Shown here: positions 1 to 40,706 of the stretch, piece after piece
How the letters are laid out: each line of letters begins with the position of its first letter
Numbering within the stretch: the first letter of the stretch is position 1
Origin: a virus
Strand: one strand, 5' to 3'
Length of the DNA: 40,706 bases
IMG/VR virus record: IMGVR_UViG_3300043427_001929
Span: 1-40,706 of that record
Notes under the pieces: model-generated
What the model was told of the DNA's origin: nothing
The model's input: the letters and a program-made list of their open reading frames with translations, nothing else
Database searches by the model: none
Made by a program: the position numbers and the translations under genes

Positions 1-150
1 GAATCTGAACAGCGGCACCGGCGCGTCTGGGACCACCTTCTGGCGTGGCGACGGCACCTGGGCGGCTGCCCCGGGGTCAGGCACGGTCAACAGCGGCACC
101 GCCAACCAGATGGCGTACTACGCCTCCACGGGCACCGCGGTCAGCGGGCT
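1..150. repeat. Left copy of terminal direct repeat (circle-closing overlap)
   Basis: These 150 bases recur at 40557-40706 with two differences, at positions 127 (C here, T there) and 136 (C here, A there). Both fall in third codon positions of the fibre gene that crosses the junction (Ser and Thr codons) and are silent. The simplest reading is one circular or circularly permuted molecule whose assembled ends overlap. Confidence 0.9.
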
Positions 151-910
151 GGCGACCGCGAATAGCGCCGTGCTGGTGACGAGCGGGGCCGGCGTCCCGT
201 CGATGGCGACGAGTATCCCGACGGCGGTGACGATTGGCGGGTCTTATATCTATCGCGTGGGCGGGACCGACGTGTCGGTGGCCGACGGCGGCACCGGCCT
301 GTCGAGCGGCACGTCGGGCGGCGTTCCGTACTTTTCCGGCACAACGGCCATCTCGTCGTCTGCAGCGCTGACCAACTATGCACCGGTGGTCGGTGGTGGC
401 GCGGGGGCCGCGCCGCGGAGCATCACGGGTGGCGCAGGAACGACCGGGCAGGTGCTGGTGTCCGGCAACGGCACGGCCGACCCGTCGTGGACCCTTGTCG
501 GCGCGTCCAACATTGCCAGCGCCGTGCAGGATGTCTTCGCGTACGGCATCTGGGGAACGCCGGGGGCCGAGGTGTCGGACTCTATTGACACGACGCTCAC
601 CATGCGCGATCTTGGAGGCAATACGCTGGCGGTTGCCACCACGCAGGTAACCATCCGCGTGACAGATTCTGCGACGGACGCCGAGCCGTCGGCCACGGCA
701 ATTTTGCAGGGCGCGTCCACCCCGGACGGATTGGTCTTGGCTGGCGCTGGCACGGCAACTATCCAGATGCAAACGTCAAGCTCCGGAACACTGGCGGTGA
801 AGTGCGTAGAAACCGCAGCCGCTTCGCGGTATCTGTGGGTGAGCCAGGGGCCGAACAGTCAGGCGTTTGTGCGGGCCGGCAGCGCCCCGCTGACGCTCAC
901 CTTCGTCTAA
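2..910 (+). CDS. Tail-fibre protein, 3' part (5' part at 40459-40706)
   Basis: The frame is open from base 2, before the first internal ATG at 110, and the residues encoded from base 2 ([10 protein letters not shown]) continue the ORF that starts at 40459. Joined, the gene is about 1008 nt and 335 aa. The sequence is Gly/Ser/Thr/Ala-rich with the GTG-repeat style of phage fibres and has no transmembrane segment. Its last ~120 residues match the C-terminus of the protein at 39792-40451 (shared TEPSATA/AEPSATA, [11 protein letters not shown] and LTFT/LTFV end). Its first ~30 residues match the N-terminus of the protein at 920-2155. It probably forms part of the adsorption apparatus; the receptor is unknown. 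Confidence 0.8.
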   Translation, partial: NLNSGTGASGTTFWRGDGTWAAAPGSGTVNSGTANQMAYYASTGTAVSGLATANSAVLVTSGAGVPSMATSIPTAVTIGGSYIYRVGGTDVSVADGGTGLSSGTSGGVPYFSGTTAISSSAALTNYAPVVGGGAGAAPRSITGGAGTTGQVLVSGNGTADPSWTLVGASNIASAVQDVFAYGIWGTPGAEVSDSIDTTLTMRDLGGNTLAVATTQVTIRVTDSATDAEPSATAILQGASTPDGLVLAGAGTATIQMQTSSSGTLAVKCVETAAASRYLWVSQGPNSQAFVRAGSAPLTLTFV

Positions 911-919
911 CCCTACGAC

Positions 920-2155
920 ATGGCCAAGAAGAAGCTCGGGAGTACCAAGCTTTCTGATGAGGTTCTCAATACCTCCGCCAATCTGGCGACCGAGGTAACG
1001 GGTACCTTGCCAGTGACCAATGGTGGAACGGGGCAAACCGTATACACCAACGGCCAGCTTCTCATCGGCAACACCACCGGCAATACCCTGACCAAGGCCA
1101 CGCTGACCCCCGGCGCTGGGATCAGCATTACCAACGGCGCTGGCAGTATTACTATTGCCTCGACTGGTGGCACGGGCGATGTGGTCGGCGATGACACGAC
1201 CACGACGGTCCAGAACATCGTCGCCTACAACACGACGGGCGGCAAGAACATCACGGAGTTGACGGGCACCCAAGGCGATGTGCTGTATCACAACGGCACC
1301 TCGTGGGCCAAGTTGCCAGCGGGCACGTCGGGAAACTTCCTCAAGACGAACGGGGCCGGGGCGAACCCGGCGTGGGCGGCGGCCTCGGTGTCGGCGGCGA
1401 ACGTCACGGCGGGCACGTTTCCGGGCGTGACCTACACCTTCTCGGACTCGATTGTAGTCACGGGGGACGTGACGGTCGATACCAACCTCCTCGTCACGGA
1501 CTCGACGAACAACCGCATCGGCATCAATCAGGCGACCCCGCTCTACGCGCTCGATGTGACGGGAACGCAGCGGGTGACGGGGACGACGACGTTCAACGGG
1601 CTGACCTACACGTGGCCCGCGACGCAGACGGCGAGCTATTACCTCCAGACGAACGGATCGGGGACGCTCTCGTGGGCGGCGGCGGGTGGCGGGTCGGACC
1701 CGTGGACGTACGAAAAGCTGACGGCGGACTACACGACGACGAGTGCCACGCTAGGCACGATCGCGGCGGGCTCGGTGCAGTTGCTCTTCACCCCGGCGGC
1801 GAACACGCACTACGAGTTTGAGGCGATGCTGATGCTCCGCACCTCGACGGCGACGAACAACCCGCGCACGGGTGTGGCGTGGCCGACGGGGATGAACGAC
1901 GGCGTGGTGTTTATGAACCAGACGGGTGCCGCCTCGACCACGGGCGTCTACACGGCGGGCAACATCGGCGCGACGGTGCAGGTCGCGGTCGGTGGCTTGC
2001 CGAATAACACGCAGGCGTGGCCCTGCTTCATCAAGGGCGTGCTCTCGGCGGGAGCCAGCCCGAGCGGGCAGTTGCGTATCCAGATGGCGGCAGAGACGGC
2101 GGGCGGCACGATGACCGTCGAGACGGGTTCCTTCCTCAAGTATCGGACGATCTAA
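920..2155 (+). CDS. Tail-fibre protein, paralogue of the preceding gene
   Basis: This 411-residue protein starts [11 protein letters not shown], nearly the same as the gene at 40459, then has the NGGTG, LLIGN and LTPGAGISI segments typical of repetitive phage fibres (about residues 30-90). A middle stretch, about 185-250, resembles repetitive fibre shafts. The C-terminal ~140 residues (from about 270) form a Gly/Thr-rich beta domain unrelated to that of its upstream neighbour, so the two share an attachment end but differ in tip. The start has no clear Shine-Dalgarno sequence (the 9-base gap is CCCTACGAC). The stop overlaps the next start (TAATG). Confidence 0.75.
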   Translation: MAKKKLGSTKLSDEVLNTSANLATEVTGTLPVTNGGTGQTVYTNGQLLIGNTTGNTLTKATLTPGAGISITNGAGSITIASTGGTGDVVGDDTTTTVQNIVAYNTTGGKNITELTGTQGDVLYHNGTSWAKLPAGTSGNFLKTNGAGANPAWAAASVSAANVTAGTFPGVTYTFSDSIVVTGDVTVDTNLLVTDSTNNRIGINQATPLYALDVTGTQRVTGTTTFNGLTYTWPATQTASYYLQTNGSGTLSWAAAGGGSDPWTYEKLTADYTTTSATLGTIAAGSVQLLFTPAANTHYEFEAMLMLRTSTATNNPRTGVAWPTGMNDGVVFMNQTGAASTTGVYTAGNIGATVQVAVGGLPNNTQAWPCFIKGVLSAGASPSGQLRIQMAAETAGGTMTVETGSFLKYRTI

Positions 2156-2484
2156 TGCCGACCTACGCGTGGACCTTTACGTCGTTCGACTGCTATCCCG
2201 TGCAGGACGGGCACCCGGATGTGGCGTATCAGGTCTGGTACACCTACACCGCGACCGAGGATGGCGTCTCGGGGTCGGTGTCCGGCAAGAACGCCATCTC
2301 GCCCTACGACGGCTCCCGCCCCTTTGTACCGTTTGCCGACCTCACCCCCGAGATGGTGGCCGACTGGCTGGAGACGGGAATGGGGCCGGAGTCGTTGGCG
2401 CAGTTGCAGCAGCGGGCGGACGCGGCCCTTGAAGCCGCGCAGCACCCCGCGTCGGTTACTCTCCCTCCTCCCTGGACGCCCTGA
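2155..2484 (+). CDS. Small virion-associated protein, tail-fibre partner candidate
   Basis: This 109-residue protein starts at the ATG overlapping the previous TAA. It begins with YAWTFTSFDCYPVQDG and has VWYTYTATEDG and PFVPFADLTPEMVADWLE. From memory, this pattern is seen in a family of small phage proteins next to structural genes (DUF7936-like); this is not confirmed. No membrane segment or signal peptide is visible. Position after the fibre genes and coupling to 920-2155 suggest a minor tail or assembly role. Confidence 0.6.
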   Translation: MPTYAWTFTSFDCYPVQDGHPDVAYQVWYTYTATEDGVSGSVSGKNAISPYDGSRPFVPFADLTPEMVADWLETGMGPESLAQLQQRADAALEAAQHPASVTLPPPWTP

Positions 2485-2648
2485 TGCCGAAGCGTAAGGT
2501 CGCCTTCTGGCGCACCAAGAACCCCGAGAAGTCCTCGACCCCCCTTACCCCCGCGCAGAAGGCAAAGGCCAAGGCGCGGGCCGAGGCGGCGGGGCGACCC
2601 TATCCGAACCTCGTCGATAACGCCGCGGTGGCGCGAGGGAGCAAGTAA
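2484..2648 (+). CDS. Small basic protein, 54 aa
   Basis: ATG overlaps the upstream TGA and the TAA overlaps the ATG at 2648, so it is translationally linked on both sides. The protein is Lys/Arg/Ala-rich: the N-terminus MPKRKVAFWRTKNPEK is followed by a TPAQKAKAKARAEAAG helix and a GRPYPNLVDN segment. That ending is familiar from short conserved phage proteins near structural genes. The function is unknown; nucleic-acid or capsid contact is possible from the charge. Confidence 0.6.
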   Translation: MPKRKVAFWRTKNPEKSSTPLTPAQKAKAKARAEAAGRPYPNLVDNAAVARGSK

Positions 2649-2830
2649 TGCCGATCCGTAGCAAGGCCCAACAGCGGGCGATGTACGCTGCCGCCGCCGG
2701 TCGCGGGAAGACCGGCATTTCCAGGGCCGTGGCCAAAGAGTACATTGAGTCCACGCCCACGTCTGCCTACGCCGACCTCCCCGAACGGGCGAAGCGGCGG
2801 ATGGCCCTCAAGCGTAAGGGAGGTAAGTAA
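2648..2830 (+). CDS. Small basic protein, DUF3008-like
   Basis: This 60-residue protein has the SKAQQRAMYAAAAG opening and a VAKEYIEST segment, followed by a basic tail rich in Arg and Lys. Short SKAQQRxM proteins occur in many phages and bacteria (resembling DUF3008); the role is unknown. The start overlaps the previous stop, and an AGGGAGG-like sequence at the end of this gene probably serves the gene at 2833. Confidence 0.6.
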   Translation: MPIRSKAQQRAMYAAAAGRGKTGISRAVAKEYIESTPTSAYADLPERAKRRMALKRKGGK

Positions 2831-2832
2831 CG

Positions 2833-3510
2833 ATGGCGGGATTCACACAGCGCCTGGCGGGCTGGACTGCCGGCCGACTGGGCGGCAGCAAGGCACGCAA
2901 GAGCACGATGGATTGGATGGAGAAGACGGGGCTGGGCAAGGCCCTCTCTTTTGCCGGGGACACCGCCATCACAGGTGCAGCGTTCAAGGGCATCGGGGGG
3001 CTCAAGAACCTCATTGCTCCGGGCGTGCCTGATGCGGTGACGCAGACTATCAATGTGCCTGGACTGCCGGAAGGCACGGGGTTGACGCAGGCGGCTAGTG
3101 TGCCAGAGGCAGCGGCTGGGGCGGCTGGTGGTGGTTTGAAGCCACTTCCGCAGATGCCGGGCCGTCCATCAGTCGGCCGTTTGTATCCCGGCGCTCCAAC
3201 CCTGCGTGGCAATCAGGCAGAAAGCTATCTCAACGCCCTTCGTGCGCCCGGTGCGCCAAGCGCGGCTGGGGCGGCTCCTATGTCGTCTCTCGGTGAACTC
3301 TTCGGCACCGGTGTCCGCACCGCCACTCGGCTGGCGCGGGAGAACCCGGAAATTACAGCGGGCCTACTTCAGGGCGGCATCGAGGCGTATGGCGGAGCCG
3401 CCGAGCGCGAGATGATGCGGCAGGAGATGCTCCGGCGTCGGCAACAGCAGGAGAACCTCGCGGCGCTCCTGATGCCGATGTACGCGCAGTACTACGGGAT
3501 CGGAGGCTAA
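2833..3510 (+). CDS. Probable internal virion protein (225 aa)
   Basis: This is the first of four consecutive long genes (2833-6822) after the fibres and before lysis. The N-terminus is amphipathic and basic (about 1-35). A Gly/Ala-rich stretch at about 40-60 (SFAGDTAITGAAFKGIGG) could insert in membrane, the middle is Pro/Gly-rich, and the C-terminus ends in a Met/Arg/Gln-rich helix (REMMRQEMLRRRQQQ). Podovirus ejection proteins sit in this location and are poorly conserved. The role is inferred from position and composition only. Confidence 0.55.
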   Translation: MAGFTQRLAGWTAGRLGGSKARKSTMDWMEKTGLGKALSFAGDTAITGAAFKGIGGLKNLIAPGVPDAVTQTINVPGLPEGTGLTQAASVPEAAAGAAGGGLKPLPQMPGRPSVGRLYPGAPTLRGNQAESYLNALRAPGAPSAAGAAPMSSLGELFGTGVRTATRLARENPEITAGLLQGGIEAYGGAAEREMMRQEMLRRRQQQENLAALLMPMYAQYYGIGG

Positions 3511-4236
3511 ATGGCAACCAGCAGCTACGCCAATCTCTTTGGCACGACGGGCAGCGGCAAGAAGCAAGGCGTCGGGCAGACCGGCGGGTTCGGGAGCCTC
3601 TTCGGCCAGCAGGAAGCCGCGCCGAATTTCGCGCAGGCGCAGCCTCAGCAGCCGACGCAGGCAATGCCGACCTTTGCCCAGCTGGCCGCAAGTGGGCAGG
3701 CCCGTCCGGCACCCCAGCAGGCGGCGATGCCCGGCCTCCAGCCGGTCGCGGTTGGCCCGGCGGAGAGCCGAACGCTGGCGAGGGCCACGGGGCCGATGAC
3801 CCAGGCCCAGAATACTCAGAACGCCTTTATGGACGCCGTCCGCAAGCAGCTGGCGTCCGAGGGGATGCCGAAGTCGGCCTACGACTCCGACCTGTTCCAG
3901 AAGCTCCGGGCGTTCCAGCAGGGCGAGCTGGAGGCGGAGTTCGGCGCGGCCCGGCAGGGCCTCGAAGAGGAGATGGCCCGCCGTGGGCTGGCGGCTTCGT
4001 CCATCGGCGCGGGCCGGTTCGGGGACCTCGCCGGTCAGCAGGCGCGGGCAATGGCGGGGATTGATGTCCAGCTCCTCAAGGACGCGGCGGCCTCTGACCA
4101 GGCGGCGCGTGAGCGTCGGGACGCGATGCGGATGCAGCTCGCGCAGATCCTGTCGCAGGTAGACCCCAAGAACCTCGCCAAGCTCCAGCAGCAGTTTATG
4201 CGTATGGGGCTCTTCGGCGACGAACAGGGAGGCTGA
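3511..4236 (+). CDS. Probable internal virion protein (241 aa)
   Basis: The start directly follows the TAA of the previous gene. The first ~100 residues are low complexity (Gln/Ala/Pro/Gly). The rest is predicted helical: ELEAEFGAARQGLEEEMARRGLA near 130-155, and KDAAASDQAARERRDAMRMQL towards the end. The segment with alternating short helices and RGLAASSIGAGRFGDLAG is of a kind seen in phage structural proteins. No enzymatic motif is visible. It is a likely ejectosome or head-interior component by position. Confidence 0.55.
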   Translation: MATSSYANLFGTTGSGKKQGVGQTGGFGSLFGQQEAAPNFAQAQPQQPTQAMPTFAQLAASGQARPAPQQAAMPGLQPVAVGPAESRTLARATGPMTQAQNTQNAFMDAVRKQLASEGMPKSAYDSDLFQKLRAFQQGELEAEFGAARQGLEEEMARRGLAASSIGAGRFGDLAGQQARAMAGIDVQLLKDAAASDQAARERRDAMRMQLAQILSQVDPKNLAKLQQQFMRMGLFGDEQGG

Positions 4237-4237
4237 G

Positions 4238-5350
4238 ATGGCACGCGGCGCACGAGTGGCCCTCCAGACGGCGCTGGGGGCGATTGGCGGGGGACTGGGT
4301 GGATATGTCCGCCAGAAAGAAATGCAGCGGGAGCAGGATCGGCTGAAGGCGCAGGAAGAGCGGCAGAAGTCGCGGGACATCTTTGACCTGATGCAGGCCG
4401 GATTTATGCGGCCGGAAGAACTGACGCAGCGGCAGCAGGCCGTGACGCGGCAGGGGGGCGAACTCGCCTCGCAGGCGCTGATGTCCGCTCTCAACCCGCG
4501 GGCTGGAGCGCCGATGACCGCCGCAAGCGGGCCGGGAGCGGGGGCGCTCTCCGAGGCGATGGCCACGGCGGGTCGGGCCCCGTCCCAGCGGCTGACCTAC
4601 GGCGGCCAGGAGTTCGTCCGGGCTGAGGCACCGATGGAGCGGCAGGAGCGGTTGGCTGGGCTGGAATATCAGCGAGATATTATGAAGACGCAGGCGGAGA
4701 GCCGACTCCGCGCTGAAGAGCGGGCCGAAGATCGCAGGTCCCGCGAACAGCAGGCGAAGGACAACGCGAAGCTCCAGCGGGACCTCACGCAGATGCGGAT
4801 TGATGCGAACCGATCGTTGGCGGAGGTGCGGGCCAGCGAGGAATCGGGCAAGCCGCCGGCGCGGCCGACTGAGGCGCAGGAGAAGAGCTTCCTTTTTGCC
4901 CAGCGCATGACGGCGGCCAATCCCATCATCGAGCAGTACGGCCCGAAGGCTCGACTGGATCGTATTTCAGCGGCGCTGGCGGCAGATAACGCCGTGACCC
5001 GGGCGGTTACCAACCGGATGCTGAGTGATGAAGAGCAGCAGCTGGTGGTAGCGATTCGCCAGTTTGCCGAGCCAATCCTTCGCAAGAACACTGGCGCGGC
5101 GTTCAACAAGGAAGAAATCGGCTGGATTGAGTCGCAGGTCATTCCGGTGTCTGGCGACTCAGAGGCGACCCAAAAGTACAAGTCGGCCTCCCGCCTGCGC
5201 GAACTAGAGACGTTCAACAACATCGCGCTCCCCGCGTCTCGGTACTATTCGCAGTTTGGCGCGGCGACTAGCGCGGCACAGCCAGCCGGCCGACCGGCAG
5301 CTGCCACGACCACCCGCCGCACTCTCCCCAATAACCCGGATACATTCTAA
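4238..5350 (+). CDS. Probable internal virion protein (370 aa)
   Basis: The N-terminus contains a short Gly/Ala-rich hydrophobic stretch (ALQTALGAIGGGLGGYV) and then a long charged coiled coil with many Glu/Arg/Gln residues at about 28-65 and 130-200. The C-terminal half (about 220-335) looks globular, and the tail is Pro/Ala/Thr-rich. The TGA of 3511-4236 lies two bases upstream and the stop overlaps the next ATG (TAATG). Composition and position fit a podovirus core or ejection protein; no enzyme domain is seen. Confidence 0.55.
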   Translation: MARGARVALQTALGAIGGGLGGYVRQKEMQREQDRLKAQEERQKSRDIFDLMQAGFMRPEELTQRQQAVTRQGGELASQALMSALNPRAGAPMTAASGPGAGALSEAMATAGRAPSQRLTYGGQEFVRAEAPMERQERLAGLEYQRDIMKTQAESRLRAEERAEDRRSREQQAKDNAKLQRDLTQMRIDANRSLAEVRASEESGKPPARPTEAQEKSFLFAQRMTAANPIIEQYGPKARLDRISAALAADNAVTRAVTNRMLSDEEQQLVVAIRQFAEPILRKNTGAAFNKEEIGWIESQVIPVSGDSEATQKYKSASRLRELETFNNIALPASRYYSQFGAATSAAQPAGRPAAATTTRRTLPNNPDTF

Positions 5351-6822
5351 TGGCCAACGGTGATCCGACGCGCGACCCGACACAGGCGATGTTGGAGAAC
5401 GTGCGCTTTATGCGGGAGAACGGGTACTCCAAGGACGAGATTGACGCCGAAATCAAGCGCTGGGCGCCCAAGATTGCCGCGTTCAACGCGGCCGAAATGC
5501 AGCGCGAAGACCCGATGGGGCTGGCCGAGATGTCTCCGGCCGCCGCCAACATCAAGGCCGGCGCACGGGCGGGACTAGAGGCGCTCCAGACGGTGGCCGC
5601 CGGGTTCCCGGGCGCTCAGCTGGCGATGTCCGGTCTGCGGGCCGCGACCAGTGGCGTCCCGGTGGAAGAGGCCAAGCGGCAGATTCAGGCCGAGGTAACT
5701 GATGTGCCGGTCGCCTCCGCAGTCGGACGGATGGCTGGTGGCCTGCCGCTGATGGCCGCTGGTGGGGCGATGGCGGGTCGTGCCCCGCAGGCCCTTCGCG
5801 GGGCGCTACAGGCCGCTGGACGGCTGCCGGTGGCGCGATCGGGTGCGGCGCGACTGATGGGGGGTGGCGCTGGCCTTGCGGCTGGCGAGCAACTCCTCTC
5901 CGGGGCGCCGGGCATGGAGGGCCGTCGGCTGGAGTCGGCGCTGGAGGCCGGGGCGGTCGGAGCGGTTGCTGCGCCGGTTGCGGCCGGGGTGGCTCGCGGG
6001 TTATTTGGGGCGGCGGACATTGCGCGGGCCTTGCGGACGCCGTCACGGGCCACGCAGCAGATGGGGGCCAAGGCACAGCGCGAGGCCGTGACCGGGCCGA
6101 TGTTCCGGGCGGCAGAGCGAGCGGGGCAGCAGGCGGAAGCCGCTGGTATTCGGACGGGGGTGTTGGATGACCCGGAAATCCAGCCGTATGTGTTGGAGAT
6201 TATGGAGAGCCCGTCCTTCCGTAAGCAGTATCCGGACCCGACCGAACAGGACCTGATCAAGGCGACCCGCGAGTATATCCTCGATGTGGCGGACAAGGCA
6301 CAGTCGGCGGCGACAGCACAGGCGGCTCGCGGCACACAGCGCGTACAAGCGGGCACGCGCCGGGCGGTTGATGATGCCCGGGCACTGGCCGACCGCCTGA
6401 CGGAGGCATCGGACGTGACGACAGGCGGTCAGTATCGTGGGGCGTTGCAGGAATATGCCAAGCAGTCTGAGGCTATGCGCTTGGGCCAGCAGGCTGGTGA
6501 TGTCACCCGGGCGGCCGTGTCTGGCAAGTGGACGCCGTCCAAGCGCCTGACCACAGAGAGTCCGGAGGCATTTGCACAGCGCGTGCCATCGCTGGCGCGT
6601 GAAGAGGCGCAGGCGGCGCTCCCGATGGCCCGTGCGGCCTTGGCTGAGAGCGTTGGCCTGTCCTTCAGCCCGCTCTCGGGCTTCGGCATCCCGCGCTCTG
6701 CGCAGCGCATCTACCGTGCCCGTGAGGTCTTCCAGCCGCTGGAGCAGGCGGCATCTGGCGGACAGGCGATGACGCCGAAGTCGCTGAAGGACTACCTGCT
6801 CGCTGCGGGAATCGGCTACTAA
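5350..6822 (+). CDS. Probable internal virion protein, Ala/Gly-rich (490 aa)
   Basis: The first ~60 residues are helical and charged (ENGYSKDEIDAEIKRWAPKI). Residues ~70-230 are very rich in Ala/Gly with several weakly hydrophobic stretches (MAGGLPLMAAGGAMAG, GAVGAVAAPVAAGVARGLFG) that could form membrane-active helices. The C-terminal half is helical and charged. Such proteins are expelled with DNA in short-tailed phages to cross the envelope; that role is an inference here. It is coupled on both sides by TAATG overlaps and is followed directly by a lysozyme gene, so the lysozyme could be a virion partner. Confidence 0.55.
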   Translation: MANGDPTRDPTQAMLENVRFMRENGYSKDEIDAEIKRWAPKIAAFNAAEMQREDPMGLAEMSPAAANIKAGARAGLEALQTVAAGFPGAQLAMSGLRAATSGVPVEEAKRQIQAEVTDVPVASAVGRMAGGLPLMAAGGAMAGRAPQALRGALQAAGRLPVARSGAARLMGGGAGLAAGEQLLSGAPGMEGRRLESALEAGAVGAVAAPVAAGVARGLFGAADIARALRTPSRATQQMGAKAQREAVTGPMFRAAERAGQQAEAAGIRTGVLDDPEIQPYVLEIMESPSFRKQYPDPTEQDLIKATREYILDVADKAQSAATAQAARGTQRVQAGTRRAVDDARALADRLTEASDVTTGGQYRGALQEYAKQSEAMRLGQQAGDVTRAAVSGKWTPSKRLTTESPEAFAQRVPSLAREEAQAALPMARAALAESVGLSFSPLSGFGIPRSAQRIYRAREVFQPLEQAASGGQAMTPKSLKDYLLAAGIGY

Positions 6823-7397
6823 TGTCCGACTCCCTCATCCCCAAGGGGCGCCTCCGAGCGCCTGCAGATAAGACGATGGTACGGGGGCAGCGGCCGTATG
6901 AGCCGCCGGCCCCCGAGGTCGTCCGGGCCCAGATGCTGGACGAGGCGCTCCAGATGATCGCCCCACACGAAGGCTACCGGGAGCGGGCCTACCGCGACCC
7001 GGCGGGCGTCTGGACGGTCGGCTATGGTGAGACGGGGCCGTCGGTGGGCCCTGGGGCAACTCGGAGCCGAGAGGCGGCGCTCAACTTCCTCCGCGGGCGC
7101 TTGGTCGAGGACGCGGCGATGCTGGAGCGTCAGCAGGTGCCGCTGAGCCCGGGCCTGCTCTCGGCCACCTACAACCTCGGCCCGACCAAGCTCCGGCGCT
7201 ACGGCGTACTGGAGGCGCTCCGGGCCGGGGAGTACGACCGGGGCGCAGATATTTTAGAGACGGCGACCAAGGCGCGGGTGCGTGGGCGGTTGCAGGACCT
7301 GCCGGGCCTCGTGACCCGTCGTCGGCAGGAAGCCACCAGTATTCGGAAGTCTGACCCTAACGATCCGCTCGGCATCTTCCGGGCCGGGCAGGAGTAA
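6822..7397 (+). CDS. Endolysin, GH24 (T4-type) lysozyme
   Basis: This is a 191-residue muramidase-like protein that cleaves the glycan backbone of peptidoglycan. It has the T4-lysozyme triad with the usual spacing: Glu50 (HEGYRERAYRD), Asp59 and Thr65 (WTVGYGET). The SATYNLGPTKLRRYGVLEAL segment around residues 120-140 corresponds to the helical lobe. There is no signal peptide; about 40 extra N-terminal residues precede the catalytic domain. Its gene overlaps the last internal-virion gene (TAATG) rather than standing alone, so it may be packaged in the virion as an entry enzyme, act in lysis, or both. A second hydrolase lies at 8012. Confidence 0.88.
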   Translation: MSDSLIPKGRLRAPADKTMVRGQRPYEPPAPEVVRAQMLDEALQMIAPHEGYRERAYRDPAGVWTVGYGETGPSVGPGATRSREAALNFLRGRLVEDAAMLERQQVPLSPGLLSATYNLGPTKLRRYGVLEALRAGEYDRGADILETATKARVRGRLQDLPGLVTRRRQEATSIRKSDPNDPLGIFRAGQE

Positions 7398-7399
7398 CG

Positions 7400-7690
7400 A
7401 TGGCGAGCGAGAAGAGCAGTGTGATGCTGGTGGTGGCCGGGTTCTTTGGTTCCCTGATTGCGGTCGGGAAAGCCAGCCACGGCAATATGCGGGACAACCT
7501 CCTCGCCATCAGCGCGGGGACGAGCAGTGCCTACTTCCTCACCCCGGTGGTGTTCGAGGTCACGGGCATCGCGGCCAGCTCCCAGACGATGAGCGCGATG
7601 GCGTTCCTCCTCGGCGTGCTCGGCCAGCGTGGGGTCGAGATTGTCATTGGGAAAATCTTTCCGGAGGCCAAAGATGCTCCAGTCGATTAA
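7400..7690 (+). CDS. Holin-like membrane protein (96 aa)
   Basis: Three hydrophobic segments are visible: about 8-23 (MLVVAGFFGSLIAVG), 44-60 (AYFLTPVVFEVTGIA) and 66-84 (AMAFLLGVLGQRGVEIVIG), with charged ends. The short length, several membrane spans and location between lysozyme and amidase fit a holin, the pore that times lysis. No family-specific motif is recognised. It overlaps the next membrane-protein gene by 17 bases. Confidence 0.6.
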   Translation: MASEKSSVMLVVAGFFGSLIAVGKASHGNMRDNLLAISAGTSSAYFLTPVVFEVTGIAASSQTMSAMAFLLGVLGQRGVEIVIGKIFPEAKDAPVD

Positions 7691-8015
7691 CGCTATCGCC
7701 AACGCCCTCATCTGTCTTGGCGGGCTCGCGTTCTATGTGATGCTCTTCACGAAGATCGGTGACGGCGTGAAGCAGATTGACCAGTTCGGCAAGGTCAGCT
7801 ACCACGCGGTCCGCACGGGGCTGGCGTTCATCGTCGCCGGGGCGCTCTTCAACGTGTTGCTCCTCACGGTTCCCCCGGCGAGCGAAGTGCTGATGAACCT
7901 CGGCTTCGGCTTGGTGCTGTCGTGGGCGGCGGTGTGGCACGGCAAGAAGTTCGGCGTGATCACGGGCGTCAAGGCGATTGACCGAAAGACGGGCGCCTAC
8001 CGGGTGATGAAGTGA
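7674..8015 (+). CDS. Second holin-like membrane protein (113 aa)
   Basis: The start is set at MLQSINA because the upstream residues in this frame overlap the previous gene. Three hydrophobic segments are seen: about 6-26 (ANALICLGGLAFYVMLF), 50-68 (TGLAFIVAGALFNVLLL) and 77-93 (LMNLGFGLVLSWAAVW), followed by a basic tail. It could be a holin, an antiholin paired with the previous protein, or a membrane protein of another function. The GTG start of the amidase overlaps its TGA. Confidence 0.6.
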   Translation: MLQSINAIANALICLGGLAFYVMLFTKIGDGVKQIDQFGKVSYHAVRTGLAFIVAGALFNVLLLTVPPASEVLMNLGFGLVLSWAAVWHGKKFGVITGVKAIDRKTGAYRVMK

Positions 8016-8464
8016 GTTGCACGAACCCGTCCCCTAACCACAACACGCGTGGGGCGCAGGCCGTTAAGGTCATCGTGCTCCACGCGGACGCCTCCCCGAA
8101 CGAGAGGGGCTGCCTCTCGTGGCTCCAGTCGAGCGAGAGCAAGGTCAGCTACCACGCGCTCGTCGGGCGGGACGGCAAGGTCTACACGGTCGTCCCGTAT
8201 GACCGCCGGGCGTGGCACGCGGGCAAGGCCGAGTGGAATGGGCACAAGGACGTAAACGGCATCTCGGTCGGCCTCTGTTTCTCGAATAAGAACGACGGCA
8301 AGGAGCCGTTGACCGAGGCCCAGCAGAAGGCGATGAAAGTCCTCATCGCGGACGTGCGCCGGAAGTACGGGCAGATCCCGGTGACGACTCACGCGAAGGT
8401 CAGCCCCGGCCGCAAGAACGACCCCGACCACGTCCCCGGCTTCGTGCTTAAGGACTATGAGTAG
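8012..8464 (+). CDS. N-acetylmuramoyl-L-alanine amidase (Amidase_2/PGRP fold)
   Basis: This 150-residue protein is the size of T7 gp3.5. It should cut the bond between MurNAc and L-alanine of the stem peptide, using zinc. His24 (VIVLHADAS), His127 (TTHAKVSPGRK) and Asp137 (NDPDH) are the likely metal ligands, and SYHALVGRDGKVYTVV with AWHAGKAEW is the family core. There is no signal peptide, so release would need a holin. It starts at GTG overlapping the TGA of the holin-like gene. It is the second peptidoglycan hydrolase in the cassette. Confidence 0.88.
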   Translation: MSCTNPSPNHNTRGAQAVKVIVLHADASPNERGCLSWLQSSESKVSYHALVGRDGKVYTVVPYDRRAWHAGKAEWNGHKDVNGISVGLCFSNKNDGKEPLTEAQQKAMKVLIADVRRKYGQIPVTTHAKVSPGRKNDPDHVPGFVLKDYE

Positions 8465-8467
8465 TAC

Positions 8468-9055
8468 ATGAGTAACATCGACCGCTTCTACGTCCTGTGC
8501 TTCACTGTCCTTTCTGCGCTCGGCATCGGCTATCTCCTTACCCATCCCGCCCCTCGCCCGGATACCTTGGCTATGGCACGACAGGTGGATTCGCTCCGAC
8601 AGGCCGCCGACAGCGCTCGGACGATGGCGATTCAGGCGCAGTACGCGGCGAAGACGGCGGGCCAGCAGGAGCGACAGGCACGGGCCACGCTGACCCAGCG
8701 GACGGCGACGCTCCGGGATAGCTTGGAGGCCCTGCGCCCGCTGACCGGGGATACCGCCGCCAGTGCCGACACGCTCCGGATGGCGCTATCGGTGGCGTTG
8801 AGTGTCCACGACAGCCTGCAGGCCGAGGTCATCCGCTACCTGGCCGAAGTGGACACCCTGCGGGACCGCTACGCCGAAGAGCGGAAGGCGATGTCCGTGG
8901 CGCTCGACCGCGCCGATACCACGATGGCGCATCAGGATGCCCTGATCCGCGCCCTGCAAAAGAAGGCCGAGTGTCGCATCGCCGGCCTCCCCTGCCCGTC
9001 CCGCCCCGTGCTGTTCCTCGCCGGCTTCGTGACGGGCCTCCTCTTGACAAAGTAA
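8468..9055 (+). CDS. Spanin-like protein (Rz-type), 195 aa
   Basis: An N-terminal signal-anchor helix (about 8-27) is followed by a long heptad-like coiled coil (about 35-165; many SLRQAADSARTM and DTLRDRYAEERK-type repeats). A CRIAGLPCP segment with two cysteines precedes a short C-terminal hydrophobic end (VLFLAGFVTGLLLTK). Spanins link inner and outer membranes and fuse them at the end of lysis. Position after holins and amidase fits. No separate lipoprotein partner was identified, and the second hydrophobic end is a point to check. Confidence 0.65.
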   Translation: MSNIDRFYVLCFTVLSALGIGYLLTHPAPRPDTLAMARQVDSLRQAADSARTMAIQAQYAAKTAGQQERQARATLTQRTATLRDSLEALRPLTGDTAASADTLRMALSVALSVHDSLQAEVIRYLAEVDTLRDRYAEERKAMSVALDRADTTMAHQDALIRALQKKAECRIAGLPCPSRPVLFLAGFVTGLLLTK

Positions 9056-9072
9056 GCGCGGCGCAATAGCGT
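9044..9072 (+). promoter_or_regulatory. Candidate sigma70 promoter for the early block
   Basis: A perfect -35 box TTGACA (9044-9049) is followed after 17 bases by TAGCGT (9067-9072), which keeps the T1, A2 and T6 positions of a -10 box. It overlaps the end of the spanin gene and precedes the first gene of the early block by about 25 bases. The -10 match is only three of six, so this is tentative. Confidence 0.4.
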
Positions 9073-9096
9073 CGAGAAACCCCCGCCGGAGCTTTC

Positions 9097-10209
9097 ATGC
9101 CCCGTCACACCCGTGTCGTGCCCGTCGGCTGGAGCGCGGCCGAGACTGAAGCCCTCTTGGAGCGCGTCCGCGCCGAGGGGAATCAAGGCTTTTATACCTA
9201 CGCCAAGACGGCGAACAAGAGCTACGACGCCTGCCGGATGTACCTCCAGCGGAACCACCGGGAGGCGTGGCTAGAGGCGATGGAGTCGTGGCGGATCGCC
9301 CAGTTCCGGAACCCCGTGACCGCGCCCAAGGAGAAGGGGCCGAACCGCACGGACGAGATTGCGGACTGGTGGGACACGTTCAAGCCGGTCAGCCTCCCCG
9401 TCCCGAAGCGCCCCAAGGCCAACGTCACCGCGACCACGGGCGTGACCGTCGTGGCCTCCGACCTCCACTTCCCGCTGCAGGATGACGCGGCGGTGAGTGT
9501 CCTACTCCGCACCATCGAGGAGCTGAAGCCGGAGCGGGTGGTCCTGAATGGCGACCTCCCCGACCTGCTGGCCATCAGCAAGTATCCCAAGGACGTGCGG
9601 CAGACGTGGAGCCTACAGGACGAGGCGGTGGCGTTTCACGGCTTCCTCCGGGCGCTAGAGGAGATTCTGCCCCCCGAGTCCACGCTCATCGAGATCGACG
9701 CCAACCACAGCGGGGACGGGACCGAGAGCCGCTGGTGGCGCTACCTCTCCGACCGCATCCCCGAACTGCTCAAGACCCCGCGGGCGCTGCAGGTGATGAG
9801 CTACCCGGCGTGGTGGCACCCGGAGTGGAGCCGCATCCAGATGAAGCCGGAGCTGGTTATTGGGGAGGACCTGCTGATTACGCACGGCACGTTCGTCCGG
9901 CGGGGTGGCGGGATGTCGGCCAAGGCCCACAGCGAGAGCTACCTGAATAGCGTGATGCACGGGCACACGCACCGGCAGGGGGCCTCGATGCGGCGGGTGC
10001 CGGCCATCGGGAGCCGGGGCGAGCAGGTCATCAAGGCGTATGAGATTGGGTGCCTCTGCCGGCTGGACCCCGGCTACGTCAGCGTGCCGGACTGGACGCA
10101 GGGGTTCGCCATTGTGGTCGAGGGCGAGGGGCGGTATGGCGTGGAGCTGGTGACCATCGAAGAGGGGGCGGCTGTGGTGACGACGCTGGGGAAGACGATC
10201 CGTGCCTAA
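9097..10209 (+). CDS. Calcineurin-like metallophosphoesterase with N-terminal HTH-like region
   Basis: This 370-residue protein has the metal-binding motifs of the family in order: Asp122/His124 (SDLHFP), Gly152-Asp153 (LNGDLPD), Asn203-His204 (DANHSGDG, where many members have GNH), His263 (LITHGTF) and Gly289-His290-Thr-His292 (MHGHTHR). It should hydrolyse a phosphodiester or phosphomonoester with two metal ions; the substrate is not evident. Residues 1-70 resemble a small helical DNA-binding domain (SAAETEALLERVRAEGNQ...SYDACRMYL). First in the early block, it may act in DNA processing or nucleotide turnover. The GTG of the next gene overlaps its end. Confidence 0.8.
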   Translation: MPRHTRVVPVGWSAAETEALLERVRAEGNQGFYTYAKTANKSYDACRMYLQRNHREAWLEAMESWRIAQFRNPVTAPKEKGPNRTDEIADWWDTFKPVSLPVPKRPKANVTATTGVTVVASDLHFPLQDDAAVSVLLRTIEELKPERVVLNGDLPDLLAISKYPKDVRQTWSLQDEAVAFHGFLRALEEILPPESTLIEIDANHSGDGTESRWWRYLSDRIPELLKTPRALQVMSYPAWWHPEWSRIQMKPELVIGEDLLITHGTFVRRGGGMSAKAHSESYLNSVMHGHTHRQGASMRRVPAIGSRGEQVIKAYEIGCLCRLDPGYVSVPDWTQGFAIVVEGEGRYGVELVTIEEGAAVVTTLGKTIRA

Positions 10210-10567
10210 GCGGAGATGGCCGGCCGTCCCCAAGGTCGTCTCCGGGCTGGCGGGCCCCATCAAGGTCAGCCAGCGCCGGGGGGCGTTGACCGCGCCGGAC
10301 GGGGACGACTGCTGGGGGCTGTATCTCCCGGCCAAGCGGACCATCGCGCTGGCGGGCGGGATGCCCCCGGCCCTGCGGTGGCACACGCTTGTCCACGAGT
10401 GGGCGCACGCCTGGCTGATTGATGCCGGGATTCCCAACCTCCTGCACGGGGAGACGGACGCCGAGCTGACCCGGAACGTCGAGGTCGTGTGTGACACGCT
10501 GGCCACGGCGGTCGTCCGGTCGATGGCGACCGCGATGGGCCTCGATCCGATGGAGAAGAAAAAGTAG
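10202..10567 (+). CDS. Zinc metallopeptidase-like protein with HExxH motif
   Basis: The protein has 121 residues. His65, Glu66 and His69 (LVHEWAHAWL) form the HExxH zinc site and Glu94 (RNVEVVCDTL) is the likely third ligand, as in compact ImmA/IrrE- or SprT-type domains. ImmA/IrrE peptidases cleave regulators in other systems; the target here is unknown. The start is GTG (10202), overlapping the end of the phosphoesterase gene by 8 bases. It is followed by a promoter-terminator pair, so it closes the first early transcription unit. Confidence 0.7.
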   Translation: MPKRRWPAVPKVVSGLAGPIKVSQRRGALTAPDGDDCWGLYLPAKRTIALAGGMPPALRWHTLVHEWAHAWLIDAGIPNLLHGETDAELTRNVEVVCDTLATAVVRSMATAMGLDPMEKKK

Positions 10568-10570
10568 CTC

Positions 10571-10599
10571 TTGACTTGGGATGGGTAGTAGTGTAGACT
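10571..10599 (+). promoter_or_regulatory. Candidate sigma70 promoter
   Basis: TTGACT (10571-10576), a 17-base spacer, then TAGACT (10594-10599). An 11-base direct repeat GACTTGGGATG at 10573-10583 and 10596-10606 spans the core, leaving room for an operator. Transcription would begin inside the 5' arm of the hairpin at 10601. Confidence 0.55.
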
Positions 10600-10600
10600 T

Positions 10601-10631
10601 GGGATGCGGCCACTTGGTCGCATCCCTTTTT
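10601..10631 (+). terminator. Rho-independent terminator
   Basis: Arms GGGATGCG (10601-10608) and CGCATCCC (10619-10626) pair perfectly over 8 bp with a 10-base loop, and TTTTT follows (10627-10631). It would stop transcripts coming from 9097-10567. Transcripts from the promoter just upstream start within the first arm and should escape. Confidence 0.8.
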
Positions 10632-10650
10632 CTCTTTCAGGAGAACTCAG

Positions 10651-11115
10651 ATGGCGTTCCACAAGCTGGCAGATGGACCGATCACGATGGTGATTGGCGC
10701 GGTGAAGTCGGCCGAGGGCAAGTTCGGCCCGCAGATGGTGTTCAGCAGCGTCGATGGCACGGATGTCTACATCTCCGAGCTGTCGGGGGCCAAGGGGCTG
10801 GCCCGCCTCAATCTGACCCCGGAGTCGGTGCTCGGGCAGACGCTCCACTTCGAGCAGATTCGGAAGGACGGCAAGACCTTCACGAACATCAACCTCGCCA
10901 CGGGGTCGGCTCCCACGGCGGCGGCGGCTCCGGCCACCCGCACCACCAGCACGGCCTCGGCGCTCTCGTTCGAGGACGCGGTCGCGCTGTATAGCCGCTG
11001 CGTGCAGGCGGCGATTCAGCACTTCGCCAAGGCGTGCGAACAGGCGGAGATCCCGGTGGACGGGGCCTCGGTGCAGTCCGCGGCCGCCACGCTCTTCATC
11101 CGGACCAGCAAGTGA
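10651..11115 (+). CDS. Putative single-stranded-DNA-binding-like protein
   Basis: This 154-residue protein has a good ribosome site (AGGAG, 9-10 bases before ATG) and its own promoter. Residues 1-85 look like a small beta barrel (ITMVIGAVKSAEGKFGPQMVF, then DVYISELSG and TLHFEQIRKDGKTFTNI). The GKFGPQ turn is common in phage OB-fold SSB proteins. An Ala/Thr-rich linker (about 88-105) joins a helical C-terminal part. No acidic tail typical of bacterial SSB is present. Assignment rests on fold-like pattern and position among replication genes. Confidence 0.5.
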   Translation: MAFHKLADGPITMVIGAVKSAEGKFGPQMVFSSVDGTDVYISELSGAKGLARLNLTPESVLGQTLHFEQIRKDGKTFTNINLATGSAPTAAAAPATRTTSTASALSFEDAVALYSRCVQAAIQHFAKACEQAEIPVDGASVQSAAATLFIRTSK

Positions 11116-11288
11116 CGGCCCCGGTCAGAGGGGGAGAGGCGCTGGAGGCCGTGGCAGAGCTGCAGGCCGAGGTACGGGCGCTCCGGGAGCAGCTGAGTCG
11201 GATGGAGCAGTGGGTGTTTGCGGTGGATGTCAGCGTCGGGGAGTTGGACGACGTGGTCAGCCGTCGGTTCCGAGGGCTGGAATCGTGA
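11112..11288 (+). CDS. Small coiled-coil protein (58 aa)
   Basis: GTG start overlaps the upstream TGA (GTGA) and its own TGA overlaps the next GTG. After a short N-terminus, residues 8-35 form a heptad-like helix (EALEAVAELQAEVRALREQL), followed by an acidic segment with DVSVGELDDVV. The function is unknown; an oligomerising partner of a neighbouring replication protein is possible. Confidence 0.55.
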   Translation: MTAPVRGGEALEAVAELQAEVRALREQLSRMEQWVFAVDVSVGELDDVVSRRFRGLES

Positions 11289-11743
11289 GGGTGCGGTGTC
11301 AGGCCAAGCAGTGCGAGGCGATGTATGACCTTAGCTTTGACCGCCTCGGGCGTATGGTGGGGCACTGCCCCGCCTGCGCTCGACGGCGTGCCGGGCAGTG
11401 CGTCTCGTGCGCCCAGCCGGTGGACGGGGCGCGGGGCAAGGCGAAGTACTGCCGGCCCTGCCGGGCCGTGGCCCACCGCTACTACGTCAAGAAGTCGCGG
11501 ATGCAGGACATCGTCGCGTACAACAAGCGGGCCGCGGAACGGGTCGCCCGGCGACGGGCGATAGCTCGGGGCGACCGGCCCGTCCTGGACCAGAAGACCA
11601 TCGGCACGATCCGTGGGCTGGCCCGCGCCAAGGCGCTGTCCCCGGAGCGGCGGAAGGAGATTGCCGCGAAGGCGTCCAAGGTGCGGTGGCAGAAGTACTA
11701 CCAGCGCGAGATGTTGAAGCGGATGCGAGAGGCGAACCTGTGA
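11285..11743 (+). CDS. Zinc-finger protein with basic C-terminus (152 aa)
   Basis: The GTG start at 11285 is chosen because it overlaps the previous stop (GTGA). Cysteine pairs are seen at about residues 5-10 (CQAKQC), 28-31 (CPAC), 38-41 (CVSC) and 54-57 (CRPC), suggesting two zinc ribbons. The C-terminal part has SPERRKEIAAKASKVRWQKYY, a basic helix pattern found in phage and homing-endonuclease-associated DNA-binding proteins. It is probably a nucleic-acid binder; no nuclease residues are evident. Its stop overlaps the GTG of the nuclease gene. Confidence 0.6.
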   Translation: MRVRCQAKQCEAMYDLSFDRLGRMVGHCPACARRRAGQCVSCAQPVDGARGKAKYCRPCRAVAHRYYVKKSRMQDIVAYNKRAAERVARRRAIARGDRPVLDQKTIGTIRGLARAKALSPERRKEIAAKASKVRWQKYYQREMLKRMREANL

Positions 11744-12576
11744 CCCCGACCATTACGAACAAGCACGGCCTTCCGGAGGCGCTGGTCAAGGCGGTCCAGA
11801 ACGACCCCTATACGGGCGGTGGGGACATCAGCGTCACCAAGCTGATTGACAGCCCCCAGCGCCGGCAGCTCTGGCGGCAGCACGAGGCGGACATCGAGGA
11901 GGATGTCTCCGAGCGCATCTGGAGCCTGCTGGGGCAGGCGGTGCATCACATCTTGGAGCGAGCCGGCACCGACACGCTGGTCGAGGAGCGGATGTTCGCG
12001 GAAGTGGCAGGGTGGCAGTTGTCGGGCCAGTTCGATCGCCTGCACCTGGGGTCGAAAACCCTCTCGGATTACAAGGTCACGACGACCTACAAGGCCAAGG
12101 GGGACAATAGCTGGACCCGCCAGCTCAACGTGCTGCGCTGGCTGGCCTTCCAGAACGGCCTTGTCGTGGACCACCTGGAGATTGTCGCCATCTTCCGCGA
12201 CTTCCGGAAATCCGAGGCCAAGCGGAACCCGGACTATCCCTCGCTCAACGTCAAGGTCATCCCAATTCCGGTCTGGCCGCTGGACGAGACGGAGGAATAT
12301 GTTCGGCAGCGGGTCAAACTCCACCAGCTGGCACAGGCTGGCGAGGCCGAGGTCTGGTGCTCGGACGAGGAGCGGTGGTATAGCGGGGACAAGTGGGCGC
12401 TGATGAAGCCCGGCTCCAAGCGAGCGCTCCGCGTGCTAGATGCGGAGCCAGCGGAGGTGCCAGCGGGCGTGAGGCTGGAGCATCGACCCGGGATCTACCG
12501 GCGATGCGAGGAGTACTGCGAGGTCGCCAAGTGGTGCCCGCAGTGGCAGGATACCCTTTTACCGGAGGCACGATGA
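11740..12576 (+). CDS. PD-(D/E)XK exonuclease, Cas4/RecB-like
   Basis: This 278-residue protein has the family motifs: His70 in GQAVHHILE, Asp99 in SGQFDRL, and Asp110-x-Lys112 in LSDYKVTTTYK. The Gln-rich follow-up QLNVLRWLA matches the QxxxY-type motif region. The C-terminal end has clustered cysteines (RRCEEYCEVAKWCPQW), which could be an iron-sulphur or zinc site as in Cas4/AddB. It would degrade DNA ends for recombination or replication, in line with the nearby SSB-like protein and resolvase. Start GTG overlaps TGA of the zinc-finger gene. Confidence 0.8.
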   Translation: MTPTITNKHGLPEALVKAVQNDPYTGGGDISVTKLIDSPQRRQLWRQHEADIEEDVSERIWSLLGQAVHHILERAGTDTLVEERMFAEVAGWQLSGQFDRLHLGSKTLSDYKVTTTYKAKGDNSWTRQLNVLRWLAFQNGLVVDHLEIVAIFRDFRKSEAKRNPDYPSLNVKVIPIPVWPLDETEEYVRQRVKLHQLAQAGEAEVWCSDEERWYSGDKWALMKPGSKRALRVLDAEPAEVPAGVRLEHRPGIYRRCEEYCEVAKWCPQWQDTLLPEAR

Positions 12577-12761
12577 AGCCCCCCAATCTTGAGCGGCGAG
12601 CGCAGGTGAAGGCGTTGTACGAAACCGGGCTGTCGGTGCGTCAGATTGCGGCACAGGTCGGCGTCACCTTTCAGGCGGTCCAGAGTATGCTGGCCCGGAT
12701 GGGCGTCCCCCGGCGTCCCCGTGGCGGCAACCAAGGCCCACATAGTCGGCATAAGAAGTGA
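12573..12761 (+). CDS. Small helix-turn-helix protein (62 aa)
   Basis: ATGA overlap with the nuclease gene sets the start. Residues ~9-45 form a resolvase/homeodomain-type HTH (VKALYETGLSVRQIAAQVGV, then TFQAVQSMLARMGVPRR), and the tail is basic (RRPRGGNQGPHSRHKK). It likely binds DNA as a regulator or origin-site protein; the target is unknown. Confidence 0.65.
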   Translation: MKPPNLERRAQVKALYETGLSVRQIAAQVGVTFQAVQSMLARMGVPRRPRGGNQGPHSRHKK

Positions 12762-12781
12762 TCAGCCAGCGAGGAGAGGAT

Positions 12782-12985
12782 ATGCGAATCACGAAGAAGA
12801 GCATCTTGACTGGGGTGACCCGGACGCAGGACCTGCCCATCACCGAGGCACAGCTGGCCCGGTATCACGACGGCGCGGTTCCCATCCAGGTCGCGCTCCC
12901 CCACCTGTCGCTGGAGCAGCACGAGTTCCTGCTGACGGGCATCGTGCCGGAGGAGTGGGTAATGGACGGGGAGGGCGAGGAATAA
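12782..12985 (+). CDS. Small protein of unknown function (67 aa)
   Basis: The start ATG is preceded by GAGGAGAGG, one of the best ribosome sites in the window. The sequence begins basic (MRITKKSIL) and becomes acidic (EEWVMDGEGEE), with a segment TEAQLARYHDGAVPIQVALP. No motif is recognised. The stop overlaps the ATG of the wHTH replication gene, so the two are co-expressed. Confidence 0.55.
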   Translation: MRITKKSILTGVTRTQDLPITEAQLARYHDGAVPIQVALPHLSLEQHEFLLTGIVPEEWVMDGEGEE

Positions 12986-13704
12986 TGCCCAGCCTGTCGA
13001 TTATCCCAGCACGGGCGGTGATGGACGAGTCGCTGACCCCGAACCAGCTCCGCGTGCTGTGTGCCATCGGCATCCACACGGATAAGCTCGGTGGCAACGT
13101 CTGGACCTCGGTGCGGACGCTGGCACGGGAGGCGAACGTGTCGGAGCGGACGATCCAGTCGGCCTGCGTCGTGCTGGTCGAGCGGGGCTATCTGAAGGTC
13201 GTTCGTCGGCCCGGAAGCACGAACCTGTACGAGGTGCAGCTGGATGCACCCCCGACGCTGGCTTCGGGGGAGGGGGTGCAAGAGCTATTGCGGGAGGGGG
13301 GTGCAATAGCTGCTGCACCCAAACGACCCCAAGGAACGACCCCAAAGAACAACGTCAGCGCGGACGAGAAGGCGGTGCTGGATGCGCTGTGGAGCAAGTA
13401 TCCCAAGCGCCCCGAGCCTCACTCCTACCCCGCCGCACTGAAGGCGCTGGTCCCGGTCCTTCGCGCCGGCGTGGAGGGCGCCCGGATCGTCCGGGCGGTG
13501 GACCGATACGCCACGCACTGCCAGCTTAATCACACCGAGCCGCAGTATGTGAAGTCGATGCCGCGGTTCTTCGCAGACGAGTTCTGGCGGGCGTATGACG
13601 TGGTGCTGGTCCACGGCCGGACCCGGGAGGAGTGGGCCAGGTCCGGCCAAGATGTCTCGAAGTTCGATGCGATGGTAGCCACCCAGACCCAGAGGAGTGC
13701 ATAA
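12985..13704 (+). CDS. Winged-helix replication-associated protein (239 aa)
   Basis: Residues ~15-80 form a winged helix (TPNQLRVLCAIG, TSVRTLAREANVSERTIQ, ERGYLKVVRRPGSTNLYEV), the arrangement found in phage replication initiators and DnaD/lambda-O-type proteins. The linker at about 85-120 is Gly/Pro/Thr-rich. The C-terminal part (DALWSKYPKRPEPHSYPAALKAL...SMPRFFADEFW) resembles the second domain of phage proteins that load helicase. Its place just before the primase-helicase supports an initiator or helicase-loader role. Confidence 0.65.
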   Translation: MPSLSIIPARAVMDESLTPNQLRVLCAIGIHTDKLGGNVWTSVRTLAREANVSERTIQSACVVLVERGYLKVVRRPGSTNLYEVQLDAPPTLASGEGVQELLREGGAIAAAPKRPQGTTPKNNVSADEKAVLDALWSKYPKRPEPHSYPAALKALVPVLRAGVEGARIVRAVDRYATHCQLNHTEPQYVKSMPRFFADEFWRAYDVVLVHGRTREEWARSGQDVSKFDAMVATQTQRSA

Positions 13705-13709
13705 CAGTG

Positions 13710-13895
13710 ATGCGACGAGTGACGTGCTGGCGCTGTGATGGGGCCGGCGACTTGACAGACGACGACCACCGCCAGAGATTCTGCCCCACCTGTATGGGGA
13801 TGGGCACCATCTCCGAAATGACCACCGACCCAATCAAGGAGGGGACCGATGGCTGGTACGAAGACCCACAACCTGCCCGACTTAGCGATGGATGA
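13710..13895 (+). CDS. DnaJ-type zinc-ribbon protein (61 aa)
   Basis: Two CxxCxGxG-type motifs are present (CWRCDGAG at about 6-13 and CPTCMGMG at about 25-32), which together bind one zinc as in the DnaJ cysteine-rich region. The rest is acidic. Start ATG 13710 follows AGAGGAG; an in-frame GTG at 13707 is an alternative. It could be a small chaperone-like adaptor or nucleic-acid binder. Confidence 0.6.
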   Translation: MRRVTCWRCDGAGDLTDDDHRQRFCPTCMGMGTISEMTTDPIKEGTDGWYEDPQPARLSDG

Positions 13896-14034
13896 CACGA
13901 TCCAACGGGCGCTCGTCGTGGACCTGACCACGCAGTACCGGGGGAACCGCGTCACGGCGCGGTTCTACCCGGACCAGTACGCGAAGGTCGTGTATGCGCG
14001 GTGGCTGGCGCAGCGGTACGGACGGGCGGAATGA
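13849..14034 (+). CDS. Small protein of unknown function (61 aa)
   Basis: The start has an AGGAGG-like site just upstream and lies inside the end of the zinc-ribbon gene (47-base overlap, other frame). The protein has no cysteines and no membrane segment; RVTARFYPDQYAKVVYARWL suggests a compact mixed fold. Its TGA overlaps the next ATG (ATGA). Confidence 0.5.
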   Translation: MAGTKTHNLPDLAMDDTIQRALVVDLTTQYRGNRVTARFYPDQYAKVVYARWLAQRYGRAE

Positions 14035-14402
14035 CAGCGCCGTGTAAGAGGTGTGATGAGTTAGGTGACGCCCTAGCAATGTTGATTGAATCGTCAAACC
14101 AGCTCCAGCGAAGATATCTGGTCGCACTTGATGCGCTACACGAGGCAGAGAAAGACGCCCAGCACTGGAAGGCTGTCGTTGGTCAACGCAAGGAGGCGAA
14201 GTGGGCAGATTCTACGCGAGCCATCTCTTTGCTCGTAGAATGGATGCTGATGGATGGAGGGCACGAAGTGGAAGTGTCCCGTGTCGGGAAGTATTTCACG
14301 GCGCGATTGACGGCGCACGATGGCGCTGTCACAAAGTTTCTTGGGCACGGGGAATCGCTTATTGGGGCCATCTTTGACTGCCACGAGCGGAGCAAGCAAT
14401 GA
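14031..14402 (+). CDS. Unknown protein in a low-GC patch (123 aa)
   Basis: ATG overlaps TGA of 13849-14034. An N-terminal CKRCDELGDALAML segment leads into a helical region (about 20-60), and the C-terminal half (EVEVSRVGKYFTARLTAHDG...ESLIGAIFDCHE) looks like a small alpha-beta domain. No function is recognised. Codon usage has far more A/T third positions than its neighbours. Confidence 0.55.
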   Translation: MTAPCKRCDELGDALAMLIESSNQLQRRYLVALDALHEAEKDAQHWKAVVGQRKEAKWADSTRAISLLVEWMLMDGGHEVEVSRVGKYFTARLTAHDGAVTKFLGHGESLIGAIFDCHERSKQ

Positions 14403-14617
14403 CTGACGACAAACCTCTTGATAGAGAAATGGCGTATCACTACGCAATGGAACTGAAAATGGATGCGATGTTCGATGGTACATCTAAACAGAATCTTGCA
14501 CGTGCCTATATCCAGCTTCTGGAAGATTACCGATACAGTCACGAAAAGTTGACTGGACAAATCGCACGACTTCACGAACTCACGCGACTTCAAGCGGCGA
14601 GGATTTTGGACAAATGA
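14399..14617 (+). CDS. Small helical protein in a low-GC patch (72 aa)
   Basis: ATGA overlaps on both sides support the gene. It appears almost wholly helical with no cysteine or membrane segment. The first 60-base line of the gene (14401-14460) has 25 G+C of 60, against 40 of 60 at 15001-15060. Recent acquisition is likely; function unknown. Confidence 0.55.
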   Translation: MTDDKPLDREMAYHYAMELKMDAMFDGTSKQNLARAYIQLLEDYRYSHEKLTGQIARLHELTRLQAARILDK

Positions 14618-14874
14618 CTGACGAGGACGCTGTGCCAGAGATGCCAAGCAATGACACTACCTATTGGACGCCCTATCTGCGCCGCGTCTGGTGGGCGGTG
14701 CGCGATAAGGACGGATGCGATGCCGAGTACGACACGGCGCATCACGCGATCGACGCCTACCATAACTGGTGGAACGTCGAGTGGCCGGAACACGCCCCCT
14801 ACCGCGTCGTGCGGTGCGAAGTCCACGAGACGGAAGTGGACCCGATTGGGATGGAGGTAGACAATGAGCCATAA
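14614..14874 (+). CDS. Small acidic Trp-rich protein (86 aa)
   Basis: The start overlaps the previous stop (ATGA). The protein is acidic and aromatic (WTPYLRRVWWAVRDKDG, YHNWWNVEW) and ends with CEVHETEVDPIG. No family is recognised. The high aromatic and acidic content makes a protein-binding role plausible. It overlaps the next start by 11 bases. Confidence 0.5.
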   Translation: MTDEDAVPEMPSNDTTYWTPYLRRVWWAVRDKDGCDAEYDTAHHAIDAYHNWWNVEWPEHAPYRVVRCEVHETEVDPIGMEVDNEP

Positions 14875-15418
14875 CATCGACCTCCCGCGCCATCGCTACG
14901 TCCACGTCATCGAGTCCGCGGTGCATCGGGGCGGGGCCAAGGACAAGACCATTCCCTGTGTGTGGTGGGGGATGAGTGCCACCCCGGGCCGAATGTTCGG
15001 GTGTCACATTCTGCTGGAGTCTGGCGCGATGGTCGTGGACCTCCCGCTCCACGCGCTCCGGCACCAGGCCGACGCCACGCAGCTCTGGACCTGCGACAAG
15101 GCCCAGCGGTGGGATGCCTATGGCTGGCACGTCGAGGCGCACGAGCCGGCGTATCTGACGGGCCTCGACTGCCGGGTGCTGACCGATGACCACAAGCACG
15201 TTGCGGACCTCGGGGAGCTGTGGTTCCTGCTGGATCACGTCAGCGACGGCTACTCGCTGGAGCCGGGCCAGCACAAGCACCACTGGGTCGTCGCGCTGGA
15301 CGATGGCACGTTCACCTGCGTCCCGCAGGACCAAGTGCTAGTGACCGAGAAGAGCTTCACGAAGACGGGCGGCATCCCGCCCATCAAGCGGCAGACCCGC
15401 GTGTGGAGTTGCGAATGA
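14864..15418 (+). CDS. Conserved-looking protein of unknown function (184 aa)
   Basis: The sequence is His/Trp-rich and soluble, with CVWWGMSATPGRMFGCHILL near residues 32-51, VDLPLHALRH and a C-terminal WVVALDDGTFTCVPQDQVLV. The latter resembles small beta-barrel domains of phage early proteins. No catalytic motif can be named. ATGA coupling to the next gene. Return to high GC marks the end of the low-GC patch. Confidence 0.5.
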   Translation: MSHNIDLPRHRYVHVIESAVHRGGAKDKTIPCVWWGMSATPGRMFGCHILLESGAMVVDLPLHALRHQADATQLWTCDKAQRWDAYGWHVEAHEPAYLTGLDCRVLTDDHKHVADLGELWFLLDHVSDGYSLEPGQHKHHWVVALDDGTFTCVPQDQVLVTEKSFTKTGGIPPIKRQTRVWSCE

Positions 15419-15612
15419 GTGGCAAGGGCAGCGTGAGACGGCCGCCCGCCGTTTCAGAGGCGGAATGGGCGGCGAACTGGAATCGAATCTTCCGAGGAGA
15501 GACGGATGCACACGATGGACGCACGGGGAGTGTTGGCACAGGCGCTGATGCGCCGGAAGGGCACCAAGAAGCAGGGGAAGGCACTGGCCTTCCGATGCCC
15601 GAGGCACCTTGA
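15415..15612 (+). CDS. Small phage protein with NWxRIF motif, overlapping primase
   Basis: Start by ATGA overlap. The first ~30 residues (MSGKGSVRRPPAVSEAEWAA, then NWNRIFRGE) match a widespread type of short phage protein of the form GKGS-P-(F/W)-NW-RIF. The remaining 35 residues lie within the start of the primase-helicase gene in another frame and are low complexity, so the 3' part may simply lack a stop. It carries the ribosome site of the primase-helicase (CGAGGAGAG). Confidence 0.55.
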   Translation: MSGKGSVRRPPAVSEAEWAANWNRIFRGETDAHDGRTGSVGTGADAPEGHQEAGEGTGLPMPEAP

Positions 15613-17245
15613 TAACACCGCCAGCGCGTGGCTGGGTGACCACCAGTGGGGCTGTGCCGCCTGCGGATTCACCGAGCACTTCGACACGCTGGCCGAGGAG
15701 ATTGGCGTCACCCTCCCCGAGCGGGCCAACAAGGGCCTGACCCTCGCGGAGTACGCCGAGCGGAAGGGGCTGTCACTCGCCACGTTACACGCGGCCGGCG
15801 TCGAAGAGCGGGTGGGGAAGTTCGGGGACGCCATCCTCGCCATCCCCTACCGGGACGCCGATGGGCAGCTCATCCGCACCAAGTTCCGCACCCAGAAGGG
15901 GACGTTCTGGGACAAGGACGGCACGGGCACCCCGCTCTACGGGCAGGATGTCCTTGCGCGGACCCCCATCACGGCTCCCGTTCTCATCGTCGAGGGCGAG
16001 TCGGATTGCCACGCGGGCTGGCAGCGGGGGCTCTGTGTGGTCGGGCTCCCCGGGGCCTCGCAGTGGCGCTCCGAGTACGCGCCGCTCTTGGCCGGACGGC
16101 AGGTTTACGTCTGGCAGGAGCCGGACGAGGGCGGGGCGACGCTGGTCGCCTCCATCGCTAAGGATCTCCCGAAGGCGCAGGTGCTGGCTGGCATCGAGTA
16201 CCAGGGCTCGCCGGTCAAGGACCTCTGTGACCTGCACCAGGTGCTACCCGAGGCCGAGGCGTTCGACCGCTTCCTGCGGCAGGTGATGCAGCGGGCCACG
16301 CCGATTGGGGCTGAGGGGCCGGCGGTCGCGTTCGACTCCATCTCGGGCGATACGCTGCAGCACCTGCTCGATGAGAAGCTCGCCCCGATTGACGCGGTGC
16401 CGACGATGCTCCCGATGTGGAATACGATGTGCCGGGGTGGGGGCGGTGGGATTGGGCTGGCCCGGGGCTGGTTCGTCACGATCGGCGCGAACACGGGCAC
16501 CGGCAAGTCGCTCATCGGGCTCAACCTCGCGCACGAAGCCGTCCGGCACGGCGAGGTGCCGACGTTCTTGTCGCTGGAGATGTCCCGGTCGGAGCTGGCG
16601 ACGCGGTATCTCGCTATCGCCGCGGGCGTGCCGGTCATCGAGCTGGAGCAGGGGCCGGGGTTCAAGGCGACGACCTACGAGCTGGCCCAGCGGCGCGTGA
16701 ACGAGCTGCGGGAGCAGACGGGCGGGCATCTGCTGGTCAACCGCCGGCCGCTCTCCAAGCTGTCCGATGTCACGGCCTGTATGCGGCACTATGCCGAGAA
16801 CCACGGCTCGAAGTACTTCGTGTTGGACTACCTGCAGCTGGTTTGGACCGCCAACGCGCATAGCATCCACGACCGGATGGAGCTGGTCGCGCACCAGCTC
16901 CGCGACCTGACGCACACGTTGGGCGTGACGTTGGTGGCCCTCTCGCAGTTCAATCGCCAGACCTCGGCGGCCCGAGCCGAGCGTCCGGTGGCGCAGGGGC
17001 TGATGGGCGGCAGCGCGATTGAGAATGACAGCCACCAGGTGCTGCTGTTCGATCACTCGCGGTTTATGCGGAGCGGGATGCAGGCGGACACTTGGCTCAT
17101 CGTGGACAAGAATCGCCACGGGAGTGTGGACGATATCCCGGTGCGGTGGGACTACACCACCTTGCGCCTCTTGCCCAGAGCAATGAGCATTGAAGAACAG
17201 GAACAGATTCACGGACGTTTGACTACTTACGGGAGGATGAAGTGA
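15506..17245 (+). CDS. Primase-helicase fusion, T7 gp4-like
   Basis: This 579-residue protein unwinds the fork and makes RNA primers. A zinc site at Cys31/His34/Cys50/Cys53 is followed by a TOPRIM domain with VLIVEGESD (159-167). The RecA-like DnaB helicase has Walker A GANTGTGKS (327-335), Walker B FVLDYLQLV (438-446) and a later ALSQFNRQ motif (sensor region). The length is like T7 gp4 (566 aa). The start is preceded by CGAGGAGAG. The end overlaps the methyltransferase start. With no polymerase in the genome, it probably works with the host replisome. Confidence 0.93.
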   Translation: MHTMDARGVLAQALMRRKGTKKQGKALAFRCPRHLDNTASAWLGDHQWGCAACGFTEHFDTLAEEIGVTLPERANKGLTLAEYAERKGLSLATLHAAGVEERVGKFGDAILAIPYRDADGQLIRTKFRTQKGTFWDKDGTGTPLYGQDVLARTPITAPVLIVEGESDCHAGWQRGLCVVGLPGASQWRSEYAPLLAGRQVYVWQEPDEGGATLVASIAKDLPKAQVLAGIEYQGSPVKDLCDLHQVLPEAEAFDRFLRQVMQRATPIGAEGPAVAFDSISGDTLQHLLDEKLAPIDAVPTMLPMWNTMCRGGGGGIGLARGWFVTIGANTGTGKSLIGLNLAHEAVRHGEVPTFLSLEMSRSELATRYLAIAAGVPVIELEQGPGFKATTYELAQRRVNELREQTGGHLLVNRRPLSKLSDVTACMRHYAENHGSKYFVLDYLQLVWTANAHSIHDRMELVAHQLRDLTHTLGVTLVALSQFNRQTSAARAERPVAQGLMGGSAIENDSHQVLLFDHSRFMRSGMQADTWLIVDKNRHGSVDDIPVRWDYTTLRLLPRAMSIEEQEQIHGRLTTYGRMK

Positions 17246-18741
17246 TGACGGACTTGACGTTCGTGGAACTCTTTGCCGGGGTCGGCGGGATGAGCCGCGG
17301 GCTGGAGACGGCGGGATGGCGATGTGTGGGCCACGCCGAGTGGGATGCCCACGCGCGGGCCGTACTCCGAACCCAGTGGCCGGCGGTGCCGCTGTGGGGG
17401 GATGTGTCGCAGCTCAACGGACACGACATCGTGCAAGAGGTCGGGCCGTTTACGATGCTGACCTTCGGAGCGCCGTGCCAAGACTTCTCGATTGCCGGGA
17501 AGCGATCGGGGATGGATGGCGAGCGCTCGGTACTGGTGTTGGATGCGTTGCGTATCTGGGAAGAGTCGCAGGCCCCGTTCGCGCTGTATGAGAATGTGGT
17601 TGGGATGTTGTCCTCAAACAAAGGAGAAGACTTTGCCGGAATCCTCTCAGTATTCGTCGGAGACGCTGTCGCTGTTCCCGCCCGAGGATGGAAGGGCGGC
17701 GGAGGTATCGTGCGTGGTCGTCGCGGAGTCGCCGCGTGGCGGGTACTGGACGCTCAGTACTTCGGGGTACCGCAGCGCCGTCGCCGCGTCTTTGTCCTCG
17801 GTACTCGACACGCCGGCATTGATCCCGCCGAAGTACTATCTCTCCTCGACGGCGTGTCAGGGCATCCTGCGCCGCGCCGAGCGCCGCGGCAAGGCGTTGC
17901 CACCGATGCTGGACGAGGCGCTGCGCTCGCGGTCAACATCAGCGGCGGCGTCGGACGACTCGACCCCGTGATGGGGACGTTGGACGCGGACGGCGCAAGC
18001 ACGACCGCAATCGGCGCACAGACGCGTGGCGTTGTGCTTGCGTTCGCGCAGAATACTCGTGACGAAGTTCGCGTCGTTCCGAACGACATCGTCTGCGCTC
18101 TCGCTGCACAACCGGGGATGAAACAGCAGAACTACATCCTGACCTACGACGCCCGAGGGAACGGCGAGGGCGTTGTCGTCAACGCCCTCACGGGCGACCA
18201 CAACAACCGCGTGACCGACTACACCGCCATCATCCTCCGCAACCGCGAGGGCAAGCCGGGCGGTGGCAAGGGGCCGCTCTTGTCCGAGGGTAAGTCGCTT
18301 ACCCTCGGCACGTCGAACGATCAGGTCGTGTTTATGGTCGATAAGCAGACCGGCCTATCGACGGAAGGCATCGCGCCGACCCTCAAAACCGATTTATCGC
18401 ATCAGATGGGGCCGGTGTTGGCTCCCGCGCTCACGATGGGGGCGCACCCCGCCGCGCCTGGCCTGAATGGGCAGGACGCTCACCTGTTTGCCGCCGCACT
18501 CCACGCCGTTCAGCCCGGCATCCCACGCCGACTCACGCCCGTCGAGTGCGAGCGGTTGATGGGGTGGCCTGATGGCTGGACAGCGCAGGGCCTTGACGAG
18601 CAGGGCCGCGCTTACGCCCTCTCCGACACCGCCCGCTACAAGGCGTGCGGCAACGGCGTGGCCTCTCCGGTGGCGGCGTGGATTGGCTTCCGGCTCCGTG
18701 AGGTACTGGAAGGGTCATCGTGGGAGGTCGCCAATGACTGA
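17242..18741 (+). CDS. dcm: DNA (cytosine-5) methyltransferase
   Basis: This 499-residue enzyme transfers a methyl group from S-adenosylmethionine to C5 of cytosine. Motif I FVELFAGVGG (7-16) binds the cofactor, Cys79 in GAPCQDFS is the catalytic nucleophile, Glu117-Asn-Val is motif VI, QRRRRVF (178-184) is motif VIII and GNGVASPV near the C-terminus is motif X. A long insert (about 200-420) is the target-recognition region; its sequence gives no specificity. GTG at 17242 and ATG at 17245 are both usable. Likely protects phage DNA from host restriction; no partner endonuclease is seen. Confidence 0.92.
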   Translation: MMTDLTFVELFAGVGGMSRGLETAGWRCVGHAEWDAHARAVLRTQWPAVPLWGDVSQLNGHDIVQEVGPFTMLTFGAPCQDFSIAGKRSGMDGERSVLVLDALRIWEESQAPFALYENVVGMLSSNKGEDFAGILSVFVGDAVAVPARGWKGGGGIVRGRRGVAAWRVLDAQYFGVPQRRRRVFVLGTRHAGIDPAEVLSLLDGVSGHPAPRRAPRQGVATDAGRGAALAVNISGGVGRLDPVMGTLDADGASTTAIGAQTRGVVLAFAQNTRDEVRVVPNDIVCALAAQPGMKQQNYILTYDARGNGEGVVVNALTGDHNNRVTDYTAIILRNREGKPGGGKGPLLSEGKSLTLGTSNDQVVFMVDKQTGLSTEGIAPTLKTDLSHQMGPVLAPALTMGAHPAAPGLNGQDAHLFAAALHAVQPGIPRRLTPVECERLMGWPDGWTAQGLDEQGRAYALSDTARYKACGNGVASPVAAWIGFRLREVLEGSSWEVAND

Positions 18742-19426
18742 CGCACTCACCTTCGTCGTCCCGTGGGCCGCGCTCTGTTCGGACAACCGCAAGTTCGTCA
18801 GCGGGTCGTTCCATCTGTCGCGGGAGTACCGCAACAGCAAGCAGCTCATCGGGCAGTTTGCATTGGCGGCGGCTCGGAAGGCCAAGTGGGTGAAGGCCGA
18901 GGGGCCGCTCGCGCTGGAGGTGGTGGTGCGGGAGCCGGATCGTCGGCGGCGCGACCTCAACTGGTCGAAGAACTGCAAGGACGGCATCACCGCCGGCGAC
19001 GGCGTGTGGTGGGATGACAGCCAGGTGCGGTGGGAACTCTGGCGGTTCAGCGAGGAGGGGGCGCCGGATAAGGCGACGGCGGGCGCAACGATTACCATTC
19101 GGGTCCTTGACAACTTCCGGGATATGCCCGATACTGGGGACGATGCCCAGCCCCCGGTGGGACGATCCCGAGAGCTTCGGCCCGCACCTGCCGAAGGACT
19201 ACAACGCTCGCGGCGTGTTCGCGGAGGGTCCGCAGCCGCCGTCGAACCCGCTGGGCCGGCTCCAAAGCGGGCGGGGAGCGGACGCGGGAAAGCACGCACT
19301 CCCCGCCAACGTGGCCAGGGCGGCCTTGTCCCGCGAGGGGCGGCGGAGGGGGCGGCTCAAGCTGGCCCTCTTCGTCCACAAACCAAAGCCCCCCGCGCAC
19401 CCCGTCATCACGAGCGTCCGAAATGA
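18734..19426 (+). CDS. rusA: RusA-like Holliday-junction resolvase with run-on C-terminus
   Basis: ATG lies 8 bases inside the end of the methyltransferase gene. Residues 1-135 carry the RusA pattern: PWAALCSDNRKF, then acidic residues Asp69, Asp74, Asp83 and Asp94/95 around DLNWSKNCKDG and WWDDSQV. RusA dimers cut Holliday junctions to resolve recombination intermediates. Normal RusA ends near residue 120-135. Here the frame stays open for ~95 more residues that are Arg/Pro/Gly-rich with poor third-position GC, because the gene at 19143 occupies another frame. The TGA does overlap the ATG at 19423. The extension may be translated but is probably not functional. Confidence 0.75.
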   Translation: MTDALTFVVPWAALCSDNRKFVSGSFHLSREYRNSKQLIGQFALAAARKAKWVKAEGPLALEVVVREPDRRRRDLNWSKNCKDGITAGDGVWWDDSQVRWELWRFSEEGAPDKATAGATITIRVLDNFRDMPDTGDDAQPPVGRSRELRPAPAEGLQRSRRVRGGSAAAVEPAGPAPKRAGSGRGKARTPRQRGQGGLVPRGAAEGAAQAGPLRPQTKAPRAPRHHERPK

Positions 19427-19454
19427 GCCAGCCGACGAACAGACCCCCGAGTAA
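19143..19454 (+). CDS. Unknown protein embedded in the 3' end of the RusA frame (103 aa)
   Basis: The frame has strongly G/C third positions, unlike the overlapping RusA frame, which argues that it is the main coding frame here. The protein begins MPSPRWDDPESFGPHLPKDY and contains NPLGRLQSGRGADAGKHALP and a basic helix (ARAALSREGRRRGRLKLALF). No family is recognised. It overlaps RusA by 284 bases and the next membrane-protein gene by 32. Confidence 0.55.
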   Translation: MPSPRWDDPESFGPHLPKDYNARGVFAEGPQPPSNPLGRLQSGRGADAGKHALPANVARAALSREGRRRGRLKLALFVHKPKPPAHPVITSVRNEPADEQTPE

Positions 19455-19584
19455 GCGCCGAATGCAGGTCGAGGCGTGGGGGGTGGCCTTCACGATCACG
19501 GCGGCAGCGTGGTGCCTCGCCGGCGGAGTGTATCTGGGCTTGAAGCTCCTCTGGGCCCTTGCGCGGATGGCGCTCGGCGTGTAG
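19423..19584 (+). CDS. Small membrane protein (53 aa)
   Basis: A basic N-terminus (NRPPSKRRMQVEAW) is followed by a single hydrophobic helix (GVAFTITAAAWCLAGGVYLG, about 20-39) and a second weak one (LKLLWALARMALGV). Start by ATGA overlap with the RusA frame. It is the last gene of the rightward early block; function unknown. Confidence 0.55.
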   Translation: MSQPTNRPPSKRRMQVEAWGVAFTITAAAWCLAGGVYLGLKLLWALARMALGV

Positions 19585-19591
19585 CTTTCTG

Positions 19592-19609
19592 GTGCCCTTC
19601 ACGGGGCAC
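19592..19609. terminator. Hairpin at the end of the early block
   Basis: GTGCCC (19592-19597) pairs with GGGCAC (19604-19609) around a 6-base loop. A pyrimidine-rich TCTCCTCCTCT follows rather than a pure T run. It is the first of two hairpins between converging transcription units. Confidence 0.45.
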
Positions 19610-19627
19610 TCTCCTCCTCTGACACGG

Positions 19628-19656
19628 CACCCACCCGGATGACTCCGCGGTGGGTG
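19628..19656. terminator. Strong hairpin between convergent operons, likely bidirectional
   Basis: CACCCACC-CGGA (19628-19639) pairs with TCCG-C-GGTGGGTG (19644-19656): a 12-bp stem with one bulged C and a TGAC loop. It lies 16 bases past the end of the leftward operon and 44 past the rightward one. No T tract is present on either side, so it may act as a block or RNA-stability element. Confidence 0.5.
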
Positions 19657-19671
19657 TTCGTGTCTCTGGGG

Positions 19672-19767
19672 TCACGTCGGGTCGTCGTCCCACCACGCCA
19701 GCGACCACTCGACCACGGCGACCCCGGCGAGGATCGCGGCAGGGAGGAGCAGCAGGAGGAGGGTCAC
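19672..19767 (-). CDS. Micro membrane protein (31 aa)
   Basis: GTG start overlaps the TGA of the 23-residue gene upstream (GTGA). One hydrophobic helix at the N-terminus (LLLLLLPAAILAGVAVV) is followed by an acidic, Trp-rich tail (EWSLAWWDDDPT). It is the last gene of the leftward operon; function unknown. Support comes from coupling and membrane-like composition, since length alone would be weak evidence. Confidence 0.4.
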   Translation of the reverse strand: MTLLLLLLPAAILAGVAVVEWSLAWWDDDPT

Positions 19768-19835
19768 GGCTCGTCTGCCGTCAGGAGGCCGACAACGAAC
19801 AGCGTCACGACCAGCGCTACGAGGGCCAGGATCAC
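19764..19835 (-). CDS. Micro membrane protein (23 aa)
   Basis: GTG overlaps the upstream TGA and its TGA overlaps the next GTG. Nearly the whole peptide is one hydrophobic helix (ILALVALVVTLFVVGLL) with an acidic end. It could pair with the adjacent 31-residue protein. It is short enough to be chance, though the GTGA junctions at both ends are the pattern of this operon. Confidence 0.35.
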   Translation of the reverse strand: MILALVALVVTLFVVGLLTADEP

Positions 19836-20263
19836 GCGCCCTCCGGCGTGGCGGTGGCTTTGGCGGCCTGTCGCTTGGCATCCTTCGCCGCCCAGTAGCG
19901 GTGCCAGCGGTCGTTATACCGCGCTTTCCGTTGCTTCGCCAGCTTGGCCCGCTCCTCTGGGCTCATCGCGGCCTCGCGGGCGCGGCGGGCCGCTTCGGTC
20001 GCCAGCCGTGCCGCGACCTTCTTACGCTGGACCTCGGGATCGCGGAGACGTGCGGCGGCCTTCGCTCGGGTGCCGGGGTCGCGGAACCCCGGGGCCTTCG
20101 GGAGCTGGATGGGCTGCCCATCAAGGCACAGGCAGTTGGGGGGGAGCAGGGGCCAGCGTTCCAGCACCTGGAAGACGATCGACCGCTCCGATGTCCCAGA
20201 GAAGGCGCCCATATTCCGGGGCGGGGTGCCGGGGAGGTGGAGCGTAACGTGTCGCGTTATCAT
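19832..20263 (-). CDS. Basic helical protein with RWxxYWxAK tail (143 aa)
   Basis: ATGA overlap at the start. The N-terminal ~50 residues look beta-like (MITRHVTLHLPGTPPRNMGA, then SIVFQVLERWPLLPPN). The rest is an Arg/Lys/Ala-rich helix containing SPEERAKLAKQRKARYNDRW and then HRYWAAKDAKRQAAK. That ending is shared with the upstream gene product (20260-20652). Likely a nucleic-acid binder; function unknown. Confidence 0.55.
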   Translation of the reverse strand: MITRHVTLHLPGTPPRNMGAFSGTSERSIVFQVLERWPLLPPNCLCLDGQPIQLPKAPGFRDPGTRAKAAARLRDPEVQRKKVAARLATEAARRAREAAMSPEERAKLAKQRKARYNDRWHRYWAAKDAKRQAAKATATPEGA

Positions 20264-20652
20264 CGGGCCACCTTCGCTTGCTTCGCGGATCGCTTCGCCG
20301 CCTGTCGAGCCTCGGCCTTCGCGGTCCAGTACTTGCGCCACCGCTCTTGGGCGTAGTGCCGGCGCAAGATGGTGAGGTGTTCGCGCTTGCGGCGGGTGGC
20401 CTCGTCGGTGCTGGCCTCGGCGTCCGCTTTCGCCTTCGCCTCGGTGGCCTTCCGTGCCACGTCGGCGCGGGCCATCGCTCGGGCCTTCATCACGTCGGCG
20501 GGGTGCCACCAATGCGACCGCCCGCCGTGGCGCGTGGTGCCGGGACGGACGACGGGGGCGAACCCCCATTGCGCCATCCGTTGCGTGAAGCCTCGGGCCT
20601 GACAGCCCCAGAAGGCGGCGGCGTCCCGGCTTGATAGGAGGGCGTCGGTCAC
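20260..20652 (-). CDS. HTH protein with basic coiled-coil tail (130 aa)
   Basis: GTG start overlapping TGA. Residues ~6-50 look like an excisionase/MerR-type HTH (SSRDAAAFWGCQARGFTQRM, then WGFAPVVRPG and HWWHPADV). Residues ~60-130 are a long Ala/Lys/Arg helix ending RWRKYWTAKAEARQAAK. It probably binds DNA and may regulate the leftward block or replication. Confidence 0.55.
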   Translation of the reverse strand: MTDALLSSRDAAAFWGCQARGFTQRMAQWGFAPVVRPGTTRHGGRSHWWHPADVMKARAMARADVARKATEAKAKADAEASTDEATRRKREHLTILRRHYAQERWRKYWTAKAEARQAAKRSAKQAKVAR

Positions 20653-20876
20653 AGGTCCAGATCCTCCGACTGCAGCTCCTGGTCGGGGATCAGTCCGTTC
20701 CACCCGTCGCGGTAAGCCTCGATGATGCCGTCCGCGAGGGTTTTCAGCCGTCGGCGTTCGTCGGCGGGGAGTGGCTCGGCGTTCAGGTAGGCATAGACGA
20801 CCTTCAGGATCGGACGCCACCGGGGGGTGGGCGTCACGTTCGCGGGGTCGGGGAAGGGGAAGGCGGTGGCGGTCAT
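20649..20876 (-). CDS. Small acidic protein (75 aa)
   Basis: ATGA overlap sets the start at MTATAFPFPD. A helical middle (ILKVVYAYLNAEPLPADERR, RLKTLADGIIEAYRDGW) leads to a strongly acidic end (DQELQSEDLDL). No motif is recognised. The stop overlaps the GTG of the HTH gene. Confidence 0.5.
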   Translation of the reverse strand: MTATAFPFPDPANVTPTPRWRPILKVVYAYLNAEPLPADERRRLKTLADGIIEAYRDGWNGLIPDQELQSEDLDL

Positions 20877-20989
20877 CGGCAGAATCGCTCCATAAACCAG
20901 CGCAGGACATCGGCGCAGGGCAGGCAGTAGCGGGGCCGTTTGTGGCTGCGGGTCGATTTCCCGCAGGACGTGCAGACTGGGTAGGTCAC
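20873..20989 (-). CDS. Zinc-ribbon micro protein (38 aa)
   Basis: GTG start overlaps the upstream TGA and the TGA overlaps the next ATG. Two cysteine pairs (CTSC at 6-9 and CLPC at 22-25) separated by a basic segment (KSTRSHKRPRY) make a complete zinc knuckle. Such micro zinc proteins are common in phage early regions. Function unknown. Confidence 0.5.
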   Translation of the reverse strand: MTYPVCTSCGKSTRSHKRPRYCLPCADVLRWFMERFCR

Positions 20990-21162
20990 GGGGTCGCCTC
21001 TGGCGGCTCGAAGTACGGCACCCAAACCCAGGCTTGAACATAGGCCCCGCAATCATCGCCCCGCGAGATTTTCGCGTCGGCGTCAATCTGAACATCGTCG
21101 CCGTCCGCATACATCGCACGGGCGGCGTGGATAATGTCGCTATCGGTCATATGGTCGCGCAT
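20986..21162 (-). CDS. Small acidic protein (58 aa)
   Basis: The start at 21162 is preceded by GAGGAG nine bases upstream; a second ATG lies four codons in. The N-terminal half is helical and acidic (TDSDIIHAARAMYADGDDVQ) and the C-terminal half is aromatic (GAYVQAWVWVPYFEPP). No family is recognised. It is coupled to the zinc micro gene by GTGA. Confidence 0.5.
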   Translation of the reverse strand: MRDHMTDSDIIHAARAMYADGDDVQIDADAKISRGDDCGAYVQAWVWVPYFEPPEATP

Positions 21163-21165
21163 CGG

Positions 21166-21360
21166 CTATTTCTCCTCGGGAGTGTCGGGGTATTGCGCGT
21201 AACAGGCCGTCACGCGCTTGTGTTCGTGCGCCATCTGCTTATAGATCGCGTGTTCGTCGGTCGCCTGGACGATGAGCGTATCCTCGGAGCGCAACGGATC
21301 GCCATCGTACCGAAACCAGACGCGGAACCAGCGGCGGGGGGTAGGGGTGGTGGCGGTCAC
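21166..21360 (-). CDS. Small protein of unknown function (64 aa)
   Basis: GTG start overlapping TGA. It contains RRWFRVWFRYDGDPL then TLIVQATDEHAIYKQMAHEH, a beta-alpha pattern similar in layout to the neighbouring 63-residue protein (RYAVTFAVTLFLDAETEDKA), so the two may be related small folds. Confidence 0.5.
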   Translation of the reverse strand: MTATTPTPRRWFRVWFRYDGDPLRSEDTLIVQATDEHAIYKQMAHEHKRVTACYAQYPDTPEEK

Positions 21361-21548
21361 GCGCCATCCTCCCGCGTCACGTCCTCAACGCGCCAGCGCC
21401 AGTTGCTCCCGATGGCTCCGGTGTCGAGGGCATCCTCGAGGCGTTCCTCGGCGTAGTCGGCGGCCTTGTCTTCGGTTTCGGCGTCGAGAAACAGCGTCAC
21501 GGCGAACGTGACAGCGTAGCGGTGGCGGGGGTAGGTATCGCGGCTCAT
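21357..21548 (-). CDS. Small acidic protein (63 aa)
   Basis: ATGA overlap. The layout is beta strand (YAVTFAVTLFLDAETED), helix (KAADYAEERLEDALDTG) and strand (WRWRVEDVT). This strand-helix-strand form with an acidic helix is common in phage early proteins that bind host factors. No specific function. Confidence 0.5.
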   Translation of the reverse strand: MSRDTYPRHRYAVTFAVTLFLDAETEDKAADYAEERLEDALDTGAIGSNWRWRVEDVTREDGA

Positions 21549-21733
21549 ACGCTGGCCTCCCCTTCCGCGATCTCCAGCGCGTCACGGACCCACTGGCGCA
21601 GTTCATAACTTGACAAAGATCGGAGCCAGAGTTCGCCCCATTCTTCCAGCGTTTGACGATCCGCGTCGTCTAAAAGCCGATTGAGGAGCGCGGCGCGGTC
21701 GGCGGTTTCTACGTCAAAGGTCGGGTGCGTCAT
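21545..21733 (-). CDS. Small acidic helical protein (62 aa)
   Basis: ATGA overlaps at both ends. It is almost entirely helical, with clear Asp/Glu excess: ADRAALLNRLLDDADRQTLE, EWGELWLRSLSSYELRQWVR, then DALEIAEGEASV. No cysteine, no membrane segment and no recognised motif. Confidence 0.5.
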   Translation of the reverse strand: MTHPTFDVETADRAALLNRLLDDADRQTLEEWGELWLRSLSSYELRQWVRDALEIAEGEASV

Positions 21734-21945
21734 ACGGCGAAGTCCTCCGGGCGAAAGTGGATGAGGGTGTCTTCGAAGGTGCGGGGGCCGTTCTCGGGCC
21801 ACCCGTGCGCGGCGTGGGCGATGATGGTTTCCGCCATCTCGACCAGCTCCGACCGCTCGACGGGGAGGAGTTCCTCCCCGTCGTAGAAGGCGAGCAAGTA
21901 GTCGGACAGGCCGACGCGCCCGGACAGGCGGAGGGATTGACTCAC
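21730..21945 (-). CDS. Small acidic protein (71 aa)
   Basis: The GTG start at 21945 overlaps the TGA of the clamp-like gene. It begins SQSLRLSGRVGLSDYLLAFY, then a helix (ERSELVEMAETIIAHAAHGW) and FEDTLIHFRPEDFAV. It follows the clamp-like gene directly and could be a partner of it, but that is only positional. Confidence 0.5.
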   Translation of the reverse strand: MSQSLRLSGRVGLSDYLLAFYDGEELLPVERSELVEMAETIIAHAAHGWPENGPRTFEDTLIHFRPEDFAV

Positions 21946-22610
21946 GGGGTGGCCTCCGCGAGTACAGCGGCGGCGTCTGGCGCGGCGTCCGGGGCGGTGG
22001 GTCTGGCGGTGACGGCATCCCACGCCGCCACCGCCGCCCCCGTCACCACGTCTCGGCAGGGCATCCACAGGCCCAGGGCGTTCGGCTCATCGGGGTAGCG
22101 CACGAGCATACACCCGGACGCGCCGTCAAACGCCACTGACACCTTGCCCGTCTGTCTCCCGACCTTCACCGCGAAGCGATCCGCCAGGGCGGGGTCGAGG
22201 CCGATTGACGGCACGGGCTGCCCATCCTCGCGGGGGCGGTACACGTTCCGCCACGTTGGGAAATCTTGGGGGTCCATCATGTCCGCGAGCGTGGCCCCGA
22301 TGGTGCGCCCCACGCTATCATACAGCGTGACCGCGACCGGGGCGGTGTCGGGCATATCCGGCAGGGCTATGGCGATCGTCTCGACCTTCGCCGCGGTCAG
22401 CTTCCGCGGCTCATGGAAGCGCAACAAAGCCGCGGCGTCGTGGCGGTCGGCGGCGGTGCGGTGGACGCCGAGCGTGTGCCCGTTCGTCGCCACGGCAAGG
22501 CCGGACGGCTCTATAAGGACGCCGTGCAAGTTGGGGCGGCTCTCTTCCGTGCCAACGTGCGGGAGGACGTAGCGTAGGGCAGCGGCGTGGAGCGTAATAG
22601 TGCGGGGCAT
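21942..22610 (-). CDS. Short sliding-clamp-like protein (DnaN-like), 222 aa
   Basis: The protein resembles the DNA polymerase III beta clamp in several places: RPNLHGVLIEPSGLAVATNG then HTLGVHR (about 25-51), a DPQDFPTWRNV segment (about 112-122) like the clamp YPDWRRV, and a C-terminal LGLWMPCR (about 178-185) like the clamp VMPMRL end. Beta clamps have ~366 residues in three domains; this has room for about two, so three copies, not two, might form a ring. After about residue 190 it is an Ala/Pro-rich tail. RBS GAGGAG precedes the ATG. It would tether or redirect host polymerase. Confidence 0.6.
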   Translation of the reverse strand: MPRTITLHAAALRYVLPHVGTEESRPNLHGVLIEPSGLAVATNGHTLGVHRTAADRHDAAALLRFHEPRKLTAAKVETIAIALPDMPDTAPVAVTLYDSVGRTIGATLADMMDPQDFPTWRNVYRPREDGQPVPSIGLDPALADRFAVKVGRQTGKVSVAFDGASGCMLVRYPDEPNALGLWMPCRDVVTGAAVAAWDAVTARPTAPDAAPDAAAVLAEATP

Positions 22611-22641
22611 CGTCTAGTCTCCTCTCTCTGGGGTAATGCCA

Positions 22642-22663
22642 CCGGGGGCCATTGTGCCCCCGG
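22642..22663. promoter_or_regulatory. Perfect 8-bp hairpin before the clamp-like gene
   Basis: CCGGGGGC (22642-22649) pairs with GCCCCCGG (22656-22663) around a 6-base loop. It lies between the stop at 22676 and the start at 22610 of the leftward operon, the largest gap there. No T run follows, so it may attenuate or stabilise mRNA rather than terminate. Confidence 0.5.
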
Positions 22664-22675
22664 CAGCGGGTGGGG

Positions 22676-22930
22676 TTAGGCGTCGGCGCCGGTCAGTTCC
22701 CACGTTTCGTTCACGTGCCGTGCGATTTCGTCCCAGTCTACGCCTTGCACAAACGCGAGCGCGTAGTCACGGGCTATTCCTTCCTGGCTTGTCATCTCGA
22801 TGTACTCTTCCACTATCTCCCGTGCGCTGTCCGCTGTCATCGCTTGCCCGTCCGGGTCGTACCCGTCAAAGACTTCCAAATGCACCCGCCACGTTTCGTA
22901 GTTCGTCCAGCCGTTGTAGCCGCCGCGCAT
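22676..22930 (-). CDS. DUF7249-like phage/plasmid protein (84 aa)
   Basis: The start MRGGYNGWTNYETWRVHLEV has the WTNYETWRVxLE signature that I recall from a widespread small family of mobile elements (DUF7249-like, from memory). The C-terminal half is acidic and helical (REIVEEYIEMTSQEG, then DWDEIARHVNETW). The leader CCCCAGAGAGAGGA upstream is almost the same as that of the clamp-like gene. Function unknown. Confidence 0.6.
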   Translation of the reverse strand: MRGGYNGWTNYETWRVHLEVFDGYDPDGQAMTADSAREIVEEYIEMTSQEGIARDYALAFVQGVDWDEIARHVNETWELTGADA

Positions 22931-22985
22931 TGTTCGTTCCTCTCTCTGGGGTTGGGTTGACTTGCTGTGCTGTGCTACGTTGACA

Positions 22986-23123
22986 CTACAGCCCGAGGAT
23001 GTCAAGGGCCGCTAGGAATGCCATCGCGCCGCCAAAGATAAACGCGGGCGCGTTGCGCTCCCACCATGTCGGCGGGGGGTCGGGGCGGATCGGCGGCAGG
23101 GGTTCCCATTGTTCGGGGCGCAT
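22986..23123 (-). CDS. Small membrane protein (45 aa)
   Basis: ATG overlaps the upstream TAA (TAATG). A Pro-rich N-terminus (EPLPPIRPDPPPTWWERN) precedes one membrane helix (APAFIFGGAMAFLAALDILG, about 25-44). Translation coupling and the clean N-out/helix layout support a real gene; function unknown. Confidence 0.5.
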   Translation of the reverse strand: MRPEQWEPLPPIRPDPPPTWWERNAPAFIFGGAMAFLAALDILGL

Positions 23124-23344
23124 TAGGCGAGCGCCCCAGCTTTCGCGTCATCAATAAGGGCGAGGAGTGCCCCGCTGGTTTCGGCTTCCCAGTAGTCTGC
23201 TCCATCGTCCCACGAAAAGCCGACCAGGTTCCCGGCTGGGTCAAACTCCACCGCACATCCCACGTCCTCCGGCAACCCTGAGCAGGGCCACCGCCGGGAA
23301 AAGTTTTCCACTTGCGCCGCTGTCACTTGGATAGTCTGATACAT
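23123..23344 (-). CDS. Small acidic protein (73 aa)
   Basis: The start is set at MYQTIQVTAAQVENF, preceded by AGGGGACG-like purines; longer in-frame upstream extension is low complexity. The protein has about 12 acidic against 3 basic residues, with GCAVEFDPAGNLVGFSWDDG in the middle and an Ala-rich helix at the end. No family recognised; the charge would suit a DNA mimic. Confidence 0.5.
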   Translation of the reverse strand: MYQTIQVTAAQVENFSRRWPCSGLPEDVGCAVEFDPAGNLVGFSWDDGADYWEAETSGALLALIDDAKAGALA

Positions 23345-23403
23345 TACCGTCCCCTGCTGAAAGGTGCCGGAATCCGTCCGGCGCGGCGCTGCTTGCCTAC
23401 ATT

Positions 23404-23450
23404 CCCACTCCCCGGCTTGCACGGGGTGCCGCCTACGTTCGCGGAGTGGG
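23404..23450. promoter_or_regulatory. Nested inverted repeat in a leftward intergenic gap
   Basis: Outer arms CCCACTCC (23404-23411) and GGAGTGGG (23443-23450) enclose a smaller CCCCG/CGGGG pair (23410-23414 with 23422-23426); the two stems share two bases and so compete. It lies in the 120-base gap 23345-23464, where I see no gene. It may be an attenuator or regulator site. Confidence 0.35.
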
Positions 23451-23464
23451 GGTGTCGCGGATCT

Positions 23465-23800
23465 TTACGCCTCCTCGTCCGCCTCTAGCCACGTCCACCC
23501 GTTCGCGCCTAACGCGCACCGCCCATCCGCGTCCCATTCGTATCGCTCACCCCGCGGGTCGGTGTAGTCGCTTGCGTAGTCAGGCCAATAGGCCCACACG
23601 CCCTCCGCGTCTATCGTGAGCCGTTCGCTATCGGGGTCGGCCGCGAAATCGGCCGCTATGCGCTCTAGTGTTTCGCGGTCGAAACGGGGCGCAGCTAGCC
23701 ACCCGTTCCATCGCTCCGACGTATTGGCGAGGGCCGGATATACCCACGCGCCATCCGCCGCGCTTCCTCCTCCCAATGTCACCATCACGCTATGTTCCAT
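23465..23800 (-). CDS. Acidic Trp/Tyr-rich protein (111 aa)
   Basis: The protein has roughly 23 acidic and 8 basic residues, a net charge near -15. It has many aromatics: WNGWLAAPRFDRETLERIAA, WAYWPDYASDYTDPRGERYE and a C-terminal WTWLEADEEA. No motif, signal peptide or membrane helix. Size, charge and early leftward location are typical of phage inhibitors of host enzymes, but no specific activity can be claimed. Confidence 0.5.
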   Translation of the reverse strand: MEHSVMVTLGGGSAADGAWVYPALANTSERWNGWLAAPRFDRETLERIAADFAADPDSERLTIDAEGVWAYWPDYASDYTDPRGERYEWDADGRCALGANGWTWLEADEEA

Positions 23801-23803
23801 TGT

Positions 23804-24025
23804 TTATCCCTCCTTGGCTGTAGTAAAGAGTGGCTCCCCGTACCAATCCACAAACGCCCGCCCGTAGACTTCCGAAACCGCCGCGCCAGCTTGCGCCAAT
23901 TCCTGCAAGATTTCGACGGATAGCGTCTTCCGGTTGGCGAGTGCTGCCACTCGCCGCGCGTCATCGCTCACGGGGTAATATCTTCCGCACCCGTAAACTT
24001 CGCGGTAGTGTACCTTGATTTCCAT
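23804..24025 (-). CDS. First gene of the leftward operon (73 aa)
   Basis: The start is set at MEIKVHYREVYGCGRYYPVS because it lies close to the promoter-like site; upstream residues in frame are basic and low complexity. The protein has a beta-rich beginning and then a helix (RRVAALANRKTLSVEILQEL). A run of nine G (C9 on the plus strand, 24028-24036) sits between the leader and the ATG. No function recognised. Confidence 0.5.
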   Translation of the reverse strand: MEIKVHYREVYGCGRYYPVSDDARRVAALANRKTLSVEILQELAQAGAAVSEVYGRAFVDWYGEPLFTTAKEG

Positions 24026-24077
24026 TGCCCCCCCCCGCTGTAGTAAGTGAGTGCGGCCTATCGTGCGTCGCGCCTTT

Positions 24078-24105
24078 AATATGAACAATGCCAGCGGGAG
24101 CGCAA
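24078..24105 (-). promoter_or_regulatory. Candidate promoter of the leftward operon
   Basis: On the minus strand TTGCGC (24105-24100), a 16-base spacer and CATATT (24083-24078) form a moderate sigma70 match. It would start transcripts about 45-50 bases before the ATG at 24025. The ATTAAGAAAGC repeats lie just upstream of it and could bind a regulator. Confidence 0.35.
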
Positions 24106-24115
24106 TAGGTACAAG

Positions 24116-24143
24116 ATTAAGAAAGCATTAAGAAAGCATTAAG
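24116..24143. repeat. Tandem 11-bp direct repeats (2.5 copies)
   Basis: ATTAAGAAAGC occurs at 24116-24126 and 24127-24137 with a partial copy ATTAAG at 24138-24143. One helical turn spacing and low GC in a GC-rich genome make it a candidate protein-binding or unwinding element. Confidence 0.75.
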
Positions 24144-24334
24144 GGTTCCGGGAGGGCTTGCCCCGCCTCTTCCGGTGTCGCTTGCCTCCGTGTGCGTTCC
24201 TTGTCGCATAGTGCAAGCCTGGGACTCTTGCATAATGCAATGGCTAGGAACGTGACAGCGTGTCACCTGGACACACCTAGCAGCTCTAGGTGTCCTGATT
24301 TCAGGACATACGGGGTTTGTTCGGGGCCAGGGAG

Positions 24335-24365
24335 CGAAGAAACACCGAACCGAAGAAACACCGAA
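24335..24365. repeat. 15-bp direct repeat, two copies, 16-bp period
   Basis: CGAAGAAACACCGAA is found exactly at 24335-24349 and 24351-24365. It is upstream of terS and may be an operator or initiator site. Confidence 0.75.
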
Positions 24366-24480
24366 GGGGGGGTATGTCCCCGGCTGGCGGCGGCGAGTGT
24401 GACTCCACCCTCACAGCCACCCTGTTGCGTGGTACAAGTCGCCAGTAGCTTGGGGTGGGACAACTCAACGGGAGCGCAGG

Positions 24481-25020
24481 ATGGCGGACGAGACGGGGGG
24501 CGTGGTAGCGAAGCGGAAGCGTGGGGGGCAGGAGAAGTGGACACTGGCGGAGCGCACGGCGATTGTGGCGCAGGTGTTTGAGGGGATGACCAACGGGCAC
24601 ACGGTGGCGGATACCTGCCGCCGGCTGAAGCTGAATCCGGGCACGGTGCGGAAGTGGATCGCGGCGGAGGCGGCGTGGACGGCGGAGTACCAGCGGTGCC
24701 GGCCGATGCTGGGGGCGGCGTTGGCCGAGGAGGCGATTCGGGTCGCGCGGGAGAGCACGACTCAGACCACGGCGATGGACCGGGTGCTGATCGAGACGCT
24801 CAAGTGGGCGGCGTCGAGGAGTGCGCCGGCGGAGTACGGCGAGAAGCAGCTGGTGCAGCACGAGGGGCAGCAGACCCTCCAGGTGCGGGTGCTGGAGGAC
24901 GAGGTGCCGGTCAGGAATATCCAAGCGCTGAAAGAGGCGGCGGTGACCGCGGTGCTGAAAGCCGCGGCAGAAGCGCCGATCCGGGTACTCCCAGCGCCGG
25001 ATGGCGAGGAAATTGCCTAG
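24481..25020 (+). CDS. terS: Terminase small subunit
   Basis: This 179-residue protein recognises phage DNA for packaging and hands it to TerL. Residues ~15-60 form a DNA-binding HTH (TLAERTAIVAQVFEGMTNGH, TVADTCRRLKLNPGTVRKWI). Residues ~85-125 carry the segment DRVLIETLKWAASRSAPAEY-GEKQ, which matches the oligomerisation region of many small terminases. A GGGAG site precedes the ATG. It is separated from terL by an unusual 463-base gap beginning with a terminator, so the two subunits are transcribed separately. Confidence 0.82.
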   Translation: MADETGGVVAKRKRGGQEKWTLAERTAIVAQVFEGMTNGHTVADTCRRLKLNPGTVRKWIAAEAAWTAEYQRCRPMLGAALAEEAIRVARESTTQTTAMDRVLIETLKWAASRSAPAEYGEKQLVQHEGQQTLQVRVLEDEVPVRNIQALKEAAVTAVLKAAAEAPIRVLPAPDGEEIA

Positions 25021-25053
25021 ATGGCGCTGATTTCGATTCTGCGGGCCTGAAAT

Positions 25054-25092
25054 AGGGTGGGGGCTATCAGGGTAGCCCTCACCCTCTTTTGT
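25054..25092 (+). terminator. Intrinsic terminator after terS
   Basis: AGGGTG-G-GGGCTA (25054-25066) pairs with TAGCCC-T-CACCCT (25073-25085), a 13-bp stem including one G-U pair, loop of six, then CTTTTGT. It begins 34 bases after the terS stop. Confidence 0.75.
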
Positions 25093-25217
25093 GGCGCGAA
25101 AGGGCTATTCCAGCGCGAAGGAGACGTTGACGGCCCCGGTATGTGCTATGGGAAAAGGCTACTCAGTGCGGGAAAGCGGGGGATGGGTACAAGTCAGCGC
25201 TAGAGCAGGGAGGGGGG

Positions 25218-25271
25218 GGTGAAGCGGGCTTCGGGGGTGAAGCGGGCTTCGGGGGTGAAGCTGGCTTCACC
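25218..25271. repeat. 18-bp tandem repeat, three copies
   Basis: The unit GGTGAAGCGGGCTTCGGG is exact in copies 1 and 2 (25218-25235, 25236-25253) and changed at four positions in copy 3 (25254-25271). Each holds the dyad GAAGC-GCTTC; in copy 3 this becomes the perfect palindrome GTGAAGC-TG-GCTTCAC. Confidence 0.85.
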
Positions 25272-25281
25272 CGAACGTAGT

Positions 25282-25323
25282 TAGTATTTAGTAACTAGTA
25301 ACTAGTACCAAGTACCAAGTACC
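25282..25323. repeat. 7-bp tandem repeat, six copies
   Basis: The units are TAGTATT, TAGTAAC, TAGTAAC, TAGTACC, AAGTACC and AAGTACC, a gradual series with constant AGTA core. The array is AT-rich compared with its surroundings and lies 91 bases before the terL promoter. Confidence 0.85.
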
Positions 25324-25413
25324 AAGAGTGTGCACAAGGCAACATGATCTCTTGTGTACATGGGCCATGCGGACCCCCGCAACACCCCCGCAACACAAAT
25401 TAGCTGCGCCCCC

Positions 25414-25443
25414 TTGACAAATAGGGGGTGGCAAGGGTATATT
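25414..25443 (+). promoter_or_regulatory. Strong sigma70-type promoter of terL and late genes
   Basis: TTGACA (25414-25419), 18 bases, TATATT (25438-25443). This is the best promoter in the window. The -35 box lies within an inverted repeat CCCCCT (25409-25414)/AGGGGG (25423-25428), a possible operator. Initiation would fall ~30 bases before the terL start. Confidence 0.75.
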
Positions 25444-25483
25444 ATACACTGCGGCAATAGGCTCTTCGCCTGATAAGTCCTCG

Positions 25484-26893
25484 TTGACGATGGCCGTGGA
25501 TGGGAGGTTGTTTGCTGCCGAGCGGGTGGGGCGACGCAGCACCCCCACAGCGGTAGCTGTCTGCATAGCTGTCTCTGACCCCGAGATCGTGCCAGCCGCC
25601 AAGCCGAAAGCGCAGGAAGTCAGCATCCGGCTCCACAAGCTCCATCCCGGCCAGCGCCGGGTGGCGGAGCATCCCGCCCGGTTCCGGGTGGTGATGTGTG
25701 GCCGACGGTACGGCAAGTCGGCGCTAGGCATCCGCCTGGCCTGTGACGCGGCCCTGAAGGGCCAGCCGGTGGGGTGGTTTGCTCCGAGTTACAAGTTAGC
25801 GCTGGAAGCGTGGCGGGAGTTGAGTCAACGGCTCCAGCCCATCGTGGCGCGGCAGAACGAGCAAGACAAGCGGATGGAGTTGGTCACGGGTGGGGTCATC
25901 GAAATCTGGACCTTGGACACCCAAGACCCGGCGCGTGGTCGTAAATACGCGCTGGCCGTTATCGACGAGGCGGGGATTGCCAAAGACCTGCTCGATGTCT
26001 GGCAGGCGGCGATCCGGCCGACGCTGGTAGATATGGGGGGGCGGGCCCTGTTCCTCGGGACCCCGAAGGGCCGGAGGCACGGGTTCGTGACGCTGTTTAC
26101 CCGCGGGGACACGGGACAGGACCCGGACTGGCAGAGCTTCCGGGCCTCCACGCTGGAGAACCCCTACATCCCCCCCGAAGAGATCGAGGCCGCCCGCAAG
26201 GAGCTGCCGCCCGACATCTTCGCGCAGGAGTTCGAGGGCATCCCGACCGATGACGGCGCAAACCCCTTTGGGTTGGACGCCATCCGGAAGGCGGTGGGGG
26301 AGGTAGGCGAACAGCCGCCGGTCGTCTACGGCATCGACCTCGCCCGCTCGGTGGACTACACCGTGGTCTGCGGGATGGATGCCTGGCGGCGCGTGGTGCG
26401 GTTGGAGCGGTGGCAGTTGCCGTGGGCAGCTACCAAGTCAAAAATTGCGGAGATGGTGGGCAAGGTGCCCTGCGTGGTGGATGCCACCGGGGTGGGGGAT
26501 GCCATCGTCTCGGATCTTCAGCAGATGGGGGTGGATGTCACCCCGCACGTCTTCACCCAGTCGTCCAAGCTCCGGCTGATGCAGCGGCTGATTGCCGCCT
26601 TCCAGGGCGGCGAATTGCAGCTCCCCGCCGGGTGGTTGCCCGCGGAGCTGGAGACGTTCGAGTTCAGTTACACGGCCACCGGCGTGAAGTACGAAGCGCC
26701 CAAGGGGTATCACGATGACGGCGTCATGGCGTTGGGCTTGTCCCTGTATGGCTGGGACCGGGTGCAGATGGTGCCTCCGGACCCGTATGTGAAACCGGCG
26801 GTCTACGGGGATGACCCGCAGACCCGCCTCGATCAACCCCGCCCGACCGCGGTGGGGGACTTCAGTTCGCAACTGCCCGCGGAGGGTTGGTAA
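25484..26893 (+). CDS. terL: Terminase large subunit (ATPase-nuclease)
   Basis: The motor that pumps DNA into the head and cuts it. Counting from TTG 25484: Walker A CGRRYGKS (72-79), Walker B ALAVIDEA (156-163), coupling motif LGTPKG (191-196), and RNase-H-like nuclease acids Asp285 (YGIDLARS), Asp333/Asp339 (VVDATGVGDA) and Asp411/412 (GYHDDGVMAL). The length (469) is usual. The start is unsure: TTG 25484 and ATG 25490 add ~45 residues before the conserved HPGQRRV region, and no clear Shine-Dalgarno sequence is present; an internal GTG could be used. Confidence 0.93.
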   Translation: MTMAVDGRLFAAERVGRRSTPTAVAVCIAVSDPEIVPAAKPKAQEVSIRLHKLHPGQRRVAEHPARFRVVMCGRRYGKSALGIRLACDAALKGQPVGWFAPSYKLALEAWRELSQRLQPIVARQNEQDKRMELVTGGVIEIWTLDTQDPARGRKYALAVIDEAGIAKDLLDVWQAAIRPTLVDMGGRALFLGTPKGRRHGFVTLFTRGDTGQDPDWQSFRASTLENPYIPPEEIEAARKELPPDIFAQEFEGIPTDDGANPFGLDAIRKAVGEVGEQPPVVYGIDLARSVDYTVVCGMDAWRRVVRLERWQLPWAATKSKIAEMVGKVPCVVDATGVGDAIVSDLQQMGVDVTPHVFTQSSKLRLMQRLIAAFQGGELQLPAGWLPAELETFEFSYTATGVKYEAPKGYHDDGVMALGLSLYGWDRVQMVPPDPYVKPAVYGDDPQTRLDQPRPTAVGDFSSQLPAEGW

Positions 26894-26895
26894 CG

Positions 26896-27231
26896 ATGGA
26901 TAAGAAAAATGCCTTGATGGAGGCCGTGGCCGAGAAGGTCGGCAAGCGGGCCCCCGCCTTCAAGCGGAAGGGACCGGGCAAGCCCGGCCTCGCCGTGATG
27001 ATCGCCGTCGGTGCCCCCAAGACGGGGATGAAGCCGGCGATGAAGCCGGAGATGAAGTCCCCGATGGGCAAGGACGCAGGCGAAGACGAAGGCGAAAGCG
27101 AAAAGATGCCCAAGGCCCAGAAGATCGCCGCCCTCCAAGAGAAGATTGCCGCCTTGAAGGCCGAGCTTGCCCTCCTCGAAGACGAAGACGAGGACGAGGA
27201 CGAGATGGATGAGGACGAGGCCGAGGGCTGA
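26896..27231 (+). CDS. Lys/Met/Glu-rich protein with acidic coiled-coil tail (111 aa)
   Basis: ATG 26896 is preceded by GGAGGG. The first half is basic (KRAPAFKRKGPGKPG, then KTGMKPAMKPEMK). The second half is a coiled coil (IAALQEKIAALKAELALLED) and a run of Asp/Glu (residues ~95-111). The bipolar charge suggests a capsid-interior or assembly-helper protein. Function unknown; TGATG coupling to the next gene. Confidence 0.55.
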   Translation: MDKKNALMEAVAEKVGKRAPAFKRKGPGKPGLAVMIAVGAPKTGMKPAMKPEMKSPMGKDAGEDEGESEKMPKAQKIAALQEKIAALKAELALLEDEDEDEDEMDEDEAEG

Positions 27232-27497
27232 TGGCGTCCCCGGCGTGGCAGCGGGCAGAAGGCAAGGACCCTGAGGGCGGCTTGAACGCTAAGGGCCGCG
27301 CCTCGTTGCGGGCCGAGGGCCGGGACATCAAGCGGCCGGTCAAGGCGGACGAGGCCCGGAAGTCGCCCAAGGCGGCCAAGCGCCGCATCGCCTTCTGCCG
27401 GCGCATGCAGGGCATGAAAGCCAAACTGACCAGCGCGAAGACGGCGAACGATCCGGAGTCGCGCATCAACAAGAGTCTGCGGGCCTGGGACTGCTAG
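27231..27497 (+). CDS. Small basic phage protein, NPEGGLNAKGR type (88 aa)
   Basis: The protein has WQRAEGKDPEGGLNAKGRAS near the N-terminus, then RRIAFCRRMQGMKAKLT and a final SLRAWDC. This order (EGG-LN-KGR, FC-RM-GM, RAW-C) matches a short family known from many tailed phages (DUF6321-like, from memory), with role unknown. Cys55 and the final Cys are conserved in that family. Confidence 0.65.
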   Translation: MASPAWQRAEGKDPEGGLNAKGRASLRAEGRDIKRPVKADEARKSPKAAKRRIAFCRRMQGMKAKLTSAKTANDPESRINKSLRAWDC

Positions 27498-27502
27498 TTA
27501 TT

Positions 27503-27529
27503 CACCCTGTTACACCCTGAGGCACCCTG
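27503..27529. repeat. Three CACCCTG repeats with 10-bp period
   Basis: CACCCTG at 27503-27509, 27513-27519 and 27523-27529, in the 36-base gap before the gene at 27534. Spacing of one helical turn suggests a same-face protein site or a translation-leader feature; no Shine-Dalgarno sequence is present there. Confidence 0.7.
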
Positions 27530-27533
27530 AACC

Positions 27534-27860
27534 ATGCCGAACTTTCGGAATAGCACCCAGAGCACGATTACGGCCGCCGACGGCGCGGTCACCTTGGCCT
27601 ACCGCCAGTTCTTCAACGGCGGCATTGGCGTCCAGGTGACGGGCACCTTTTCGGCCACGCTGTCGTTTGAGATGTCAATTGACGGCACAAACTTCGTGTC
27701 GGTGCTGGCGACCAATGTAAACTCTGGGGGCATCGCCACAACGACCACGGCGACCGGCATCTACAAGTTTGATGTCGTCGGCGCGTTGGTGGTTCGGGTG
27801 CGGGCCTCGGCGTACACCTCTGGCACGGCGACGGTCACCGTGGTTGGGATGGCCGGGTGA
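27534..27860 (+). CDS. Small beta-sandwich virion protein (108 aa)
   Basis: The protein is built of alternating strands, with GVQVTGTFSATLSFEMSIDG (about 31-50), NFVSVLA, GIYKFDVVGALVVRVRASAY and TSGTATVTVVGM. This is the pattern of a family of small phage structural proteins (immunoglobulin-like, decoration or fibre component). The next gene's GTG overlaps its TGA. It lacks a Shine-Dalgarno sequence. Confidence 0.6.
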   Translation: MPNFRNSTQSTITAADGAVTLAYRQFFNGGIGVQVTGTFSATLSFEMSIDGTNFVSVLATNVNSGGIATTTTATGIYKFDVVGALVVRVRASAYTSGTATVTVVGMAG

Positions 27861-28093
27861 GCGACAGCGATTTCTTCGGAGGGCGTCGTCGCCGCCGGGG
27901 GAACGGGGGCAGCGGCCTGACGCTCTTTTCATGGGTCGTCGGTGAGGGCGTCTCGGGCGGGACGTATAGCCGGACGGGGGACGCGACGTACAACGCGATC
28001 CAGCCGCCGTTCCTGCTCTGGAATTACACGGATGGTGTCTCAGGCGGGACGTTCGCCCGGACGGGTGACGCCACGTACACTGCGGAGAGCTAA
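27857..28093 (+). CDS. Short fibre-leader protein with an internal repeat (78 aa)
   Basis: GTG start overlaps TGA. After an Arg-rich N-terminus (FFGGRRRRRGNGGSG), the segment GVSGGTYSRTGDATY (31-45) is repeated as GVSGGTFARTGDATY (60-74). The RTGDATY motif usually opens the larger lectin-like domain that here begins in the next ORF. The TAA is followed, in the same frame, by CCG and ATG 28097. It could be a free small protein or the N-terminal part of a read-through fibre. Confidence 0.6.
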   Translation: MSDSDFFGGRRRRRGNGGSGLTLFSWVVGEGVSGGTYSRTGDATYNAIQPPFLLWNYTDGVSGGTFARTGDATYTAES

Positions 28094-28096
28094 CCG

Positions 28097-29233
28097 ATGG
28101 CCTTGACCGTAGCGACCGCAGGGACGGGAGTAGCGCGGACGGCGCACTATGTGACGCCGACCGGGGCGAGTGCGCCAATCCAGACGCTCCTGCTCGAACC
28201 CCAGCGGACGAACCTCGTACTCTATTCGCAGGACTTTGGTAACGCGGCGTGGGCGAAGAGCAACGCAACGATTACCGCAAATACAACGACCGCGCCAGAT
28301 GGTACTACGACGGCGGACAAGCTCGTCGAGAATACGGCGAACGCCCAACATCGCGTACTTGCAGTCATTACAGTTGTCGCTGGCGTAACACATACGATGT
28401 CGTTTTATGTCAAGGCCGACGAGCGAACGCGAGTCAGTATCTTCGACAATGCGTCGGCGGCTGACACCGAAATGATTTTTGACCTTTCCAATGGTACGGT
28501 GGTTCGAACTGGCACAGCGGTAGTTGCATCCAGCATTACCTCGCTGTCAGGAGGGTGGTATCGCATTACGGCGTCAAGTACGCCAACCGTAACGTCAATG
28601 CAATCCGCGTTGCGACTGGTGCAGAGTGGGACGACCAGTACCTACACAGGCGACGGCACGAGCGGCCTGTTCCTCTGGGGCGCACAGATTGAAGCTGGCT
28701 TGCCCTCCTCGTACATCAAGACCGAGGGGACGACGGTGACGCGGAACGCGGACTCGTTCTACCTCCCGTTCACGGCTCCCCCGCAGCAGATGACGGTGTA
28801 CGTCCGGGGGGTGAGCGAATCCCCGAACCCTAGCACATCGTGGCTGTTTATCGGAGACGCCGCCGCCGCCGCGCCGCGCTTGCGGATGGATTTTGGAGTG
28901 TCCCGCGTTGGGATGACACAGAACAACGGCAGCACGGAAGTCACTGACGCTGGGCCAGCCGCCTCGTTGGCCGCACGAGGGACGATGCAAGAGGGACGAT
29001 TCGTGCTGTTCGCTGACGGGTCAGTGCAAGCGAACGTCTCGCTGGGCGGTGCGGCAGAAATATCTGGCGTCCGCACGGCTGCCAACGCGCTCCCCGCCTT
29101 GTGGTCCGCGACTCGCCTGTATGTCGGCCAGCGAGGTGGGACGGCCATCAGCCAGTTCGCCTACACCCACATCGCGGTGGTCCCGGGGGTGCAGTCGATG
29201 GCGGAGATGCGAGCGATCGCGGGGGTGTCGTAA
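28097..29233 (+). CDS. Fibre/lectin-like structural protein, copy 1 (378 aa)
   Basis: It carries LLLEPQRTNLVLYSQDF (about 35-50) and APDGTTTADKLVENT (about 69-83), features of carbohydrate-binding laminin-G/ConA-like domains common in phage head or tail fibres. The C-terminal half (after PPQQMTVYVRGV) is another beta domain and ends AYTHIAVVPGVQSMAEMRAI. It lies in the same frame as its neighbours on both sides, separated only by TAA codons. It is a tandem paralogue, with equal length, of 29234-30370. A surface-binding role is inferred. Confidence 0.7.
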   Translation: MALTVATAGTGVARTAHYVTPTGASAPIQTLLLEPQRTNLVLYSQDFGNAAWAKSNATITANTTTAPDGTTTADKLVENTANAQHRVLAVITVVAGVTHTMSFYVKADERTRVSIFDNASAADTEMIFDLSNGTVVRTGTAVVASSITSLSGGWYRITASSTPTVTSMQSALRLVQSGTTSTYTGDGTSGLFLWGAQIEAGLPSSYIKTEGTTVTRNADSFYLPFTAPPQQMTVYVRGVSESPNPSTSWLFIGDAAAAAPRLRMDFGVSRVGMTQNNGSTEVTDAGPAASLAARGTMQEGRFVLFADGSVQANVSLGGAAEISGVRTAANALPALWSATRLYVGQRGGTAISQFAYTHIAVVPGVQSMAEMRAIAGVS

Positions 29234-30370
29234 ATGGACGAGTTGATTGTCGCCACCGCCGCCACCGGGGTCGCCCGCACCTCGCATTACGTCACCCCGA
29301 CGGGGGCCAGCGCCCCGATCCAGACGTTGCTCTTGGAGCCGCAGCGAACGAACCTGTGCATCCGGTCCGAGGAGTTTGATACGTGGACGCTGGCAAGCGC
29401 AACCGTCACGGCGAACACGACGACGGCACCAGACGGCACCCTCACGGCAGATACGCTGAGCGTCACCTCTTCCGCTGGCGGCATTTATCGGGTCGTCACG
29501 TTCACGGGCGACGGGGAAAAATGCGCTGCGGTGTTTCTGCGTGCGGGCACCGCCACCAAGACTCGCCTCACGATTAGAGACCAGTCTGCGGCTGTGAACC
29601 GCCACGTGGTTGACGTCACGTGGACCGCTGGCGTTCCGACTCTGGCGACAGTTGCAGGCGCAGGCACACTGTACCCGGTCGAAGCACTCGCGAACGGCTG
29701 GTATCGCATCCTGTTCAGCGCAACGGGCGTTGTGGCGGCCAATGTGCATCGCTACCTCATTACCGACAATGAGGTGGTGACTGGAACGGTCGGGCTCTGG
29801 GGCGCACAGGCCGAGAACGCGGTGGTGCCGTCCTCGTACATCAAGACGCAAGCCACGACGGTGACGCGGAACGCCGACAGCCTCTATTTCCCGTTCACCG
29901 CGCCGCCGCAGGCGATGACGGTGTACGTGCGGGGGGTCAATGCTGGTGCATACCAGAGCCAGACAAACGCCGCACGTGTGTTGCACATTGGTGACATCAA
30001 TACGGGAGCCGACCCCCGCTTTTCGCTGGTGCGAAATGCTGGCACAAGTCAGGTGCAAACACTTTACGACGATGGCGTGACACTACGTTCCGGCAACGCT
30101 ACGCCGTCGCCTATTCCCGTGTTGCGCGACATCATTGAGCATCGCGGCGTGCTTTCGTCATCGTGGGTACCGTCAAGTGGCATCAGCGTTAACGGCGGAG
30201 TCGAGCAGACGGGCACGACGACTGCCTCTGGCCCTGCAACGGCGTGGGCTAATCCGCGCCTCTATATTGCTGGTCACGCGGACCACGACCAGTTCGCCTA
30301 CACACACGTCATTGTCGCCGCTGGCGAGCAGACGATGGCGACGATGCGTTCTCTCGCTGGAGTTGCCTGA
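29234..30370 (+). CDS. Fibre/lectin-like structural protein, copy 2 (378 aa)
   Basis: The ATG follows the TAA of copy 1 with no gap and in the same frame. The N-terminal ~45 residues are almost the same as copy 1 (VARTSHYVTPTGASAPIQTL, LLEPQRTNL), the middle diverges, and landmarks PPQAMTVYVRGV and FAYTHVIVAAGEQTMATMRS match again. The pattern of conserved ends and variable middle suggests a duplicated adhesin with diversified binding surface. No separate ribosome site is visible, so translation likely depends on termination-reinitiation. Confidence 0.7.
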   Translation: MDELIVATAATGVARTSHYVTPTGASAPIQTLLLEPQRTNLCIRSEEFDTWTLASATVTANTTTAPDGTLTADTLSVTSSAGGIYRVVTFTGDGEKCAAVFLRAGTATKTRLTIRDQSAAVNRHVVDVTWTAGVPTLATVAGAGTLYPVEALANGWYRILFSATGVVAANVHRYLITDNEVVTGTVGLWGAQAENAVVPSSYIKTQATTVTRNADSLYFPFTAPPQAMTVYVRGVNAGAYQSQTNAARVLHIGDINTGADPRFSLVRNAGTSQVQTLYDDGVTLRSGNATPSPIPVLRDIIEHRGVLSSSWVPSSGISVNGGVEQTGTTTASGPATAWANPRLYIAGHADHDQFAYTHVIVAAGEQTMATMRSLAGVA

Positions 30371-30738
30371 TGCGTCCGTCGATGATTGTCACCCTGCCCG
30401 TCACCGCGCTCCCCGAGGAGTTCACGGCGGGCTACGTCGTCCTCGGGGTCGTGGACGGCCTTGCCTACGTCCACCTCGCGCCGTATGCCGAACCGCAGGA
30501 GGTCTACTTCCGCGACGGGGCGTTGAGCGCGGAGCCGAACGGCGGACAAGCCGGGGTGCTAGAGACGCCGCGCCCCGCGTTTGCGGAGGGGGCCGACGTG
30601 TTCTACGATCCCGCGCCCGCCGCGTTCCGGTGGGACGTGTTCGCCGCCGCGCATCCGGACCTGACGACAGAGCAGACGAGCTGGTTGGGCGAGGCGCGTC
30701 CGCCGAAGCTGATGGCTCATCAGTGGATGGGCGAGTGA
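30370..30738 (+). CDS. Small virion-region protein (122 aa)
   Basis: ATGA overlap with copy 2. The sequence is acidic/Pro-rich and soluble, with MIVTLPVTALPEEFTAGYVV and HLAPYAEPQEVYFRDG, then FRWDVFAAAHPDLTTEQTSW near the end. No motif recognised. Position before the portal and coupling to it suggest a minor structural or assembly role. Confidence 0.5.
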   Translation: MRPSMIVTLPVTALPEEFTAGYVVLGVVDGLAYVHLAPYAEPQEVYFRDGALSAEPNGGQAGVLETPRPAFAEGADVFYDPAPAAFRWDVFAAAHPDLTTEQTSWLGEARPPKLMAHQWMGE

Positions 30739-31004
30739 GCCTCGTCATCCACAGCCTTTGGGCGGCGGTGGCGGTGTACTTTGTGCATACCGCCGCTGGC
30801 GTGGTGCGGGAGTTCAAGGCCGCGCCGGTGGCACCGGTCCTGCCCCCGCCGGTCGAGATTCCCGAGGATTTGGTGGCCGTGGCCAACCAGGAGCGGGAGC
30901 CGTGGGCGCAGGAAGAGGTTCTCCGGTCCATTCGGGAGCGGTATGAGGACCTCAGGGACTGGAATCGGGTTCGGAGCGCCTTTGGCGTCGGGAGAATCGG
31001 GTAA
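30735..31004 (+). CDS. Small membrane-anchored protein (89 aa)
   Basis: GTG start overlaps TGA. One N-terminal hydrophobic helix (VIHSLWAAVAVYFVHTAAGV, about 4-23) is followed by a Pro-rich linker (APVAPVLPPPVEIPED) and a charged helix (AQEEVLRSIRERYEDLRDW). It lies directly before the portal. Role unknown; the form is like a small membrane tether. Confidence 0.55.
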   Translation: MSLVIHSLWAAVAVYFVHTAAGVVREFKAAPVAPVLPPPVEIPEDLVAVANQEREPWAQEEVLRSIRERYEDLRDWNRVRSAFGVGRIG

Positions 31005-33218
31005 ATGACGAGTCCGTATATCGAGTCGCTGCTGGACGACGTAGCGGTGCGGGCGATGGAGGGGTTTTCCAACGATCCCACCACGCCGAATGACGAGGTT
31101 GCGCCGAATCCGCCGGAGGATACGGGGGCGACGGTCGAGGAAGACATCGCAGCGCTCCAGCGGGCGCTGTATGGCGCGGATTACCCCGGGGCAGACCCGA
31201 ATACCGCCGACGATATGCAGGCGTGGGCCTCGTGGGGCCGGGGGCTGTGGGAGTCTCGGCGCGAGGCTGTGCAGATGCACCTCCACTTGGTGGAGCGGAA
31301 CCGGCTGTTCCGGGCCGGTCAGCAGTGGATTTCGGCCAATGGGCTGGGGCCGTGGCGTGAGCCGGCCCGTCCGCGGGATGCGGCTCGCGTGGTCTACAAT
31401 ATGATCGACAAGGCGCTCGACCAGCGCCTGCAGATCCTGATGGACCAGAAGCCGGGCTTCTCGGTAACGCCGACGACGCAGGACCCGGACGATAAGCGCA
31501 AGGCGCAGGCCCAGCAGCTGTCGCTGGAGTACCAGTACGAGCAGATGCTGATGCCCCGGCTGGCTCGGGAAGCGGCGTTCTGGGCTCAGACGGACGGCGT
31601 GAGCTTCTGGCACCTGTTCTGGGACCCGGACAAGGGCCCGTGGGACGAGCGGCTGGGGATGGCTCCGGGCCAGAAGAAGCCGCTGGGCGACCTCGGGTGC
31701 CAGACACTCCGCGTGGAGCAGGTCCGAGTGTCCCCCAACGCGACGGTGTCGCAGGCCCCGCATTGGGTGGTCATCCGCGAGGTGATCACCAAGGCTGAGG
31801 CCGCGTTCCGCTACGGCGTGACGGGGCTGGAGGCGGCGGATACCACGATGATGTCGGGCAACCAGCCGACCTATAGCGGGTCGGAGGGCATTGGCGCGTG
31901 GGTGCTGACGCAGACCACGATTGGCGAGGGCCAGCGGCTCCGGGACGAGGACGTGACCGAGCGGTTCACGGTCTACGTCGCTCCGCACCCGGACGCTCTT
32001 CCTGAGGGCCTGCACCTCATCATCGTGGGGGACACGGTCGTCTTCGGCCCGTCGCCCCTCCTCTGGAATGCCATCCCCGTGGTCGCGGTACGGGACGGCT
32101 CCAGCGATCCGTCGTACTACCCGCGCCCGGTGGTGGAGCAGTGGCTCGACCACCAGATGCGCGTGAACGCCCTGTTGTCCAAGTGGGTCGAGAACATCCG
32201 CGTGAACGCGGGTGGGCGGTTCCTGACCCGGCCGAACGCGATCGCCACCGAGACGTTTATGGGTGGCGTGACCTCGATGATTGAGATTCGGGGCGCGGGG
32301 CCGATGTCGGACTCCATTCAGCCGGTGCAGGGCTTCTCGGTTGGGCAGGACGTAAAGGAGGCGCTGGCGCTGGAGAAGACGGCTTTTGAGGACGCCTCGG
32401 GCTGGAACGCGGTCAGCCGCGGCCAGGTCACCGGGGAGTCGGGCCGAGCCATCATCGCCAGCCGTGAGCAGCTGGAGCGGGTGTTCAGCCCCGCCGTCAA
32501 CGCGCTGGCGCAGGCGTTCACGGACTGGTGCAAGGTGGCGATGGCGGGGATGGCGTGGGGCTACGATGTCCCGCGGGCGCTGGGCGCGGTCGGCAAGGGC
32601 CGGCCGGACCTCGCTCGGGCGGTGTCGTCCACGGACCTCGACGGGCAGTCGGATGTCCGGGTGGAGCCCGCGACGCTGATGCCGATGCCGATGGCCTTCC
32701 GGCTCTACCTGCTCGACAACTGGCTGCAGTCCGGCATTATCGACATCAAGGAATACCGCCGTCGGCAGATGTTCGCCGTGGCGCGGGATATGTCCAGCCC
32801 GGACGAGGATCAGGAGGCACGGGCCAAGCGGGTGGCGGACGCCATCCGGATGGGCGCGATGGTCCCCGAGCTTCGCTGGCAGGACAACGAAGCGATTCAT
32901 CAGGACGTACTGGAGCGGGAGATTCTGCTTCAGGACGACTTGGACCCACAGATTATTGCCGCCGCGCAGGAGCGGTGGACGGCCTTGGCAAATCAGGCCG
33001 CACAGAAGCAGGGGGCGATGGCTCCGCCGATGGGCGGGGCACCCCCGGCTGGCCCCGGTCAACCGACCGGTGTGCCCTCCTTCCCCGCGGGACAGCTGCC
33101 GCTGGCCAGCAATAATCCGCCGATTGGGGCCATTGGGGCTCTGCAGGAGGCCCAGATGGGCCAGTCGCCGGATCAGATGTTGGCGGGCCAGTCCGACACC
33201 CTGTCGCGCCAATTTTAG
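31005..33218 (+). CDS. Portal protein, P22-like
   Basis: This 737-residue protein forms the dodecameric ring at one capsid vertex for DNA passage. Its length and the order of segments fit P22-type portals: a helical N-terminus with WISANGLGPWREPARPRDAA near 105-125 and VVYNMIDKALDQRLQILMDQ, a central wing, then the stem/crown region with VNALLSKWVENIRVNAG and EDASGWNAVSRGQVTG. The last ~80 residues are Gln/Pro/Gly-rich and could be the barrel or a disordered end. TAAATG junction with the preceding gene. Confidence 0.8.
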   Translation: MTSPYIESLLDDVAVRAMEGFSNDPTTPNDEVAPNPPEDTGATVEEDIAALQRALYGADYPGADPNTADDMQAWASWGRGLWESRREAVQMHLHLVERNRLFRAGQQWISANGLGPWREPARPRDAARVVYNMIDKALDQRLQILMDQKPGFSVTPTTQDPDDKRKAQAQQLSLEYQYEQMLMPRLAREAAFWAQTDGVSFWHLFWDPDKGPWDERLGMAPGQKKPLGDLGCQTLRVEQVRVSPNATVSQAPHWVVIREVITKAEAAFRYGVTGLEAADTTMMSGNQPTYSGSEGIGAWVLTQTTIGEGQRLRDEDVTERFTVYVAPHPDALPEGLHLIIVGDTVVFGPSPLLWNAIPVVAVRDGSSDPSYYPRPVVEQWLDHQMRVNALLSKWVENIRVNAGGRFLTRPNAIATETFMGGVTSMIEIRGAGPMSDSIQPVQGFSVGQDVKEALALEKTAFEDASGWNAVSRGQVTGESGRAIIASREQLERVFSPAVNALAQAFTDWCKVAMAGMAWGYDVPRALGAVGKGRPDLARAVSSTDLDGQSDVRVEPATLMPMPMAFRLYLLDNWLQSGIIDIKEYRRRQMFAVARDMSSPDEDQEARAKRVADAIRMGAMVPELRWQDNEAIHQDVLEREILLQDDLDPQIIAAAQERWTALANQAAQKQGAMAPPMGGAPPAGPGQPTGVPSFPAGQLPLASNNPPIGAIGALQEAQMGQSPDQMLAGQSDTLSRQF

Positions 33219-33229
33219 GAGCTGGACCG

Positions 33230-34354
33230 ATGGACATTCAGCAAGCTCTGGCCGACGCCGCGTCGGCGGCCCTCGCGGACACCACCGCGAGCGCCACCCC
33301 CACGCCCGCCGTGCCGGCTCCCGCTGACACGCAGGACGACACCCCAGCCGCTGCGGCGGTTGAGGCCCCGGAAGATACCACGGCAGTCACCCCGGAAGAC
33401 ACCACGGAAGACGCCGAGCCCTCTGAAGCAGAGGCGACCGAGGAGACGACCGAGGAGGCCACACCGGAGTTGCCGGGTGGCTATGTCGCGGTGCCGACGG
33501 TCACCGAAGGGCTGGCGACGGAGTTCACGCTCAGGGATGCCGAGGGTGAGGTCGAGGTACCGGACCTCATCGTCGAGTACAAGGCGAACGGCAAGGTGCG
33601 GCAGGACCGCTTGGACAAGGTGGTCAAGCTCGCCCAGTTCGGCGTGTACAACGAAGAGCGCGAGCAGAAGATGCAGCAGGCGGAGCGGGACGCGCTGTCG
33701 CTCAAGTCGGAGCGTGAGGAGCTGTCCCAGCTCATCGAGGAACGGGAGGCCCAGCTGGAGCGCCTTCTGACCGACGAAGATTATTTCTTGGCCGTGCGGG
33801 ACGCCTTCTCGCAGGAGAACTCGCCGGAGCGGCGAGCCCAGCGGGCCGAGCAGCAGGTGAAGGACCTCCGGATGCAGACGGAGATGCAGCGCATCGCGGA
33901 GGCAGGACAGCAGTTCTACACGGGGGAGGTGCAACCGGCGATCCAGCTGATTGCAGAGGCGCTCCCCTCCGTGTCGCGGCAGGAGTTGGAAGAGCGGATG
34001 GCGTATGCCATGCAGCTGCACGCGGCGGTCGCCCCGAACGGGCAGACCTATCTCCCCGCGTCACAGTTTGACGCCGCTCGGCAGTACATCGTGCAGGACC
34101 TGGCAATTTGGGCCCAGATGCAGCATGCCCGGCGTAGTGAGTCTGCCCCTTCCCCGCAGGTCAAGGAAGCGCAGGCCGCGGTCGCCAAGGCGCAAGTCGA
34201 GGCACAGAAGGCCAAGCGGGCGGTGGGGCAGGCCACGAAGCCCGTGGGTCGTGCGGCGAGCAATACCCCGGCCAAGCCCAAGGCCGCCAAACCGGCGACC
34301 GTGGATGACGCCCTCGATTCCGCGATGTCGGAAATCATGGCGTCCATCCGTTAA
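33230..34354 (+). CDS. Probable scaffold protein (374 aa)
   Basis: The first ~90 residues are low complexity and acidic (Ala/Thr/Glu/Asp). The middle is a charged coiled coil (about 125-190, EEREQKMQQAERDALSLKSE), and the C-terminus is Lys/Ala-rich (QKAKRAVGQATKPVG). Length, acidic character, coiled coil and position between portal and major capsid genes are the hallmarks of a scaffold. A prohead protease is not seen in the window, so scaffold is likely released intact. Confidence 0.7.
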   Translation: MDIQQALADAASAALADTTASATPTPAVPAPADTQDDTPAAAAVEAPEDTTAVTPEDTTEDAEPSEAEATEETTEEATPELPGGYVAVPTVTEGLATEFTLRDAEGEVEVPDLIVEYKANGKVRQDRLDKVVKLAQFGVYNEEREQKMQQAERDALSLKSEREELSQLIEEREAQLERLLTDEDYFLAVRDAFSQENSPERRAQRAEQQVKDLRMQTEMQRIAEAGQQFYTGEVQPAIQLIAEALPSVSRQELEERMAYAMQLHAAVAPNGQTYLPASQFDAARQYIVQDLAIWAQMQHARRSESAPSPQVKEAQAAVAKAQVEAQKAKRAVGQATKPVGRAASNTPAKPKAAKPATVDDALDSAMSEIMASIR

Positions 34355-34379
34355 CCTCTAGTTTTCCACACACACTCTC

Positions 34380-35690
34380 ATGCCGAATCCTACCGTTATC
34401 ACGGATGCGGAACTCACTGGTCTGCTGAAGAACGTTTACAGCCAGTTCCGCGAGAAGGTCCAGAACCTCGTCACCCCGCTTCTTGCCCAGCTGGAGAAGG
34501 GTCGGGCGGGCGGCCCCCGCAACATGCGCTGGGGCGGCAACAACGTGTTTTTCGATGTCGTGACCGGCCGTCCGGCTGGCGCGACGTTCTCGTCGGCCGG
34601 GTACTTCCCGCCTGACACCACCGCGACGGAAGTGCAGGCGAACGTCGGCGTGGTTCGTGCGTACACGACCCGCCAGATCGACGGCCTCGCCTTCGTTGGC
34701 ACGCAGTCCAAGGATGCCGCTTTCACCACCATCGCCAAGAAGACGATGGAGGAGATCAAGGAGGCGTCCACCCTGCTTATGCAGCAGGCGCTCCACAATA
34801 AGGCGGATGGCGTCGTCGCCCTCATCGGCACGGCTTCGTCCACCACGAGCATCATCGTGTCGTCCCCCTACGGCGTGAGCGGCGCGGGCCAGGGCTCGCT
34901 CCTCCTCTCCGTGGGTGACTACATCGCGGTCCTCGACACCTCGTCGTCGGACGCGGTGCTCGGCCGCTCGGCCATCACCGCCATCAGCAACAGCGGCGAC
35001 AACGCCACGCTGACGCTTGGCACGGCCATCTCGGGCATGGCGGCGACGGACAAGATTGTCAAGGCGACCGCCTCTGACACCTCGTTCAACAGCGCTATGA
35101 ACGGGCTCATCAACATCACCAACCGCGGCGGGTCGTATGCCTCGCTGCACAACATCTCGGCCTCCACCTACGGCATCTGGGACGCGACGCGCCTCGTGGC
35201 CGGCACGGATACGCCGGATGCGAACCAGCCGACCGAGTCGGACATCTGGGACCTTATCCAGAAGATCTCTGGCCGCAGCGGCAAGGACGCGATGGTGCGT
35301 CCGAAGGACTTCCTGCTCATGACGACCCCGGGCCTCGCCAAGAAGCTCATGGAGTCGATGGTCGGGCAGCGTCGGTTCACCGCCGGCGAGTTCAGCACGA
35401 CGATCAAGGGTGGCTACAAGGCCCTTGAGGTCTGCGGCGTGCCGCTCGTGCAGGACTACTACGTCCCGGCTGGCACCATCTACCTCCTCCACATCCCCTC
35501 GCTCTCGTGGGTGGATGCGAAGGATTGGGGCTTCGTCGAGTTCGAGGGCGCGGGTCCGTGGCGTTGGCTCTCGGGGCGTGACGCCTTCGAGACGACCTAC
35601 GGCTGGTACGGCAACCTCGCCTGCCTGGCGCGTAACGCGCACGGCTCGATCACGGGGTACACCGACACGGCGCGCTACACGCACGTCTAA
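34380..35690 (+). CDS. Major capsid protein, HK97 fold, with probable insertion domain
   Basis: This 436-residue protein forms the icosahedral shell. The N-terminal part (FREKVQNLVTPLLAQLEKGR, then MRWGGNNVFFDVVTGRP) and the C-terminal part (KDFLLMTTPGLAKKLMESMV, then ALEVCGVPLVQDYYVPAGTI) have the P22/T7-like capsid layout. Residues ~145-240, Ser/Thr/Gly-rich (SSTTSIIVSSPYGVSG, AITAISNSGDNATLTLG), look like an inserted Ig-like domain. The 25-base leader is pyrimidine-rich without a Shine-Dalgarno sequence, surprising for the most abundant protein. Confidence 0.85.
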   Translation: MPNPTVITDAELTGLLKNVYSQFREKVQNLVTPLLAQLEKGRAGGPRNMRWGGNNVFFDVVTGRPAGATFSSAGYFPPDTTATEVQANVGVVRAYTTRQIDGLAFVGTQSKDAAFTTIAKKTMEEIKEASTLLMQQALHNKADGVVALIGTASSTTSIIVSSPYGVSGAGQGSLLLSVGDYIAVLDTSSSDAVLGRSAITAISNSGDNATLTLGTAISGMAATDKIVKATASDTSFNSAMNGLINITNRGGSYASLHNISASTYGIWDATRLVAGTDTPDANQPTESDIWDLIQKISGRSGKDAMVRPKDFLLMTTPGLAKKLMESMVGQRRFTAGEFSTTIKGGYKALEVCGVPLVQDYYVPAGTIYLLHIPSLSWVDAKDWGFVEFEGAGPWRWLSGRDAFETTYGWYGNLACLARNAHGSITGYTDTARYTHV

Positions 35691-35703
35691 CCTTCACGGG
35701 GAC

Positions 35704-35730
35704 GGGGTGGGGGGGCACCCTCCTCACCCC
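35704..35730 (+). terminator. GC-rich hairpin after the capsid gene
   Basis: GGGGTG-GGGGGG (35704-35715) pairs with CCCTCCT-CACCCC (35719-35730 region), about 12 bp with two G-U pairs and a 3-base loop. No T tract follows, so it may slow polymerase or protect the capsid mRNA 3' end instead of fully terminating. Confidence 0.45.
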
Positions 35731-35746
35731 AACCCGAGGATAACAC

Positions 35747-36184
35747 ATGGCCTATAACATCTTTGCGCCGAAGCCGGGCCGGCTGGGGGTCTTCCCCGTG
35801 CCGCTCACGAGCGGTCGCATCAACACCGGGACGCTGGCCGCGGGCACCCAGACGCACACCATCGGCGCGATGCCGGGGAAGTGCTTCATCAACCGCGCGA
35901 CCGTGTCGGCGGGGACCTACCCCACCGCGGCCTCGTCCTGCGTGGCGCGGCTCATCAAGTACGACAGCACGGCGAACGCGGCCGTGACGCTTACGGGCGA
36001 CTTGGACATCAACGCCAAGACGGCCCGCGAGGGGATTGCGCTGGCGCTGACCAGCACCCTGACGGATGCCCAGCGGACGCTTAACCCGGGCGATACGCTG
36101 GAGTTTGAGATTGTGACTGTGGGCGCGGTGTCGGTCCAGCCGGACGACATCGCGTGCGTGGTCGAGCTGTACGTCGAGGAGTAA
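35747..36184 (+). CDS. Head decoration-like protein (145 aa)
   Basis: The start has a good site (GAGGATAAC before ATG). The protein is mostly beta strands, with GRINTGTLAAGTQTHTIGAM, CVARLIKYDSTANAAVTLTG, then LNPGDTLEFEIVTVGA. Genes of this size just after the capsid gene commonly encode decoration or head-fibre proteins that stud the shell. No catalytic residues. Confidence 0.6.
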   Translation: MAYNIFAPKPGRLGVFPVPLTSGRINTGTLAAGTQTHTIGAMPGKCFINRATVSAGTYPTAASSCVARLIKYDSTANAAVTLTGDLDINAKTAREGIALALTSTLTDAQRTLNPGDTLEFEIVTVGAVSVQPDDIACVVELYVEE

Positions 36185-36187
36185 GAC

Positions 36188-36577
36188 GTGACCGTGCTGC
36201 TGAACGCAGCCGGCCAGCCCGAGCCGCCCACCCATGTGGTGGCGCGGCTCCGGGCCCTCCACGCCGGATTGTTTATGAAGTTTCTGGAGCAGACAGGCGA
36301 GCACTGGGCCATTTGCCTTCGCTGGAGTCCCGAGGACACCCGGTGGGAGTGGGTGCAGCGGGGCGAGACAGACCCCGAGATGGCGTACGATATCATCGGG
36401 TATCTCCCGATGCTCTGCAGTATTGACGAAGCGCCGGCCTACTTGGAGCGCACGTTCCGGCAGTATCCCAAGGACGAGGTGCGCCGGATGGCGGATTTCG
36501 TCGAGCAGTTCAATGCCACCCAGCCCATCGGTCAGGCCGCGGACGCCGCGCTGACTGAAGTGCTGGACACGCTGTAA
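36188..36577 (+). CDS. Small head-tail region protein (129 aa)
   Basis: GTG start three bases after the previous TAA. The protein is soluble and mixed alpha-beta, with VVARLRALHAGLFMKFLEQT, WAICLRWSPEDTRWEWV and a helical end (DEVRRMADFVEQFNATQ). Its position between decoration and adaptor genes suggests a head-completion or assembly role; no family recognised. Confidence 0.5.
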   Translation: MTVLLNAAGQPEPPTHVVARLRALHAGLFMKFLEQTGEHWAICLRWSPEDTRWEWVQRGETDPEMAYDIIGYLPMLCSIDEAPAYLERTFRQYPKDEVRRMADFVEQFNATQPIGQAADAALTEVLDTL

Positions 36578-36597
36578 GCCCCTTACCCCATCGACCC

Positions 36598-37281
36598 GTG
36601 GCCGTTACCAAAGCCCAACTGATTGCGCTCACCCGCGAGACGATGGACGCGGTCGCGTCGGAGCGGTGGTCGGATGCGACCATCACGACCGTCCTCAGCA
36701 GCGTCTACGGGGATGAGTGGTCCAATATCCTCAACGCCCAGCCCTACTACACCTTCGCCAAACGGACGGTGACGACGGATGGCGACGGGATGGTGTCCTT
36801 CAGCGCCCTGTCTAGCGGCAGCGGGGACAGCCAGCAGAACTTCTACCGCGTCCTTTCGGTGTCAGACGGCAACGTGCTGTACACCCAAACGCGGTTCCAG
36901 GACGTGCCGCTGGCCACGACGACGAACTATCTGCCCACCTACCCGCGGCTCTTCTACACCGCCGGGCAGGCCCTGCAGATTCTCCCCGTGGCGGCCAGCA
37001 CGACGCTGTATGTGTATGTCAACTACAAGCCGACCGCGTTTAACCAGCTGGCGACCAGCAGCTCGGTCATCGACTTCCCGGACGGCGGGGAGCTGATCCT
37101 CGCCAACGAGGCGGGGGCGATGCTCCTCAACAAGGGCGGCGCGGAGTCTGGGGCGGCGCGGGTTCTCCGGGAGGAGGCCAAGCTCCAGCGGGCGGCGATG
37201 CTGGACGACCTGCGGCGCTACACTATCCAGCCCACCCTGATGGCCTACCCGGACCAGAAGTATGAGTGGGGTGGGGCCTGA
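36598..37281 (+). CDS. Head-tail adaptor protein (P22 gp4 / T7 gp11-like)
   Basis: This 227-residue protein sits between the portal and the tail. An N-terminal helical part (TRETMDAVASERWSDATITT, VLSSVYGDEWSNIL) is followed by a beta domain (TFAKRTVTTDGDGMVSF, YVYVNYKPTAF) and a C-terminal helix bundle (ANEAGAMLLNKGGAESGAAR, VLREEAKLQRAAMLDDL). This order is typical of podovirus adaptors. It begins with GTG after a pyrimidine-rich leader without a clear ribosome site. The TGA overlaps the next ATG. Confidence 0.72.
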   Translation: MAVTKAQLIALTRETMDAVASERWSDATITTVLSSVYGDEWSNILNAQPYYTFAKRTVTTDGDGMVSFSALSSGSGDSQQNFYRVLSVSDGNVLYTQTRFQDVPLATTTNYLPTYPRLFYTAGQALQILPVAASTTLYVYVNYKPTAFNQLATSSSVIDFPDGGELILANEAGAMLLNKGGAESGAARVLREEAKLQRAAMLDDLRRYTIQPTLMAYPDQKYEWGGA

Positions 37282-38816
37282 TGAGTCGCCCGGTCCTCCG
37301 TGACGCGCAGCTGAGCTTTGCCGGCGGGATTAACACCGTCTCCGACGATTACTCGCTCCAGCCGGACCAGATGCGGCTGGCGCAGAACGCCCGCCTGACG
37401 GACTACGGGGCGATCCTGAAGCGGAACGGGAGCGTCCGGACCAGCACCAACGCGCTGGCAAGTGCGCCCCAGAACGGGTTCGGATGGGTGCGGGACAGCG
37501 GGGCGGTGCAGGGACTCGTGGTGTCGAACGGCACGCTGTACACGGCGGATATGCTGTCGCTCCCGGTCGCCTCATGGACCAGCCAAACGGGGGCGCTGAG
37601 CACCAGCGTCACGCCGACCTTCGCCTCGTTTATCAGCGGGGGCTCGACCGATGTGGTCTACATCGCGGACGGCGGCCTCCTGAACAAGTGGGACGGCACG
37701 ACCCTGACGGTCAACATCACGGGGACGCAGGACTGCTCGGTCATCAAGGTCCACAACCAGCGCCTCTGGGGGTGCGGGAACAGCACCTACCCTGACAGCC
37801 TCTTCTACTCGAAGCTGAACGACGGCGATCAGCTCGGGGATGCGACGGATGGTGGTGGCCAGATTATCGTCCGGACCTTCAGCGACGAGAAGATCATCGG
37901 GCTGGCCTCGGTCGGCTCCTCGCTACTCATCTTCCACCGGCGTGGAATCTCCCGGCTGACCGGGTTTGGGCAGGACGACATCACGGTCCAGCCGGAGGGC
38001 GTCTCCTCGCAGACCGGCACCATCGCGCCACTGTCCATCGTCGAGACGGACGGCGCGGCGTACTTCTTGTCTGACCGTGGCGCGTTCGTGGCGACTGAGG
38101 GCGGCGTGCTCCAGCTGGGGACGCCCGCGACCCCGGACCCCCTGCTTCCGCTCCTGCAGGGGCTGACCCCGGCGCAGCTGGCAAATGTCCGTGGCGTGCT
38201 GAGTCGCCGGACGCAGGAGATTTGGTGGTACGTCCCCGGGCAGGGGGTGTATGTCTATCACCTGGTGCTCAAAGCGTGGGCGGGCCCGTGGATCGGGGAG
38301 TACCTGAACACGGCCTGCTTCTTCGTCAGCCCAGTCAATACCGGTGCAGACCAGTTCGTGATTCGGGGCAACAGCGCGTCGCCGTATCACCTCACGGTGT
38401 CGGACTACCCCAACATCTACAGCGATGGCTCGACCTTCGGCTCGGCGGATGCGGGGGACACCATCGTCTCGGTGGTGCGGCTCCGGCGGCTCTTTTTCGG
38501 CAACGAGGCGGAGGCGAAAGCTTTTCGCTGGAGCTACCTGAACGCGACGCTGGGGAGCAACGCCGCCATCGCCGTGTCGTGGGAGTCGGACCTCGGCGCG
38601 GGCGTGTATAGCTTCTCCGGGCCGGCCGGGGGGTCGTGGGACCCTAGCACAACGTGGGCCAGCACCACGGTGTGGGGCGGAGTGAACTCACGGAGCTACC
38701 AGATTCCGATGAGCGCGAGCGGGTACTATCTCGATATCGCGCTCTCCAACAGTGATAAAAAGTCCGTATTCTTTAGCCGCTGGCAGACCCAAGGATTTGC
38801 CTTGGGCCGCCGCTGA
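37281..38816 (+). CDS. Tail stabilisation / nozzle protein (P22 gp10, T7 gp12-like)
   Basis: This 511-residue protein continues the tail tube below the adaptor. The N-terminus FAGGINTVSDDYSLQPDQMR followed by LAQNARLTDYGAILKRNGSV is the usual opening of this family; the middle is a beta-propeller-like series (VVYIADGGLLNKWDGT, LLIFHRRGISRLTGFG, AYFLSDRGAFVATEGG). The start at 37281 is chosen because it overlaps the adaptor stop (TGATG). No tape-measure gene follows, fitting a short tail. Confidence 0.75.
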   Translation: MSRPVLRDAQLSFAGGINTVSDDYSLQPDQMRLAQNARLTDYGAILKRNGSVRTSTNALASAPQNGFGWVRDSGAVQGLVVSNGTLYTADMLSLPVASWTSQTGALSTSVTPTFASFISGGSTDVVYIADGGLLNKWDGTTLTVNITGTQDCSVIKVHNQRLWGCGNSTYPDSLFYSKLNDGDQLGDATDGGGQIIVRTFSDEKIIGLASVGSSLLIFHRRGISRLTGFGQDDITVQPEGVSSQTGTIAPLSIVETDGAAYFLSDRGAFVATEGGVLQLGTPATPDPLLPLLQGLTPAQLANVRGVLSRRTQEIWWYVPGQGVYVYHLVLKAWAGPWIGEYLNTACFFVSPVNTGADQFVIRGNSASPYHLTVSDYPNIYSDGSTFGSADAGDTIVSVVRLRRLFFGNEAEAKAFRWSYLNATLGSNAAIAVSWESDLGAGVYSFSGPAGGSWDPSTTWASTTVWGGVNSRSYQIPMSASGYYLDIALSNSDKKSVFFSRWQTQGFALGRR

Positions 38817-38827
38817 CCGGAGACTTC

Positions 38828-39433
38828 ATGGCCGAGACGATTACCCAGCACCAGTACGCCAACGTCGCCACGCCGGCGAACGGCGATCCGCTCGACGCCA
38901 CGGTGGTGCGGAACAACATCAACAACGTCGGCGCGACATACAACACGCACGACAGCGACCCCGGCATCCACGTCCAGTCTTCGGCGGCGGGGAGCCGTCC
39001 GGCGGCTGGCACGGCGGGGCGCAAGTGGGTGTCCACGACGACGGTGGGCGGCACGACGGTCGCCTCGCTGGCGTATGACACTGGGTCGGCGTGGGTGACA
39101 GACACCACGTTCACGGTGACCAACGGCCAGCCCGGCATCTACGACGCAGGGAACTCCGGTACGTCGCTGGCCATCAACTGGAATAACGGCCCCGTGCAGA
39201 AGGTGACCCTGACCGGGAACGCCACGCTGACCTTCTCGAACCCGCAGACGGGCAGCACCTACACGCTGATCCTCGTGCAGGACGGCACGGGCGGACGGAC
39301 GGTGTCCCTGACGGGGTTCGACTTCGGTGACAATCCGCCGTCCTACAACACGGCACTGAACAAGAAGAATGTTGTTTCCGGGCTGTACGACGGCACGGAG
39401 TACCTGGCCGCCTTCGCGGTCAAGGGCGCGTAA
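38828..39433 (+). CDS. Tail-fibre/collar protein (201 aa)
   Basis: The N-terminal half has ATVVRNNINNVGATYNTHDS and GIHVQSSAAGSRPAAGTAG, which resembles the start of the 39792 protein ([21 protein letters not shown]). The C-terminal half has VTLTGNATLTFSNPQTGSTY, GRTVSLTGFDF and VSGLYDGTEYLAAFAV, a beta domain found in many phage fibre proteins. Probably an attachment module connecting nozzle and fibres. Confidence 0.65.
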   Translation: MAETITQHQYANVATPANGDPLDATVVRNNINNVGATYNTHDSDPGIHVQSSAAGSRPAAGTAGRKWVSTTTVGGTTVASLAYDTGSAWVTDTTFTVTNGQPGIYDAGNSGTSLAINWNNGPVQKVTLTGNATLTFSNPQTGSTYTLILVQDGTGGRTVSLTGFDFGDNPPSYNTALNKKNVVSGLYDGTEYLAAFAVKGA

Positions 39434-39792
39434 TGCTTGTCCAGCGCATGGCGCTCTTCGGAGGCAATCTTCCGACGCCGTCCTTCGCTTCGGTGGCATG
39501 GGGAACGGTCGTCGTGCCCAATGATGGAGGCGGGGAGTTCAACATCACGTTTTCGTTGACCAACGCCGCAGGCGGGGAATACGTCAATGTGACGTGGGAG
39601 ATTGCAGGCACCGTTCCAGTGAGCGCGACGACCAGCGGTCCATTCACGACCTCGCCAATCACCATCGAGCCCGGCAACGGGTATCCGGGCGGAGGGCTAT
39701 GGTCGGGCGATGTCATTGATGCAACTTGTCGTCTCTACACCAGCACAGGATCGCTGGTGGACACCTTCGTCCTTTCGCCCTATAACTGCTGA
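39433..39792 (+). CDS. Small beta-rich tail-region protein (119 aa)
   Basis: ATG overlaps the preceding TAA (TAATG). The protein has the alternating pattern of an Ig-like domain, with GGGEFNITFSLTNAAGGEYV, NVTWEIAGTVPVSA, then IDATCRLYTSTGSLVDTFVL. Two cysteines (about 104 and 119) could pair. It sits between fibre genes and is coupled to both, so a fibre component is likely. Confidence 0.55.
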   Translation: MLVQRMALFGGNLPTPSFASVAWGTVVVPNDGGGEFNITFSLTNAAGGEYVNVTWEIAGTVPVSATTSGPFTTSPITIEPGNGYPGGGLWSGDVIDATCRLYTSTGSLVDTFVLSPYNC

Positions 39793-40451
39793 TGGCCGTT
39801 GGCGACTATGACGTGAAGCCGTTCACTTCGCCAGTGGGGTCGGACCCACAGGCGTGGCAGACGCGCAGCAATGACAATTTGCTGCGATCCAAGTTTGTGT
39901 CGCATCAGGATGACGATGTCGCGCACGTTACGTCTGGGCCGGCGTCTAGTCGCCCGGCGACGGCAGGGACCGGGTCGATGTACGTCGCCACGGATACCGG
40001 GGCGGCATACGTCTATAACGGGTCATCGTGGGTCACAATCGCCGCTGGCGGCAGTGGCCCGGCGTGGGAGTCGGAGCTGGTAGAGGTGGTGTGGGCCACG
40101 CCCGGGGCAGAGTCTGGCAACGCCATCGAGGTCAGCGCCAGCTCGCAGGATGTCACCGGGGCCTCGCTCGCCAGCAACGAGGTCGGCGTCATGGTCATCG
40201 TGTCCGATGGCGCAGGGGACACGGAGCCGTCAGCGACCGCAACCATCAGCGCCGCGACCTCTCCGGTCGGCACGCTGTTGGGTGGCGGGGGCACGGCAAC
40301 GGCCGTATTCAAGACGGACAGCTCGGGGAACTTCAAGATCCGGGTGTCCGAGACAGCGGCGGCCAGCCGCTATATCTGGGTCCGCGCCGGCGGGCATTTC
40401 CAACGGTACGTCAAGGCGCGAGATGGCGTGCTGCAGTTGACTTTCACCTAA
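39792..40451 (+). CDS. Tail-fibre protein, shares C-terminal domain with next gene
   Basis: This 219-residue protein has an N-terminal attachment-like part (about 1-85, with [20 protein letters not shown] and [12 protein letters not shown]). Its C-terminal ~130 residues ([56 protein letters not shown]) align with the C-terminus of the fibre that crosses the circle junction. ATGG overlap with the upstream TGA. It is one member of a mosaic fibre family. Confidence 0.7.
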
Positions 40452-40458
40452 TCCGCTC

Positions 40459-40706
40459 ATGGCAAAGAAGAAGCTGGGCAGTACGAAGCTGACCGACGAC
40501 GTGCTCGTTACTTCCGTCTCCCTGACGGCTGATGTAACGGGGAACCTGCCGGTCACGAATCTGAACAGCGGCACCGGCGCGTCTGGGACCACCTTCTGGC
40601 GTGGCGACGGCACCTGGGCGGCTGCCCCGGGGTCAGGCACGGTCAACAGCGGCACCGCCAACCAGATGGCGTACTACGCCTCTACGGGCACAGCGGTCAG
40701 CGGGCT
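40459..40706 (+). CDS. Tail-fibre protein, 5' part (continues at base 2)
   Basis: ATG at 40459 gives [20 protein letters not shown], then [15 protein letters not shown], in frame to the window end and then with base 2 of the window. The N-terminus is shared with 920-2155. The start lies 7 bases after the previous stop with no clear Shine-Dalgarno sequence. Confidence 0.8.
40557..40706. repeat. Right copy of terminal direct repeat
   Basis: Matches 1-150 except for two silent third-position changes (TCT for TCC, ACA for ACC). See the left copy. Confidence 0.9.

Follow-up and report, generated by a model that had tools for sequence, protein, structure and literature searches.

A trimmed relative of the bacterial sliding clamp in a phage genome without a DNA polymerase gene: a predicted docking pocket without the ring-closing surfaces

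The 222-residue protein encoded at positions 21942–22610 on the minus strand of a 40,706-nucleotide viral genome (the whole stretch analysed here, hereafter 'the window') is almost certainly derived from DnaN, the bacterial β sliding clamp. It would correspond to a trimmed clamp consisting of domain II and the C-terminal half of domain III; this part is predicted to form the hydrophobic pocket that receives clamp-binding motifs of the QLxLF type, but it lacks both ring-closing surfaces. We propose, giving the idea about an even chance, that it acts as a non-ring pocket module competing for host clamp-binding proteins. The features to which we refer are as follows.

21942..22610, minus strand: short DnaN-like (β-clamp-derived) protein, 222 aa (PHROG matches, family profile against the PDB, AF2, Foldseek)
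22458..22604, minus strand: module 1, residues 3–51, first half of β domain II (profile against β 129–190, 56 bits; AF2 strands and helix)
22242..22430, minus strand: module 2, residues 61–123, second half of β domain II (order, AF2 strands, conserved P118)
22053..22202, minus strand: module 3, residues 137–186, best read as the second half of β domain III (profile best on β 310–366)
21942..22052, minus strand: C-terminal tail past the clamp end, residues 187–222 (low confidence, AF2 pLDDT 53–76)
21730..21942, minus strand: small downstream ORF of about 70 aa; its GTG start overlaps the clamp-gene stop (GTGA; junction CCCCGTGAGT)
22676..23005, minus strand: upstream neighbour, DUF7249-like, 109 aa (PF23907, E = 3.7e-6; synteny)
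18572..19426: RusA

The ORF begins with an ATG preceded by AGGAG 8 nt upstream, and its GC content by codon position is 72/54/85%. A sister phage (L005) carries an orthologue with 36–38% identity on the same strand and at the same locus; in both genomes the gene sits between a RusA-type gene and the terminase genes. The ribosome-binding site, the codon composition and this orthologue together identify the ORF as a coding gene. The first-pass annotation, made from the window alone, had described here a shortened clamp relative (222 residues against 366 for β), transcribed from the minus strand, away from the replication genes, and together with small genes; length and placement both hold, and the gene overlaps the small downstream ORF by GTGA. 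The product of another ORF (20649–21119, minus strand) resembles that of this small ORF at its C-terminus, by eye, and matches the Pfam family AcrIIA4 weakly, below the threshold (E = 0.0065).

Single-sequence searches with the 222-residue protein against Pfam, the PDB, phage genomes and viral contigs returned no match, and the route to its family led from a PHROG match to the sister phage L005 and then to the wider family. The protein matches phrog_3007 with E = 1.8e-13 over nearly the full profile (residues 4–187 on positions 2–186 of 190), a profile that also gives hits in 9 of the 14 control genomes; it further matches phrog_947 (DNA polymerase processivity factor) with E = 1.5e-5. In a direct scan, phrog_3007 itself matches Escherichia coli DnaN (E = 6.5e-24). 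Using tblastn from L005, we reached Thiohalocapsa LS06-2018-MD04, Pseudomonas D14E, Kagunavirus Sciku, Dhillonvirus, Acinetobacter AB4P2, Vibrio phages, Erwinia Gungnir39 and phiHSIC; these individual matches are weak by E-value, and the joint profile is strong. The profile search suggested as a check, run with the profile of the phage family, returned PDB DnaN entries at E = 3e-24, over β 136–250 and again over 316–366. Family members also match PF02767, which is the central domain of DnaN; two reach or come near the curated cut-off, and others fall below it. The clamp-like segments initially noticed at the start, middle and end of the protein are real, and correspond to β 136–177, 237–247 and 316–366.

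Scanning IMG/VR on the basis of an alignment, we recovered 297 coding stretches with a short clamp gene. Our comparisons rest on 48 members: 37 from these viral contigs (thinned to less than 80% identity) together with a further 11, among them the window and L005; two of the 48, L022 and L012, are the same protein. The suggestion that such a gene would be unusual fails, given these 297 viral-contig stretches and many GenBank phages. The phrog_3007 proteins annotated as short 'DNA polymerase III beta' (in Guernseyvirinae Sciku, Dhillonvirus, phiHSIC as ORF2, Pseudomonas D14E and Vibrio phages) share with the window protein their length class, the start at domain II, the end and pocket residues, but in the window protein the YY pair and several of the pocket residues are gone, and a long tail is present. 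The window protein is a diverged member of phrog_3007. Annotated short DnaN-like proteins already exist in many phages, often mislabelled RusA, and what is new here is the architecture. We found neither a functional study of short phage clamps nor a description of a pocket-only reduced architecture in the literature searched, whose coverage did not extend to subscription literature.

Structure prediction of the single chain, part of the other check suggested, also yielded a clamp fold. The AF2 model of the window protein has a pLDDT of 86.1 and a pTM of 0.78, and that of a D14E-type relative a pLDDT of 90.9 and a pTM of 0.87; both show three successive modules, each of a strand, a helix and strands. 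For each of the two models Foldseek listed 50 PDB rows, all of them DnaN, the best E-value for the window protein among the rows listed being 7e-8. TM-scores are moderate (about 0.55–0.6 by query). The alignments mostly span 260–280 columns for queries of 222–224 residues, about 50 columns longer, as would be expected if a segment of DnaN were skipped. The protein is thus homologous to DnaN and has the clamp fold.

The missing parts can be located by spacing. In all 48 relatives only 18–47 residues precede the equivalent of R152, compared with 151 in β, and the equivalents of P242 and M362 lie 61–76 residues apart, the window protein included, compared with 120 in β. Domain I is therefore lacking, and domain III is shorter by about 50 residues. 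Module 1 carries the docking-pocket residues R25, L28, T42, G44, H45 and L47. Module 2, whose profile by itself is weak (4 bits), ends with FPTWRNV, the counterpart of FPDYRRV in β (241–247), and its P118 is kept in 47 of the 48 relatives. Module 3 ends with MPCR, the counterpart of MPMR (362–365). The missing stretch is best read, though not with certainty, as the first half of domain III: the third-module profile scores 19.7 bits on residues 310–366 of E. coli β against 4.4 on 250–315, but the two halves score more closely (19.3 against 16.6 bits) on the DnaN of a Microcystis phage. This DnaN, encoded by Microcystis phage Mae-JY04 (L016:9542-10669), is a full-length protein of 375 aa, 34% identical to E. 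coli β, in a genome that also carries an integrase-type recombinase and a CI-like repressor. In the β structure, the second half of domain III packs against the first half of domain II, so that the retained part would form an unbroken unit around a central pocket. In the tail, AF2 predicts helices at residues 191–201 and 213–218.

The protein therefore does not contain the three complete DnaN domains (PF00712, PF02767 and PF02768), and neither PF00712 nor a full-length DnaN is found elsewhere in the 40,706-nt genome. Nor does it contain two complete domains of the PCNA/gp45 type, since sequence and model show three half-domain modules. The first-pass proposal of a two-domain clamp is not supported, and neither is the PCNA- or T4-like trimer that would follow from it; both sides of the ring-closing interface are absent as well, as in all 48 relatives examined.

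The partition between what is kept and what is lost follows the function of the residues in β. The β pocket is lined by Arg152, Leu155, Thr172, Gly174, His175, Arg176, Leu177, Pro242, Arg246, Val247, Asn320, Tyr323, Val344, Val360, Met362, Pro363, Met364 and Arg365, and the dimer interface involves Ile78, Phe106, Ile272 and Leu273 together with ion pairs between 74–105 and 298–304 (PMC11139829). All of these pocket residues fall in retained segments and all of the named interface residues in missing ones, so that the window protein lacks the head-to-tail ring interface (Ile78, Phe106, Ile272 and Leu273). Across the family, identity to E. coli β is 0.72 in pocket columns and 0.18 elsewhere (p = 2e-8). 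The invariant R-L-G of the viral-contig set stems partly from the search pattern; when the conservation test was rerun without the scan-motif positions the values were 0.69 and 0.15, and with the tblastn-found members only they were 0.66 and 0.19. In the window protein 11 of the 17 alignable pocket residues are identical to E. coli β, and judged from these residues the predicted partner-binding pocket is present. Its replacements (Y323 by L142, R246 by N122 and M364 by C185) suggest that it may bind a different motif. Tyr153-Tyr154 is retained in most relatives, but not in the window protein or L005.

These features set the protein apart from known clamp systems. It shares with bacterial β the fold, domain II, the second half of domain III and the pocket, but has neither domain I, nor about 50 residues of domain III, nor the dimer interface (222 against 366 aa). 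E. coli β* is a UV-inducible short form of DnaN without domain I, which retains domain III in full and assembles into rings; members of the phage family likewise lack domain I, but also part of domain III. T4 gp45 and PCNA have the clamp fold in common with the window protein, and gp45 is viral too, but they consist of two complete domains, form trimers and gave no sequence match to it. Finally, Twort Gp168 and similar clamp inhibitors are also phage proteins, directed against the clamp system of the host. Gp168 occludes the DNA channel of the host's clamp and, by this description, differs from the window protein in not being presented as a clamp relative (PMC11139829).

The window is probably a complete or circularly assembled genome, as positions 1–150 and 40557–40706 form direct terminal repeats of 150 nt (99% identical). 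The reported absence of a DNA polymerase is confirmed: our search for a missed one of family A, family B or Pol III α type found none in the 40,706 nt. The replication genes listed at first were partly recovered: a primase-helicase whose C-terminal domain is of DnaB type, a PD-(D/E)XK-like exonuclease and RusA are present, and the 'SSB-like' gene was not confirmed; an O-like initiator, a C5 methyltransferase and terminase are also encoded. The earlier 'SSB' is possibly the gene at 14864–15418, which has a PHROG match labelled ferredoxin (E = 1e-17) and no Pfam match. The C5 cytosine methyltransferase (17242–18741, 499 aa) has its Pfam match in two pieces, and its residues 72–270 are overlapped by a stretch similar to phrog_864 (primase). 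Among the virion genes, two adjacent 378-aa genes (28097–29233 and 29234–30370) share common repeats, with 83% and 73% identity, and represent a tandem duplication.

A shortened clamp relative in a polymerase-less phage is a recurrent situation: of 42 records with the gene that were searched, some of them fragments, 35 show no PolA and seven carry one, and none shows PolB or Pol III α. Moreover, the gene was undetected in four of the five sister phages, whose primase-helicases are 61–76% identical and in which a highly diverged copy could have been missed. In one of them (L001) both flanking small genes are present, including the DUF7249-like one. The gene is thus not a core part of the replication machinery. 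Several relatives adjoin recombination, primase or helicase genes, but no conserved partner gene emerged, no family recurring more than four times among the 140 neighbours of 37 loci. Given its absence from sister phages, the mixed polymerase content and the mixed neighbours, we conclude that this is an accessory gene, tied neither to the presence nor to the absence of a polymerase. Clamp-binding motifs are not enriched among the proteins of the phage itself (2 found, 2.7 expected), which, with the lack of a conserved neighbour, points to host partners. One such candidate, QVLLF in the phage helicase, was rejected, as it lies inside the DnaB-type domain and is mostly conserved in sister phages without the gene. 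A search of genome contigs for the host, with the clamp pair and with the primase-helicase, gave no match.

The protein would thus be a soluble non-ring module, probably a decoy or an adaptor, whose pocket would bind at least one host clamp-binding protein. Candidate clients are the clamp loader δ, Hda, Pol IV/V, mismatch repair proteins, ligase and Pol III α, which may be drawn off, or contested with the host clamp, during infection. That the gene is accessory and lies on the opposite strand agrees with its product interacting with proteins of host replication, and the host-takeover role put forward at first sight remains a plausible candidate. The clamp loader is one attractive target, because δ binds monomeric β about 50-fold more tightly than the dimer (PMC11139829). 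More tentatively, and with slightly less than even confidence, we suggest that many unrelated phages may use a monomeric pocket-only decoy of this kind to strip the host of clamp-binding proteins such as δ or Hda; we found no description of such control of host replication in the literature searched. Since a phage that lacks a polymerase relies on host Pol III and its clamp, a decoy of general action could be harmful to the phage itself unless it is client-specific or timed. It should be noted that the pocket residues are conserved in ordinary DnaN too, so that their conservation alone does not establish use as a decoy; the Tyr153-Tyr154 pair kept in most relatives and the pocket replacements of the window protein also count against it. 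Should the protein bind clamp-binding motifs without being a ring, this would provide a natural competitor to the replication clamp of bacteria, a drug target, and a tool to learn which clamp partners matter during infection. Members are present in phages of laboratory E. coli, among them the BASEL phages TanjaMuster (Bas81) and SandraMuster (Bas78), which makes gene deletion directly feasible.

We may ask whether the pocket serves recruitment instead, holding host Pol III or another clamp-binding protein while the tail or a different surface delivers it to a complex of the phage. Polymerase-less phages do depend on the host polymerase, and the recombination, primase or helicase genes beside several relatives would suit such an adaptor. 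A tail extends past the clamp end in 35 of the 48 relatives, and in 24 of these 35 a P-x-[W/F] motif directly follows the MPMR end, against 5.8 in shuffled tails; the motif (seen for example in L048, L057 and L073) could occupy the pocket of the same protein or bind at another site. However, the other 13 end like β with no real tail, the Gungnir39 type being one such tail-less form, the motif has degenerated to AAW in the window protein, no conserved partner gene exists and most sister phages appear to do without the gene. We therefore consider an adaptor unlikely, if still worth keeping in mind. Somewhat more doubtful is a genuine ring of new composition, with three half-domain modules per subunit (for instance 4 × 3 = 12), giving the host polymerase processivity on phage DNA. 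Twelve modules would equal a β dimer, the fold and Tyr153-Tyr154 are kept in most relatives, and some of these are fairly basic (pI 7.9–9.1); yet the known subunit interface has lost both of its partners, the window protein has an acidic pI of 5.8 and no YY pair, the distribution is accessory and some phages with the gene have their own PolA. That the gene is a decaying dnaN copy or passenger without current function is improbable: the locus is accessory and variable, and one annotation calls the gene a possible moron, but 48 diverse members show the same truncation together with the same conserved pocket, and in the window/L005 pair the reading frame stays intact at 36–38% identity.

Lastly, a RusA-like Holliday junction resolvase, the label carried by phrog_3007 and phrog_12598, has next to no chance of being the right identification, in view of the phrog_3007 match to DnaN, the predicted DnaN fold and a separate true RusA in the same phage (18572–19426). 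Neither the window protein nor 10 relatives match the RusA domain (PF05866), and with the PF02767 matches of the family we consider the label of phrog_3007 to be wrong. It has spread with DnaN-like proteins to GenBank, where it is found in OP947166, OR544125, PQ850625, PQ850630 and other entries.

Follow-up and report, generated by a model that had tools for sequence, protein, structure and literature searches.

A well-described counterpart of the genes considered here is the head spike of the gene transfer agent RcGTA, in which a base pentamer of Rcc01079 carries one Rcc01080 fibre, anchored through the ten N-terminal residues of the fibre, the base-binding anchor and the lectin domain residing on the same chain (PMC7296036); the spike fibre binds capsule-bearing cells (PMC10218006). 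As regards the arrangement of neighbouring genes, genes must overlap or lie only a very short distance apart for reinitiation, and the products of such gene pairs are frequently subunits of complexes (PMC10666635). Mosaic receptor-binding proteins are known from phages, an example being Alteromonas phages that share tail fibres (PMC10579305).

In the window, i.e. the whole stretch of 40,706 nucleotides of the IMG/VR virus record IMGVR_UViG_3300043427_001929 that was analysed, ORF1, ORF2 and ORF3 lie in one reading frame and are separated by the junctions TAA-CCG-ATG (ORF1/ORF2) and TAA-ATG (ORF2/ORF3) (table 1). ORF1 starts with GTG within a GTGA overlap with the preceding ORF0 and ends with FARTGDATYTAES, and the segment LLLEPQRTNL occupies residues 31-40 of ORF2. 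The original prediction gave the positions, the common frame and the two junctions correctly, and it also envisaged read-through products of 78, 457 and 836 residues; the first length is right, and the other two become 458 and 837 when both stops are read as residues. In all close relatives with contigs long enough to show it, ORF4 comes after the last fibre gene.

Table 1. Features of the fibre cassette, with positions in the window.
Feature	Position	Strand	Basis or remark
ORF0, 108 aa, beta-rich, candidate spike-base protein	27534..27860	+	by position only
ORF1, 78 aa, separate N-terminal chain with an Arg-rich start and two repeat units	27857..28093	+	
ORF1 repeat unit 1 (TLFSWVVGEGVSGGTYSRTGDATY)	27920..27991	+	read from sequence
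ORF1 repeat unit 2 (PFLLWNYTDGVSGGTFARTGDATY)	28007..28078	+	read from sequence
Joint 1: GGAG 28084-28087, TAA 28091-28093, CCG, ATG 28097	28084..28099	+	
ORF2, 378 aa fibre, copy a	28097..29233	+	phmmer to Rcc01080; PHROG 5939, tail protein
ORF2 variable module 1, GhsB-like jelly roll	28226..28705	+	divergent between near-identical phages
ORF2 conserved hinge (SSYIKTEGTTVTRNADS...MTVYVRGV)	28706..28813	+	conserved block between two variable modules
ORF2 variable module 2, laminin-G/ConA-like	28814..29152	+	fold inferred from ORF3 equivalent
C-terminal joint and joint 2: GGGGGTG 29221-29227, TAA 29231-29233, ATG 29234	29153..29236	+	
ORF3, 378 aa fibre, copy b	29234..30370	+	paralogue of ORF2
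ORF3 conserved hinge	29831..29938	+	alignment of copies and relatives
Joint 3: GGAG, TGATG overlap into ORF4	30359..30372	+	
ORF4, 122 aa, function unassigned	30370..30738	+	after last fibre gene in relatives

ORF2 and ORF3 are 43% identical to each other. Residues 15-223 of ORF2 match the head-spike fibre Rcc01080/GhsB (PDB 6TB9; phmmer E=3.1e-32), and Rcc01080 is also matched by a profile of the family (E=1.2e-29). The AlphaFold2 model of ORF3 comprises two beta domains (mean pLDDT 69, pTM 0.47) with best Foldseek matches to laminin-G/neurexin and galectin folds at low whole-chain TM-scores, and the second domain looks, with due caution, laminin-G-like. The two genes would thus encode paralogous fibres, each combining a GhsB-like jelly roll with a laminin-G-like domain. 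Both would be attached to the virion, and their domains probably bind host surface sugars. Scanning GTDB genomes with the fibre profile revealed no relative.

The cassette lies between the terminase (25484-26893) and portal (31005-33218) genes, upstream of the major head protein gene (34380-35690), and in the related locus L041 it lies between portal and major head protein; because these are head genes, a head spike would suit the surroundings better than a tail fibre, position being no proof of assembly into the head. ORF0 and ORF1 had no match in the PDB, and ORF0 did not match the base protein Rcc01079. Homologues of ORF0 precede the ORF1 analogue in L044-L047, and its counterpart in L041 is 30% identical. 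On the minus strand, an 830-codon antisense ORF (30720-33212) runs over the portal gene and probably arises as a by-product of high G+C codon usage. A further gene resembling tail fibres (PHROG 31660) is found at 920-2155, at the extreme left of the record, and a gene matching PHROG 3704, annotated as a ferredoxin (auxiliary metabolism), at 14864-15418.

The explanation we favour, with a probability of roughly four in five, is that ORF1-ORF3 form three translationally coupled genes, each with its own initiation, in a head-spike module rather than one gene with leaky stops. Two points count against it: in RcGTA the anchor sits on the lectin chain (PMC7296036), so that ORF2 and ORF3, if never fused to ORF1, would need another way of attaching to the virion, and sequence comparison revealed no base protein. 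Shine-Dalgarno-like sites precede ORF2 (GGAG, 9 nt spacing, inside ORF1), ORF3 (GGGGGTG, 6 nt spacing, inside ORF2, with seven bases pairing to the anti-Shine-Dalgarno sequence) and ORF4 (GGAG, 7 nt spacing, inside ORF3), all of them short matches in a genome with 66% G+C. The joints hence combine a very short gap with a Shine-Dalgarno stretch inside the upstream gene, as coupled cistrons do, and the possibility raised originally that reinitiation yields separate chains gains support from the presence of such a site at each start. Under the coupling predicted from these features, ribosomes halting at each TAA would restart at the ATG 0-3 nt further on, aided by the Shine-Dalgarno stretch in the 3' end of the upstream gene. 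A search for promoter-like sites returned none, and terminator-like sites occurred at chance level.

The shared frame of the three genes is ordinary and not beyond chance, because in a chain of 41 plausible plus-strand genes of the window, picked by hand, 7 of the 28 same-strand junctions with a gap of at most 30 nt are in frame, and two zero-gap TAA-ATG joints (3510/3511 and 31004/31005) occur in addition to that at 29233/29234. The joint at 3510/3511 has GGAGG upstream. That at 31004/31005 leads to the portal gene, for which one would not expect a fusion.

The joints were compared across seven IMG/VR loci with two fibre copies (L004, L005, L036, L037, L039, L035 and L017), which together with the window make eight sequences, and across loci with one copy (L018, L041/L022 and L024); L023 and L026 end at the contig edge. 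Joint 2 reads TAAATG in all eight two-copy sequences. Joint 1 reads TAACCGATG in the group of the window and TAGCATATG in L018, L041, L023 and L026, one or the other being present in 10 sequences; the identity of the stop differs by clade (TAA-CCG versus TAG-CAT), the 6-nt step from stop to ATG is constant, and a stop codon with a new start separates ORF1 from ORF2 in all close relatives that have ORF1. In L024 the gene upstream of the joint is unrelated to ORF1, yet the bases AGCTAACCGATG are retained, and in L045/L047 both the small Arg-rich ORF upstream and the fibre-like ORF downstream are different ones, with CTAACCGATG again between them. Since the joint recurs beside unrelated upstream or downstream genes, these comparisons argue that it travels as a unit, which is enough alone to fix the frame; the reading frame would be preserved by inheritance or recombination of the entire stop-start joint in one piece. 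The unrelated fibre-like ORFs that follow the same stop-start joint are located at L045:5421-6700 and L047:1841-3100. Matches from an IMG/VR scan for the joint GGAGNNCTAACCGATG were discarded, as most are expected by chance with 14 fixed bases.

Rcc01080 of RcGTA, like many distant relatives (L012, L027, L028, L030, L032, L177-L184, L187, L205 and L215), has a segment similar to FTRSGDAS or RATSATY that continues within the same ORF into LLLEPQRTN or its equivalent. The same order is seen in the window, where ORF2 starts about 30 residues ahead of LLLEPQRTN. ORF1 and ORF2 together look like one protein cut in two, with a match of ORF1 that is statistically weak: in pairwise comparisons of its tail with the fused leader, 28-282 of 500 shuffles score as high, and against a profile of the fused leaders the corresponding figures per 1000 shuffles are 13 for the window, 38 for L018 and 363 for L041. 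The expectation that RTGDATY usually runs on into LLLEPQRTNL is thus borne out by the fused relatives and Rcc01080, but only at weak significance (13/1000 shuffles) by the tail of ORF1 itself; fused versions, which the prediction suggested looking for among homologues, are present in distant relatives, the close relatives that bear ORF1 all having separate genes. An old gene fission appears the likeliest origin of ORF1 and ORF2, ORF1 then encoding a small chain that corresponds to the leader found at the N-terminus of GhsB-like head-spike fibres. Comparison of the L018 and L041 homologues of ORF1 gave dN 0.126 against dS 0.736, with 28 of 45 changes at third positions, so by its substitution pattern ORF1 is a real gene under purifying selection.

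There is a minor but appreciable chance that ORF1 is instead a small virion protein with an unrelated function of its own and that its RTGDATY motif is a coincidence. The low scores of its tail against the fused leaders and its absence from L024 would fit this idea, which accords poorly with the agreement of position and motif order with the fused relatives and with the fusion of the first 18 ORF1 residues straight to a fibre domain in L044/L046, two loci sharing the terminase and ORF0 region. The ORFs concerned, L044:3279-4886 and L046:2878-3254, have the ORF1 N-terminus in frame with fibre domains, and that of L044 apparently contains two GhsB-like domains.

Rather improbable is a narrower version of the favoured explanation, equally compatible with separate initiation, in which ORF1 serves as a separate adaptor holding the fibres non-covalently, with one FxRTGxATY unit per fibre gene. 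The two repeat units of ORF1 also resemble each other in DNA (27944-27992 and 28031-28079). A 24-residue unit ending in RTGDATY is present twice in ORF1 of phages with two fibres (window, L037, L039 and L036) and once in those with one (L018 and L041), an equality that may be due to chance, only two independent lineages being represented. An adaptor would also agree with the purifying selection on ORF1 and with the location of the equivalent segment immediately before the lectin body in fused relatives; against it, L024 has a fibre without ORF1, and when ORF1-ORF2 was modelled as a read-through chain, the ORF1 part came out with no confident structure (pLDDT about 25). A little more doubtful still is a split spike in which the ORF1 adaptor, with one docking unit per fibre gene, assembles two different and freely exchangeable lectin chains on one spike non-covalently.

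Programmed read-through, by which a few ribosomes would decode the TAA codons to give long adhesins and an anchored ORF1-ORF2 fibre, is very improbable. TAA is the least leaky stop, and TAA followed by a start codon makes a poor read-through site. In the RNA phage Qbeta, a minor virion protein is made by read-through of a leaky UGA with no immediate restart; the genes described here resemble this case in their in-frame extension beyond the stop and differ in using TAA or TAG followed immediately by a start codon. In favour of read-through, both joints stay in frame in all close relatives, leader and lectin are fused in distant relatives and RcGTA, and an anchor like that of RcGTA, which carries 11 spikes with one fibre chain each (PMC7296036), would exist on a fused chain only. 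However, neither joint pairs a leaky stop with conserved surroundings: stop and next base differ from case to case (TAA-C, TAA-A and TAG-C) and the codon after the stop is not conserved. RNA folding of the 100 nt downstream of each stop was no better than that of shuffles (z -0.36 and 0.33), though some read-through sites do without a stimulatory structure, and a search of the window for tRNA genes, and hence for a phage-borne suppressor, found none. The read-through option of the original prediction is therefore unlikely, because each stop is followed directly by a start with its own Shine-Dalgarno-like site, the stops vary between clades, the joints persist next to unrelated genes (upstream in L024, downstream in L045/L047), and neither a downstream structure nor a suppressor was detected. 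Recoding of stops was rejected, since TAA, TAG and TGA all terminate genes in the hand-picked chain.

The exchange of fibre modules also speaks for the favoured explanation of separately started spike genes. In the alignment, conserved blocks at residues 1-43, about 200-239 and 353-378 flank the two variable modules. Downstream of the fibres, the backbones of the two-copy phages are 96-99% identical in DNA, while some modules go down to about 30-45%. L018:3675-4616 and L005:170-1170 (copy a) are almost 100% identical in DNA over about 1 kb; identity falls to about 60-70% on both sides, with sharp edges at conserved joints; the flanks in L018 are those of the L041 lineage (87-89%), and the backbones of L018 and L005 are otherwise unrelated. 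Copy a of L004 (L004:1-814) is a hybrid, its module 1 resembling window ORF2 (93%) and its module 2 window ORF3 (91%). The shared kilobase and the hybrid copy indicate recent exchange of lectin modules between copies and between phages, which would proceed by recombination at the conserved joints. Tandem duplication of the complete unit would be a simple origin of the two copies, but the ends of copy a resemble copy b less than the single-copy gene of L018 does, and gain of the second copy by recombination is as likely.

These considerations remove an otherwise attractive claim of read-through, and we regard the in-frame stops as ordinary; the useful results concern the assignment to a head spike, the leader split from its body and the exchange of modules. 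They suggest that uncultivated phages possess a head-spike system of the GhsB type, with leader and body in separate genes, a duplicated body, and lectin modules that appear to move between phages with unrelated backbones. If split chains really came together non-covalently, a phage would have an uncomplicated means of mounting different surface binders on a single anchor.

Compared with known systems, the locus shares with Rcc01080 of RcGTA a homologous lectin-type domain and a place within the head module, and the RATSATY leader immediately before LLLE in that protein corresponds to the order in ORF1-ORF2. However, Rcc01080 is one 325-residue chain, whereas leader and body are separate genes here, with the body present twice and extended by a second, laminin-G-like domain; the base-binding N-terminus on the lectin chain that characterizes a GhsB-like fibre gives way to a stop and restart. 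The very short gaps and the Shine-Dalgarno stretches within upstream genes resemble termination-reinitiation coupling as described in PMC6728339 and PMC10666635, but the gaps are +3 and 0 nt instead of the commonest -4 and -1. Fibre modules common to distantly related phages recall the mosaic fibres of Alteromonas phages (PMC10579305), with the difference that here two variable modules are set between three conserved joints and exchange seems to take place between tandem copies too.
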